Translations under genes and position numbers: made by a program | The notes under the pieces: model-generated | What the model saw: the letters and a program-made list of their open reading frames with translations, nothing else | The model's database searches: none | Told to the model about the DNA's origin: nothing | Shown: one piece after another, positions 1 through 59,720 of the stretch | How the letters are laid out: each line of letters opens with the position of its first letter | How positions within the stretch are numbered: position 1 is the stretch's first letter | NCBI GenBank assembly: GCA_036265815.1 | Contig: DATAOI010000062.1 | Location: 1-59,720 of the forward strand | Length of the DNA stretch: 59,720 nt | From: Gemmatimonadales bacterium | GTDB lineage: Bacteria; Gemmatimonadota; Gemmatimonadetes; Gemmatimonadales; GWC2-71-9 | Direction: 5' to 3'

Positions 1-2276
<2,276 letters not shown>

Positions 2277-2287
2277 GTCGTCCCTCT

Positions 2288-6769
<4,482 letters not shown>

Positions 6770-6938
6770 CGAGTCTCACTCTCACGCACGCGAGATCCGT
6801 GCGCGTATGCGTGCAACACAAATGGCCCCAACGTGGGTCCCCCACCGGAAGTGGGATGACCACCGGGGCTCGGCAGATTCAGGAACGTCCGAGTGCGTCT
6901 CAGGTGCATGCGTCTCACTGAAATAGCGCCGAGAGGAC

Positions 6939-6963
6939 CCCTCCCGCCCGAATGGCGGGAGGG
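6939..6963 (-). terminator. rplL-rpoB intergenic hairpin (attenuator-like)
   Basis: A perfect 10-bp stem (CCCTCCCGCC / GGCGGGAGGG) with a 5-nt loop lies 18 bases past the rplL stop on the minus strand. It has no U-tract, so full termination is unlikely. An attenuator or processing site that lowers rpoBC expression relative to the ribosomal protein genes is known at this position in E. coli, so that role is inferred. Closer to rpoB, at 6836-6861, a weaker interrupted hairpin (GGTC-C-CCCAC / GTGGG-AT-GACC) also sits in the leader. Confidence 0.6.
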
Positions 6964-6980
6964 CGTACCAGGTCGGACGG

Positions 6981-7367
6981 CTACTTCAGTTCGACGACCG
7001 CACCCTGATCTTCCAGCTTCTTCTTGATTTCCTCCGCCTCCGCCTTGGAGATGCCCTCTTTGATGGTGCTGGGCACGTTGTCTACGGCATCCTTGGCTTC
7101 CTTGAGTCCCAGGCTGGTGATCTCGCGGACCACCTTGATCACCTGGATCTTCTTGGCGCCACCCTCCTTGAGGATGACGGCGAACTCCGTCTTCTCCTCT
7201 ACCGCCGGCGCCGCCGCGCCGCCACCGCCGCCGCCGCCCGCCGGGGCCGCCGCGACGGTCACATTGAACTTGGTCTTGAAGGCGTCGATGAGGTCCGCGA
7301 GCTCGATGACGGTCTTCTGGCCGATCGCTTCGAGGATCTCTTCGTTGCTCAGCGTGGTCGTTGCCAT
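6981..7367 (-). CDS. rplL: 50S ribosomal protein L7/L12
   Basis: 128-residue stalk protein of the large ribosomal subunit, which recruits and activates translational GTPases. The N-terminal dimerisation helix (residues 1-30) is followed by an Ala/Gly-rich hinge containing seven consecutive glycines (~46-52). The conserved C-terminal domain carries [20 protein letters not shown] and the [15 protein letters not shown] helix that contacts EF-Tu and EF-G. Length and domain order are normal for the family. It follows rplJ by 18 bases, as in most bacteria, and two to three dimers bind the C-terminal tail of L10. Confidence 0.98.
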
Positions 7368-7385
7368 GTCCTGATCTCCGTACGG

Positions 7386-7874
7386 TTAAGAAGCGGTACC
7401 GCGCTGTTCGCGGAGGGCCTCGAGGGCGCCGACAAATGAATACAGCAGACCGTTGAAGCAGCCCGCCACCTGAGCCAGCAGCACCTCGCGCGACGGGATC
7501 TCGCCCAGCCGCTTGACGTGGGCCGGTCCCACGGCCTTGCCGTCCACCAGTCCGATCTTGACCGCCGGCCGCTCGAACTCCTTGACGAAGTCGTTCAGCA
7601 CCTTGGCGGCGGCGAGCGGATCCTTGGTCAGCACCAGGCCGGTGGGGCCGGCCAGGTGCTCGTCCAGCGCGTTGATGCCGTTCGCGGCGAACGCCCGCTG
7701 GGCCAGCGTGTTCTTCACTACCACGTAGGACACCCCGGCGGTCCTCAGCCGGCGGCGGAACTCGGTCATGCGCAGCACGCTGAGCCCGCTGAAGTCGGTC
7801 ACGTAGACGTGCGGCGCGTCCTTGAGCAGCGCCGTCAGCGTCTCCACCGTCTCCTGCCGTTGGGTCTTGTTCAT
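7386..7874 (-). CDS. rplJ: 50S ribosomal protein L10
   Basis: 162-residue L10, the base of the L7/L12 stalk. It opens [20 protein letters not shown], with the conserved rRNA-binding segment [20 protein letters not shown] (~39-58) and the [11 protein letters not shown] loop. The C-terminal helix ([17 protein letters not shown]) is the L7/L12 docking region. I placed the start at the ATG that overlaps the rplA stop by four bases (ATGA). Reading the frame further upstream gives non-ribosomal sequence over rplA. L10 with L7/L12 commonly represses its own operon by binding the leader; I did not identify that site here. Confidence 0.97.
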
Positions 7875-8560
7875 CGATACACCGCCGTGTCGAGTTTCAC
7901 GCCCGGCCCCATGGTGCTGGAGACCGTGGCCGAGCGGATATACGTGCCTTTGGCCGCCGCCGGCTTGGCCCGCACGATGGTGTCCATGAACGCCGAGACG
8001 TTGGCCGCGAGCTGGTCGGGCGAGAACGACACCTTGCCCACCGGCGCGTGCACGTTCCCGGTCTTGTCCACCCGGAACTCGATCTTGCCGGCCTTGATCT
8101 CGCGTACCGCCTTGCCCACGTCCATGGTGACGGTGCCCGCCTTCGGATTGGGCATCAAGCCGCGGGGACCCAGCACCCGCCCCAACTGGCCCAGCTGACC
8201 CATGACGTCGGGCGTCGCGACGATGACGTCGCATTCCAGCCAGCCGTCCTTGATCTTCTGGATGTACTCGATCCCCACGAAGTCGGCCCCCGCCGCCTCG
8301 GCCTCACGCACCCGGTCGCCCTGGGTGACGACCAGGACCCGCACCGGCTTCCCGGTGCCGTGGGGCAGCACCACCGTGCCCCGCACCACCTGGTCGGCGT
8401 GGCGGGGATCGACGCCGAGGTTCACGGCGACGTCGACGGTCTCGTCGAATTTGGCGAACGAGGTGCCCTTCACCAGCGCGACCGCGTCGGCGATCGGATA
8501 TTCTCTCCCGCGGTCGACCTTGCTGACCGCGGCGCGGAACTTCTTTCCGGCGGCGGGCAT
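7871..8560 (-). CDS. rplA: 50S ribosomal protein L1
   Basis: 229-residue L1, which forms the mobile L1 stalk and helps release tRNA from the E site. It starts [20 protein letters not shown] and has the characteristic [15 protein letters not shown] segment near residue 75 and [19 protein letters not shown] near 130, the second being the L1 signature. The ATG overlaps the rplK stop by one base (TGATG), and the stop overlaps the rplJ start by four. In other bacteria L1 represses the rplKA mRNA; a GC-rich hairpin (GGGCGC / GCGCCC) is visible in the nusG-rplK gap and could belong to such a leader, but this is inference. Confidence 0.97.
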
Positions 8561-8985
8561 CAGTCGATCACCTCCAACCCCATCGAGCGGGCCGTGCCGG
8601 CGATCATCCGCATCGCGCTGTCCAGATCGGAGGCGTTGAGATCGGCCATCTTGATCTCCGCGATCTTCTTGACCTGCGCTCGGGTCACCCGCCCCACCTT
8701 GGTGCGGTTGGGGTTGCCGCTCCCCTTCTCCACCCCCGCCTCCTTGAGCAGGAGATTCGGGGCCGGCGGGGTCTTGGTGATGAAGGTGAAGGTACGATCG
8801 GCGAAGATCGTCACCACCACCGGGATCACCATCCCGCTCTGGCTTTGGGTCCGGGCGTTGAACTGCTTCACGAACTCCATGATGTTCACGCCGTGCGGAC
8901 CCAGGGCCGTGCCCACGGGCGGGGCGGGCGTGGCCGCTCCGGCCGGGCACTGCAATTTCACCAACGCCTGGATCTTCTTTGCCAT
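8560..8985 (-). CDS. rplK: 50S ribosomal protein L11
   Basis: 141-residue L11, part of the GTPase-associated centre together with L10 and L7/L12. The N-terminal domain contains [20 protein letters not shown] and [15 protein letters not shown]. The C-terminal rRNA-binding domain ends [16 protein letters not shown], all typical. A clear Shine-Dalgarno (GAGGAG) precedes the ATG. The gene lies 84 bases downstream of nusG and is translationally coupled to rplA by a one-base stop/start overlap. Nothing unusual was seen. Confidence 0.97.
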
Positions 8986-9069
8986 GACACTCCTCGTTTC
9001 GGCGGGCGCGTCGGTGCGCCCGATCCTGCCGCGATGACCCGCGCGGTCGCGGGCTGAGCGGACAACGCG

Positions 9070-9612
9070 CTAATGCCCTCTCAGCTGCATGTAGTCCAGC
9101 TCCACCGCCGTCGGCCGCCCGAACAGGCTCACCGACACCTTGACCTTCCCCTTGTCCGCGATGACCTCCTCCACCGTGCCGCTGAAGTCGGAGAACGGTC
9201 CCTCGGTGATCTCCACCACCTGCCCGATCATGAACGGGATCTCTTCCTTCGGCTCGGTCTCCGCCACCGCCTCGGCGATGCCCAGGAGCCGGTTGACCTC
9301 GTCCTGCCGGAGCGGCTGCGGGAGCTTGCCGGTGCCCACGAACTTGATGACGCCCTGGATGCTGTTCACCACGTGTAGCGCCTCCTGGCTCATGGCCATC
9401 TCCACCAGGACGTAGCCGGGATACAGCTTGCGCTCGACGTTCACCTTCTTGCCGTTCTTGATCTCGATGACTTCCTGGACCGGGACCAGCGCCTGGCGGA
9501 TCAGCTTCTGGTCCGCCGGGCGCGGATCGTCCTCGATGCGCCGCTGCAGCAGGCTGCGCACCTTGTTCTCGTGTCCGGCCGTCGTCTGGATCGCGTACCA
9601 CCGGTATTCCAT
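9070..9612 (-). CDS. nusG: Transcription termination/antitermination protein NusG
   Basis: 180-residue NusG, which binds the RNA polymerase clamp and couples transcription to Rho or to the ribosome. The NGN domain begins [20 protein letters not shown], has the [12 protein letters not shown] core (~61-72), and is followed by a C-terminal KOW domain ([20 protein letters not shown]) near 127-146. Length is normal. It sits between secE and rplK, the standard secE-nusG-rplK order, with secE only four bases upstream. Confidence 0.97.
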
Positions 9613-9616
9613 ATCG

Positions 9617-9862
9617 CTACCGCGCGAGCCGCGCGACTCCGTTCACCAGAATGGCCTGGAGGATCCAGTCGAGCAGACCGATCGTGATCCCCAGGACGAT
9701 CGAGAGGATCACGATCATCCGCGTGGCCTTGATCAGCTCGTCCCGGGTGGGCCAGGTCACCTTGCGCAGCTCTTCCCGCACGGCCACGAGGAAGTGCCGC
9801 GTTTGGCCGAACCAGCCGACCAGACGATTGCCGGGCTGCGCCGCCGCCTGCACGCGCTCCAC
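9617..9862 (-). CDS. secE: Protein translocase subunit SecE
   Basis: 81-residue SecE, the clamp subunit of the SecYEG translocon in the inner membrane. The conserved amphipathic helix reads EELRKVTWPTRDEL (residues ~30-43), followed by one transmembrane helix (MIVILSIVLGITIGLLDWIL, ~49-68). The short single-TM form is typical of bacteria outside the Enterobacteria. The start is GTG at 9862, two bases after the rpmG stop, which suggests translational coupling. Confidence 0.95.
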   Translation of the reverse strand: MERVQAAAQPGNRLVGWFGQTRHFLVAVREELRKVTWPTRDELIKATRMIVILSIVLGITIGLLDWILQAILVNGVARLAR

Positions 9863-9864
9863 GG

Positions 9865-10017
9865 CTACTTGGACTCTTTATGGACCCGGTGCGTATCGCA
9901 GTGGGGGCAGTACTTCCGCCGCTCCACCCGCTCCGGATGCTTCCGCTTGTTCTTGTCCGTGAAGAAGTTGCGGTTCTTGCACTCGGTGCACTCGAGAATG
10001 ATCTTGTCTCTCGGCAT
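9865..10017 (-). CDS. rpmG: 50S ribosomal protein L33
   Basis: 50-residue L33 located between tuf and secE. The sequence opens MPRDKIILECTECKNRNFFT and ends KYCPHCDTHRVHKESK. It retains two CxxC pairs (C10/C13 and C37/C40), so it is the zinc-binding C+ form of L33. The tuf-rpmG-secE order is widely conserved. The ATG at 10017 lies ten bases after the tuf stop. Confidence 0.95.
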   Translation of the reverse strand: MPRDKIILECTECKNRNFFTDKNKRKHPERVERRKYCPHCDTHRVHKESK

Positions 10018-10027
10018 CTATCGCGTC

Positions 10028-11221
<1,194 letters not shown>

Positions 11222-11300
11222 GTCGCGTCGTTCCAGTATCTCGTGTGAGTCCTGATGCGACGGAGCAGTGCGTCGTCTCCGTCCGTTCCGTCCTAGTCCA

Positions 11301-11373
<73 letters not shown>

Positions 11374-11425
11374 GACCCTCTCATCTCAGTCCTTCCGCGT
11401 CCACCGGCTGCGTCCACAGTATGCA

Positions 11426-11498
11426 AGCGGGCGACGGGACTCGAACCCGCGACCCTCAGCTTGGAAGGCTGATGCTCTACCAACTGAGCTACACCCGC
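11426..11498 (-). tRNA. tRNA-Gly (anticodon TCC)
   Basis: A 73-nt cloverleaf on the minus strand with acceptor stem GCGGGTG / CGCCCGC (one G-U type pair), D-arm AGCTCAGTTGGTAGAGC, anticodon loop CTTCCAA closed by TCAGC/GCTGA, and T-loop GGTTCGAGTCC. Anticodon TCC reads GGA/GGG. It is the third gene of the tRNA cluster. CCA is not encoded. Confidence 0.95.
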
Positions 11499-11560
11499 GT
11501 CTCCTACCCTGCCCGTCCAACCGACTGTCCGCCCGATCGACCGTCGCGTCCCGCCGTGAG

Positions 11561-11645
11561 TGGTGGGGGTAGGATTCGAACCTACGTAGGGCGTTAGCCC
11601 GGCAGATTTACAGTCTGCTACCATTAGCCACTCGGTCACCCCACC
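11561..11645 (-). tRNA. tRNA-Tyr (anticodon GTA)
   Basis: An 85-nt class II tRNA on the minus strand with acceptor stem GGTGGGG / CCCCACC, anticodon loop CTGTAAA closed by GCAGA/TCTGC, a long variable arm (GGGCTAACGCCC type) and T-loop GGTTCGAATCC. The long variable arm and the GTA anticodon identify tyrosine. It is the second gene of the cluster. The spacer on its 5' side contains a 7-bp hairpin (11687-11710), a plausible processing element. Confidence 0.95.
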
Positions 11646-11739
11646 CGATGTGCTCTCGCCTGCGAGTCACCCGCATCTGAGACAGAACCCCGCCGGCGAA
11701 GAAGCGGGGTCCGTTCGTGCGAGGGTGTCGGCACCACCG

Positions 11740-11812
11740 AGCTGACGAGGGGAATCGAACCCCTAACCTGCTGATTACAAATCAGCTGCTCTACCAATTG
11801 AGCTACGTCAGC
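11740..11812 (-). tRNA. tRNA-Thr (anticodon TGT)
   Basis: A 73-nt cloverleaf on the minus strand with acceptor stem GCTGACG / CGTCAGC, D-arm AGCTCAATTGGTAGAGC, anticodon loop TTTGTAA closed by GCTGA/TCAGC, and T-loop GGTTCGATTCC. Anticodon TGT reads ACA/ACG. It is the first gene of the cluster and begins about 24 bases after the predicted transcription start of the promoter at 11843-11871. Confidence 0.95.
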
Positions 11813-11842
11813 AAGAGAACAGGCCGAATTTGACAGACCCGT

Positions 11843-11871
11843 ATGATAGAGGGCAAGTTGGCGTGAGTCAA
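11843..11871 (-). promoter_or_regulatory. Strong housekeeping sigma promoter of the tRNA-tuf-rpl-rpo superoperon
   Basis: On the minus strand a -35 box TTGACT (11866-11871) and a -10 box TATCAT (11843-11848) are separated by exactly 17 bases. They lie in the short gap between the cysS stop and the first tRNA. This is the best match to a sigma-70/SigA consensus I found in the window. A GC-rich stretch (ACGGGTC) follows the -10, a feature often linked to stringent control of stable-RNA promoters. The start is expected near 11836. Confidence 0.75.
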
Positions 11872-11883
11872 TGGCCTGAGACC

Positions 11884-13392
11884 CTACGACCGGACGACTT
11901 CGACCGAGCCGTCTCGACCGTCCCGCACCTCCCACCCGGACGCCCTCAGCAAGGCCCGTATCCGGTCCGCTTCCGGGTAGTTCCGGGCGGCCTTCGCCTC
12001 CCGCCGGCGAACGGCCCAGCGGAGGGCCCAGCCCCGGAGAGCCTCCTCGCTCCCTCCCTCGGGCGGAAGCTCCGCCAGTGCGCTCTCATCCCCCCGCTCG
12101 GCGAGCACCGCCGACGCGCCCACCTTCAGCACCTGCACCGCCGAGGTGACCGCCAGCACGCCCTCCGCGCGCTCCCACGCGGCCACCGCCCGTGGTCCGG
12201 GTCGCTGCCCACCGTCGAGCGCCGCGTTGGCCGCGCTGGCAAAGGCGAACATCGCCGCCACCGCGCGCGGAGCGTTGAGGTCATCGTCCAGCGCGTCGGC
12301 GAGCTCGCGCCCCAGCCGCTCGGCGGCCTCGGCGAACGGCGCCGCGTCGGCCTCGGACCGGCTCGCCAGCAGCCGGTGCTGCAGCTCGCCCAGCCGGCGG
12401 GAGCCTTCCGCCGCGCTGGCCAAGCCCTCGTCGGTCAAGTCGAGCCGCTGCCGGTAGTGCACCTGGGACATGAGCAGCCGGATGGCGCCGGGGTCGACGC
12501 CGTCCTCCCTCAGGTCCCGCGGCGTGGTGATGTTCCCGAACCGCTTGGACATCTTCTCGCCCCGCACGTTGAGGAACTCGCCGTGCACCCAGAAGCGGGC
12601 GAAGAGCTCCTGCCCGGTAAAGGCGCAGCTCTGAGCGATCTCGTCCTCGTGGTGGGGAAAGATCAGGTCCACCCCACCAGCATGGATGTCGAGCACCTCG
12701 GTGCCCTGCGTGCGGCGGAGCAGCTCCAGCGCCATCGCCGAGCACTCGAGATGCCAGCCCGGCCGGCCCCGGCCGAACGGCGCGTCCCAGGCCGCTCCCA
12801 CCTTCTCGTCCGCCGGGCCGGCCGCCTTCCAGACGGCGAAATCCCTGACGTCCTCCTTGGCGTATTCGTCGGCGCTCACCCGCTCGCTGGCCCCGGTCTT
12901 GAGCTCCCGGCGGTCCACCTGCGAGAGCTTGCCGTAGGCGGGGAACCTGGCGATGGCGAAGTAGACCGACCCGTCCTCCGCGCGGTAGGCGATGCCCTTG
13001 GCCAGCAACCCCTCGACCAGCGTGATCATCGCCGCGATGTAGTCGGTGGCCCGGGGATAGACGCTCGCGTCCTTGATGCGGAGATAGCGCCGGTCCTCGT
13101 GAAAGGCCTCCACGAACCCCTCGGTATAGCGGCGCAGCGGCACGCCCGCCTCGAGCGCGCCGCCGATCGTCTTGTCGTCCACGTCGGTCAGATTCATGAT
13201 GTGGAAGACGTCGTACCCGCTCGCCTCCAGCCAACGACGCAGCAGATCCTCGAAGAGGAACGTGCGGAAGTTGCCGATGTGCGCGTAGTTGTAGACGGTG
13301 GGCCCGCAGGTGTACATGGAGACCCGGCCCGGCTGAAGCGGCTCGAAGGTCTCGATCTGGCGGGAGAGCGTGTTGTAGAGCCGAAGGGTCAC
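11884..13392 (-). CDS. cysS: Cysteinyl-tRNA synthetase
   Basis: 502-residue class I aminoacyl-tRNA synthetase that charges tRNA-Cys. The HIGH equivalent is HIGN (~39-42) within YTCGPTVYNYAHIGN, and the KMSKS loop is GEKMSKRFGN (~268-277). The zinc ligands are recognisable: the Cys in TCGPTV, the Cys in ECSAM, and the His/Glu of HHEDE. The C-terminal DALR-like helical domain is present, with ARNYPEADRIRALL near 475. The ATG overlaps the stop of the upstream mscS-like gene by four bases, so the two are probably co-transcribed. It ends just upstream of the tRNA operon promoter. Confidence 0.97.
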   Translation of the reverse strand: MTLRLYNTLSRQIETFEPLQPGRVSMYTCGPTVYNYAHIGNFRTFLFEDLLRRWLEASGYDVFHIMNLTDVDDKTIGGALEAGVPLRRYTEGFVEAFHEDRRYLRIKDASVYPRATDYIAAMITLVEGLLAKGIAYRAEDGSVYFAIARFPAYGKLSQVDRRELKTGASERVSADEYAKEDVRDFAVWKAAGPADEKVGAAWDAPFGRGRPGWHLECSAMALELLRRTQGTEVLDIHAGGVDLIFPHHEDEIAQSCAFTGQELFARFWVHGEFLNVRGEKMSKRFGNITTPRDLREDGVDPGAIRLLMSQVHYRQRLDLTDEGLASAAEGSRRLGELQHRLLASRSEADAAPFAEAAERLGRELADALDDDLNAPRAVAAMFAFASAANAALDGGQRPGPRAVAAWERAEGVLAVTSAVQVLKVGASAVLAERGDESALAELPPEGGSEEALRGWALRWAVRRREAKAARNYPEADRIRALLRASGWEVRDGRDGSVEVVRS

Positions 13393-14333
13393 GCGCCGGC
13401 CGCTCCAGCCGACGCGGTGACGGCGTCAGAGGCGGAGCCACCCTCCACCCGGACGTGCACCTTGCGCTGCGGGAACGGAATCTCGACCCCGTCCCGGTCG
13501 AACCGATTCTTGATCCGCCGGCGGAACTCCCGGGCCACGGTCCACTGGGAGCCGGGTTGGGTGCGGATCAGGGTCCGAACGACCACCGAGCTGTCGCCCA
13601 GGGACTCCACCCCCACCACGTCGGGCGCGCCGTCGAGCTGCAGGCTCCACACCCGGTCCGTGGCGAGCTGCGCCGCCTCGTCCCGCACGATGCCAAGCGC
13701 CCGGTCGATGTCTTCGTCGTAGCCGATCCCCACGTCGATCACCGCCCGGGACCAGCCCCGGGTCTTGTTGCTGACGACCTTGATCTCACTGTTGGGCACC
13801 ACGTGCATGACGCCTTCGCCATCCCGGAGGACCGCGACCCTGAGGGTCATCTTCTCGACCACGCCGCTCTTGCCGGCGATCTCGATCACGTCCCCGATGG
13901 CGAACTGATTCTCGAACAGAATGAAGAAGCCCGAGATCACGTCCTTCACCAGGCTCTGGGCGCCGAAGGAGATCGCCAGTCCCAGGATGCCGGCCCCGGC
14001 CAGGATCGGCCCGATATTGATGAAGACGTTGAAGGTGAGGAGCAGGGCGATGACCAGGAGGACCACTCGCCCGACGCTCCGGAGGAGTTGGGCGATGGTG
14101 TGGCCCCGCCGCTCCCGGAGCGTGGTAACCGAGTCGTCGCCGTCGTCGACGGCGAGCTCGATCCGCCGGGCGGTGAGCCGGACTACCCGGTAGGCGAACC
14201 ACGCGAGGAGCCAGATCCCCAGCACCCGCGCGCCGTCGCGCACCAGCTCCTCCCCATCGATCTTGAGGATCTCTGCCAGGCGGCGGAGAACTTCACCGAC
14301 GGTGAAGAGCGGAAGGCTGCTAGCTGTGAGCAT
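13389..14333 (-). CDS. Small-conductance mechanosensitive channel (MscS family)
   Basis: 314-residue inner-membrane channel that relieves turgor on hypo-osmotic shock. Three transmembrane helices are visible (~38-55, ~85-105, ~107-130). The last is the pore-lining TM3 with the Gly/Ala pattern AGAGILGLAISFGAQSLVKD. The MscS beta domain follows with FFILFENQFAIGDVIEI and VVPNSEIKVVSN (~180-190). The family assignment is secure; the physiological subtype (MscS versus YbdG or YnaI) cannot be told. It overlaps cysS by four bases. Confidence 0.93.
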   Translation of the reverse strand: MLTASSLPLFTVGEVLRRLAEILKIDGEELVRDGARVLGIWLLAWFAYRVVRLTARRIELAVDDGDDSVTTLRERRGHTIAQLLRSVGRVVLLVIALLLTFNVFINIGPILAGAGILGLAISFGAQSLVKDVISGFFILFENQFAIGDVIEIAGKSGVVEKMTLRVAVLRDGEGVMHVVPNSEIKVVSNKTRGWSRAVIDVGIGYDEDIDRALGIVRDEAAQLATDRVWSLQLDGAPDVVGVESLGDSSVVVRTLIRTQPGSQWTVAREFRRRIKNRFDRDGVEIPFPQRKVHVRVEGGSASDAVTASAGAAGA

Positions 14334-14398
14334 ACAGGCGGGGTGATCGCACGGCCCCTAACCTAGAGGACCGGCCCGCGCCGCGTCAACCGCGCTGC

Positions 14399-14842
14399 TT
14401 ACCCGCGATAATCGATCCAGGAGGCGAGGACCGGGACGCGTTCTGCGACACAGAGCGCGAGCGCCTCCTCCGCCGACCCCGACGCCAGCGGGACCGCGAT
14501 CCGGCCGCCGCTCACGCGAAGATCCGGAAACAGCAGCCGGAGCTCTGCCAGGCCTGGCAGGAACGGCGCGCCGGTGACGATCTGCAGTGTGCGCCAGCCG
14601 ATCAGCCGCTGACCCTCCAGCACCGCGATGTGCCCGCTGTCCCGCACCGCCACTCGGCCGCAGCGACGCAGCAGCCAGCCAAGATCGGCGCTGGCCAGGA
14701 GGGCGCGCCGCCCCGCCCGGAGGCGGAGCGGACGCGAGCAGCTTCGAAGCCACGCCCCGAGGAGCTCTCCGGGCCGAGCATGGCCGAGGACTGCGAGGAG
14801 GGAAACGCGAGGAAGGAGTTGACCTGGTGCGCCCGGGAGCAT
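14399..14842 (-). CDS. Hypothetical protein, 147 aa
   Basis: Not recognised. The frame reads as a plausible soluble protein whose last 80 residues look best (IAVLEGQRLIGWRTLQIVTG, then LRLLFPDLRVSGGRIAVPLA), with alternating hydrophobic strands. The N-terminal half is Leu/Arg/Ala-rich and less convincing. It lies on the same strand between an MscS gene and a GDYXXLXY gene, with gaps of 65 and 88 bases. A competing frame covers the same DNA (14358-14888) but is much richer in Arg/Pro/Ser and looks like a shadow. Confidence 0.55.
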   Translation of the reverse strand: MLPGAPGQLLPRVSLLAVLGHARPGELLGAWLRSCSRPLRLRAGRRALLASADLGWLLRRCGRVAVRDSGHIAVLEGQRLIGWRTLQIVTGAPFLPGLAELRLLFPDLRVSGGRIAVPLASGSAEEALALCVAERVPVLASWIDYRG

Positions 14843-14930
14843 GGCCCACGATGGCGCTCTGCTCCCGATCGGACGTCACCCTCCGCACCCGGTCAGGCGC
14901 GAAACAGCGCGCCGGGAAGGCCCCAACCGG

Positions 14931-15425
14931 TCAGCGGAGGTCGAGTGGATTCAGCTGTCCATCCTTCCAGACGCCGAGCCGGATCGGACGCAGCGGCCCG
15001 TGCGGCGGGATGGTGACCTCGGCCCAGAGCTGCTCGCCGGTTGGGCGCACCGACGGATCCGCGGCGTGCTCGGGGATGAAGTACACGACCGGCTCGCTCA
15101 GCACGGCCGAGCCCTGGCCAGGCTGCCACCGTGCGGTTGGCCGGCCGGAGCTGTCGTCGACCTCGGCGACGAGCCGTCCCCCGGCCTCGCGCAAGCGGAC
15201 GCCGCGCACGGGGTCCAGCCCGGCGGCGCTCGGCGCACCGGCGATCGGCACCTGGAGGCGAAGCCGGACATAGCGGCCTCGGATGGGAAGACTCGGGTCG
15301 TAGGGTGCCGTGCGGGCCCAGGCGCGAGGCAAGCGGGCCCGGTCCACCATCAGCTTGAGCCCCAGGGCGCCGACCAGCGCCATGTGGACTACGGCCAGGG
15401 CCACGCCCGCCGCTCTCCGAGTCAC
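14931..15425 (-). CDS. GDYXXLXY-type membrane-anchored protein
   Basis: 164-residue protein with one N-terminal transmembrane helix (VALAVVHMALVGALGLKLMV) and an extracytoplasmic domain. Its segment GRYVRLRL (~50-57) matches the G(D)YxxLxY motif that names this family, and EPVVYFIPEHAA and LWAEVTIPPHGPLRPIRLGV follow. Family members are commonly encoded next to DUF2157/DUF4401 membrane proteins, as here. The GTG start overlaps the stop of the DUF2157 gene by four bases (GTGA). Molecular function is unknown. Confidence 0.75.
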   Translation of the reverse strand: MTRRAAGVALAVVHMALVGALGLKLMVDRARLPRAWARTAPYDPSLPIRGRYVRLRLQVPIAGAPSAAGLDPVRGVRLREAGGRLVAEVDDSSGRPTARWQPGQGSAVLSEPVVYFIPEHAADPSVRPTGEQLWAEVTIPPHGPLRPIRLGVWKDGQLNPLDLR

Positions 15426-16543
15426 CCGTTCGCTCCCCCGACCCGGGTCAGCAGTTGCCGACGACCCCGCTCCAGCAGATATCCCCCACCGAGGAACAGC
15501 ACCCCGAGCCCGATCAGGCTGGCCGAGCGGCCCAGGCGGTCCATCACGCTGGAGAAGTAGAAGACCACCACGGTCAGCGCGAATCCCGCCACACCCAGGT
15601 TGATCCGCAGCGGGCGCCGCTCCACCAGACCCCAGGCGACGAGGCCAAGGCTGAACGCCAAGCTCCAGAGGTAGGGCTGCACCCCATCGCCTCGCGCCAG
15701 CCAGGTTCCGGCCATGACCCAGAGCGCGGCGGCCAGATTCGCGGCGGCGCCAGGACCCCGCATCCACCAGGCAAGCGCCAGCGGCAGCACGAGCGCCGCG
15801 CCCCAGCCCATCACAGCGAGTTCGATCGACGGACCGCTCGAATAGTGTCGTAAGCCGTGGACCGCCAGGAGGAATCCGAGGGTGGCCGGGATCAAGCCGA
15901 GCGCGCCGGTCCAGACCAGCGCGCGACGAAGTGCGATGCCGCCGGCCCGGGCATCTGACTCCGCGACCAGATACGTCAGCGCCAACAGGAGGATCCCTAC
16001 GGACAGGATCAGCTCGCCATGCTGTTGCTCGGTCCGCACGATCCACTCACCAGTAAGCCAGGCCGGCGTGAGCAACGCCGCCAGGAGTGCCTGGGGCCAC
16101 TGCCTCAGGAGACCCCAGCCAATCCACGCGCCCAGCGCCCAGAGCAGGAGCCCCCCGGGCCAGTGCTCCTCCAGGTGAAAGATCTGTCCCGTGAGGAAGA
16201 CGGCACCACCCAGCGCGGCGGTGCCGCAGGCGTGCAGCGCGGCGGCAACCCCGCCCGCGTGCTCGGCGAGGGCGGCGCCGGCCATGTGCAGCGCGCCCAC
16301 CGTCCCGACGACCAGCGCGAACCGTTGCCACGGCCCCAGCGCATCCCAGTGAGCCGCCACGAACAGCAGCACGCCGGCGGAGATCATCAGCCCGCCGAGC
16401 CCCAGGGCGAGCCGGACCGGCCACCGGAGACCGGTCTTGCCGTGGTGCGCGGATTCCCAGGCCCTGATGCGCTCGACGGCGGCGGCGTCCACCAGCCCGG
16501 CGCTGGCCCATCGGACCAGCGGCCGCTCCCAGGCGGCGGGCAT
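15422..16543 (-). CDS. DUF2157 multi-pass membrane protein
   Basis: 373-residue membrane protein with a soluble N-terminal segment (WERPLVRWASAGLVDAAAVERIRAWE, read in two parts: residues 5-15 and 16-30) typical of DUF2157. About ten hydrophobic helices follow. The first helix after the soluble part contains LGGLMISAGVLLFVAAHWD, the family hallmark. It is coupled to DUF1611 upstream (one-base overlap) and to the GDYXXLXY gene downstream (four-base overlap). Function is unknown for the family. The start is the ATG at the DUF1611 stop; the open frame continues upstream but there it is a shadow of DUF1611. Confidence 0.85.
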   Translation of the reverse strand: MPAAWERPLVRWASAGLVDAAAVERIRAWESAHHGKTGLRWPVRLALGLGGLMISAGVLLFVAAHWDALGPWQRFALVVGTVGALHMAGAALAEHAGGVAAALHACGTAALGGAVFLTGQIFHLEEHWPGGLLLWALGAWIGWGLLRQWPQALLAALLTPAWLTGEWIVRTEQQHGELILSVGILLLALTYLVAESDARAGGIALRRALVWTGALGLIPATLGFLLAVHGLRHYSSGPSIELAVMGWGAALVLPLALAWWMRGPGAAANLAAALWVMAGTWLARGDGVQPYLWSLAFSLGLVAWGLVERRPLRINLGVAGFALTVVVFYFSSVMDRLGRSASLIGLGVLFLGGGYLLERGRRQLLTRVGGANG

Positions 16544-17619
16544 CAGGCCGTTCGCCGTGATTGGAGATAGCGGTCCCGCACTCCGGCCACCGCGTCCAGC
16601 AACGGGCCCGGGTCGAACCGCACCGGGTCCGTCACCGGGAGACCGGTGTCGCGCGCCGCCTGCTCGCAGGCGCGGAGCGCTTGCGTCTCGGACAGGTCGT
16701 AGGTGTTGAGTGAGACCCCGATCACCTCGGTCGGGTGGACCGCGGAGCCGATCGTCTCGTACAGACGGATGTACTCGGTCAGCGGAGGAATCCGGAGCCA
16801 CGCTTCCCTGCGATAGTCGCCGATATATTCCCGGCTGGCCTGGTGGCAGAGGATCAGCGCGTCGGGGCAGGCGCCGTGGAGCAGCCCGAGGGTGACGCCG
16901 GAATAACCCGGGTGGTTGATGCTCCCCTGCCCCTCCACCAACACCACGTCCGCATCGCGACTGCCCTCGAGCACCAGGCGCTCCGCGGCGCCCGCGACGA
17001 AGTCGGCCACCACGGCGTCCACCGCGATCCCCCAGCCCTCGATCATGATACCGGTCTGCCCGGTGGCCACGAATCGGGTGCGGATGCCCCGCTGGTTCAG
17101 TCGCCGGGTGAGTTGGAGCTGTGCGGTCATCTTTCCGACGTTGCAGTCGGTGCCGACGGTGAGCACCACCAGCGGCTCCACCTTCTTGGCCAGCCCCGAG
17201 GCGATCGGCAGGTCCGCCGGCGGGCGCCGGAGATCGTGCAGCGACCGCCCGTTGCTGTGCGCCTTGGCCGCCAGCAGCGGGTCGTCGCTCAGGAAGGTGT
17301 GCAACCCACTCCAGAGATCGCAGCCGTGATCCAGCGCCTGGGCCAGCCACGCACGCCATTCCTCCGGCAGTCGTCCGCCTTGCGGAGCGATGCCGATCAG
17401 GATCGCCGTCGGCCCCAGGGCCAACCCTTCCCGCATCGAACCGACGATGGGGATGGCTCCGCCGAATCCGAGCACCTCCTGTACGGGCCGGCCGGCGTGC
17501 TGCCGGTCGAGCACGCCGACGGTGCGCTCGGGGAGATAGCGGATTACCGAGTTGGCGGTCTTGGACGTCATCGGGCCGAAGTCGCCGTCGGCGACGATGA
17601 GGTATCGCGGTGTGGTCAT
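16543..17619 (-). CDS. DUF1611-family P-loop protein (DgcN-like)
   Basis: 358-residue cytosolic protein of the DUF1611/COG3367 family. The N-terminal Rossmann-like domain (MTTPRYLIVADGDFGPMTSK) is followed by a P-loop NTPase-like domain with GTDCNVGKMT as Walker A (~156-165), then VLVEGQGSINHPG and a C-terminal LSLNTYDLSE-like segment. A characterised family member, DgcN, is a D-glutamate N-acetyltransferase that works with the epimerase-like DgcA; no dgcA-like gene is present here. The stop overlaps the DUF2157 start by one base. The family call is firm; the substrate is unknown. Confidence 0.85.
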   Translation of the reverse strand: MTTPRYLIVADGDFGPMTSKTANSVIRYLPERTVGVLDRQHAGRPVQEVLGFGGAIPIVGSMREGLALGPTAILIGIAPQGGRLPEEWRAWLAQALDHGCDLWSGLHTFLSDDPLLAAKAHSNGRSLHDLRRPPADLPIASGLAKKVEPLVVLTVGTDCNVGKMTAQLQLTRRLNQRGIRTRFVATGQTGIMIEGWGIAVDAVVADFVAGAAERLVLEGSRDADVVLVEGQGSINHPGYSGVTLGLLHGACPDALILCHQASREYIGDYRREAWLRIPPLTEYIRLYETIGSAVHPTEVIGVSLNTYDLSETQALRACEQAARDTGLPVTDPVRFDPGPLLDAVAGVRDRYLQSRRTA

Positions 17620-17623
17620 GCGC

Positions 17624-18745
17624 TCAGGAGGTAGCAGAGTGGGTGATGACCGGCTCCGACTCCGCGGGGACGGTGCCGGACGGTTGTATCTCCTCGACGG
17701 GGTCGCCGTAAACCTCTCCCAGCAGGATGTGCCGGACCAGCACCATCACCAGGGCGAGGATCGGCACGGCCACGACCAGCCCCGCCAACCCGAACAGTTT
17801 CCCGATCAGCAGCACGCCTGCGATGGTGAGCACGGGCGGGATGTTGACCTGTCGCTCCATCACGTAGGGCCCCACGAAATTGGCCTCGATGAGATGGACG
17901 CCCACGCCCACGGCGGCCACCGCGAAGGCCTTGCCAAGGCCGGACACCCCCAGCGCGAACAGCGCCGGCAGCACCGTCGAGAGCAGGGTGCCGAAGAACG
18001 GGACGATCGCCGCCACACCGGCAAAGACTCCGAACGCCAGGAAGTAGGGGACGTCCAGCACCCAGAGACCGAGCGTGGTGAGCAGTCCCAACAGCATCAT
18101 CGCCACCAGCTGGCCGACCACCCAGGCCCGGAGGGTTATCCCCAGATCGAGCAGGATGGCGCGGGTGAGCACCCGGTGTGAGGGGGGCACCAGTGCGATG
18201 ATTCCCTCGGTATAGATCGCAGGAGTGCGAGCGAGATAGACCGCCATCACCAGGACGCTCACCGCCTCGATCAGGATCTCGGCTCCCCCCTTGAGATAGG
18301 GAACGGCCGCGCCGCGCAGAAACCCAAGGATTTCGTTGAGCGCGCTGGCGAAGAGCGAGGTGCTTCCAGCGCTCGGACTTCGTCCCAGCACGGGAATCCC
18401 CCGAATAATCCGGGTGATGCTCTGGTCCAGCTCGGAGAGAAAGGCGGGAAGATTTCCCAGCAGGTCCTGCACCTGCTGGGATACCGCGGGCGCGATGAGC
18501 ACTACCACGCCGGTGAGGGCGCCGAGACTGAGCACGACCCCCACCAGCAGGCCGGCGGTCGGCGGCACGCCGAATCTGCGGTGGAGGTAATCGGCGATGG
18601 CGTTGAGATAGACGGCGAGGATGACCGCCAGAAACAGCACCAGGAGCACGTCGATCGTACGGATCGCCAGCGCCACCAGGGTGGCCGCGAGGATGACCCA
18701 CCCCAGGGGGAACCCTCGCCGTTGGGGGGTTCCTGCCAGCTGCAT
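17624..18745 (-). CDS. AI-2E family transporter (UPF0118)
   Basis: 373-residue integral membrane protein of the AI-2E exporter superfamily (PF01594). It has N-terminal paired helices (WVILAATLVALAIRTIDVLL), a central soluble loop with coiled-coil character (VSQQVQDLLGNLPAFLSELD), and the conserved C-terminal block (FFGTLLSTVLPALFAL, then LIEANFVGPYVMERQVNI). Members include TqsA and Na+/H+ antiporter-like proteins, so the substrate cannot be assigned. The ATG overlaps the pspA stop by one base, tying it to the envelope-stress locus. Confidence 0.88.
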   Translation of the reverse strand: MQLAGTPQRRGFPLGWVILAATLVALAIRTIDVLLVLFLAVILAVYLNAIADYLHRRFGVPPTAGLLVGVVLSLGALTGVVVLIAPAVSQQVQDLLGNLPAFLSELDQSITRIIRGIPVLGRSPSAGSTSLFASALNEILGFLRGAAVPYLKGGAEILIEAVSVLVMAVYLARTPAIYTEGIIALVPPSHRVLTRAILLDLGITLRAWVVGQLVAMMLLGLLTTLGLWVLDVPYFLAFGVFAGVAAIVPFFGTLLSTVLPALFALGVSGLGKAFAVAAVGVGVHLIEANFVGPYVMERQVNIPPVLTIAGVLLIGKLFGLAGLVVAVPILALVMVLVRHILLGEVYGDPVEEIQPSGTVPAESEPVITHSATS

Positions 18746-19518
18746 CAGCGTCCGGTCCCCTCGTCTCCTTCTTCGACCAACTCGGCGTCGTGCACGTCAC
18801 CGGCACCCTTGTTGAGCTGCCGCGTCTGCCCGGCGCCGCCGGCCGGGAGCAGACCCATCTTGGCCTTGAGCTCGAGGAGCTGCTGATCGGAGCTGCCCTT
18901 GTACTCCAGCACCTCGAACTGCCGGGCCAGCCGGTCGCCCGAGACCTCCTCGTTCAGCTCCGCCGAGGCCAGCGCCTTCCGCTCGGTGGCTTCGATCTTT
19001 TCGGCCATCCGCTCAAACGACTCGAAGGCGCTCTTGTCCGACATCCCCGACATGGTCTCCTGGATCCGCTGCTGCGCCTCGGCCCGCTTGGCCCGGGCCA
19101 CCAGGATGTTCTTCTTCCGCTTGGCCTCTTCGATCTTGTCGTTGAGCTGGCGGAGCGACAGCTTGAGCTGGTCGGTTTCCGCCTTGTGCTTGAGCCAGGT
19201 CTCGTGCAGCTGCTGGGCGCCCTGCAGCTGCTCGTTGTAACGCCCCAGCGCCTGCTTGGCCATGTCGTCCCGCCCCTCCTGCACCGCCAGCATGGCCCGG
19301 CGCTCCCAGTCCTCCGCCTGCTTCTTCATGTTCTCCGCGTCCGACTGGAGCTTCTTCTCGTCGGCGATCGCGGAAGCCACCTGCTGCTTGGCCTTGGCCA
19401 GCTGCGTCTTCATGTCGACGATGAGCTGGGTCAGCATCTTCTCCGGGTTTTCGGCCCGCGAGATGAGGTCGTTGATGTTCGACCGGAGCATGGTCGAGAG
19501 ACGGTCAAAGATTCCCAT
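18745..19518 (-). CDS. pspA: PspA/IM30 family envelope-stress protein
   Basis: 257-residue ESCRT-III-like membrane-remodelling protein. It starts MGIFDRLSTMLRSNINDLIS, the amphipathic helix that binds stressed membranes, followed by ENPEKMLTQLIVDM and a long coiled coil (~25-185). The C-terminal tail has LLELKAKMGLLPAG and an acidic end. Length is slightly above E. coli PspA (222). It is followed by an AI-2E permease and preceded, on the same strand, by a YbjN-like gene and three small coiled-coil membrane proteins. No PspF-type regulator or PspC is visible. Confidence 0.93.
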   Translation of the reverse strand: MGIFDRLSTMLRSNINDLISRAENPEKMLTQLIVDMKTQLAKAKQQVASAIADEKKLQSDAENMKKQAEDWERRAMLAVQEGRDDMAKQALGRYNEQLQGAQQLHETWLKHKAETDQLKLSLRQLNDKIEEAKRKKNILVARAKRAEAQQRIQETMSGMSDKSAFESFERMAEKIEATERKALASAELNEEVSGDRLARQFEVLEYKGSSDQQLLELKAKMGLLPAGGAGQTRQLNKGAGDVHDAELVEEGDEGTGR

Positions 19519-19524
19519 GTCGCT

Positions 19525-19920
19525 TCACCTTTCCCGGTAAGGCGCCAGCGTGGCCAGGTGCGAAGCCAGCGCCAGCGTGATCGAGTCGAAGCTCGCCTCG
19601 AACTCGCTGAAATCGAGGTTTTCCAGCTCGAGCGTGTCGGTCAGCACGACATGGTCGCCTTCGACGCCGTAGGACCCGTGCACCAGCTCCCGGGCGTTGT
19701 ACTCCAGCAGCTGGCGGAAGAGCTCCGAGCGCCGCGGGTCACTGGCGGGCAGCTCCATGACCCGGACCCGGAGGACCACCACCGGAGGCGCGTAGTGCAC
19801 CACCACCTCGGCCTCGTCCGGCGTGCGGGCGAGCCAGAGGTTGGGTTCGATCTCCGTGACGGTGAGGGCGCCGCCCTCCAGCCGGTCGAGAAACGATTGA
19901 ATGTCGTCTTTGGTGATCAT
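19525..19920 (-). CDS. YbjN/CesT-like small protein
   Basis: 131-residue soluble protein starting MITKDDIQSFLDRLEGGALT, with the pattern WLARTPDEAEVVVHYAPPVV followed by a C-terminal helix (FEASFDSITLALASHLATL). The alpha-beta layout resembles YbjN or type III secretion chaperone-like folds; this is a fold-level guess. It is six bases upstream of pspA and overlaps the small coiled-coil gene before it by four bases. A role as a PspA partner or chaperone is inference from context. Confidence 0.65.
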   Translation of the reverse strand: MITKDDIQSFLDRLEGGALTVTEIEPNLWLARTPDEAEVVVHYAPPVVVLRVRVMELPASDPRRSELFRQLLEYNARELVHGSYGVEGDHVVLTDTLELENLDFSEFEASFDSITLALASHLATLAPYRER

Positions 19921-20177
19921 CGATGGACTCCCCCCGGGAGCTGGTCGTTCGTTTCCTTCCGCGCGAGGAGCCGCTCGGCGAAATCTAACCGCTCCTCCAC
20001 TTCGGCCAATCGGGTCTTCAACTGGTCGATCTCGCCCAGCAGCTCGGCATCGTGCTCAACCGGCCGCTTCCTGATGCGGTCCGCCAGGGCCGCGCCAACC
20101 GGGCCCTTGCCCAACCTCAGCAGCCCCAGCGCCAGGACGATCAGCGGGATGGCTACTCCAGGTCCGAGATCAACCAT
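19917..20177 (-). CDS. Small TM plus coiled-coil protein, PspB-like (paralogue 1)
   Basis: 86-residue protein with one N-terminal transmembrane helix (PGVAIPLIVLALGLLRL) and a coiled coil ending RLAEVEERLDFAERLLAR (~56-73). It is the third member of a tandem triplet that shares the 'L-x-E-L/V-x-E-R-L/V-D-F-T/A-E-R-L/M-L-A' ending. The topology matches PspB (short TM, cytosolic coiled coil) but I see no direct identity. It overlaps the downstream YbjN-like gene by four bases, so the two are probably coupled. Confidence 0.75.
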   Translation of the reverse strand: MVDLGPGVAIPLIVLALGLLRLGKGPVGAALADRIRKRPVEHDAELLGEIDQLKTRLAEVEERLDFAERLLARKETNDQLPGGVHR

Positions 20178-20219
20178 CGGGTTGCACTCCTCAGCGCTGG
20201 TGCCGGCCGCGCTCCCGGC

Positions 20220-20552
20220 TCACGGTCCATCCCCTCGGTGCAGCTGTCCCGGCGCCTCCGGTGCCCGGGCGAGCATCCGCTCGGTGAAGTCGAGCCGTTC
20301 CTCCAGCTCCGCGAGGCGGCCTTGCAGCGCATCGACCTCGCCCAGCCGCTGATGCAGCTGCTCCACTTCGGCCTTCAGGCTGGCGTCGAGGCTGCCCTTC
20401 CCCTCCAGCCGCCGGGCGAGCGCGCGCATGAGCGGCCAGAGAATGACCGTGACTGCGATGAGGGCGGCGACGACGATCGGGACGATCAGATCGGGATCGA
20501 ACGGCATCTGTGGCATCGGGGGTATCGGCGGTATCGGGGTCTGCGCGATCAT
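20220..20552 (-). CDS. Small TM plus coiled-coil protein, PspB-like (paralogue 2)
   Basis: 110-residue protein with a short Pro/Met-rich N-terminus, a transmembrane helix (LIVPIVVAALIAVTVILWPL), a basic stop-transfer region (RALARRLEGKG) and a coiled coil ending RLAELEERLDFTERMLAR (~80-97). It is paralogous to its two neighbours and overlaps the upstream paralogue by four bases. Function is unknown; envelope-stress sensing with PspA is an inference from gene order and topology. Confidence 0.75.
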   Translation of the reverse strand: MIAQTPIPPIPPMPQMPFDPDLIVPIVVAALIAVTVILWPLMRALARRLEGKGSLDASLKAEVEQLHQRLGEVDALQGRLAELEERLDFTERMLARAPEAPGQLHRGDGP

Positions 20553-20800
20553 CCGGGCTTACCCCCTTCCACCTGGCCGTGCTCCCGTTGGGCCAGCAGT
20601 CGCTCGGTGAAGTCGACCCGCTCCTGGAGCTCGGCGACGTCGTGCCGGAGGGCGTCCACGTCGGCCAGGAGCTGGGGGTCGGCTGACGCTAGCGCCTGTC
20701 CCCGGATGCGCTCGGCCAGCGCCCGACCAACCGGACTGATGGCCAGCAGGAAGAGCGTCGCTCCCCCGAAAATGAAGATGATGGCAAGGATCCCTTCCAT
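20549..20800 (-). CDS. Small TM plus coiled-coil protein, PspB-like (paralogue 3)
   Basis: 83-residue protein with the TM helix at the extreme N-terminus (GILAIIFIFGGATLFLLAIS), a basic segment (GRALAERIRGQALAS) and a coiled coil ending DVAELQERVDFTERLLAQ (~57-74). It is the first gene of the Psp-linked set on the minus strand and is preceded by a 12-bp inverted repeat. The DFTERLLA ending is shared with the next two genes, which points to tandem duplication. Confidence 0.75.
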   Translation of the reverse strand: MEGILAIIFIFGGATLFLLAISPVGRALAERIRGQALASADPQLLADVDALRHDVAELQERVDFTERLLAQREHGQVEGGKPG

Positions 20801-20825
20801 ATCATTACTTCCCCGGTGCCTGTGG

Positions 20826-20882
20826 TCAGGCCCTACGGCGGGGTCGCGGCGGATGTTTCACCACGAAACGCGTAGGGCCTGA
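20826..20882. repeat. 12-bp perfect inverted repeat with nested hairpin
   Basis: TCAGGCCCTACG (20826-20837) and CGTAGGGCCTGA (20871-20882) are perfect inverted copies 33 bases apart. The loop itself holds a second hairpin (GTTTC at 20855-20859 pairing with GAAAC at 20865-20869). It lies between the 71-aa gene and the first coiled-coil gene. No U-tract follows on either strand, so it is not a canonical terminator. It could be a structured leader, an attenuator or a miniature repeat element. Confidence 0.7.
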
Positions 20883-20912
20883 ACAGGACGTCAGAGGGGA
20901 GGCGGTCGTCTA

Positions 20913-21128
20913 CTACACCAGCTCTACCGCCTCGATTGCGCCGAGGGACACGGCAATCTCGGTGTCGTCACTGCCGGTCGGACGCAGGTAGACCTCGTGG
21001 GCCGTGACGTGGGTGTCCACGCTCATCGGAATACCGACAATTTCGGTGCGGTCGGAGGTCATGATGCGGACCACCTGCTCATGGCCGCCCGCGTAACCCA
21101 GCAGGGAGACGATGTCTTCGTACGTCAT
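20913..21128 (-). CDS. Hypothetical protein, 71 aa
   Basis: Not recognised. A small beta-rich protein (MTYEDIVSLLGYAGGHEQVV, then RTEIVGIPMSVD and TEIAVSLGAIEAVELV). The short N-terminal helix followed by about five strands would fit an Sm- or SH3-like small barrel, but that is a guess. It has a plausible Shine-Dalgarno (GGAGG) upstream of the ATG. It is on the same strand as the Psp-like cluster, separated from it by the inverted repeat. Confidence 0.6.
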   Translation of the reverse strand: MTYEDIVSLLGYAGGHEQVVRIMTSDRTEIVGIPMSVDTHVTAHEVYLRPTGSDDTEIAVSLGAIEAVELV

Positions 21129-21180
21129 GCGGACCTCCCATGGAGGGACCTTGAAATGTAGGGCTGATCCCCGGGTCCCG

Positions 21181-23472
21181 CTACCGACCCACGGCGGCTT
21201 GCGCGTCGGCCACCGGCGCCGCGGCCGGATGCAGCAGATGCTGATCGAAGAAGCGGGTAATCAGCGAGAACAGATGGACCGTCGTGTTCTTGCCCTGGCA
21301 GACGCAGTGGGTCCGGTTGGGATAGTCCATCATGGTGAACGGCTTGTTCGCGGCCACCAGGGCGTTGATCAGGATCTCGCTGTTCTGGAAGTGCACGTTG
21401 TCGTCGCCGCTGCCGTGCACCAGCAGCAGGTCGCCCCGAAGCCCGCTCACGTAGCTGATGGGCGATCCGCGATCGTAGCCGTCCCGGTTGTCGGTGATGA
21501 GGCCGTTGAAGCGCTCGGTGTAGACGTTGTCGTACAACGACCAGTTGGTGACCGGTGAGACGGCCACGGCCATCCGATAGATCTCCGGGTGTTGAAACAA
21601 TTCGTTCAGGCTCATGAAGGCGCCGTAGCTCCAGCCCCAGATGCCGATCCGGCTGGTATCCACGTACGGGCGCTTGGCCAGCGCCTGAGCGGCGGCCGCC
21701 TGGTCCCGCGTCTCCGGCACGCCCATCTGGCCGTAGATCGTCTTGCGCCAGGCGCGGCCCAGCGGCTGCGGAGTCCCCCGGTTGTCCACGATGGCCACCA
21801 GATAGCCCTTCTGATTGAGCATGGTGTTCCACAGGTAATAGCCGCCCCACTGATCGTCGACCTCGGTGTTTCCGGGACCACCATAGACGAAGAACAGGAG
21901 CGGGTACTTCTTGGTCGAGTCGAAGCCGGCCGGCTTCATCAGCACGCCCGGCATCTTCTTGCCGTCCTCGGCCGGCAGGCTGAGCCACTCGACGGTACCT
22001 CTCTGGACCCCGGCCAGCCGGTCGCGGAGCCGCTGGTTGTCGACCAGCGTCCGCAGCACCTGATGACCAGGGAGGCGCACCAGCCGGGTGACCGGCGGAG
22101 TGCCGAGGCGGGAGTAGGTCTCGATGGCGTAGCGAAAGTTCGGCGCGCGGTCGTATCCATGGGTGCCGGGCTCCCCCGCGGGCGAGAGCCGTTCGGGCGC
22201 GCCCTTCCCGTCGAGCCGTGCCCGGAAGAGGTAGCGCTGGGTCGGATTGTCCGGCGAGGCGATGAAGTAGAGCCAGCCGCCTTTGTCGTCCACGCCCTTG
22301 ATCTCCAGTACATCGAACGCGCCCTTGGTCACCAGCCGGGTGGAGGTACCGTCCCGAGACACCACGTAGACATGATTCCACCCGTCGCGCTCGCTCACCC
22401 AGGTGAAGCTCTTTCCGCCGTTGAGCCAGACCACCTCGTTGACGACTTCGACCCAGGTAGAATCGCGCTCTGTCAGGACCGTCCGTACCTGGCCGGTGCG
22501 CGCGTCGCCCAGCATCACCTCGTCGGTGTTCTGCAGCCGGTTGAGGCGCTGGAGAAGCACCTGGTCTGAGCTCGCCGCCCAATCCATCCGCGGGATGTAG
22601 TGCTCGCGTGGGTCGCCCGCGATCTCGAGCCACCGGGTGGGCCCGCCAGCGGCGCTCACGATGCCGATCCGGGCCGCCGAGTTGGCCTGCCCGACCTTGG
22701 GATATTGCACCGGCGTCACCCGGCTGTAGAGCGAATCGGTGTCGTTGATGAGGTCGTAGTTCCGGACCTGGTCTGCGTTGAGCTGCCAGTATGCGACGCT
22801 CCGGCCATCCGGGCTCCACCGCCAGCCGTCCGCGTAATTGTTCATCAGCTCTTCTTCGTAGACCCAGTCGAAGGTCCCGTTGATCATGGTGCGCGAGCCA
22901 TCGGTGGTGAGGGGCGTGATGGTGCCGGTCGCCACATCCTCCACATACAGATTGTTCTCCCGCACGTAGCCTACCCGGCGGCCATCGGGCGAGAACTTGG
23001 CGAACATCAGAGTGGACGGCTTCGCCTGCGCGCCGCCGAGCCGGCGGAGCTTGCCGGACTGCCGGTCGAGCACCCAGTAGTCGCCCCGAGTGTTGAGCCG
23101 CCACACCGGTTGGGTGTTGGTGAAGACCAGGAGCAGGTTGCCGTCGGGCGACCAGCTGTAGTCCTCCACCTCGAGCGGCACGCTATCGCCGGGTGGCACC
23201 AGCGCGCGGCTTGCGACCAGGACCGACCGGGTGCCCTTCTCCACATCGTAGCGGACCAGGTCCTGCCCGTCCCCTCCCGAATCGGGCTCCAGCGTCGTAT
23301 AGGCGGAGCCTTCCGATAGCCAGCGGGAAGGGCCGAACGGCTGGGTGGCGAACTCCCCCGAGCCGAACACCCGGCCGATGGTCAGGAGACTCGAGTCGGC
23401 CTGCTGAGCGACGGCGGCGAGCGGGCAGAGCAGCAGCAGACAGGCGAGCGCGAGGCGCGGGCGACGGATCAC
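21181..23472 (-). CDS. Secreted S9B dipeptidyl-peptidase IV-like serine protease
   Basis: 763-residue exported protease that would remove N-terminal dipeptides from peptides. The GTG at 23472 gives an excellent signal peptide (RRPRLALACLLLLCPLAAVA). The frame is open to 23598, but the extra residues are charged and unlike a signal. The N-terminal beta-propeller includes the Glu-Glu motif DWVYEEE, which binds the substrate N-terminus in DPP IV. The C-terminal alpha/beta hydrolase has the catalytic Ser in GWSYGAF (~612), Asp in HGSGDDNVHF (~689) and His in NRTHC (~721). It is transcribed away from the copper lipoprotein gene. Confidence 0.92.
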   Translation of the reverse strand: MIRRPRLALACLLLLCPLAAVAQQADSSLLTIGRVFGSGEFATQPFGPSRWLSEGSAYTTLEPDSGGDGQDLVRYDVEKGTRSVLVASRALVPPGDSVPLEVEDYSWSPDGNLLLVFTNTQPVWRLNTRGDYWVLDRQSGKLRRLGGAQAKPSTLMFAKFSPDGRRVGYVRENNLYVEDVATGTITPLTTDGSRTMINGTFDWVYEEELMNNYADGWRWSPDGRSVAYWQLNADQVRNYDLINDTDSLYSRVTPVQYPKVGQANSAARIGIVSAAGGPTRWLEIAGDPREHYIPRMDWAASSDQVLLQRLNRLQNTDEVMLGDARTGQVRTVLTERDSTWVEVVNEVVWLNGGKSFTWVSERDGWNHVYVVSRDGTSTRLVTKGAFDVLEIKGVDDKGGWLYFIASPDNPTQRYLFRARLDGKGAPERLSPAGEPGTHGYDRAPNFRYAIETYSRLGTPPVTRLVRLPGHQVLRTLVDNQRLRDRLAGVQRGTVEWLSLPAEDGKKMPGVLMKPAGFDSTKKYPLLFFVYGGPGNTEVDDQWGGYYLWNTMLNQKGYLVAIVDNRGTPQPLGRAWRKTIYGQMGVPETRDQAAAAQALAKRPYVDTSRIGIWGWSYGAFMSLNELFQHPEIYRMAVAVSPVTNWSLYDNVYTERFNGLITDNRDGYDRGSPISYVSGLRGDLLLVHGSGDDNVHFQNSEILINALVAANKPFTMMDYPNRTHCVCQGKNTTVHLFSLITRFFDQHLLHPAAAPVADAQAAVGR

Positions 23473-23627
23473 GGATGCTCTCGGGTGTGATGTTGGTTGA
23501 GAATTGGATCGGCCAGGGCTATCCCTTCGGGGGATCTCATCGGGTCGAGCGCGGAAGCTGTTGGAGATACTTCGTGCCTCGGCGCGCTGTTGTTTCAAGG
23601 CGGAAACGTCTGGACTGCGAGGACCGA

Positions 23628-24425
23628 ATGCGCGCCAACTCCATTCTGCCCGGTCGGGGATCGCTCATGATCGCAGTGTGCCTGGGCCTGGCCTGCTCGC
23701 CGCGTCATGAGGACCAGACCGCCGGCGAGCGGACGGCTGCTGCCACACCGTCCCCCGGGCAGCCCGCCGACTCCCAGACGGCGCTCGGTGGCGCGAGCAG
23801 CGCCAGCGCTTCCGATTCCGCGGCGGAAGCGCCGGCGCCAGCGGCGGCCGCGCCTGTCACGGCCGCGGTCAACAAGAGTGCTCCGGCGGAAAGGAAAGCG
23901 GCGTCTTCCGCGAAGAAGCCGTCGGCTCCGGCGCAGCAGCCCGCCGCGCCGGCGGAGCACCCTGGAGCCCCAGCTGACTCCGCGGCTCCAGCCGCCCCGG
24001 CACAAGGGGACGAATGGGTCACCTACGATGCCGCCAGCAACACGGTCACCTTCAAGCTCGAGGCCGGACCCTTCTCGTTCAATGGCTTCACCAACGGCGG
24101 CGCCACCCTGACGGTCCCGCCCAAGAGTACCGTGGTCATCAACTTCGTGCAGAACGACGGCACGCCCCACAGCGCCGAGGTGGCCTCCGGGGAAGGTCCG
24201 CTGCCCAACTCGGGCGTGGATCCGGCGATTCCCCGGGCCTACACCAACAAGGTGGTGGAGGGCCTGCCGCAGGGTGCCAAGGACGTCGTCCGGCTCCAGG
24301 CGCCGGAGTCCGGCAGCTATCGGATCATCTGCGGTGTGCCGGGACACGCGCTCTCAGGGATGTGGCTCTGGTTCAAGATCGATCCGGCGGCCAAGACGCC
24401 GACCTTCGGAGCGACCAAGAAGTAG
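23628..24425 (+). CDS. Sulfocyanin-like type 1 copper lipoprotein
   Basis: 265-residue exported cupredoxin. A lipobox (LGLAC, Cys ~24) is followed by a ~100-residue Ala/Pro/Ser linker that probably projects the copper domain from the membrane. The domain (~125-265) has FSFNGFTNGGATLTVPPKST and the complete ligand set: His in DGTPHSAEV (~181), then Cys, His and Met in CGVPGHALSGM (~235, 240, 245). The Gly-rich opening resembles sulfocyanins more than plastocyanin or azurin. A soluble electron-transfer role in respiration is inferred. The start at 23628 has a GAGGA Shine-Dalgarno; the open frame further upstream reads as a shadow of the divergent peptidase gene. Confidence 0.85.
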   Translation: MRANSILPGRGSLMIAVCLGLACSPRHEDQTAGERTAAATPSPGQPADSQTALGGASSASASDSAAEAPAPAAAAPVTAAVNKSAPAERKAASSAKKPSAPAQQPAAPAEHPGAPADSAAPAAPAQGDEWVTYDAASNTVTFKLEAGPFSFNGFTNGGATLTVPPKSTVVINFVQNDGTPHSAEVASGEGPLPNSGVDPAIPRAYTNKVVEGLPQGAKDVVRLQAPESGSYRIICGVPGHALSGMWLWFKIDPAAKTPTFGATKK

Positions 24426-24455
24426 CAGCGGCCCGACGCCTGCGCGCGGCGCTCA

Positions 24456-27299
24456 CTAGTCGAGCACCTTGCGCAGGAATTCCCCCGTGTGGCTGCCCGG
24501 AACGGCGGCCACTTCCTCGGGCGTTCCGGCCGCCACGACGGTACCCCCACGCTCGCCCCCTTCAGGCCCCAGGTCGATGATCCAATCGGCCGTCTTGATG
24601 ACGTCGAGATTGTGCTCGATCACCACCACGGTATTGCCCTTGTCCACCAGGCGGTGCAGCACTTCGAGCAGCAAGCGGACGTCCTCGAAGTGCAGACCGG
24701 TGGTCGGCTCGTCCAGGATGTAGAGGGTGCGGCCGGTGTCGCGCTTGGCCAGCTCGGTAGCCAGCTTCACCCGCTGCGCCTCGCCGCCGGACAAGGTGGT
24801 GGCCGCCTGGCCCAGGTGGATGTAGCCCAGGCCCACGTCGTTCAGCAGCTCGAGCTTTTCTGCGATCCGGCGCTGGCTGGCGAAGAACTCCAGTGCGTCG
24901 GCCACGGTCAGGTCCAGCACGTCGGCGATGCTGCGCCCCTTGTAGCGCACCTCGAGCGTCTCCCGGTTGTAGCGCCGGCCCTTGCAGACCTCGCACGGCA
25001 CGTACACGTCGGGCAGGAAGTGCATCTCGATCTTGACCAGGCCATCGCCCTGGCAGGCCTCGCAGCGCCCTCCCTTGACGTTGAAGGAGAACCGCCCCGG
25101 TCCGTACCCCCGCATCTTGGCATCGGGAAGCTGGGTGAAGAGCTCGCGGATCGGGGTGAACAGGCCGGTGTAGGTGGCGGGGTTCGACCGCGGCGTACGG
25201 CCGATGGGACTCTGGTCGATGTCGATCACTTTGTCGATCTGGTCCAGCCCCTCGATCCGGGTGTGTGTCCCGGGCACGACCTTGGCGCGATAGAAATGCC
25301 GGGCCAGCGCCTGGTACAGAATGTCGGTAACCAGCGAGGACTTTCCCGAGCCCGACACGCCGGTCACCCCGACGAAGAGCCCGAGCGGAATCTCCACCGT
25401 GAGGTTCTTCAGGTTGTTGGCGCGCGCCCCCACGATCTTGAGCCGGTGCTTGGCCGGCGCCTCCCGCCGGCCCCGGGGCACCGGCACCCGGAGTTCGCCC
25501 CGGAGATAGCGGCCGGTGAGCGATTCGGGATGGCGGACGATCTCCTGCAACGTACCCTCCGCCACCACCTCTCCGCCGAAGCGGCCGGCCCGCGGCCCGA
25601 GGTCGATCAGGTGGTCGGCCGACTCGATGGTCTCGGCGTCGTGCTCCACCACGATCACGGTGTTGCCGAGGTCGCGGAGGCCTCGCAGGGTCCCCAGCAG
25701 GCGTTCGTTGTCGCGCTGGTGCAGGCCGATGCTGGGCTCATCCAGGATATAGAGCACCCCGACCAGCCGGGAGCCGATCTGGGTGGCCAGCCGGATCCGC
25801 TGGGTCTCTCCACCGGAGAGTGAGGTAGCGCCGCGTCCCAGCGTGAGGTAGTCGAGGCCCACGTCCCGGAGGAACCGGAGCCGGTCGATGACCTCCTTGA
25901 GGATAGGTCCGGCGATGTCCGCGTCGATCCCCGAGCTCCCGTTGGAGCGGAGCGGGATGGCCTCGAAGAAGTCGATCGCCCGCTCCACCGGCAGGTCCAC
26001 CACGTCGCCGATGCTCCGCCCATGGATCAGGACCGACAGGCTCTCGGGTCGGAGCCGCTTGCCGCCGCAGGTCTGGCAGGGCTGCTCGATCATGAACTCC
26101 TCGAGCGCGGTCCGCACTGCGTCGCTGCTGGACTCGCGATAGCGACGCTCGACGTTCTTGAGGATCCCCTCCCATTCGCTCTCGTACTCGCCACGCCCCC
26201 GGGCTCCATCGGTCTGAAAGCGGAACCGTCCTGGCGCTCCATAGAGCAGCGCCTGCCGGGCCGACTCGCTGATCTCGCCCCAGGGCGCATTGAGGTCGAA
26301 CTTGAACGCCTTGGCGAGGGTCGGGAGGACGACCTTCCGGAGATAGCCGCTGGGCTCCCCCCAGGGAAGGATCACGCCCTCCAGGATGGAGATGCTGGAA
26401 TCACCCAGCACCAGATCGGCGTTGATCTCGCGCCGGGTGCCGACGCCGTGGCAGTCGGGACAGGCGCCGAACGGCGAGTTGAAGGAGAACTGGCGCGGCT
26501 CGAGCTCGGGCAGCGAGAGTCCGCACGCCGGACAGGCGAACCGCTCCGAGAACATCACGGACTCGCGCTCGCCCGCGCGCCCGTAGCGAACCACCTCCAC
26601 GACCCCGTCGGCCGTCTTGAGCGCGGTCTCGATCGAGTCGTTGAGCCGCGAGCGGTCCTGTGCCCGCACCACCAGCCGGTCCACCACCACGCCGATATCG
26701 TGATTCCGCCGGCGCTGGAGCACGGGCACGCTGCCCAGATCGTAGGTTTCTCCATCCACCCGCACCCGGACGAACCCGCGCTTCCGCACGTCTTCCAGCA
26801 GCTCGCGAAACTCGCCTTTCCGGCCCCGCACCATCGGCGCGAGAACCTCGATCCGGGTGTCTTCCGGCCAGCCGAGCACGCTGTCGGTGATCTGCGCGGC
26901 GCTCTGCCGGGTGACCGGCGTGCCGTCGTTCGGACAGTGGGGGATGCCCACCCGGGCCCAGAGCAGCCGCAGGTAGTCGTAGATCTCGGTGACGGTGCCG
27001 ACGGTGGACCGGGGATTCTGTCCGGTGGTCTTCTGCTCGATCGAGATGGCGGGCGAGAGGCCCTCGATGGCGTCGACATCGGGCTTCTCCATCAGGCCGA
27101 GGAACTGCCGGGCGTACGCCGATAGCGACTCGACGTAGCGGCGCTGTCCCTCCGCGTAGATGGTGTCGAAGGCGAGCGAAGACTTGCCCGAGCCGGAGAG
27201 CCCGGTAATCACGGTGAGTCGGTTGCGCGGGATGGCCACCGAGATGTTCTTGAGGTTGTGCTCCCGCGCGCCCCGCACAACGAGAAATTCCTGAGCCAT
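24456..27299 (-). CDS. uvrA: Excinuclease ABC subunit A
   Basis: 947-residue UvrA, the damage-recognition ATPase of nucleotide excision repair. There are two ABC modules: Walker [11 protein letters not shown] (~32-41) and [10 protein letters not shown] (~645), and signatures [12 protein letters not shown] and [12 protein letters not shown]. Both zinc modules are intact ([10 protein letters not shown] with [12 protein letters not shown] with CEVCKG). Length and domain order are normal. It stands alone on the minus strand. The 144-base divergent gap to the TPR operon shows no LexA-type box that I could recognise. Confidence 0.98.
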
Positions 27300-27443
27300 A
27301 GCCCCGAAAGCTACCCGAAGCCCGCACCGGGGGTCAACGGGTGCCCGATCGGAAAATGCCGGCAGCGGTCACAGTATCGTCGTGGGTGGGCGATGGGCTC
27401 TCTTCCCGTTTCGAAGCTGCGCTTCTAGCATTCGGGCATCTCA

Positions 27444-28118
27444 ATGACATTCTTCTCTGACGGCTCCGCCGATCCCCCGCCGGCCGGAAGCGGTCCCGCC
27501 GTGGCCGAGCCGAGCGGTCTTGAGCGGGCGGACGCGCTCGCGCGGGGACCGCTTCCCGGAGCGGCCGTGCCCGTGTATCGTGCGCTGCTCGCCGCGGCGC
27601 CCGATCAGCTGGAAGCCCGTCTCCACCTGGCCAGACTGCTGGTGAGTCTCGACGACACCGCGGAGGCCCTGCAGGTCCTCTCCGACGGGCTCACCATGAC
27701 GCCGGACCAAACTGAGCTTCTAGTGCTGCGGGGCGGGCTCCACGGGCGGCTCCGCCACTACCTGGAAGCCGAGACGGATCTTCGGCGGGCGCTTCGGCTG
27801 CATCCGTCGCACGCGCCGGCGCATTTTGAGCTGGCGCTCCTCCTCTGGCGCAAGGGACTCATCGCGGAATCGGCTCATCACTTCCGCCGCTCGCTCGAGT
27901 TCCAGCCCGACAATCCGCGGACCCACTACTACCTGGGAGAGGCGCTCAACCAGGCCGGCGATCTCATCGGCGCGCGGACCGCGGTGTCGCGGGCATTGGA
28001 GCTGGACCCGGCCGACGCCAAGACCCACCAGTTGCTCGGCCGCATCCTCGATCGGCTCGGCCGCCCGGAAGAGGCTCGCGAGATGTATCGACGCGGGCGT
28101 GAGCTCGCCGAGTCGTGA
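27444..28118 (+). CDS. TPR protein, first gene of macro-ABC operon
   Basis: 224-residue tetratricopeptide-repeat protein. Repeats are evident from ~45 onwards (LARLLVSLDDTAEALQVLSD, HGRLRHYLEAETDLRRALRL, ALLLWRKGLIAESAHHFRRS, GEALNQAGDLIGARTAVSRA, GRILDRLGRPEEAREMYRRG), giving about five units. There is no signal peptide, so it is probably a cytosolic scaffold. Its stop overlaps the GTG of the macro-domain gene by four bases, and the three following genes are chained by similar overlaps, so the set should be one transcript. Confidence 0.85.
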   Translation: MTFFSDGSADPPPAGSGPAVAEPSGLERADALARGPLPGAAVPVYRALLAAAPDQLEARLHLARLLVSLDDTAEALQVLSDGLTMTPDQTELLVLRGGLHGRLRHYLEAETDLRRALRLHPSHAPAHFELALLLWRKGLIAESAHHFRRSLEFQPDNPRTHYYLGEALNQAGDLIGARTAVSRALELDPADAKTHQLLGRILDRLGRPEEAREMYRRGRELAES

Positions 28119-28612
28119 TCCGGGTCGTCGTGGATGATCTGGCGGCCCTCGCGGTGGACGCGGTGGTCCGGCCGGCGAACGCGAGCCTCGATCCGGCCAC
28201 GGCGGCCGCCTCCCGCATCGACGGACTCGCCGGGGACCGGTTCGCGCTCCAGCGCAGAATCAGCATGCCGCTGGAGGCCGGGGCCGCGGTCGTCACCGGG
28301 AGCGGTGAGCTCGCGGCGGACTACGTGGTGCACGCCGTCATCCTCGACGGCAACGCGCCGGTGGGCCGGGAGGTGGTCCGCCGGGCGCTGATCTCCGCCT
28401 GGCAGCGCGCCAGCGACTGGGGACTCGCCACCTTGGCGGCGCCGCTGATCGGGGCCGGGGCGGGACAGCTCTCGGTGGAGGAGTCCGCGGCGCTGCTGGC
28501 CGAGACGTTTCCCCGGCATGGACCGGCGGGCTGCCCGGCGGAGCTGCGCATCGTGGTGGCTGGTGAAGCGGAACGGGAAGTGGTCGAGGCCATCGTACGG
28601 AGGATGACGTGA
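28115..28612 (+). CDS. Macro-domain protein (ADP-ribose binding or hydrolase)
   Basis: 165-residue single-domain protein of the macro family. The N-terminal adenine/ribose-binding segment is VDAVVRPANASLDP (~13-26), with the Asn of the PANA motif. The phosphate loop is APLIGAGAGQLSVEESA (~108-124), the macro-domain hallmark. It could bind ADP-ribose or remove it from proteins or O-acetyl-ADP-ribose. There is no partner ADP-ribosyltransferase in the window. The GTG start overlaps the TPR stop, and the ABC ATPase gene starts four bases inside its end. Confidence 0.8.
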   Translation: MIRVVVDDLAALAVDAVVRPANASLDPATAAASRIDGLAGDRFALQRRISMPLEAGAAVVTGSGELAADYVVHAVILDGNAPVGREVVRRALISAWQRASDWGLATLAAPLIGAGAGQLSVEESAALLAETFPRHGPAGCPAELRIVVAGEAEREVVEAIVRRMT

Positions 28613-29367
28613 TCCGGTTGACCGCGCTCACCAAGCGCTACGGCAAGTTCACCGCGGTGGACGGCCTCGATCTCGATGTCCAGCGGGGCGAGCTCTTCGG
28701 GCTGCTGGGGCCCAATGGCGCGGGCAAGACGACGTCGCTCAGGATGATCGCCGGTATTCTCCGGCCCACCAGCGGCACCATCACGGTGGGCGGCATCGAT
28801 ATTCAGACGCGGCCGCTGGAGGCCAAGGCCCGGTTGGGCTACATCCCCGACCGGCCCTTCGTGTACGACAAGCTTACCGGCCGGGAGTTTCTCCGCTTCG
28901 CGGCGGCGCTCTACGGCCAGCAGGGGCCGACGATCGAGCGGCGGATCGACGATCTGCTCGAGCTCTTCGAGCTGGCGCCCTGGAAGGACGAGCTGACCGA
29001 GGCCTACAGCCACGGCATGCGGCAGAAGCTGATTATTTGCGGCTCGCTGGTGCACCGCCCCGAGGTGATCGTGGTGGACGAGCCGATGGTCGGACTGGAT
29101 CCCAAGAGCGCCCGGCTGCTCAAGGACCTCTTTCGCCAGTTCGTCGACCGGGGCGGGACGGTCCTCATGAGCACGCATACCATGGAGGTGGCGGAGGTCA
29201 TGTGCGACCGGATCGCCATCGTATATCGGGGAAAGATCGCCGCGCAGGGCACCATGGCCGAGCTGCGGGAGCAGACCGCGTCGGGACAGACCAGCCTGGA
29301 GGACCTCTTCCTCAAGCTCACGGGCGGGCTGCAGGCCCACCAGCTCGACGCCGTGCTCGATGCCTGA
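28609..29367 (+). CDS. ABC transporter ATP-binding protein
   Basis: 252-residue ATPase of an ABC-2-type exporter. Walker A is GPNGAGKTTSL (~37-47), the signature region reads EAYSHGMRQKL (~134-144; SHGMRQK replaces the usual LSGGQ), Walker B is VIVVDEPMVGLD (~153-164), and the H-loop is STHTMEV. The degenerate signature is common in the CcmA/DRA-type exporter group. The GTG start has a good Shine-Dalgarno (GGAGG). It overlaps the macro gene and the permease gene, which supplies its membrane partner. Confidence 0.92.
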   Translation: MIRLTALTKRYGKFTAVDGLDLDVQRGELFGLLGPNGAGKTTSLRMIAGILRPTSGTITVGGIDIQTRPLEAKARLGYIPDRPFVYDKLTGREFLRFAAALYGQQGPTIERRIDDLLELFELAPWKDELTEAYSHGMRQKLIICGSLVHRPEVIVVDEPMVGLDPKSARLLKDLFRQFVDRGGTVLMSTHTMEVAEVMCDRIAIVYRGKIAAQGTMAELREQTASGQTSLEDLFLKLTGGLQAHQLDAVLDA

Positions 29368-31072
29368 GCCCTCCGCGAGACGTCTACCGCCTCAGCCCAG
29401 CCTGTGGACCATCCTCACGCCGATCTGGCGCGGGGCGGCGGCCCGTATGCGGCAGGAGCGAAACGCCTCCTGGCCCAAGCTGTTGCTGCTCGGGGTGACC
29501 GGGATCGGGTTCTGGTCGGCGCTCTTCGGTGTGGCCTATCGGGTGCTGTACTACACCCGCGGTGTGGCCGACATCGGCGACCTCCTCGCCGCCAAGGTGC
29601 TCGGCATCATCCTGCTGGCCTTTCTCTCCATTCTGCTCCTCTCCAACGTGATCACGGCGCTCTCGACCTTCTTCCTGGCCAAGGACCTGGACCTGCTGGT
29701 GAGCGCTCCGATCGGCTGGTACCGGCTGTACCTCTGCAAGCTGGGCGAGACCGTGGTGCACTCGTCCTGGATGGTGGCCTTGCTGGCGCTGCCGATCCTC
29801 ACGGCCTACGGCATGGCCTATCACGGGGGACCACTCTTCCCGCTGGTGGCCCTCGTGGCATTCGTCCCGTTCCTGGTGCTGCCGGCGGCGGTGGGCACCG
29901 TGTTCACAGTGCTCCTGGTCAACGTCTTTCCCGCCCGCCGGACCCGCGAGCTGCTCGGCCTGGTGGCCATCAGCGGCCTGGCAGTCGCGGTGCTGCTGCT
30001 CCGCTTCATCCGGCCGGAGCAGCTCGCCCGACCGGAGGGATTCCGCAACTTCGTCGATTATCTCGCCGTGCTCCGCACGCCGACCAGTCCCTGGCTGCCC
30101 AGCGAGTGGGCGTCGGCGATCCTCATGAACTGGCTCACCCGGGTGGGGGACCCACTGCCGATCATGCGGATCTGGGGCGCCGCGGTGCTGGTGTTGGCGG
30201 CCGGGGCGGCGGTGCATCGGGAGCTCTTCTATTCGGGATTCTCGAAGGCACAGGAAGGGGCCGAGCGGAAGGTGCGCCGCCCTCTGCGGGGGCCGCTCTC
30301 CTCCGCGCTCCGCTGGTTGCCGCCGATCAAGCGGGAGTTCATCCTCAAGGACCTGCGGCTCTTCTTCCGCGACAACTCCCAGTGGAGCCAGCTGATCCTG
30401 CTGGCGGTGCTGCTGCTGGTCTACCTCTTCAACATCAACTCCCTCCCGATCCATTCGGGGGAGCGGGTGCCGTTCGGCCTGGTCACCATCGTCTCCTTCC
30501 TCAACATGGGTCTCGCGGGGTTCGTGCTGGCGGCGGTGGCCGCCCGCTTCGTGTTCCCGGGGATCTCGCTCGAGGGGCGTCAGATGTGGCTGCTCCGCTC
30601 CAGCCCGCTGGATCCGGAGGCGATGCTCTGGAGCAAGTACTGGATCGGCACCGTGCCGCTGCTGCTGCTCGCGCTGATCATTACCATCTTCACCAACTAC
30701 CTGCTGCAGGTGAGCCCCTTCATGATGGCGCTGAGCGTCGGCACCATCGTGCTCTACACTCTCGCGGTGAGCGCCATGGCCCTCACCTTCGGGGTGTTCT
30801 ATCCCCAGTTCGGCACCGCCAACGCCGCTCAGATCCCCACCAGCTTCGGCGGCGTGGTCTACATGATGAGCAGCATGATCCTGCTGGCGACGATCATCAT
30901 GATCGAGGCGATCCCGGTGACCGCGGTCCTGCGGGCCTGGCAGCGGCATGACGCGGTGGGGATCACGCCGGAGCTGGTCCTGGCGGGAGGGGCGGTGGTG
31001 GCGGTCTGCGTGAGCGCGACCCTGGTGCCGCTCCGGATGAGCGCCCGGCGACTGGAACGAATGGAGTGGTAG
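29360..31072 (+). CDS. ABC exporter membrane protein (putative ABC exporter family)
   Basis: 570-residue polytopic protein with about twelve hydrophobic segments in two halves (LLLLGVTGIGFWSALFGVAY onwards, and WSQLILLAVLLLVYLFNINS onwards). A hydrophilic middle carries the KREFILKDLRLFFRDNSQWS segment typical of large ABC-2-like exporter permeases. It starts eight bases inside the ATPase gene. Together they would form an exporter; the substrate is unknown. Linkage to the TPR and macro proteins is unusual. Confidence 0.85.
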   Translation: MPEPSARRLPPQPSLWTILTPIWRGAAARMRQERNASWPKLLLLGVTGIGFWSALFGVAYRVLYYTRGVADIGDLLAAKVLGIILLAFLSILLLSNVITALSTFFLAKDLDLLVSAPIGWYRLYLCKLGETVVHSSWMVALLALPILTAYGMAYHGGPLFPLVALVAFVPFLVLPAAVGTVFTVLLVNVFPARRTRELLGLVAISGLAVAVLLLRFIRPEQLARPEGFRNFVDYLAVLRTPTSPWLPSEWASAILMNWLTRVGDPLPIMRIWGAAVLVLAAGAAVHRELFYSGFSKAQEGAERKVRRPLRGPLSSALRWLPPIKREFILKDLRLFFRDNSQWSQLILLAVLLLVYLFNINSLPIHSGERVPFGLVTIVSFLNMGLAGFVLAAVAARFVFPGISLEGRQMWLLRSSPLDPEAMLWSKYWIGTVPLLLLALIITIFTNYLLQVSPFMMALSVGTIVLYTLAVSAMALTFGVFYPQFGTANAAQIPTSFGGVVYMMSSMILLATIIMIEAIPVTAVLRAWQRHDAVGITPELVLAGGAVVAVCVSATLVPLRMSARRLERMEW

Positions 31073-31087
31073 CCGGGCGGCTCCAGG

Positions 31088-31672
31088 CTACATGCCCGAC
31101 GGCATCATGATGTGGGCCTTCGGCGTGCCCGGAAACATGATCCAGGGCCCGTCCTGGACCGGTTCCGCCGAGAGGCCGGTCGAGGCGGCGGTGGCGTTGG
31201 GGATGTAGACCACGAAGAGCGGCCTCGCCTTGGGCGCGGTGCCGGTGGCCGGGTCGAAGCTTCCCGCAGGACCGGTGAGCGAGTACAGCATGGCCGCGCT
31301 GGCCGGCATCGCGAGCTTGCCGCTGCGAGCCTCGGCGAAGCGGACGCTGTCCACCGAGTCACCGGTCACCCCCGCGGCGCGCAATGCACGGCCTCGAGCC
31401 ATGAACGGCTCCAGCGAGCGGTGGTAGCAGGCGACATGAAACTGCTTCTCCTCAGGATTGCTCGCCAGGCACACCATCGACCCTGTGCCCTTCCGCAGCT
31501 CGACCAGCTTCCCTTTCGAGACGTAGCCCAGCACCGTCGCGTCCTGCCGTAACTCCTTGGGCAGGGCGAGCACGGCTGCGGCGATCTGTTGCTCTGCCGG
31601 CGGCACCTGGGCGCATGCGGTTGCGGTACCGAGCGCCAGCGCCAGTACGCCGGCCGAGAGTCCTGGATTCAT
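31088..31672 (-). CDS. Secreted hypothetical protein, 194 aa
   Basis: Not recognised. The N-terminus is a signal peptide (MNPGLSAGVLALALGTATAC), and the Cys at 20 could make it a lipoprotein. The mature part has KGTGSMVCLASNPEEKQFHV and ACYHRSLEPFMARGRALRAA, with Cys residues that may form a disulfide, and ends GTPKAHIMMPSGM. It is convergent with the exporter permease; a 6-bp hairpin (GTAGCC / GGCTAC) overlaps the two gene ends. Function is unknown. Confidence 0.75.
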   Translation of the reverse strand: MNPGLSAGVLALALGTATACAQVPPAEQQIAAAVLALPKELRQDATVLGYVSKGKLVELRKGTGSMVCLASNPEEKQFHVACYHRSLEPFMARGRALRAAGVTGDSVDSVRFAEARSGKLAMPASAAMLYSLTGPAGSFDPATGTAPKARPLFVVYIPNATAASTGLSAEPVQDGPWIMFPGTPKAHIMMPSGM

Positions 31673-31875
31673 AGCGTCCTTCCTCGGGTTGGTGATCAGA
31701 CTGCTGGAGCATGCGGCCTGAGCGCCGCCACCGCAATCCCAGCCGCTTCGCCCCCTTTTCGGTTCCGCTCGGCAGAATCCCGATCCCGGACCACGATCCC
31801 ACCGCTCGTACCTTGGGCGCGCCGTCGAACCCCTGCGCGGGCCGTCAGCGCGAGTGACCCACTCAAGGAGGAGCC

Positions 31876-33081
31876 ATGCCCCGCCTCATTCGACTCGCAA
31901 CTTTCACCCTGCTGGCCGCGGCCATCGGCTGCGGCGAGCGTGGCACACCCACCCAGCCGGTCGACGGCGTCGCCGTCGGAGCCACTCACGCGGCCACACC
32001 CGGACGCTCCGCCGACGAGCGGGCCATCCGCGAGCGCCTCGCCCACCGCCTCGCCCGCGCGATGGCGGATGCCGGATTCCGTGCCTACCTCAAGTCGGAG
32101 CTGGATCGGTCCACCGTCCGAGAGCACAAGGTACAGTTTCAGCGGTTCCTCGCCGGTGGCAACCGGCGGGCGCTGCGCCAAGTGGCACGGTTGAATGGCG
32201 AAGCGGAGGCCGGCGTCGAAACGGATGCGCGCCAGGCCATTTCGCTGGAGCTCTACCTGCCGGTGCCGGCGCACCGGGCGCGGTGGACCGGCGGGGAAAA
32301 CATCCTGGTGGCCACGGAGCGGGAGGATCGTGAAGCTCCGGTGGCGTATGACATTCGGGGGCGCCGGCGGATCCTGCGCGCCGACCAGCCACCGGACATG
32401 CCCGTCCTCGCCCTGGTTCCGGTCGAGACCGACTTCGACCACCCCGCTGCCGCCCCGTTCATCTGCTGCTCCACGGGCGGCACGACTGCGCCCCCGGGTC
32501 TCTACATGACCGCCAGCCACTTCGTCCAGGATTTTGAAGGTTGGTTGAAGGGCAGCCCAGAATATGAGATCCACATCCTGGGCCAGTCGGGCGCCACCGA
32601 CTCGCTCACCAGCTATCAATGCGCCGGAGAGCACGCCGGCGGTTACTACGCCTTCGACCAGAACAGCCTGGAGTGGACCGGCAGCGTGCTGCTCTTCACC
32701 CAGACCCAGCTGAACTCGTACAAGAGCCAGCATCCTGGACAGAATTTCCGGATCGTCGCGTTCGAGGACGATGACGGCGCCTGCAGCATCCGGCTCGACG
32801 GGGAGCGGTTCAAGACGTTTCAGAACACCCTGCAGAACAGCTACCCCAATCTGACCGGCGGAAAGGACACGCTCACCGGCGGCCTGACCAAGCTCATCAA
32901 GCGGGCCAACGCGCTGCAGAAGATCCTGCGGGCGGCCTACTCGTTCATCACCTCGCAGGACGATCTGATCGGCAACGCCATCGAGGACGTGGTGGTTGGC
33001 GAGTACCACAGCGGCTTCAACTGGATCGTCCGCGGGGAGAACAACGTCACCAACGGGTGGCTCAAACTTCAAATGCGGTGA
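31876..33081 (+). CDS. Hypothetical lipoprotein, 401 aa
   Basis: Not recognised. The signal ends in a lipobox (LLAAAIGCGERG, Cys 19). Residues ~45-120 are charged and helical; the middle contains DMPVLALVPVETDF and FICCSTGGTTAPPGLYMT; the C-terminal third is more folded-looking (VLLFTQTQLNSYKSQHPGQN, then FRIVAFEDDDGACSIRLDGE). The Shine-Dalgarno is nearly perfect (AAGGAGG at 31865-31871), which suggests high expression. The 203-base gap upstream holds no other gene. The barrel-like gene starts five bases after its stop, so the two are probably co-expressed at the envelope. Confidence 0.8.
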   Translation: MPRLIRLATFTLLAAAIGCGERGTPTQPVDGVAVGATHAATPGRSADERAIRERLAHRLARAMADAGFRAYLKSELDRSTVREHKVQFQRFLAGGNRRALRQVARLNGEAEAGVETDARQAISLELYLPVPAHRARWTGGENILVATEREDREAPVAYDIRGRRRILRADQPPDMPVLALVPVETDFDHPAAAPFICCSTGGTTAPPGLYMTASHFVQDFEGWLKGSPEYEIHILGQSGATDSLTSYQCAGEHAGGYYAFDQNSLEWTGSVLLFTQTQLNSYKSQHPGQNFRIVAFEDDDGACSIRLDGERFKTFQNTLQNSYPNLTGGKDTLTGGLTKLIKRANALQKILRAAYSFITSQDDLIGNAIEDVVVGEYHSGFNWIVRGENNVTNGWLKLQMR

Positions 33082-33086
33082 GCCCC

Positions 33087-33692
33087 ATGCACGCATTCCA
33101 CGCTCGCGCCGTCCTGTCCGCGTTGTTCGCCGTGGCGGGGTTGCCCCGTCCCAGCGTCGCGCAGTGGGCCGTGGCGGCGGAGATCGGGTCCGCCCGGTTC
33201 TGGGGCGCGTCGGCGGAGATAGGCGGACGCCACTCGTTCCGGCCGTACCGGCCCACCGTGGTCGGAGTTGGCCTGGCCTACTCGCGAGGGGGCGTGGGCG
33301 TGGGGCTGCGGTTCCAGTACGCGGGGTCGAGCCTCGCATTGGAAGGAGATGACGCCGTCGTGGCTGCCAAGGGTGCCCTCGACGTGTACGGCATCTCCCC
33401 GGAAATCGCACTCGGGGTTACCCGGCTCGGTCCCGCGAGCCGGGTCAGGCTCTACGCCGGCCCGCTGCTCGAGCTGTGGAAGCTGGCGGGCCAGACGTCG
33501 CACCTCCGGCTGGGCGTCTCGGCGGCGCTCGGTCTGGACGTGCCGCTGGGCAATCGATTGGCCGGCAACATGCGGGCAGGAATGGCCGTCACACCCGCGT
33601 CGCCCTTCGCCCGGGAAGACCTGGATCCAAGCTTCGAGCCCCGGGCGTTGTGGCGGCGCACGCTCAGCGCCAGCCTGACGTATCGCCTCTAG
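33087..33692 (+). CDS. Putative small outer-membrane beta-barrel protein
   Basis: 201-residue protein with a signal peptide (VLSALFAVAGLPRPSVAQ). Alternating amphipathic strands follow (GVGLAYSRGGVGVGLRFQYA, VRLYAGPLLELWKL, LRLGVSAALGLDVPLGNRLA), ending in a terminal strand with aromatic/Leu character (LSASLTYRL). This pattern fits an 8-stranded barrel, though no family is recognised. I placed the start at the ATG five bases after the previous stop; the frame is open ten residues further upstream into the lipoprotein gene. Confidence 0.7.
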   Translation: MHAFHARAVLSALFAVAGLPRPSVAQWAVAAEIGSARFWGASAEIGGRHSFRPYRPTVVGVGLAYSRGGVGVGLRFQYAGSSLALEGDDAVVAAKGALDVYGISPEIALGVTRLGPASRVRLYAGPLLELWKLAGQTSHLRLGVSAALGLDVPLGNRLAGNMRAGMAVTPASPFAREDLDPSFEPRALWRRTLSASLTYRL

Positions 33693-33754
33693 TGAAGCTC
33701 GAAGAGTTACTGAAGCACCTCGGCAACGTCAGGCACGCAGCCCTGGGCCGCGGG

Positions 33755-34324
33755 TCACGCCGCCACCTGGCTGCCGCACTGCTCGCAGAACTGACTGTCC
33801 GGACCGAGCGGGGCACCGCAGCGGTCGCAGGTGCCGGCCACCGGAAGGCGGCGGCCGCAGGAAGAGCAGAACACCGCGTCCGGCTCCGGCCGCGGGCCGC
33901 ACACCGAACACGAGGGCATGCCCGGCGACGCGTCGGCCGGCGAAAGATCGCCCGGCGACAGATCGCGCGGTAGCGGATCGCCCGGCGAGCCCAGCCTCGC
34001 AGCGGAGCGGAGGACGCGAGTCCTGGCAGCGATCATGAGCTCGAGATCGTCGGGCGCCACCGCCGACTCGGCGCGCAACGCGTCGAGGGCGGCGGCGGTG
34101 TACCTGGACTTGAGCAGCTCGTAGTCGGCGTCCGATAGCTTGCCGGTCTCCCGGTCGAACTCGATCTCCTTGAGCGCGGCCAGCGCAATGCCCTTGGGAG
34201 TCTCCTCCGGATCGAGCGGCTCGAACACCGGAGCCACGTTGCGGGCCGGGCGGAGGAGCGGCTGCAGCACCGTCCAGACCGCCGCCAGCCCTACCAGCGC
34301 CGCCACGGCCGCCTCCCAGGTCAT
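33755..34324 (-). CDS. Membrane-anchored double zinc-ribbon protein of the ccm cluster
   Basis: 189-residue protein with one N-terminal TM helix (AAVAALVGLAAVWTVLQPLL). A CcmI-like helical segment follows (KGIALAALKEIEFDRETGKL and SDADYELLKSRYTAAALDAL, ~44-83), then a Pro/Asp-Leu-Ser linker and two C-terminal zinc ribbons (Cys 139/142/153/156 and 166/169/180/183). The ATG overlaps the ccmH stop by one base, which ties it to cytochrome c maturation. The N-terminal part resembles the CcmI N-terminal region; the zinc ribbons are unusual for that role. Confidence 0.8.
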   Translation of the reverse strand: MTWEAAVAALVGLAAVWTVLQPLLRPARNVAPVFEPLDPEETPKGIALAALKEIEFDRETGKLSDADYELLKSRYTAAALDALRAESAVAPDDLELMIAARTRVLRSAARLGSPGDPLPRDLSPGDLSPADASPGMPSCSVCGPRPEPDAVFCSSCGRRLPVAGTCDRCGAPLGPDSQFCEQCGSQVAA

Positions 34325-34977
34325 CAGTCCTCGACCTCGTCCAAGGCCCGCTGGAGCCGCTCGAGCTCCTCGGGACTGGGGCGATGCCCCGGATCTTCGG
34401 CCAGCGCGGGTGGACCCGCACCGGCCAGCGCGGCGCGCCGGCGGCTGATCACCGCGAACAGCGCCGCGCCCGCCGCCGCAATGGCAATGCCCGGTACGAA
34501 GTAGCCCGCCAGGTTGAACCCCTCGGGCTTCGGTGCCATCAAGGCCTTCTCGCCGTACTTGGCCACGAACGCATCGAGAATCTGCTGGGCCGTGAGCCCC
34601 TGCTGCCGCAGCGCCAGCACCTCGCGGTGCAGCCGGGGGGAGTAGGTGCAGGAGAAGTCCGTGGTGCGGCAGGTGAAGACGTCGAGCGTGCAGCCACAGT
34701 TGCAGGCCAGGCGCTGTTCGATCGCCTGAATCTCGGATCCGTCCTCGCCAGCACGGGTGGGCTGCCTCGGACGACCCAACGCGTCGGGATCACGCACGGT
34801 TCCCATGATGCCCCGGCCCGAGAGCGAATCCTGAACCGCGGGAGCCTGGAGCAGGGCCGCCATGTGCGGCATCGATGCGCCCATAGGCCGGCTCACCAGC
34901 GGCGCTGCCAGCACCGCGAGCCCCGTCCGAAGAAAGGCGCGCCGGCCCAACCCGGCATTTTCATCGCGATCCTTCAT
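34324..34977 (-). CDS. ccmH: Cytochrome c maturation thiol protein CcmH
   Basis: 217-residue CcmH-type protein, which keeps apocytochrome CxxCH cysteines reduced for heme attachment. The N-terminus has a twin-arginine-like motif (GRRAFLR, ~11-17). The active region is RLACNCGCTLDVFTC followed by FSC (Cys 92, 94, 96, 103, 110) in place of the simple LRCxxC. The three-helix core follows, with a C-terminal TM helix (YFVPGIAIAAAGAALFAVIS). It overlaps ccmF by four bases and the zinc-ribbon gene by one. Confidence 0.85.
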   Translation of the reverse strand: MKDRDENAGLGRRAFLRTGLAVLAAPLVSRPMGASMPHMAALLQAPAVQDSLSGRGIMGTVRDPDALGRPRQPTRAGEDGSEIQAIEQRLACNCGCTLDVFTCRTTDFSCTYSPRLHREVLALRQQGLTAQQILDAFVAKYGEKALMAPKPEGFNLAGYFVPGIAIAAAGAALFAVISRRRAALAGAGPPALAEDPGHRPSPEELERLQRALDEVED

Positions 34978-37013
34978 GCCTCATCCTTCCCTGCTCCGAC
35001 CAGCGTCACCCGATATCCCGCCTGCGCCTGGCGCGGAGCGGACACCGTCGGCCCGCCACCGGGCCACATCGTCAGCAGCCCGCCGCAGGCCAGGACCAGT
35101 CCGCCGAACCAAACCCACCAGACCAGCGGATTGATATTGAATCGGTAGACCGCCTGCTCCGTGCCGTCCACTGCGCCGGCGAACACCAGATACAGATCCT
35201 CCTGCAGGTTGCTGCGGATGCCGACTTCGGTGGAGGGCTCGAACGTCGGCCGCTTGAAGCTGTCCACGTGCTGCCGCTTCTCCGAGGTTAGCAGGCCCGC
35301 CTTGTGCCCGTCCTTCTCCACTTCGACCGTCGCCGCGGAGACCACCCGATTGAGTGCCTCGTACTGGGAGATGCCGACGTGAGTGAAGCGATATACGTGG
35401 CCGAACGGGCTGCGGAGCTCGACCGACTCGCCGGGCCGGAGGGTGGCCTCCTGCTGCACTTTGAACGCCATCCCCGCGAACGCCGCGAAGTAGATCAGCA
35501 TCCCGGTGTGCACCACATAGCCCCCGTAGCGTCGCCGGTTCCGCGCGACCAGACGGGCCAAGGCCACCGGAGTCGACTCTCCATGCATCCGCCGGCGGGC
35601 ACGGACGCCGCGATAGAACTCCTGCACGATGGTCCCCGCCACGAAGGCGGCGAGCGCCAGCGCCATCATCGGGTAGAGGTCGCGCATGCCGCCCGCGAGG
35701 AGCGCGGCCAGCACGAGACCACCCGCGGCCAGCGGTCCGAGGAACTGCCGCCGCAGATTGGCCGCCGATGCTTTGCGCCAGGCGATGAGCGGGCCCACCC
35801 CCGTCAGCCCCAGGAGGAGCAGGCCGAGCGGGACGTTCACGCGGTTGAAGAACGGCGGGCCGACCGTGATCTTGGTGCCCCGCACAGCCTCGGAGAGAAT
35901 GGGGAAGAGGGTGCCCCACAGGACCGAGAACGCGATCCCCACGAACAGCAGGTTGTTGAACAGGAACGCCGCCTCGCGGCTCAGCATCGATTCGAGCTGG
36001 ACATCGGCCTGGAGCAGCGGCCAGCGGGTGTACAGCAGGGTGAACGACAGAACCGCGGCCAGCACCAGGAAGCTGAGGAAGAAGTAGCCCACGTTGGACT
36101 GGGTGAAGCTGTGCACACTGGCGATCACGCCCGACCGGGTGATGAAGGTGCCGAAGATGCTCAGCAGGAACGTCCCCACGATGAGGCCCAGGTTCCACCG
36201 CTTGAGCATCCCCCGCTTCTCCTGGATCATCACCGAATGGAGAAACGCGGTCATGGTGAGCCAGGGCAGCAGGCTGGCGTTCTCCACCGGGTCCCATGCC
36301 CAGTAGCCTCCCCAGCCGAGCTCCACGTAGGCCCACCACATGCCCAGGGTGATGCCGATCGAGAGAAAGAGCCAGCTCACCAAGGTCCATTTGCGGATCG
36401 CCTGGATCCAGCCGGTATCCAGCCGCCGGGACAGCAACGCCGCCACGGCGAAGGCGAACGGAATAGTGATGCTGATATAGCCCAGGTAGAGCATCGGCGG
36501 GTGGATCACCATCCCCACGTTCTGCAGCTGCGGATTCAATCCCCGGCCATCCGCCGGGGTGAACGGCAGGCGCTCGAACGGGCTGGAGCCGAACACCATC
36601 ACGCTCACGAAGAAGGCCACTACCGCGGAGGTGACACCGGCCACGTAGGGCATGAGCTCCGCGTACCGCCGAGGCGTCAGCAGCTGGGCGAGACTGGCGA
36701 ACAGCGAGAGGACCACCGCCCAGAAGAGCAGCGAGCCTTTCTGTCCCGCCCAGAACGCGGAGACGATGAAGTAGGGCGGCAGGTTCCGGCTGGTGTACGC
36801 GGCCACGTACTCGATGTTGAAGTCGTGGCTGATGAGCCCCTTCCAGAGCGAGATCGACGCCACCACCAGGCAGCCGAAGATGGCGTACACCGAGCGCACC
36901 ACGGTGGCCGACAGCTCGGGCCGCCCGCGCCAGCGCCCGGTGAACGCGATCGCGACGCACCAGAGCCCGAGGAGGAGGGCGACCCAGAGAGCGAACTGTC
37001 CCAGCAGCGTCAT
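34974..37013 (-). CDS. ccmF: Cytochrome c heme lyase subunit CcmF
   Basis: 679-residue polytopic inner-membrane protein of the heme-handling family, which transfers heme from holo-CcmE to apocytochrome c. The WWD domain is visible as WWAYVELGWGGYWAWDPVEN (~227-246), preceded by HPPMLYLGYI with a heme-ligand type His. The C-terminal periplasmic domain contains PGESVELRSPFGHVYRFTHV. Length is normal. It lies ten bases after ccmE and overlaps ccmH. The heme exporter genes ccmABCD and ccmG are not in the window. Confidence 0.95.
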   Translation of the reverse strand: MTLLGQFALWVALLLGLWCVAIAFTGRWRGRPELSATVVRSVYAIFGCLVVASISLWKGLISHDFNIEYVAAYTSRNLPPYFIVSAFWAGQKGSLLFWAVVLSLFASLAQLLTPRRYAELMPYVAGVTSAVVAFFVSVMVFGSSPFERLPFTPADGRGLNPQLQNVGMVIHPPMLYLGYISITIPFAFAVAALLSRRLDTGWIQAIRKWTLVSWLFLSIGITLGMWWAYVELGWGGYWAWDPVENASLLPWLTMTAFLHSVMIQEKRGMLKRWNLGLIVGTFLLSIFGTFITRSGVIASVHSFTQSNVGYFFLSFLVLAAVLSFTLLYTRWPLLQADVQLESMLSREAAFLFNNLLFVGIAFSVLWGTLFPILSEAVRGTKITVGPPFFNRVNVPLGLLLLGLTGVGPLIAWRKASAANLRRQFLGPLAAGGLVLAALLAGGMRDLYPMMALALAAFVAGTIVQEFYRGVRARRRMHGESTPVALARLVARNRRRYGGYVVHTGMLIYFAAFAGMAFKVQQEATLRPGESVELRSPFGHVYRFTHVGISQYEALNRVVSAATVEVEKDGHKAGLLTSEKRQHVDSFKRPTFEPSTEVGIRSNLQEDLYLVFAGAVDGTEQAVYRFNINPLVWWVWFGGLVLACGGLLTMWPGGGPTVSAPRQAQAGYRVTLVGAGKDEA

Positions 37014-37023
37014 CGGAAGGATC

Positions 37024-37437
37024 TCAGGTTTTGGGAACGGCCTCGTAGCGGGAGCCGCACTTGGCGAGCACGTCGGTGGCCCGGATCACGCCGTCTCGAC
37101 CGAGCCGGCCCTCGACCACCACCTCGATATCGTTGGCATCGGTGAAGGTGTCCGGCACCAGCCCGTGGTAGGTGACCGGATAGGTCTTCACCCCGTCCGA
37201 GACCTTGAAATCGATCGTGCGGCTGGCGTTGTCGCGGTGGACCGAGCCCGGCACCACCTTGGCGCCTACCTTGAACCCGACGTTCTCGACGAAGGTGGGA
37301 TCGCTGGCAGTTTTGGCGGCGAGCTCCGCGGGCGTCAGGAAGTAGACCCCGGTCTCCTTCACGCCTTCGGCGATGAGGAACCCGACGCTGCCGACGATGA
37401 GTGCGGCACCGAGCAGGAATTTGTGACCAGCCTTCAT
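37024..37437 (-). CDS. ccmE: Cytochrome c maturation heme chaperone CcmE, Cys-type
   Basis: 137-residue heme chaperone with an N-terminal TM anchor (KFLLGAALIVGSVGFLIAEG) and an OB-fold beta-barrel in the periplasm. The covalent heme-binding His (normally in a HxxxY motif) is replaced by Cys: the motif reads AKCGSRY with Cys 127 and Tyr 131. A CxxxY form is known in some sulfate reducers and archaea, where heme attaches through Cys. It heads the ccmE-ccmF-ccmH-zinc-ribbon block. The start is the ATG at 37437; the open frame upstream of it is not CcmE-like. Confidence 0.92.
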   Translation of the reverse strand: MKAGHKFLLGAALIVGSVGFLIAEGVKETGVYFLTPAELAAKTASDPTFVENVGFKVGAKVVPGSVHRDNASRTIDFKVSDGVKTYPVTYHGLVPDTFTDANDIEVVVEGRLGRDGVIRATDVLAKCGSRYEAVPKT

Positions 37438-37516
37438 GACGCGTTCCCCGGCGCTTGGATGTCGGAGGGACCCACCGCTGAATCTAGCAAGGTGCCAGCG
37501 CCGGTGGTCGGCCGGG

Positions 37517-39016
37517 CTAGCGGTCTCCTCCGGCCCTGCGACCGTCCCGGGCCCAGGCGAGCGTCGCGGACACCGCCCGGTCCCAGCCCCGCCGCCGCTG
37601 CCCTCGCTCGCTGTCCGTGCTTCCCGGCTCGAACCGATCGAAGCGCCGCCCGCGAAGGAACTCCGCCGTATCCCGCCAGGCGCCGAGGGCGATCCCCGCC
37701 AGGCCCGCCGCCCCGAGTGCGGTGGTCTCCACCATATCGGGGCGTTCAACCGGCACGCCCATCACGTCTGCCTGGAACTGCATCAGCCAGTCGTTGGCGG
37801 CGGCGCCTCCATCGACCCTGAGGACCGGGACCCGGTGTCTGCCATCGGCGGTCATCGCGTCCAGCAGATCGGCGCTGCTGAAGGCCATCGCCTCCAGGGC
37901 CGCGCGGACCAGGTGGGCGCGGCCGGTGCCCCGGGTTATCCCGGTGATCGTCCCGCGCGCCTCGGCCTCCCAATGGGGAGTGCCCAGTCCCACGAAGGCG
38001 GGGACGAAGTGCACGCCCCCGCTGTCAGAGACGGTGCGCGCCATGGCCTCGGTCTCCTGCGCGCTCATGATGAGCCCCAGCCCGTCCCGCAGCCATTGCA
38101 CGGCTGCCCCCGCGATGAAGACGCTGCCTTCCAGCGCGTACGCCGGCTCGCCGCGCGGGCCGCACGCGGCGGTCGCGAGCACTCCCCGAGCCGGCTCCGG
38201 CAAATGCTGACCGGTGTAGACCAGGAGAAAGGCCCCGGTCCCATAGGTGTTCTTGGCCAGTCCATCGATACAGCACCCCTGCCCGAAGAGCGCGGCCTGC
38301 TGGTCGCCCGCGAGCCCGGCGATGGGAAGACTGATCCCCAGGTGTTCCGGGTCGGTCTCGCCCACGATTCCGGCGGACGGCACAACCAGCGGAAGAATCT
38401 CCCGAGGCACGCCGAAGGTGCCCAGCAGCTCGGTCTCCCAGTCACGGGCAGCGAGGTCGTAGAGCAGCGTGCGAGACGCGTTGGTGTGATCGGTGACGTG
38501 CACCCGGCCACCGGTCAGCCTGGCCACTAACCAGCTCTCCACGGTGCCCGCGGCCAGCTCCCCTTTCTCCGCACGACGGCGGAGTGCCGGATCGCGCAAC
38601 AGCCACTCGAGCTTGGTGGCGGTGAAGTAGGGGTCGGCCACGAGCCCGGTGCGGCGGCGAAGCATCGGTTCGACCCCTGCCTCCCGCAGCTCGCGGCAGC
38701 GGTCCGCCGTCCGGCGGTCCTGCCAGACGATGGCCGGGGCCACCGGCACCAGCGTCCGCCGGTCCCACAACACCGCGGTCTCCCGCTGGTTGGTGATCCC
38801 AAGTCCTAGCGGCTGGTCGCCCCCGGCGGCGAGGGCCTCGCGCATCGCCTCGATGGAGACGCGGACGATCTCCTCCGGGTCGTGCTCCACCCAGCCGGGC
38901 TGGGGATAATGCTGGGTGAACTCGCGGTAGCCGCGGCCGAGCAGGGTGCCGTCCTGGTGGATCAGGAGGGCCGTGGAGCCGGTGGTGCCTTGATCGAGGG
39001 CGAGAATGGAGGGCAC
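37517..39016 (-). CDS. glpK: Glycerol kinase
   Basis: 499-residue FGGY-family kinase that phosphorylates glycerol to sn-glycerol 3-phosphate. The phosphate-binding loop is LALDQGTTGSTALL (~5-18). The substrate loop is RRTGLVADPYFTATKLEWLL (~130-149), and the ATP site has GTGAFLLVYTG. The FGGY signature region reads LRVDGGAAANDWLMQFQAD. Length matches E. coli GlpK. I chose the GTG at 39016, 17 bases after the mtnA stop; the ORF extends upstream to an ATG inside mtnA that would add non-homologous residues. No glpF or glpD is next to it. Confidence 0.95.
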   Translation of the reverse strand: MPSILALDQGTTGSTALLIHQDGTLLGRGYREFTQHYPQPGWVEHDPEEIVRVSIEAMREALAAGGDQPLGLGITNQRETAVLWDRRTLVPVAPAIVWQDRRTADRCRELREAGVEPMLRRRTGLVADPYFTATKLEWLLRDPALRRRAEKGELAAGTVESWLVARLTGGRVHVTDHTNASRTLLYDLAARDWETELLGTFGVPREILPLVVPSAGIVGETDPEHLGISLPIAGLAGDQQAALFGQGCCIDGLAKNTYGTGAFLLVYTGQHLPEPARGVLATAACGPRGEPAYALEGSVFIAGAAVQWLRDGLGLIMSAQETEAMARTVSDSGGVHFVPAFVGLGTPHWEAEARGTITGITRGTGRAHLVRAALEAMAFSSADLLDAMTADGRHRVPVLRVDGGAAANDWLMQFQADVMGVPVERPDMVETTALGAAGLAGIALGAWRDTAEFLRGRRFDRFEPGSTDSERGQRRRGWDRAVSATLAWARDGRRAGGDR

Positions 39017-39032
39017 GGGGGAAGAGTGTCTC

Positions 39033-40052
39033 TCAGTCCGAGACCAGCGCGCGCGAGAGGTCTCCCGGAACAAAGACCCCGCGATCGGTGATGATACCCG
39101 TCACCAGCTCGGCCGGCGTCACGTCGAACGCCGGATTCCAGACCCCCGCGCCGGCCGGCGCCGCAGGGTGGCCGCGCCAACCCGCGACCTCGTCGCGCCC
39201 CCGCTCCTCGATCGGGATCGCCGCGCCGTCGGGCGTGGCGAGATCGACCGTCGAGCTCGGCGCGGCAACGTAGAACGGCACCCCATGCGCCCGCGCCGCG
39301 AGGGCCACGCCGTACGTCCCGATCTTGTTCGCCACGTCGCCATTGGCGGCGATCCGGTCGGCCCCGACGATGACGCAGGTGACATCCCCGCGGCGGAGCC
39401 GGCTCGCCGCCATCCCGTCGGCGATGACGGTGACCGGAATGCCCGCCCGGGTGAGCTCCCAGGCGGTGAGCCGGCTGCCCTGCAGCAGCGGACGAGTCTC
39501 GTCCGCGATCACCGCGACCCGCTTGCCGGCCTGGTGCGCGGTGTAGACCGGGGCGAGCGCGGTCCCGATGCCGCCGGTGGCCAGCGCCCCGGCGTTGCAG
39601 TGGGTGAGCACCGTGGCCTCCTCCCCCAGGAGCGGCAGGCCCGCGGCCCCGATCCGGGCGCACATGGCGCGATCTTCGTCCCAGATGTCGCGCGCCTCGG
39701 CCAGCAGTGCCTGCCGGAGGTCCTGCCCCTGGGCCGCGGCGTCCCGGGCGCGGCACACCATGCGGTCCAGCGCCCAGCGCAGGTTGACGGCGGTGGGACG
39801 GGTGGCACCCAGGGTGGCGGCGGCCGCCTCCACGCTGCCGAGCGTGTTGCTGGTTCGCGTGTCGAGCGTCACCCCCATCGCTGCCGCGATGCCGATGAGC
39901 GGGGCGCCGCGCACTCGCAGCATTCGGATCGCCTCGGCCACCTGCTCCACGGTCTCCAGATCGAGGTAGCGCTCCTGGTCCGGCAGGAGCGTCTGGTCCA
40001 GGATCCGGACGCCCTGGCTCCTGGTCCAATCAATCGGTGTCGGCATGGTCAT
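39033..40052 (-). CDS. mtnA: S-methyl-5-thioribose-1-phosphate isomerase
   Basis: 339-residue enzyme of the methionine salvage pathway that converts methylthioribose-1-phosphate to methylthioribulose-1-phosphate. It is related to eIF2B. Typical motifs are RVRGAPLIGIAAAMG (~49-63), LTHCNAGALATGGIGTAL with the catalytic Cys (~155), and VGADRIAANGDVANKIGTYG with the catalytic Asp (~236). The start chosen is ATG 40052 (MTMPTPIDWT). A second in-frame ATG two codons later is equally possible. Other salvage genes are not in the window. Confidence 0.93.
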   Translation of the reverse strand: MTMPTPIDWTRSQGVRILDQTLLPDQERYLDLETVEQVAEAIRMLRVRGAPLIGIAAAMGVTLDTRTSNTLGSVEAAAATLGATRPTAVNLRWALDRMVCRARDAAAQGQDLRQALLAEARDIWDEDRAMCARIGAAGLPLLGEEATVLTHCNAGALATGGIGTALAPVYTAHQAGKRVAVIADETRPLLQGSRLTAWELTRAGIPVTVIADGMAASRLRRGDVTCVIVGADRIAANGDVANKIGTYGVALAARAHGVPFYVAAPSSTVDLATPDGAAIPIEERGRDEVAGWRGHPAAPAGAGVWNPAFDVTPAELVTGIITDRGVFVPGDLSRALVSD

Positions 40053-40163
40053 GCCGGGAAGATAGCGCCCCGCGCCCCTCGACACCGGGCCGGAGGAGAG
40101 ACAGACTTTCAGACTGTTCCGGGCCACCGGCGCTCCAGGACCTCCCTTCATTCAGCGGTCATC

Positions 40164-40946
40164 ATGGCCTTCTCGACACTGCTCTTCGATCTCACCGATG
40201 GCATCGCCCAGATCACCATCAACCGTCCGGACAAGCTCAACGCGCTGAACGCCACCGTCATCGCCGAGCTCGACCAAGCCGTGACCCGAATCGAGACCGA
40301 TGCCACCGTTCGCGGCGTCATTCTCACCGGCGCCGGCCCCAAGGCGTTCGTCGCCGGTGCCGACATCGGCGAGATCGCCGGCCAGGACGCCATGGGCGGG
40401 CGCGCCCGCTCGCTCGCCGGGCAGGCGATGATGCGGCGACTGGAGCGGTGTGGCAAACCGGTCATCGCCGCCGTCAACGGATTCGCGCTCGGCGGGGGGT
40501 GCGAGCTCGCGATGGCCTGTCATCTCCGGATCGCGAGCGAGGGCGCCAGGTTCGGCCAGCCTGAGGTGAAACTGGGCATCGGACCCGGCTACGGGGGCAC
40601 GGTCCGGCTGCCGCGGCTCGTCGGCCGGGGCCGGGCCCTCCAGCTGCTGCTCACGGGGGAGATGATCGACGCGGAGGAGGCGTTCCGCATCGGCCTGGTC
40701 AACCGGGTGGTGCCCGCCGAGCGGCTGTTGGAGGAAGCCACGCGGCTGCTCCGCACCATTCTGGAGAACGGACCGCTCGCCGTACGCGCCTGCCTGGAAT
40801 CGGTGGATGCCGGGCTGGGGATGGGCCTGGACGACGCCCTGCTGTTCGAGGCCAACTACTTCGGCCTGCTCTCCGCCACCCAGGATATGCGGGAGGGAGC
40901 CCGGGCCTTTCTGGAGAAGCGGAAGCCTTCCTTCGAGGGTAAATGA
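40164..40946 (+). CDS. Enoyl-CoA hydratase/isomerase family protein
   Basis: 260-residue crotonase-fold enzyme, probably in fatty-acid or amino-acid beta-oxidation. The oxyanion-hole segment AFVAGADIGEI (~65-75) and both catalytic-glutamate motifs, GGGCELAM and FGQPEVKLG, are intact, so hydratase activity is likely. The C-terminal trimerisation helix is present (FGLLSATQDMREGARAFLEK). It starts a plus-strand run leading to recF-dciA-gyrB; its stop lies 36 bases before the next gene as placed here, or overlaps it by four if that gene starts at its first ATG. Confidence 0.9.
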   Translation: MAFSTLLFDLTDGIAQITINRPDKLNALNATVIAELDQAVTRIETDATVRGVILTGAGPKAFVAGADIGEIAGQDAMGGRARSLAGQAMMRRLERCGKPVIAAVNGFALGGGCELAMACHLRIASEGARFGQPEVKLGIGPGYGGTVRLPRLVGRGRALQLLLTGEMIDAEEAFRIGLVNRVVPAERLLEEATRLLRTILENGPLAVRACLESVDAGLGMGLDDALLFEANYFGLLSATQDMREGARAFLEKRKPSFEGK

Positions 40947-40984
40947 GCCTGCAATTTCACCTCCGACCCGGCTATTTTTGGGTG

Positions 40985-41383
40985 ATGCCCAAGAGCGCTT
41001 CTGGATGGGCGATGGCCGCCCTGGTGCTGGCGGCCTGCGGCGAGCGCGAGCGGCTCACCTTCCCTACCGGCAGCGACGAGGTCGGACCGGTCACCGAAAT
41101 TCTGACTCCGGCTGTCGATGACAGTGTCATCCGCCAGGGTGATCCCTTTGTCGTGAGTGGACGGTCATCCGACTTGGATGGGGTGGACTCGGTGTACTTC
41201 GATGTCCAAGGCGTGCCCGAGCAGCTGTCGCCACTGAAGGCCAGTGGCGCCGATACCACGTTCTTCGGCGTGCCGATCCCCACCTTCGGCCACTCCGGCG
41301 TCACCGTGGTCGTGCGGGTCTACGCCGTCGATCTCCTGGGTCAGCAGGGCGAACCCGCCAGCCGCCAGTTCCGCATCGAATAG
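40985..41383 (+). CDS. Hypothetical lipoprotein with Ig-like domain, 132 aa
   Basis: Secreted protein with a lipobox (MAALVLAACGERE). A single beta-sandwich-like domain follows (VTEILTPAVDDSVIRQGDPF, VSGRSSDLDGVDSVYFDVQG, VTVVVRVYAVDLLGQQGEPA), resembling a bacterial Ig or fibronectin-like fold. The frame is also open from an ATG at 40943 that overlaps the previous stop; I chose 40985 because it gives a normal-length signal peptide. Its stop overlaps the recF GTG by one base. Function is unknown. Confidence 0.7.
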   Translation: MPKSASGWAMAALVLAACGERERLTFPTGSDEVGPVTEILTPAVDDSVIRQGDPFVVSGRSSDLDGVDSVYFDVQGVPEQLSPLKASGADTTFFGVPIPTFGHSGVTVVVRVYAVDLLGQQGEPASRQFRIE

Positions 41384-42456
41384 TGCGGCTTCGCCGGCTG
41401 GTGGTCCGCGGGTTTCGTAACCTAGCCGATCTCGACTGCGAGCCCCCTGACGCCGGTGCGGCGGTTCTCGGCAGCAACGCACAGGGCAAGACCAGTCTGC
41501 TCGAGGCCATCTACTACGCGGTGCTGTTCCGCTCCTTTCGCGGAGCGCCCGATCAAGAGGTGGCCCGCTTCGACGGCCCCGGGTTTCGGGTGGAGACCGC
41601 CGTGGGCGGAGGGCGGGTGCAGTCGCTGGTGAGCTCGTACCAGGCGGCGGGCCGCAGGAAGCGGATCGTGGTAGACGGCGAGGAGACGGTCCGCCTGGCC
41701 GATGCAGTGGGCGGCTGGCTCGCGGTCGTGTTCCTTCCGACCGACGTCGCACTCGCGTCGGGGCCCGCGGGGGAGCGACGGCAGTATCTCGACCGGCTGC
41801 TGTCTCTGGCCCAGCGTCCCTACTTGCGGGCGCTCTCCCGCTACCGGGCGGCGCTGGCGCAGCGGAACAGCGCGCTACGGCAGGAGCGGGACGAATTGGC
41901 CCGGGCGTTCGATGCTCCACTTGCAGCGGCAGGCGCGGAGGTGGTGCGGGCTCGGCAGCTCTGGGCCGCCGAGGCCGCCGGGCAGTTCGCCGCGGAGTTG
42001 GAGTGCCTCGGGGAACCCGGGCCGACGCGGCTGGTCTATCGGAGCACCGATGAGCTTGCCGACCCGGCGGCCTGGCCGGCGGCGCTGGAGGCCGTGGTGC
42101 CGCAAGACCGGGCGCGGGGCATGACCAGCATCGGTCCCCACCGGGACGATCTGGTGCTCGAGATCGGCGGAAAGGCCTTGCGCAATTTCGGCTCGACCGG
42201 CCAACAGCGGAGCGCCGCGGTGGCGCTCAAGCTGCTGGAGCTCACGGCGCTCCGGAGTGCCACCGGCACCGAGCCGGCCCTGCTGCTGGACGACGTCTTC
42301 GCCGAGCTCGACCGAGAGCGCCAGCGCCGGCTGGCGCGCCGGCTACTGGGCGGAGCGGGCCGGCAGGTGTTCGTCACCGCGCCTCGTCCCGACGAGCTGC
42401 CGGCCGAGTTGGCACTGCCGGTCTGGACCGTGGACGCGGGGAGACTCAAGCAGTGA
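41383..42456 (+). CDS. recF: DNA replication/repair protein RecF
   Basis: 357-residue SMC-like ATPase that helps load RecA at gaps. The N-terminus MRLRRLVVRGFRNLADL leads into Walker A GSNAQGKTSLLEAIYY (~30-45; Ala replaces the usual Gly in GxNGQGKT). Then come FLPTDVALASGPAGERRQYL, a signature-like STGQQRSAAVALKL (~270-283), and Walker B ALLLDDVFAELD. The GTG start overlaps the upstream stop. It is followed by dciA with a four-base overlap and by gyrB, a common replication-linked order; dnaA and dnaN are absent. Confidence 0.94.
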   Translation: MRLRRLVVRGFRNLADLDCEPPDAGAAVLGSNAQGKTSLLEAIYYAVLFRSFRGAPDQEVARFDGPGFRVETAVGGGRVQSLVSSYQAAGRRKRIVVDGEETVRLADAVGGWLAVVFLPTDVALASGPAGERRQYLDRLLSLAQRPYLRALSRYRAALAQRNSALRQERDELARAFDAPLAAAGAEVVRARQLWAAEAAGQFAAELECLGEPGPTRLVYRSTDELADPAAWPAALEAVVPQDRARGMTSIGPHRDDLVLEIGGKALRNFGSTGQQRSAAVALKLLELTALRSATGTEPALLLDDVFAELDRERQRRLARRLLGGAGRQVFVTAPRPDELPAELALPVWTVDAGRLKQ

Positions 42457-42773
42457 CCGAGAAGCGCCGTCCCACCTCGCTGGCCGATGCGCTGGCGAGC
42501 TACCTCCGGCAGTCGGGCTTCTCCAAGCGGATGCAGCAGGCGGGCATCATCGAGGAGTGGGCCAGCCTGGTGGGGCCGCAGATCGCGGCGGTCACCGCGC
42601 CGGAGTCGGTCACCCAGGACGGGGTGCTCCGCGTCCGCGTCGCCACCGCGCCCTGGGCCAACGAGCTGAGTCTGATGACCCCCAAGATCCTGGCCCGGCT
42701 CAATGCCGGCCGGACCGGGAGAGTGAAGGAAATCCGCTGGGTGCCCGGCCTCTTGGACCGGCCCCGGCCCTGA
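42453..42773 (+). CDS. dciA: DciA family (DUF721) helicase-loading protein
   Basis: 106-residue DUF721 protein. It begins MTEKRRPTSLADALASYLRQ, then IIEEWASLVGPQIAAVTAPE and the core VLRVRVATAPWANELSLMTP. DciA is the ancestral loader of the DnaB helicase in bacteria lacking DnaC/DnaI. Placement between recF and gyrB is frequent for this family. It overlaps recF by four bases and ends three bases before the gyrB ATG. Confidence 0.88.
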   Translation: MTEKRRPTSLADALASYLRQSGFSKRMQQAGIIEEWASLVGPQIAAVTAPESVTQDGVLRVRVATAPWANELSLMTPKILARLNAGRTGRVKEIRWVPGLLDRPRP

Positions 42774-44729
<1,956 letters not shown>

Positions 44730-44756
44730 GCCGCCTGCCGGAGCAAAGGTTTTCTG

Positions 44757-44790
44757 GAAGCGGGCGCCGGGATGGCGCCCGCTTCGTTTT
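44757..44790 (+). terminator. Intrinsic terminator after gyrB
   Basis: A perfect 12-bp stem (GAAGCGGGCGCC at 44757-44768 and GGCGCCCGCTTC at 44774-44785) with a 5-nt loop is followed by GTTTT. It is GC-rich, has a T-run and lies 28 bases after the gyrB stop, which makes it the clearest Rho-independent terminator in the window. Confidence 0.88.
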
Positions 44791-44807
44791 GGGCTTGCGA
44801 CGGGCCC

Positions 44808-44835
44808 TTGCTGTATTCCCATATCGGAATATATT
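44808..44835 (+). promoter_or_regulatory. Promoter with palindromic operator of the arsR-type operon
   Basis: TTGCTG (44808-44813) and TATATT (44830-44835) form -35 and -10 boxes with a 16-base spacer. An inverted repeat TATTCC-N6-GGAATA (44814-44831) fills the spacer, where a bound repressor would block RNA polymerase. The -10 ends seven bases before the ATG at 44842, so the transcript is probably leaderless. Autorepression by the ArsR-type protein is an inference from the position. Confidence 0.65.
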
Positions 44836-44841
44836 GCGGCC

Positions 44842-45180
44842 ATGGCACGAGCCGCGACCACCTCGGACACCTTCAACGCGATCGCCGAGCCTCAGCGCCG
44901 ACGCATCCTCACCCTGCTGAGGGATGGGGAGCGCTCGGTGAACGAGCTCGCGGGCGCTCTCGACGTCACCCAGCCACGGACCTCCAAGCATCTCCGGGTG
45001 CTCCGAGAGGTGGGGCTCGTGACGGTGCGCGGGGCGGGACAGCAGCGGCTCTACACGCTGAACGCGAAGGGGCTCGAGCCGATCCACGCGTGGGTTGGCG
45101 GATTCGAGCAGTTCTGGAACGAAAGCTTCGACCGACTCAACGCCTACGTGAAAGCGCTTCAGGAGAGGGAGACCGAGTGA
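44842..45180 (+). CDS. ArsR-family HTH transcriptional regulator
   Basis: 112-residue winged helix-turn-helix regulator. It begins MARAATTSDTFNAIAEPQRR, followed by ILTLLRDGERSVNELAGALD, the recognition-helix region VTQPRTSKHLRVLREVGLV, and the wing TVRGAGQQRLYTLNAKGLEP. No metal-binding CxC is seen, so it is not a classical metal sensor. ArsR-like genes next to AHSA1/SRPBCC genes are a recurrent pair. Its stop overlaps the AHSA1 start (TGATG). It probably binds the palindrome in its own promoter. Confidence 0.9.
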   Translation: MARAATTSDTFNAIAEPQRRRILTLLRDGERSVNELAGALDVTQPRTSKHLRVLREVGLVTVRGAGQQRLYTLNAKGLEPIHAWVGGFEQFWNESFDRLNAYVKALQERETE

Positions 45181-45668
45181 TGCCATCCGCCACAAATATG
45201 CGGCCCGACGCAGACCGCGAGATCGTCGTCTCGCGCACGATCGAGGGACCTCGAGCTCTGGTGTTCGAGGCCTACACCTCCGCGCAGCACCTGGCACGCT
45301 GGTGGGGGCCGAATGGATTCACCACCACGACGCGCTCGTTCGAGTTTCGTCCCGGCGGAACGTGGGACTTCATCATGCACGGTCCCGACGGCACCGACTA
45401 CCCGAACTGGATCGAGTGGCGCGAGATCGTACCGCCGGAGCGCATCGTGCTCTTGCACGGCACGCGGGCAGGGGACCCAGACTCGTTCGTGGGGACGATC
45501 ACCCTCACCGAGAAAGGGCAGAACACGGAGGTCACGCTGCGATCGGTCTTCAACACCAAGAGGCAGCGTGACGAGGTCGTCGAGCGGTACGGAGCGATCG
45601 AGGGGGGCAAGCAGACGCTGGGACGGCTGGCGACCTATGTCCAGAGCCTCGCCTCGGGAGGGCGATGA
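45180..45668 (+). CDS. SRPBCC/AHSA1-domain protein
   Basis: 162-residue START/Bet v1-like protein of the AHSA1 group. Typical segments are REIVVSRTIEGPRALVFEAY (~14-33), HLARWWGPNGFTTTT, and FRPGGTWDFIMHGPDG. The hydrophobic cavity is expected to bind a small ligand, but none is known for this subgroup. It is coupled to the regulator upstream (one-base overlap) and to the DHFR-like gene downstream (four-base overlap). Confidence 0.88.
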   Translation: MPSATNMRPDADREIVVSRTIEGPRALVFEAYTSAQHLARWWGPNGFTTTTRSFEFRPGGTWDFIMHGPDGTDYPNWIEWREIVPPERIVLLHGTRAGDPDSFVGTITLTEKGQNTEVTLRSVFNTKRQRDEVVERYGAIEGGKQTLGRLATYVQSLASGGR

Positions 45669-46231
45669 CCATGAGCAAGCTCGTGATGTGGAATCTGCAG
45701 ACCCTGGATGGCTACTTCGAGGGGGCGGAGCCGTGGGACCTCGAGTTCCACAACACCGCCTGGGGCGAGGAGCTGGAGGGGTTCTCGACCGATCAGCTAC
45801 ACGAGGTCGGCGCCCTGCTCTTCGGCCGTACCACGTATCAGGGGATGGCCGACTACTGGTCGACTGCCACCGGCGAGATCGCCAACCTCATGAACGCGGT
45901 ACCCAAGGTGGTCTTCTCCAAGACGCTCGACGCGGCGCATTGGAACAACACCCGGCTGGTGAAGGGCGACGCGGGCGACGCGGTCGCGGAGCTCAAGCGT
46001 GAGTCCGGCAAGGATCTCTTCGTCTTCGGCAGCGCCAGGCTGTCCGCCTCATTGATGCGGCGCGGCCTGTTCGACGAGTATCGCATCTGTATCGCGCCGA
46101 TCGTGCTCGGCAAGGGCCAGCCGCTCTTCAAGCCCGGTGTGGAGGGCCAGAAGCTCCAGCTGCTCGAGTCCCGTGCGCTGAAGACGGGAGCCGTGGTCCT
46201 CCGCTACGCGCCGATCGAGGAGGCCGCCTAG
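45665..46231 (+). CDS. Dihydrofolate reductase family protein (RibD C-terminal-like)
   Basis: 188-residue protein of the DHFR/RibD_C superfamily (YwjB/YyaP-type). Typical features are VMWNLQTLDGYFEGAEPWDL near the N-terminus, LLFGRTTYQGMADYWS (~51-66), KVVFSKTLDAAHWNNTRLVK and LFVFGSARLSASLMRRGLFD (NADPH-site-like). The physiological substrate is unknown. It ends the arsR-type operon; a strong hairpin follows the stop. Confidence 0.88.
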   Translation: MTMSKLVMWNLQTLDGYFEGAEPWDLEFHNTAWGEELEGFSTDQLHEVGALLFGRTTYQGMADYWSTATGEIANLMNAVPKVVFSKTLDAAHWNNTRLVKGDAGDAVAELKRESGKDLFVFGSARLSASLMRRGLFDEYRICIAPIVLGKGQPLFKPGVEGQKLQLLESRALKTGAVVLRYAPIEEAA

Positions 46232-46241
46232 CCGCCCGATG

Positions 46242-46266
46242 TCTGAGCGCCACTCAGGCGCTCAGA
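46242..46266. terminator. Bidirectional hairpin between convergent genes
   Basis: A perfect 10-bp stem, TCTGAGCGCC (46242-46251) and GGCGCTCAGA (46257-46266), with a 5-nt loop ACTCA. It sits between the DHFR-like gene (+) and the dioxygenase gene (-). The TGA stop of the minus gene lies inside the loop. No T-run follows on either side, so the stem may act as a weak terminator or as an mRNA 3' end stabiliser. Confidence 0.6.
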
Positions 46267-47030
46267 TCCAGCCCGATGTTGATCGCCGCGGCGTACCCGC
46301 TCCCGATCGCCGTGGTGCTGAGCAGCAGCTCCGAGCCGCCCTGGTTGTAGATCCCGTCGCTCGCGTTGCGCAAGCGGCCACTGTCTCCCTTCGTGGTGTA
46401 GGGCGCCTGTCCGGTGTACAGCGCCGTGAGAAAGCTCTCGTCGAAGAAGAGCTGCGAGGTGAACTCGTACGTGGAGCTGGCCGAGGCGGCCGAACGGATC
46501 TTGAAGTGGATGTGGGTGGCCCGGCCCGAGTACCAGCCGGGGACGATAGTGGTGAAGCTGGCGACCCCGCTGGCATCGGTGAGCTGGTTGCCGCGCAGCC
46601 AATCCTGCCCCACCGTGTTGAAGCCGGGGTCCTGCGTATCCGAGTACACTCCGAGCGCGTTGCAGTGCCACACGTCGACGATGGCCCCAGCCAGCCGGCT
46701 GCACGCATTGGAGCCGATCCAGGAGACGTTGAAGGTCAGCGCCAGCAGCGCCCCGTCCTGCAGCGTGCCAGTGGAGCTGTCGGCCCGGATGTCCGACCGA
46801 GTCAGGTTCTCGTCGACGTAGTATGGGCCCTCGGTCAACGCCGGCTTCACCGCGCAGTCGAGTGAGCCGCCGCCGTTTCCGGTATCGCTGATGCCCGTGG
46901 TGTCGCTGCCCGAGCACCCGGCCAGCCACAGCAGCCCTCCCGCCCCGAGCCCTCCCAGCAGCAGGATCGCGTCCCGCCGGGTGAGCACCCGTCCCACCGG
47001 TTCATCGTCGTTGTCGATCAGCTTTTCCAT
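46254..47030 (-). CDS. Intradiol ring-cleavage dioxygenase-like lipoprotein
   Basis: 258-residue exported protein of the protocatechuate 3,4-dioxygenase beta-like family. The N-terminus combines an Arg-Arg motif (TRRDAILLLGG) with a lipobox (LLWLAGC, Cys ~39), so it should be membrane-anchored on the outside. The Fe(III) ligands of the family are present: Tyr in TEGPYYVDE (~67-75) and the Tyr/His/His set in GWYSGRATHIHFKI. Related exported proteins occur in many soil bacteria; the aromatic substrate is unknown. The start is the ATG at 47030 with a GGAG Shine-Dalgarno. Confidence 0.85.
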   Translation of the reverse strand: MEKLIDNDDEPVGRVLTRRDAILLLGGLGAGGLLWLAGCSGSDTTGISDTGNGGGSLDCAVKPALTEGPYYVDENLTRSDIRADSSTGTLQDGALLALTFNVSWIGSNACSRLAGAIVDVWHCNALGVYSDTQDPGFNTVGQDWLRGNQLTDASGVASFTTIVPGWYSGRATHIHFKIRSAASASSTYEFTSQLFFDESFLTALYTGQAPYTTKGDSGRLRNASDGIYNQGGSELLLSTTAIGSGYAAAINIGLDLSA

Positions 47031-47436
47031 TTCCACTTCTCCAGTACTCGGTGTTGCGTGGGTCGATACCGCGTCTTGAATGCGCGATGCGGACGTGCTG
47101 TCCGGATGTCGATGCACCGAATACGGAGAGGGGGGTGAAACAGTTGGGCCAGCCGCACCTCGGCTCGGCCGGGGTGCGGGCGCTTCATCGTGGCGGAGGC
47201 CCGTCCGGCGGTCCACCCGGCCCACCCGGCATCATGTCGAGAGTCGCGCGCGGGTCCGCCGTCATTATCCGGGAGTCACGCTGCCCCGGTGCGCCGAGGC
47301 CGAAAACCCAGGTGCTGCCAGTGGCAGGGTATCCAAGAGCGTGGGGATGAATGGTGCGTTCCTGCGCAGCTGAGAATGTTCGACGTGCCCTGGCTTCCAA
47401 GTCATATACGCCTGGGCTCCCGAAGTGTTGGGCCGG
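47031..47436. other. Intergenic region of about 400 bases, no gene supported
   Basis: Between the dioxygenase and the small membrane-protein gene I see no credible ORF: the one longer minus-strand frame (47185-47400) is Pro/Gly-rich at its end and lacks a Shine-Dalgarno. The dioxygenase leader occupies the left part. No convincing promoter, repeat or RNA structure was seen. Confidence 0.5.
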
Positions 47437-47691
47437 TCAGCGTCGGACCCGGGGCCGGGGTACGCCGGGTCCCCACTCGTCGCCCTCGAAGCCCTGATCC
47501 GGACGACGGGTCGCGTCCAGATCGCGCACTTCGCGCTCGGCCGCCTCCAGTGCCTCGCGGTCGATCTGGTCGTCCTCCGGCAGCCGCCGCGGACCGGGAT
47601 AGCGGCGGCGGCGCGCCAGCCAAACGACCACGGAGGCCAGCACCGCGCAGGCCACCAGGATGGTGCCCACCGGGCCGCTCACGATCGGCAC
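47437..47691 (-). CDS. Small membrane protein, 84 aa
   Basis: A short protein with one TM helix (VGTILVACAVLASVVVWLAR, ~8-27), a basic flank (RRRRYPGPRR) and an acidic then Arg-rich cytosolic tail (DDQIDREALEAAEREVRDLD). It starts one base after the stop of the phosphorylase gene (47693), so it is probably the last gene of that transcript. No family is recognised. Confidence 0.6.
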   Translation of the reverse strand: MPIVSGPVGTILVACAVLASVVVWLARRRRYPGPRRLPEDDQIDREALEAAEREVRDLDATRRPDQGFEGDEWGPGVPRPRVRR

Positions 47692-47692
47692 G

Positions 47693-49027
47693 TCAGCTCC
47701 CCGGCCGGAGCGTCTCCACGCCGGCCCGGGTGATCCGGTGGGAGATGAGCGGGCACCGCTTGGGCTCCCCCCCGATGGTGATGGCCTCGGTCAGCGCGGC
47801 GAGTCCGCCAGCGATCCCGCGCTCGTCGCCGGCGAACACCGAGGCCACCGGCTCGCCGGCCTTCACCGGGTCGCCCGGCTTGACGGTGATCACGAAGCCC
47901 ACCGCGGGATCGATCTCATCCTCGACGGTCCGCCGCCCGCCGCCCAGCTCCACGATGGCCCGCCCGATCCGCCGCGGCTCGACCGCCGAGACGACGCCGC
48001 TCCGCGGAGCCCGAAACACTTCCACCGCCCGGGCCTGTGGTAGGATGCCGGGGTCCTCCAGCACGGCTGGATTGCCGCCCTGGGCCTCGATGATGCGGGC
48101 GAAGGTCTCCAGTGCACGACCCGAATCGACGGCGTCCCGCAGCCGCCGCCGCGCGTCCCCCAGATCGGCGGCCGCGCCCACCAACAGCAGCATCTCGGCC
48201 CCCAGCGCGTAGGTGACCTCCATGAGGTCCTCGGGCCCGTCCCCGCGGAGCCCCTGGATCGACTCCTCCACCTCGAGCGCGTTGCCGCAGGCGCGGCCCA
48301 AAGGGCGATCCATGGCGGTGAGCAGCGCCACGGTGGGACAGCCGCGCACCTCGCCCAGCTCGATCATGGTGCGGGCCAGCTCCGCGGCCCGCTCCGGCTG
48401 GGGCATGAATGCCCCGCTTCCGGTCTTGACGTCGAGCACCAGTCCGGTGAGCCCCTCGGCGAGCTTCTTCGACATGATGCTGGCGGCGATGAGCGGGATC
48501 GATTCGACCGTGCCGGTCACGTCCCGGAGCGCGTAGAGCCGCTTGTCGGCCGGCGCGATCTCGGGCGTCTGCCCCAGCATGGCGCATCCGATCCGCTCGA
48601 CTTGGGCCCGGGCCTCCCGCAGCGAGAGGGCGGTCCGGAAGCCGGGGATGGACTCCAGCTTGTCCAGGGTTCCTCCGGTATGACCGAGGCCCCGACCCGA
48701 CATCATGGGCACGCCGACCCCGCAGCTCGCCACCATCGGCGCCAGGAGCAGGGAGACCTTGTCGCCCACGCCGCCGGTGGAGTGCTTGTCCACCAGTGGC
48801 CGCTCGAATCCATCGAAACGCAGCCGGTCGCCGGACGCGATCATCGCGTCGGTGAGCGCCGCCAGCTCCGCCGGGGCGAGTCCCCGCCAGACCACCGCCA
48901 TCAGGAGTGCGGCCATCTGGTAGTCAGGCACTTCGCCCGCGGTGTACCGGGCGATCAGCTCAGCCCACTGCTCCGGGCTGAGCGCGCCACCGTCGCGCTT
49001 GTGCTCGATGAGGGAAGGGATCACCAT
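47693..49027 (-). CDS. deoA: Thymidine/pyrimidine-nucleoside phosphorylase
   Basis: 444-residue nucleoside phosphorylase that splits (deoxy)pyrimidine nucleosides into base and sugar 1-phosphate. The phosphate-binding segment VDKHSTGGVGDKVSLLLAPM (~79-98) and the signature SGRGLGHTGGTLDKLESIPG (~109-128) are complete. A C-terminal PYNP alpha/beta domain follows (GFVITVKPGDPVKAGEPVAS). Whether it prefers thymidine (DeoA) or uridine too (Pdp) cannot be decided. A small membrane-protein gene follows at one base; a TPR gene is divergent 30 bases away. Confidence 0.92.
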   Translation of the reverse strand: MVIPSLIEHKRDGGALSPEQWAELIARYTAGEVPDYQMAALLMAVVWRGLAPAELAALTDAMIASGDRLRFDGFERPLVDKHSTGGVGDKVSLLLAPMVASCGVGVPMMSGRGLGHTGGTLDKLESIPGFRTALSLREARAQVERIGCAMLGQTPEIAPADKRLYALRDVTGTVESIPLIAASIMSKKLAEGLTGLVLDVKTGSGAFMPQPERAAELARTMIELGEVRGCPTVALLTAMDRPLGRACGNALEVEESIQGLRGDGPEDLMEVTYALGAEMLLLVGAAADLGDARRRLRDAVDSGRALETFARIIEAQGGNPAVLEDPGILPQARAVEVFRAPRSGVVSAVEPRRIGRAIVELGGGRRTVEDEIDPAVGFVITVKPGDPVKAGEPVASVFAGDERGIAGGLAALTEAITIGGEPKRCPLISHRITRAGVETLRPGS

Positions 49028-49057
49028 TCGGGATCACCCGATACCGTGGATCGCCGT

Positions 49058-49870
49058 GTGCCCAAGTCGTTGCGCATAGTGTTCGGTCTCATATCGACGG
49101 CCCTGGCCACAGGATCGGCGGAGGCGCAGGACGTGGCGGCCCACCTGGCGATGGGCACCGCCGCCGTGCACGCCCACGATCTCCGGACCGGACTGGCCCA
49201 CTTCCAGGCCGCGCTGGCACTCGATTCGACCGACTACGAGGCCAACTGGCGCGCCGCCCTGGTGCTCCTCGATGAGGGCGAGCAGATCCCCGACAGCATC
49301 AAGAGCCCCAAGCGTGACTCTCTCTATGCGGAGGCCGAACGCCATGCCCGCCGCGCAGTAGCAGCCGATTCGAACGGGGCGGACGGCCACTTCGCTCTCG
49401 CCGCCTCGATCGGCCGCGCCTCGCTCACGATGGGAAAGAAGGACCGGATTCGCCGGGCTGTGGTGATCCGGGACGAGGCCGAGCGGGCCATCCAGCTCAA
49501 CCCCCGGCACGACGGAGCCTATCACATCCTGGGACGGTGGAACGCCGAGATCATGCGGCTCTCGGGCTTCAGCCGGTTCTTTGCCAGGAGCTTCCTCGGC
49601 GCGGGCGTCTTCAAGCGGGCCTCCTGGGAGGGAGCCATCTCCAACATGGAAAAAGCCGTGGAGCTGGATCCCAAGCGCCTCTACCACCGGTTGGAGCTGG
49701 CGGAGATCTACGTGGACCGGAAGCGATATGCCGAGGCGAGGGCCCAGCTCGATGCGGTGGCCGCCCTGCCGGACCGGGAGATCATGGACAGCGTCTACAA
49801 ACGGGAAGCCGCAGCCTTGAGCATGCGGATCGCCAGGAAGGACTCGAGCCGGCCCCGAGCCGGCGCCTAG
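49058..49870 (+). CDS. Secreted TPR-like protein, 270 aa
   Basis: Exported protein with a signal peptide (SLRIVFGLISTALATGSAEA) and helical repeats (HDLRTGLAHFQAALALDSTD, AERHARRAVAADSNGADGHF, RDEAERAIQLNPRHDGAYHI, ISNMEKAVELDPKRLYHRLE) of TPR type. The C-terminal half resembles the 'regulator of microtubule dynamics'-like TPR group. The start is GTG 49058; another GTG at 49046 is in frame. Only 30 bases separate it from the divergent deoA start. Its stop shares CTAG with the convergent YtxH gene. Confidence 0.78.
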   Translation: MPKSLRIVFGLISTALATGSAEAQDVAAHLAMGTAAVHAHDLRTGLAHFQAALALDSTDYEANWRAALVLLDEGEQIPDSIKSPKRDSLYAEAERHARRAVAADSNGADGHFALAASIGRASLTMGKKDRIRRAVVIRDEAERAIQLNPRHDGAYHILGRWNAEIMRLSGFSRFFARSFLGAGVFKRASWEGAISNMEKAVELDPKRLYHRLELAEIYVDRKRYAEARAQLDAVAALPDREIMDSVYKREAAALSMRIARKDSSRPRAGA

Positions 49871-50181
49871 AGTACGTCCCGAGCCCGCGACACGGCCCGC
49901 TCTACGCCCGCCTCGAGCCGCCGGCGGTGGCGGAGCAACTCCCGCCCGCTCCGCTTGCCGGCGCGCTCCAGCTGGTCTCCCGCCTCATCCCGCAGGCTGC
50001 GCAGCCGGTGCCGGAGTCTCCGGCGGGTCTTGTCCCCGCGCTCCGGCGCGAAGAGCAGCGCGATGCCGGCTCCCAGAAAGGCACCGAAGATCACGCCGAC
50101 GGCGAAGCCGCCCAGGCCACCACCTGTGGGCCCCTGCTCCTGCTCGTTTCCTTCCTCGAAGCCGCTCTCGTCCGCTGCCAT
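49867..50181 (-). CDS. YtxH-domain small protein
   Basis: 104-residue protein with an acidic Glu/Gly N-terminus (MAADESGFEEGNEQEQG). The YtxH hallmark TM helix has the small-residue pattern GVIFGAFLGAGIALLFAPER (~32-51), followed by a basic helical tail (TRRRLRHRLRSLRDEAGDQL). YtxH proteins are general-stress membrane proteins of unknown mechanism. The start chosen is ATG 50181 rather than 50211, because the extra ten residues are not like the family. It ends on the same CTAG as the convergent TPR gene. Confidence 0.8.
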   Translation of the reverse strand: MAADESGFEEGNEQEQGPTGGGLGGFAVGVIFGAFLGAGIALLFAPERGDKTRRRLRHRLRSLRDEAGDQLERAGKRSGRELLRHRRRLEAGVERAVSRARDVL

Positions 50182-50350
50182 GGTCCACCCTCCGGGGATG
50201 TGGGCGCGCACCTTGCCTGCAAGCTACAGACATCGGGGAGGCCGTCAACCATCGAGACACCATAGACTTTTGACAGCCACCCTGCAGCTTGCTTCACCCA
50301 CTTTCCCCGGCGGGCCGGCGGCTTATTATCAGCTAACCTATTCCTTCAGG

Positions 50351-53151
<2,801 letters not shown>

Positions 53152-53178
53152 GATGCAGCACCTTCAACCCGGTCACCC

Positions 53179-53757
53179 ATGAGCACCCAGCCACCCAGGC
53201 CGCACCACCCGGGGCTTCGACTCGGCCGCCGAGTGATTCATCAGCTTCGCACGGCACTGGAGCGCGATACCGGCCTCCAGGCGGCCGGCTACCTGCAGGA
53301 GGCAGGATTCGCGGGCGGGGAGGAGTTGTTTCGCGAGTTCGGTGACTGGCTGGTGGCCGCCCGCGGCGTGGAGCACGCGGGCGACCTCGACGTGCAGTTT
53401 CTGAGCGAGGTGCTCTCCGAGTTCTTCAGCGAGCAGGGATGGGGTGCGCTCGCCGTCACTCCGCTGGGCCCGGCGGTTCTGGCCCTCGACTCCGCCGAGT
53501 GGGCGGAGGCCTCGGATGAGAGCCGCGGTGAGTTCCCCTCGTGCCATCTGACCTGCGGACTGCTGGCGGACTTTCTCGGAAGACTGTCGGATGGCCTGGT
53601 GGCGGTTATGGAGGTGGAGTGCCGATCCCGGGGTGATGCCCGCTGCCGGTTCCTCGCGGGCGCTCCCGAAACCTTGAGCGCCCTGTACGACCGCATGGCC
53701 CAGGGCTCGGGCTACGCCGACGCGCTCGGGCTCACTGCGAGCTCTTCAGCAGCCTGA
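53179..53757 (+). CDS. V4R-domain protein
   Basis: 192-residue protein ending in a V4R (4-vinyl reductase-like) domain with SCHLTCGLLADFLGRLSDGL and the typical ending VMEVECRSRGDARCRFLAGA (~150-169), which provides Cys residues for ligand or metal binding in this fold. The N-terminal part resembles the XylR/PoxR N-terminal sensory fold. No HTH or catalytic domain is fused. Its last 26 bases overlap the end of the convergent DUF4097 gene. A sensory role is inferred. Confidence 0.8.
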   Translation: MSTQPPRPHHPGLRLGRRVIHQLRTALERDTGLQAAGYLQEAGFAGGEELFREFGDWLVAARGVEHAGDLDVQFLSEVLSEFFSEQGWGALAVTPLGPAVLALDSAEWAEASDESRGEFPSCHLTCGLLADFLGRLSDGLVAVMEVECRSRGDARCRFLAGAPETLSALYDRMAQGSGYADALGLTASSSAA

Positions 53758-54787
53758 CTCCGCCCGACCCAGTCTCGATCGCGATCGACCCCTTCCCGTC
53801 ACCGATCTGTCCCTCGACGTGATCCCGGGCTCGGCGGGTGACCGTCAGCGGGAAGTCGCTCTCGATGTCGCCGCTCGCTGTCTGGATCTCCACCCTGGCG
53901 CTCAACGTCGGCGGCGCCGTAATGGCGATGTTGCCGGAGCCGGTCTCCACGCTCAACGTGTGAATCTCGCGGTGGAGATCGGTGTTCACCGAGCCGCTTC
54001 CCGTCTCCAGCGACACCTCGGGCGCCGTGACCCCGGTAAGCCGGATGCTCCCCGACCCGGTATCGATCGAGAGTTCCGCGGCCTCCAGCTCGGTGCCCGT
54101 TACGTCTCCCGACCCGGTATCCACCGAGAGCGTCCTGCCGTGATAACGGGACACCTCGACCGATCCCGACCCGGTGTCCACCATGAGGTCTCCCTCGATC
54201 TGACTGGCCCGCACGGTGCCGGAGCCGACATCCAGGCTCAACTCTCCCTTGGCCCCTGTGGCCGTCACCGGTGCGCTGTGCGCGTCGACCGAGATACGGC
54301 CGTTTACGTTGGCGAGGGTGACGGTGCCTACCGCCAGGTGAATGGCGACCTGCTGCCCGGCCGGCACCGTGATCCGGAGATCGGCGTGGGCGTCGAGCCC
54401 GCCGCCCCGATCCTCGATGGTGACTCGCCGGCCGTGGGTGTGCTCGTGCTCGTACCGGCCGTGCTCGTCTCCGAAGGTGCCGTCGTCCCGCACCTCGAGT
54501 TGGGTGGAGCCGCTGCCCTGCTTGCCATAGGTGATATGGTTGGACGGATAGATGACCCGGAGAGTCTGGCGATCATCGATCTCACCCTGCTCGACCCGGA
54601 GCTGGCCGGCCGCGCTGCCGCCCCGGGTCACCTGGACCACCACCGAGCCCTGGCCGGCTTCGACACTCACCTCACCGACCAGGTTGTAGATGGCGACGTT
54701 GTCGCCCTCGATGGAGTGGCGTTCCTGTTGGGCGCTGAGCATGGCGGGGGCTGCGATGAGAAACGGAAGGATGGCGACGAGCCGCAT
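53732..54787 (-). CDS. DUF4097-family beta-strand repeat protein, secreted
   Basis: 351-residue exported protein with a signal peptide (VAILPFLIAAPAMLSAQQ). The C-terminal part is a chain of near-identical beta repeats built on 'DTGSGSxxxx' (VSVDTGSGSVEVSRYHG, LSVDTGSGDVTGTELEA, LSIDTGSGSIRLTGV, VSLETGSGSVNTDLHR, LSVETGSGNIAI), which should wind into a parallel beta-helix. The start at ATG 54787 has an AGGAG Shine-Dalgarno at 8 bases; the GTG at 54796 is too close to it. Such proteins are often linked to envelope stress, but the role here is unknown. Confidence 0.88.
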   Translation of the reverse strand: MRLVAILPFLIAAPAMLSAQQERHSIEGDNVAIYNLVGEVSVEAGQGSVVVQVTRGGSAAGQLRVEQGEIDDRQTLRVIYPSNHITYGKQGSGSTQLEVRDDGTFGDEHGRYEHEHTHGRRVTIEDRGGGLDAHADLRITVPAGQQVAIHLAVGTVTLANVNGRISVDAHSAPVTATGAKGELSLDVGSGTVRASQIEGDLMVDTGSGSVEVSRYHGRTLSVDTGSGDVTGTELEAAELSIDTGSGSIRLTGVTAPEVSLETGSGSVNTDLHREIHTLSVETGSGNIAITAPPTLSARVEIQTASGDIESDFPLTVTRRARDHVEGQIGDGKGSIAIETGSGGVRLLKSSQ

Positions 54788-54853
54788 CGGCTGCACTCCT
54801 CGGGAGGGGACCGCCGTTAGACGGCGCCGCGGGCGAGAAGGTTGCAGCGCTTC

Positions 54854-55357
54854 CTAGAGTCGCGCGGCGTAATCCGGTCGAACGACCAGCTCCCCGTCCT
54901 GGATGATCTCTCGGTCCCAGGGCAGAATGATGAAGCTCTCGCTCTCGAAGGCATGAAAGTCGGGGGTGTACTCGCCGGTCTTGAAGGACACCGCGGTCAG
55001 GACCTCGGCCGGCTTGAGCGCCCGGACCTCGTGGAGGGCGAGCTTCATGGTGCTGCCGGTATCGCAGGTCTCGTCCACGATCAACACGCGCCGCCCTCGG
55101 ATGGTGGGCGGCGGACCCGAGACCAGCACCGGTTGCGCCCCCGCTTCCCGCCGGGTGACGGCCATGGAGCTGAACTCGCACTGCAGGATGGAGGCGACCA
55201 CCACGCCCGGAATGACGCCGGCCTTGGCGATGCCGAGCACGATCTCGGGCTGGTACTGGTGGGCCACTCGAAGCGCGAGGGCACGGCAGAGCTCGCCGAA
55301 GAACGGCCAGTCGACCTCGAGCACGCCTTTGGGACCGGCCGGCGTGGGACGGCGCAT
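54854..55357 (-). CDS. Phosphoribosyltransferase
   Basis: 167-residue type I PRTase. The PRPP-binding loop is VLIVDETCDTGSTMKLALHE (~93-112), the usual VDD being VDE. The second strand-helix unit reads IVLGIAKAGVIPGVVVASIL (~42-61). Overall it resembles xanthine/hypoxanthine-type enzymes; the base acceptor cannot be told. The ATG at 55357 follows a GGAGG site by five bases; an earlier ATG at 55378 lacks one. It probably has its own promoter in the 156-base divergent gap. Confidence 0.87.
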   Translation of the reverse strand: MRRPTPAGPKGVLEVDWPFFGELCRALALRVAHQYQPEIVLGIAKAGVIPGVVVASILQCEFSSMAVTRREAGAQPVLVSGPPPTIRGRRVLIVDETCDTGSTMKLALHEVRALKPAEVLTAVSFKTGEYTPDFHAFESESFIILPWDREIIQDGELVVRPDYAARL

Positions 55358-55513
55358 GGGGACCTCCGGACGGGACATCCCCAACCTACGCCGCTTATGG
55401 CAGCCGGGCAACCGAGTCCACGATGCGTTGCGGCCGTCGCCCACGAGGACTATCTTTGCGGCAGCCCAAGGCGTTGTGCCCGTTTGACTTTGCTCAGAGA
55501 GCCCTCTGACCTC

Positions 55514-55957
55514 ATGACCTTCTGGCGACGCCTGTTCGGCAAGGGCCATCGCGAGACGCTCCAGCCCCAGCGACTCGACTACCTGAACGAGGGTCTGGCG
55601 CTGGAGCGTCAGGGCGATTTCGAGGCGGCCTTGACCTCGTACCGCCTGGCCTTCCGAGACAACCCCAGCGACTCCCGCATTCTGCTCAACATGGCCATCG
55701 CCTTCACTAAGACCGGCCAGCCGGAGGAGGCCATCCGGCACTACAAGCGCGCGCTGGAGCTGGATGAGAGCCTGGGCGGGGCGCATTACGGGGTCGCGTT
55801 CCTGCTGCTCAAGCGGGGGGACGTGCAGCAGGCCGCGGAGCACCTCCGGGCATTCCTCGCTCGACCGCCCAAGGGGCCGGACGCCGAACGCTGGGTCCGC
55901 CACGCGGAAACCGCGCTGCGGGATATCGCCGGCACTCCCGCCTCGGAGACCAGGTGA
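55514..55957 (+). CDS. TPR protein, 147 aa
   Basis: 147-residue protein with a short basic N-terminus (MTFWRRLFGKGHRETLQPQR) and three TPR units (GLALERQGDFEAALTSYRLA, AIAFTKTGQPEEAIRHYKRA, AFLLLKRGDVQQAAEHLRAF). There is no signal peptide. Its stop overlaps the GTG of the Ig-like lipoprotein gene by four bases. The partner is unknown. Confidence 0.82.
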   Translation: MTFWRRLFGKGHRETLQPQRLDYLNEGLALERQGDFEAALTSYRLAFRDNPSDSRILLNMAIAFTKTGQPEEAIRHYKRALELDESLGGAHYGVAFLLLKRGDVQQAAEHLRAFLARPPKGPDAERWVRHAETALRDIAGTPASETR

Positions 55958-56643
55958 TCCGCTGGCGGCGCGCGCTGGTGCTCGGACTGCTGGTGGGCTG
56001 CAGCAATCTCGACGAGGGCGACGCCGGCGTGGTGGCCCTCGAGGTCAGCGCTCCCGCGTCCAGCGTCCTGGAGGTCGGTGAGTCACTCCAGCTGACGGCA
56101 CGGGCGCTCGACCGGGACGGCAACACGGTAAACACCACGATCACGTGGCGTGCCGTCGACACCACCGCCAGCATCGATCCCGCCAGCGGCATTGTGAGCG
56201 GACTCTTCCCCGGCACCGCCCGCTTCCAGGCCACCGTCGGATCACTCGCCTCGGGGCTGATCACCCTCACGGTTTTGGCACCCGCCGACACCCTGATCAT
56301 CGCGGGAGACTCGGTGCTGACCGTCCTGGCCGATGAGTCCGCCTCGGCCGTGATGCTCGTCCGGCTGGAGAGCTTCGATCCGGCGGGGCCCCTCGCCAGC
56401 CGTCCGGTGATCTACACCATCACCTCACCCGTTCTCACCGGCGTCCCCCACACGGTCGAGCTTCCCGGCGGCGTCCTGGTGGACACCGTCTCCACCGGCA
56501 GTGACGGCGTGAGCAGCATGACGCTCAACCGGGTGACCGGCGTGGGCCAGCCCGACAGCGCGATCGTCCAGGTGAGCGCGTTCCGCACCCATGGTGCCGT
56601 GGTTCCCGGCTCGGGCCAGCGGTTCATCGTTCACTTCCAGTAG
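55954..56643 (+). CDS. Ig-like (Big2-type) lipoprotein
   Basis: 229-residue lipoprotein with signal and lipobox (RRALVLGLLVGCSN, Cys ~16). A bacterial Ig-like domain follows (LEVSAPASSVLEVGESLQLT, ITWRAVDTTASIDPASGIVS, GLFPGTARFQATVG; residues ~28-110). A second beta domain is present (LADESASAVMLVRLESFDPA, then TITSPVLTGVPHTVELPGGV). The GTG start overlaps the TPR gene. The stop TAG is part of the Shine-Dalgarno of the following acyl-CoA ligase. Confidence 0.8.
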   Translation: MIRWRRALVLGLLVGCSNLDEGDAGVVALEVSAPASSVLEVGESLQLTARALDRDGNTVNTTITWRAVDTTASIDPASGIVSGLFPGTARFQATVGSLASGLITLTVLAPADTLIIAGDSVLTVLADESASAVMLVRLESFDPAGPLASRPVIYTITSPVLTGVPHTVELPGGVLVDTVSTGSDGVSSMTLNRVTGVGQPDSAIVQVSAFRTHGAVVPGSGQRFIVHFQ

Positions 56644-56652
56644 GAGGCCGCC

Positions 56653-58452
56653 ACGCCACCGACCCTCACCAGCCTGTACTTCGGCGCGCTCGAAGCCTTC
56701 GGCTCTCGACCGGTGGCCATGCGCGCCAAGCGGGACGGACGTTGGGTGGCGCTGAGCTACACCGAGTTTGCGGAACAGGTCGAGGACTTCAGCATCGGCC
56801 TGCTCGAGCTGGGTGTCAGCCCGGGGGATCGGCTTGCGATCCTGTCGGAGAATCGTCCCGAATGGGCCATCGCCGATTATGCCTGCCTGGCCGCCCGCTG
56901 CACCGACGTCCCGATCTACCCCACCCTCCCCGCCAGGCAAGCCGAATACATCCTGCGAGACTCCGGCTCCGTGGCGGTATTGGTCTCATCTGCCGCCCAA
57001 CTGGAGAAGCTTCGGGCCGTGCGGGACAGGCTCCCCGCCATCCGCCACGTCATCGCGCTCGACCAGGCCGCTCCCGAGCGTGGCGTGCTCGGCTGGAGCG
57101 AAGTGCTGGCCCGCGGCCAGGCCGCGCGCTTGCGCTATCCCGACTGGCGCGCGGCGGCCCTCCGCGCTGCCCCGGAAGACCTCGCCACGATCATCTACAC
57201 CTCGGGCACCACGGGTGACCCCAAAGGGGTGATGCTGACTCACGGCAACATCGCCTCCAACGTCTCCAACTGCGTGCCGATGTTCAGCTTCTCCGACGTC
57301 GACGAGTGCCTCTCGTTCCTGCCGCTCTCCCACATCTTCGAGCGGATGTTCGGCCACTACTCGATGCTCCACGCCGGTGTGGTCATCAACTACGCCGAGA
57401 GCATCGAGAGCGTGCCGGCGGACATGCAGGACCGGCGGCCCACGGTGATGGCCTCGGTCCCGCGGCTGTACGAGAAGATCTACGGCAGGGTACTCGAGAG
57501 CGTTCGGGCGAGCTCGCTGCCCCGGCAGCGCATATTCCGATGGGCCCGTCGGGTGGGTGAGGAGTGGGCCGAGCGCGCGGTGGATGGACGCACGATCGGC
57601 CCGGGACTCGCGTTCCGACGCGGCCTGGCCGACCGGCTGGTCTTCGCCAAGCTCCGCGCGAGAACCGGTGGCCGCATTCGATTCTTCATCTCCGGCGGCG
57701 CCCCGCTCTCGGCCGATGTGGCGCGCTTCTTCTACGCCGCCGGGATGCCGGTCTTGGAAGGATATGGCCTGACCGAGACATCGCCGGTGATCGCAGTCAA
57801 TACGTTCGAGCATCACAAGCTGGGGACCGTGGGGCGGCCCATCCCCGGCGAGGAGGTGCGGATCGCCCCCGACGGTGAGATCCTGGCGCGGGGCCCGAAC
57901 ATCATGCGGGGCTACTTCGGCAAGCCCGAGGCGACCGCCGAGGCGCTCGATGCCGACGGCTGGTTCCACACCGGCGACATCGGCGAGATCGACGCCGAAG
58001 GCTACCTCCGGATCACCGATCGCAAGAAAGACCTGATCGTCACCGCAGCGGGCAAGAACATCGCGCCTCAGCCGATCGAGAACCTTGCCAAGACCAGTCG
58101 GTACGTCGCCAACGCCGTCATGCTGGGCGACCGGCGCCCCTTCCCCATCATGCTGATCGTTCCCAACGAGGAGGCGCTGCGGGACTGGTGCGCGCGCCAC
58201 GGATTCAGCGACGAGACGATGGAGGCGCTGCTGGGCCGGACGGAGGTCCGCGGCGCGATCGAGCGCGAGGTCCGGAAGACCCTGCGCGACCTGGCCCAGT
58301 TCGAGATGCCCAAGAAGTTCCTGCTGATGGCGCGGGACTTCAGCGTCGAGTCCGGCGAGCTCACCCCGACCCTCAAGGTCCGCCGCCGCATCGTGGAGGA
58401 ACGCCATCGCTCGGCCATCGAGACACTCTACGCGGAGCCTCACGTGGCCTGA
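56653..58452 (+). CDS. Long-chain acyl-CoA synthetase (AMP-forming)
   Basis: Acyl-CoA/fatty-acid ligase, ~599 residues, that activates fatty acids via an acyl-AMP. The ATP/AMP motif YTSGTTGDPKGVMLTHGN is intact, as are FISGGAPLSADVARFFYAAG, the GYGLTETSP motif, and GWFHTGDIGEIDAEGYLRIT with a downstream catalytic Lys region (TAAGKNIAPQPIE). The usual N-terminal residues (LTSLYFGALEAFGSRPVAMR) are in frame upstream of the first GTG (56713) and ATG (56719). A GGAGG Shine-Dalgarno at 56643-56647 sits five bases from an ACG at 56653, so I set the start there; 56713 is the conservative alternative. Confidence 0.88.
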   Translation, partial: TPPTLTSLYFGALEAFGSRPVAMRAKRDGRWVALSYTEFAEQVEDFSIGLLELGVSPGDRLAILSENRPEWAIADYACLAARCTDVPIYPTLPARQAEYILRDSGSVAVLVSSAAQLEKLRAVRDRLPAIRHVIALDQAAPERGVLGWSEVLARGQAARLRYPDWRAAALRAAPEDLATIIYTSGTTGDPKGVMLTHGNIASNVSNCVPMFSFSDVDECLSFLPLSHIFERMFGHYSMLHAGVVINYAESIESVPADMQDRRPTVMASVPRLYEKIYGRVLESVRASSLPRQRIFRWARRVGEEWAERAVDGRTIGPGLAFRRGLADRLVFAKLRARTGGRIRFFISGGAPLSADVARFFYAAGMPVLEGYGLTETSPVIAVNTFEHHKLGTVGRPIPGEEVRIAPDGEILARGPNIMRGYFGKPEATAEALDADGWFHTGDIGEIDAEGYLRITDRKKDLIVTAAGKNIAPQPIENLAKTSRYVANAVMLGDRRPFPIMLIVPNEEALRDWCARHGFSDETMEALLGRTEVRGAIEREVRKTLRDLAQFEMPKKFLLMARDFSVESGELTPTLKVRRRIVEERHRSAIETLYAEPHVA

Positions 58453-58473
58453 GGCGCCGCCCGCAGAGCGGCG

Positions 58474-59061
58474 TCAGCGCCGGCGAGTGCCCACCCAGAC
58501 GCCCTCGGCGCTGGCCATCAGGTCGATCGAATCACTCGCCGGATCCTCGCTCTCCCCCACAACCCGAAGCCCCGGCAGCAGGACCCGCGCCGCTTCGCCG
58601 ACCCAGGCCGGGTCGGTGGCGAACGGCGTCCCCAGCACGACGCCCCGCATCGAATGTGACTTGAGCGGCAGCCGACCGCCCCGCAGGACGCTCAGCGTGC
58701 CGTGATCCGTCACCCCAGCAGGTGGATTCACGGCGACGAGGCCGACGCCCGGGTTGAGCCGCGCCACGTCTTGCCAGTTGGCGGCGGGCGGTCCCACCAG
58801 GACCAGGTAGCCGCCGGGGCCGCCGAGTCCCACTAAAGCGGTCAGAGAGTCGCCGTCGAGCGCGCTGGGACGGTCCTCGACCGCGGGAGCACCGCCCACG
58901 TCCAGCACGCCGTCCACCAGATCGAACGTGCGGTGACAGACCGGGCAGCCGAGCTGACCTTCGCGCACCGACCTGTCTTCCATGCGGTGAGGCAGGAGCA
59001 CCAGGAATTGCTCGTCGTGGTCGGCCGGGCAGCGGAGGTGATCGGTGAGCTCGATGAACAT
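58474..59061 (-). CDS. Trm112-like zinc ribbon fused to a degenerate methyltransferase-like domain
   Basis: 195-residue cytosolic protein. The N-terminal 50 residues have the Trm112 layout (LTDHLRCPADHDEQFLVL, then GCPVCHRTFDLVDGVLDVGG), but the first pair is CPAD instead of CPxC, so the zinc site has only three Cys (11, 39, 42) plus nearby His/Asp. The rest (~75-195) has Rossmann-like strands (GYLVLVGPPAANWQDVARLN, VVLGTPFATDPAWVGEAARV) but no intact SAM-binding GxGxG. Function is unknown. It overlaps the M23 peptidase gene by one base. Confidence 0.75.
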   Translation of the reverse strand: MFIELTDHLRCPADHDEQFLVLLPHRMEDRSVREGQLGCPVCHRTFDLVDGVLDVGGAPAVEDRPSALDGDSLTALVGLGGPGGYLVLVGPPAANWQDVARLNPGVGLVAVNPPAGVTDHGTLSVLRGGRLPLKSHSMRGVVLGTPFATDPAWVGEAARVLLPGLRVVGESEDPASDSIDLMASAEGVWVGTRRR

Positions 59062-59720
59062 CAGGGCTTGAACACCACCCAGGTAAGGAGACCGGGTTCG
59101 ACGGTGATCTCGCGGAACACCTTCTTCCCCTCGATGGTCGTCCCGATCACGTAGGTACCCGCCGGCACGTCGCTCACCGCGAAGTGCTCGCCATAGAGTG
59201 GATGGGAGTGGGCCTTGTCGCCGTAGGTCTCGGCGTAGGAGAACGGCGTCTCGGCGGGGTCCCGCTTCAGGATACCGTAGATCCGGGCCTGCGGCACCGG
59301 CGCCCCGGATCCGTCGAAGACCTGGCCGGCGACGATCCCGGTACCCGGAAGCGGTTCCAGCCAGAGCTCCGGGTTGGTGGTGTAGGGGGGAAAGCGCTGC
59401 AACGAGTCGACGATCGCGCCGATCGAATCGGTGGGTGAGGCGGCCATCTCGAAATGCAGATGATCGTTGGTGGCGCGGCCGGTGTTCCCCACCCGCGAGA
59501 TCACCCGCCCGGTCTGCACCCGCTGACCCACCTTCACTAGCAGAGAGCTGTTGTGGTAATAGGTGGAATAGATCCGGTACCGCTTTCCCCCGGCCTTCAC
59601 CGTCGTGTCGTGCCTGATGCTGACGGTGAGCGCCCCCTCCTCCGCCGGACCCGCGTAGACCACCTTTCCGCCGAGCGCGGCCATGACGGGCGTGCCGTCC
59701 GGGTTGTTGAACTCGACGCC
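59061..59720 (-). CDS. M23 (LytM-like) peptidase with C-terminal regulatory domain (partial, 5' end outside window)
   Basis: The last ~219 residues of a peptidoglycan endopeptidase-like protein. The M23 region has the HxH part of the zinc site, DHLHFE, and NTGRATN before it. The residue that usually supplies the Asp ligand appears as Glu (GVEFNNPDGTPV), and the preceding His lies outside the window. After the peptidase comes a carboxypeptidase-regulatory-like beta domain (GTGIVAGQVFDGSGAPVPQA) of unknown partner. The 5' end is cut by the window edge. It overlaps the Trm112-like gene by one base. Confidence 0.88.
   Translation of the reverse strand, partial: GVEFNNPDGTPVMAALGGKVVYAGPAEEGALTVSIRHDTTVKAGGKRYRIYSTYYHNSSLLVKVGQRVQTGRVISRVGNTGRATNDHLHFEMAASPTDSIGAIVDSLQRFPPYTTNPELWLEPLPGTGIVAGQVFDGSGAPVPQARIYGILKRDPAETPFSYAETYGDKAHSHPLYGEHFAVSDVPAGTYVIGTTIEGKKVFREITVEPGLLTWVVFKP

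What the first reader, a model, noticed from the sequence alone, without database searches (positions are those of the whole stretch)
17624..21128. PspA locus with three tandem PspB-like paralogues and a YbjN-like partner
Three adjacent small genes encode one TM helix plus a coiled coil ending in a shared (E-R-L/V-D-F-T/A-E-R-L/M-L-A) motif. They feed directly into a YbjN-like gene, pspA and an AI-2E permease with overlapping or nearly touching ends. Topology matches PspB but no PspC, PspF or LiaF-type gene is present. Triplication suggests different sensing partners for one PspA, a possibly undescribed envelope-stress module.
Basis: partly seen in the sequence, partly recalled or inferred. 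Interest (0 to 1): 0.7.

Follow-up and report, generated by a model that had tools for sequence, protein, structure and literature searches.

The report
Expandable PspB-like gene array beside pspA
In a family of little-studied Gemmatimonadota bacteria, the membrane-repair gene pspA is preceded by a row of 2 to 11 small, related membrane-protein genes (3 here) that differ in the part lying in the membrane but share one tail motif, which looks like a set of interchangeable membrane sensors or anchors serving one stress protein.

Summary
Three copies is the low end: in the same family the array holds 2-11 copies and abuts CesT-pspA or pspA in 27 of 28 genomes with a readable pspA locus. Deeper relatives have one divergent copy or none. 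Two of the three paralogues have clear orthologues across the genus with dN/dS well below 1. Paralogue classes keep different TM segments (27% identity between classes) but share the motif (77%). PspC is absent from this genome and from 27 of 31 sampled family genomes. Resemblance to PspB is real but below every curated cut-off: PspB-like, not PspB. About half of the motif-bearing proteins lie elsewhere: fused to TM2, beside PadR genes, between bshC and murJ. My reading is variable membrane input with a constant output onto PspA. The link to PspA rests on gene neighbourhood and a suggestive, size-confounded co-absence; no interaction has been tested.

The parts
20549..20800 (-). S1: 83-aa PspB-like protein, TM + coiled coil + C-terminal ELQERVDFTERLLA
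   Evidence: TIGR02976 (PspB) 8.7e-7, 29.1 bits, below cut-off 51.7; orthologous first-slot gene at 63-70% identity in 8 close relatives, dN/dS about 0.15-0.33
20220..20552 (-). S2: 110-aa (or 95-aa from 20507) paralogue, motif ELEERLDFTERMLA
   Evidence: orthologue in all 8 close relatives at 58-71% identity, dN/dS about 0.11-0.35; AlphaFold model one helix 5-81, pLDDT 88.7
19917..20177 (-). S3: 86-aa paralogue, motif EVEERLDFAERLLA; overlaps the CesT-type start by 4 nt
   Evidence: last-slot class shared with 4 relatives, 48-53% identity
19525..19920 (-).
   Evidence: Pfam PF22550 CesT_Tir_1 1e-24; YbjN 0.0034, below cut-off
18745..19518 (-). PspA/IM30, 257 aa, the only copy in the genome
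   Evidence: PF04012 6.6e-47; one match in G000
17624..18745 (-). AI-2E/PerM-family permease, 373 aa, overlaps pspA by 1 nt
   Evidence: PF01594 3.4e-48; conserved after pspA in many family and order members
20913..21128 (-). 71-aa protein with a predicted Hfq/Sm-like fold, conserved upstream neighbour of the array; relation to it unknown
   Evidence: AlphaFold pLDDT 94, Foldseek best matches nearly all Hfq, TM 0.70-0.76, best E 1.9e-3
20823..20885 (.). Inverted repeat (15-nt arms, 93% complementary, 33-nt spacer) between the 71-aa gene and S1

Best explanation
The three genes are one state of an expandable array of PspB-like, single-pass membrane proteins that act as membrane anchors or receptors for PspA. 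Each has its own TM and juxtamembrane segment (the input: a different lipid state or membrane partner) and the same cytoplasmic coiled-coil tail ending in ELxERxDFxERLLA (the output). Because PspC is missing, the tail most likely docks PspA directly, or through the CesT-type chaperone where that is present, holding it at the membrane until stress lets it polymerise and repair the bilayer. Shown here: the array, its copy-number variation, its linkage to pspA, class-specific TM segments, purifying selection on S1 and S2, absence of PspC. Inferred: docking to PspA, sensing, and the release step.
For: Arrays of 2-11 copies directly upstream of (CesT)-pspA in 26 of 28 readable family genomes, one more with a single copy before a contig end. 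54 of 79 loci found by an unbiased scan contain pspA, and several more are cut by contig ends at p71 or CesT. Identity between paralogue classes is 27% in TM+juxtamembrane against 77% in the motif; within class 1 it is 83% and 82%. dN/dS about 0.11-0.35 for S1 and S2. Across 121 genomes S-type proteins and pspA co-occur: 103 both, 13 neither, 3 pspA only, 2 S only, Fisher p 6e-13; among genomes of 2.9 Mb or less 12/12 against 1/8, p 1e-4. No PspC in this genome and 27 of 31 sampled family genomes. CesT is missing from 20 of 41 family genomes, many of which keep S arrays, so the array does not depend on CesT. S2 is predicted as one continuous helix from TM to tail. Weak, consistent PspB similarity.
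Against: No interaction data. 62 of 133 family members in 14 genomes are not in the pspA array, and the dispersed ones seen sit with unrelated genes, so the motif may serve other partners. The co-absence with pspA is partly confounded by small genomes, by phylogeny and by one deep branch, and in families other than f1 the S hits are divergent. In E. coli PspB does not bind PspA directly; PspC does, and the PspB leucine zipper is needed for binding ArcB (PMC3068692).
Confidence: 0.45

Rival explanations
1. The shared tail is a general coiled-coil docking or oligomerisation module of Gemmatimonadota membrane proteins (like SHOCT elsewhere). It joins these proteins to each other or to various partners such as kinases, MurJ or PadR regulators, and the pspA array is only its largest cluster, without a special bond to PspA.
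For: The motif occurs on TM2-domain proteins, beside PadR genes, between bshC and murJ, and in divergent form between a HisKA kinase and a sigma-54 response regulator. About half of family members are outside the array. E. coli PspB uses its zipper for the kinase ArcB (PMC3068692).
Against: The tandem array lies beside pspA in nearly all family genomes; the co-occurrence table with pspA has few exceptions.
Confidence: 0.3
2. The array is gene-dosage amplification: redundant copies raised for more of one anchor protein, with copy number drifting by recombination.
For: Copy number varies widely, 2-11.
Against: Copies within a genome are divergent and fall into classes whose TM segments are conserved between species; S1 and S2 are under purifying selection.
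Confidence: 0.08
3. The small proteins are subunits or regulators of the AI-2E/PerM permease or form a stable membrane scaffold with CesT; PspA is a co-transcribed client rather than the output.
For: AI-2E follows pspA in many loci and CesT is often the immediate neighbour.
Against: Arrays persist where CesT is absent from the genome and at loci where no AI-2E was found after pspA; AI-2E genes are in all 121 genomes including those without S.
Confidence: 0.12

Closest known systems
PspB of the pspFABC operon (TIGR02976, PF06667)
   Same: Small, one N-terminal TM, cytoplasmic coiled coil ending in a zipper-like helix, next to pspA; shared E-R and L-L pattern in the tail and a Pro-Ile/Val at the end of the TM (sequence inspection).
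   Different: Below curated cut-offs in all 121 genomes; many copies; no PspC; C-terminal F-[ATS]-E-R-L-L motif; gene order before, not after, pspA.
CesT/Tir-PspA dyad (Ravi et al. 2024, PMC11237479; E. coli YjfI-YjfJ type)
   Same: CesT-type gene immediately before pspA, as in most of the phylum.
   Different: The operons read in that paper add band-7/flotillin, AAA+, polyamine or YjfL genes; none of the passages read describes a PspB-like array. Here the array and an AI-2E permease flank the dyad.
PspB duplicates and PspC-PspB fusions (PMC11237479)
   Same: More than one PspB domain in a psp operon; PspB-type tail fused to another membrane domain.
   Different: Those occur with PspC in pspABC operons; here 2-11 copies without PspC, and tails fused to TM2.
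SHOCT-like short C-terminal modules (PMC11237479)
   Same: Short helical tail shared by otherwise unrelated membrane proteins.
   Different: Different motif; neither Pfam nor NCBIfam reported SHOCT among the families listed for S members.

Membership tests
PspB (TIGR02976 / PF06667) | Score above the curated family cut-off | tested here: not met
   S1 29.1 bits vs 51.7, S2 14.8; 0 of 121 genomes over cut-off
PspB (TIGR02976 / PF06667) | N-terminal TM followed by cytoplasmic coiled-coil helix, about 75-100 aa | tested here: met
   a hydrophobic 17-mer over 1.6 in 111 of 155; one helix 5-81
PspB (TIGR02976 / PF06667) | Profile similarity beyond coiled-coil composition | tested here: inconclusive
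   17 of 41 members weakly match TIGR02976; hhalign probability 70%, E 4e-5; true PspB beats 297-300 of 300 heptad-preserving shuffles
PspB (TIGR02976 / PF06667) | Interaction with PspC | tested here: not met
   Binding was not assayed; no PspC exists in this genome to bind
Classical pspFABC system | pspC and a PspF equivalog present | tested here: not met
CesT/Tir-PspA dyad | CesT/Tir-superfamily gene adjacent to pspA | tested here: met
   PF22550 1e-24, 6 nt from pspA
PspA/IM30 | PF04012 over cut-off | tested here: met
   160.4 bits vs 33.9
Envelope-stress function | Induction or need under membrane stress | not testable with these tools
   no expression or phenotype data

The most novel reading that the evidence does not exclude
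Gemmatimonadota run a modular membrane-surveillance system in which many different membrane modules (2-11 tandem single-TM proteins, TM2 proteins, proteins encoded next to PadR regulators) carry one common C-terminal docking motif and so report to, or recruit, a single PspA without PspC.
Probability: 0.25. Interest if true: 0.8.

Novelty: new variant of a known kind. Interest (0 to 1): 0.55.

Why it matters
How PspA-type ESCRT-III proteins are told where a membrane is damaged is poorly understood outside proteobacteria. A natural series of arrays with 2 to 11 receptors differing in the TM part but sharing one tail would allow input specificity and PspA docking to be dissected by swapping segments. 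The shared tail on otherwise unrelated membrane proteins gives a concrete, testable docking hypothesis.

Tried and rejected
A search of PDB sequences with the S profile gave only chance-level coiled coils and channel tails. Sigma-70 promoter and terminator scans of the locus gave nothing beyond chance. A search centred on E. coli to collect PspB relatives was not possible; only three PspB sequences could be compared, so the profile comparison is weak. No shared neighbour family beyond the S genes themselves emerged for single dispersed copies. The idea of simple recent triplication was rejected. AI-2E as a control family is present in all 121 genomes, so it shows that the pspA-less genomes are not simply missing data but is not a matched control for the co-absence.

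Full report
Check of the observation. The three small genes are real and paralogous: pairwise alignment scores lie 12-18 SD above shuffles that keep the composition of each half. They lie in the order S1, S2, S3, CesT-type, pspA, AI-2E on the minus strand, with overlaps of 1-4 nt or gaps of up to 42 nt. The 'YbjN-like' gene is a CesT/Tir-superfamily protein (PF22550 1e-24). pspA is single-copy in the genome. The window is the whole of contig C62 of a 4.59-Mb assembly, 99% complete; the closest named relatives are MAGs of Gemmatimonadales.

The array. pspA neighbourhoods were taken from relatives in the phylum. In the same family (f1), of 28 genomes with a readable pspA locus, 26 have at least two S genes directly upstream of pspA or CesT-pspA, one (G120) has one copy before a contig end with five more at another contig end, and one (G103) has none there; counts range from 2 to 11. 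The single f3 genome with a pspA locus has three. In f6 and f7 the loci read have one divergent copy (tail EEQSFMVQLL or EEQRFMTRLL) before CesT-pspA; in f2, f4 and f5 the CesT-pspA pair (or pspA alone) has none. An independent scan of 84,980 species genomes with the family alignment found 222 relatives; the best 79 loci are all Gemmatimonadota, 54 of them contain pspA and others are cut by contig ends. The scan used one motif pattern and kept only the best 80, so absence from other phyla is not shown.

What varies and what does not. In 155 family members the tail is nearly invariant (E63 94%, R64 96%, D66 90%, F67 98%, E69 97%, R70 98%, L72 92%) while the TM half is not. Among eight close relatives S1 has its orthologue in the first slot and S2 has a clear orthologue in every case (58-71% identity, dN/dS about 0.11-0.35); S3 is less well conserved (48-53%) and recognisable in four. 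TM+juxtamembrane identity is 83/68/42% within classes 1/2/3 and 27% between classes; motif identity is 82/85/97% within and 77% between. This is what distinct inputs with one common output would look like, though other causes of TM divergence are possible. AlphaFold gives one helix from residue 5 to 81 for S2.

Partners. CesT is absent from 20 of 41 family genomes, and many of those keep S arrays next to pspA; conversely CesT-pspA exists without adjacent S genes in f2, f4 and f5. So S and CesT associate with pspA independently. PspC is absent from this genome and from 27 of 31 sampled family genomes, of varying completeness. No PspF equivalog reaches its cut-off, though about a dozen sigma-54 activator matches exist.

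Dispersed members. This genome has nine family members, three in the array. In 14 family genomes 71 of 133 are in the array (my count). Others include TM2-domain fusions (PF05154), genes beside PadR regulators (PF03551), a gene between bshC and murJ, and, in family f2, divergent relatives between a HisKA kinase and a sigma-54 response regulator. The tail is therefore a module used in several contexts.

Co-occurrence. Of 121 genomes, 103 have both pspA (over cut-off) and S-type proteins (E at most 1e-5), 13 neither, 3 only pspA, 2 only S (my tally; Fisher p 6e-13). Among genomes of 2.9 Mb or less the counts are 12 of 12 against 1 of 8 (p 1e-4). Small genomes, phylogeny and one deep family contribute, so this is suggestive only.

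Relation to PspB. S1 matches TIGR02976 at 8.7e-7 but 29 against 51.7 bits; 17 of 41 members match weakly; hhalign gives 70% probability against three true PspBs; true PspBs beat nearly all heptad-preserving shuffles. I treat them as probable remote relatives, not members. In E. coli PspB signals through PspC and its zipper is needed for ArcB binding, while PspB-PspA binding was not seen without PspC (PMC3068692), so direct docking of PspA by S tails would be a departure and is the main untested step.

Novelty. The CesT/Tir-PspA pair, PspB duplicates and PspC-PspB fusions are published, and that survey calls PspB rare outside proteobacteria (PMC11237479). A PspB-like array of up to 11 copies without PspC was not found in the papers searched; neither of the two Psp surveys opened mentions Gemmatimonadota. 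The open-access library is incomplete, so this is not proof of absence.

Noticed in passing
window 20913-21128 (-): 71-aa protein without Pfam or NCBIfam match, conserved upstream of the array, predicted with high confidence to have an Hfq/Sm-like fold; no Hfq family gene is detected in this genome, so it could be a divergent Sm-type protein.
   Followed up: partly
window 20823-20885: Inverted repeat with 15-nt arms between the 71-aa gene and S1; could be a terminator or a regulatory RNA element.
   Followed up: no
L255, L258, L266, L268, L272 (family f2): A small TM/coiled-coil protein with tail ERISEGQRFTTKLL near a histidine kinase and/or a response regulator; in L255 and L268 Pfam confirms a HisKA kinase on one side and a sigma-54 type response regulator on the other, a possible three-part signalling unit.
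   Followed up: partly
L229, L250, L254, L259, L264: A small TM/coiled-coil protein with an ExxFLQRLL-type tail between the bacillithiol gene bshC and the lipid II flippase gene murJ in several families (both neighbours Pfam-confirmed in L229 and L254).
   Followed up: partly
L230, L233, L235, L238, L242, L243: TM2-type proteins carrying the same C-terminal motif as the array proteins (TM2 Pfam-confirmed in L230, L233, L238, L243).
   Followed up: partly
L060:4610-6170: Genes resembling the two L-serine dehydratase subunits lie between the 71-aa gene and the S array; similar sequence precedes pspA in several f2 loci (by eye, no family search).
   Followed up: no
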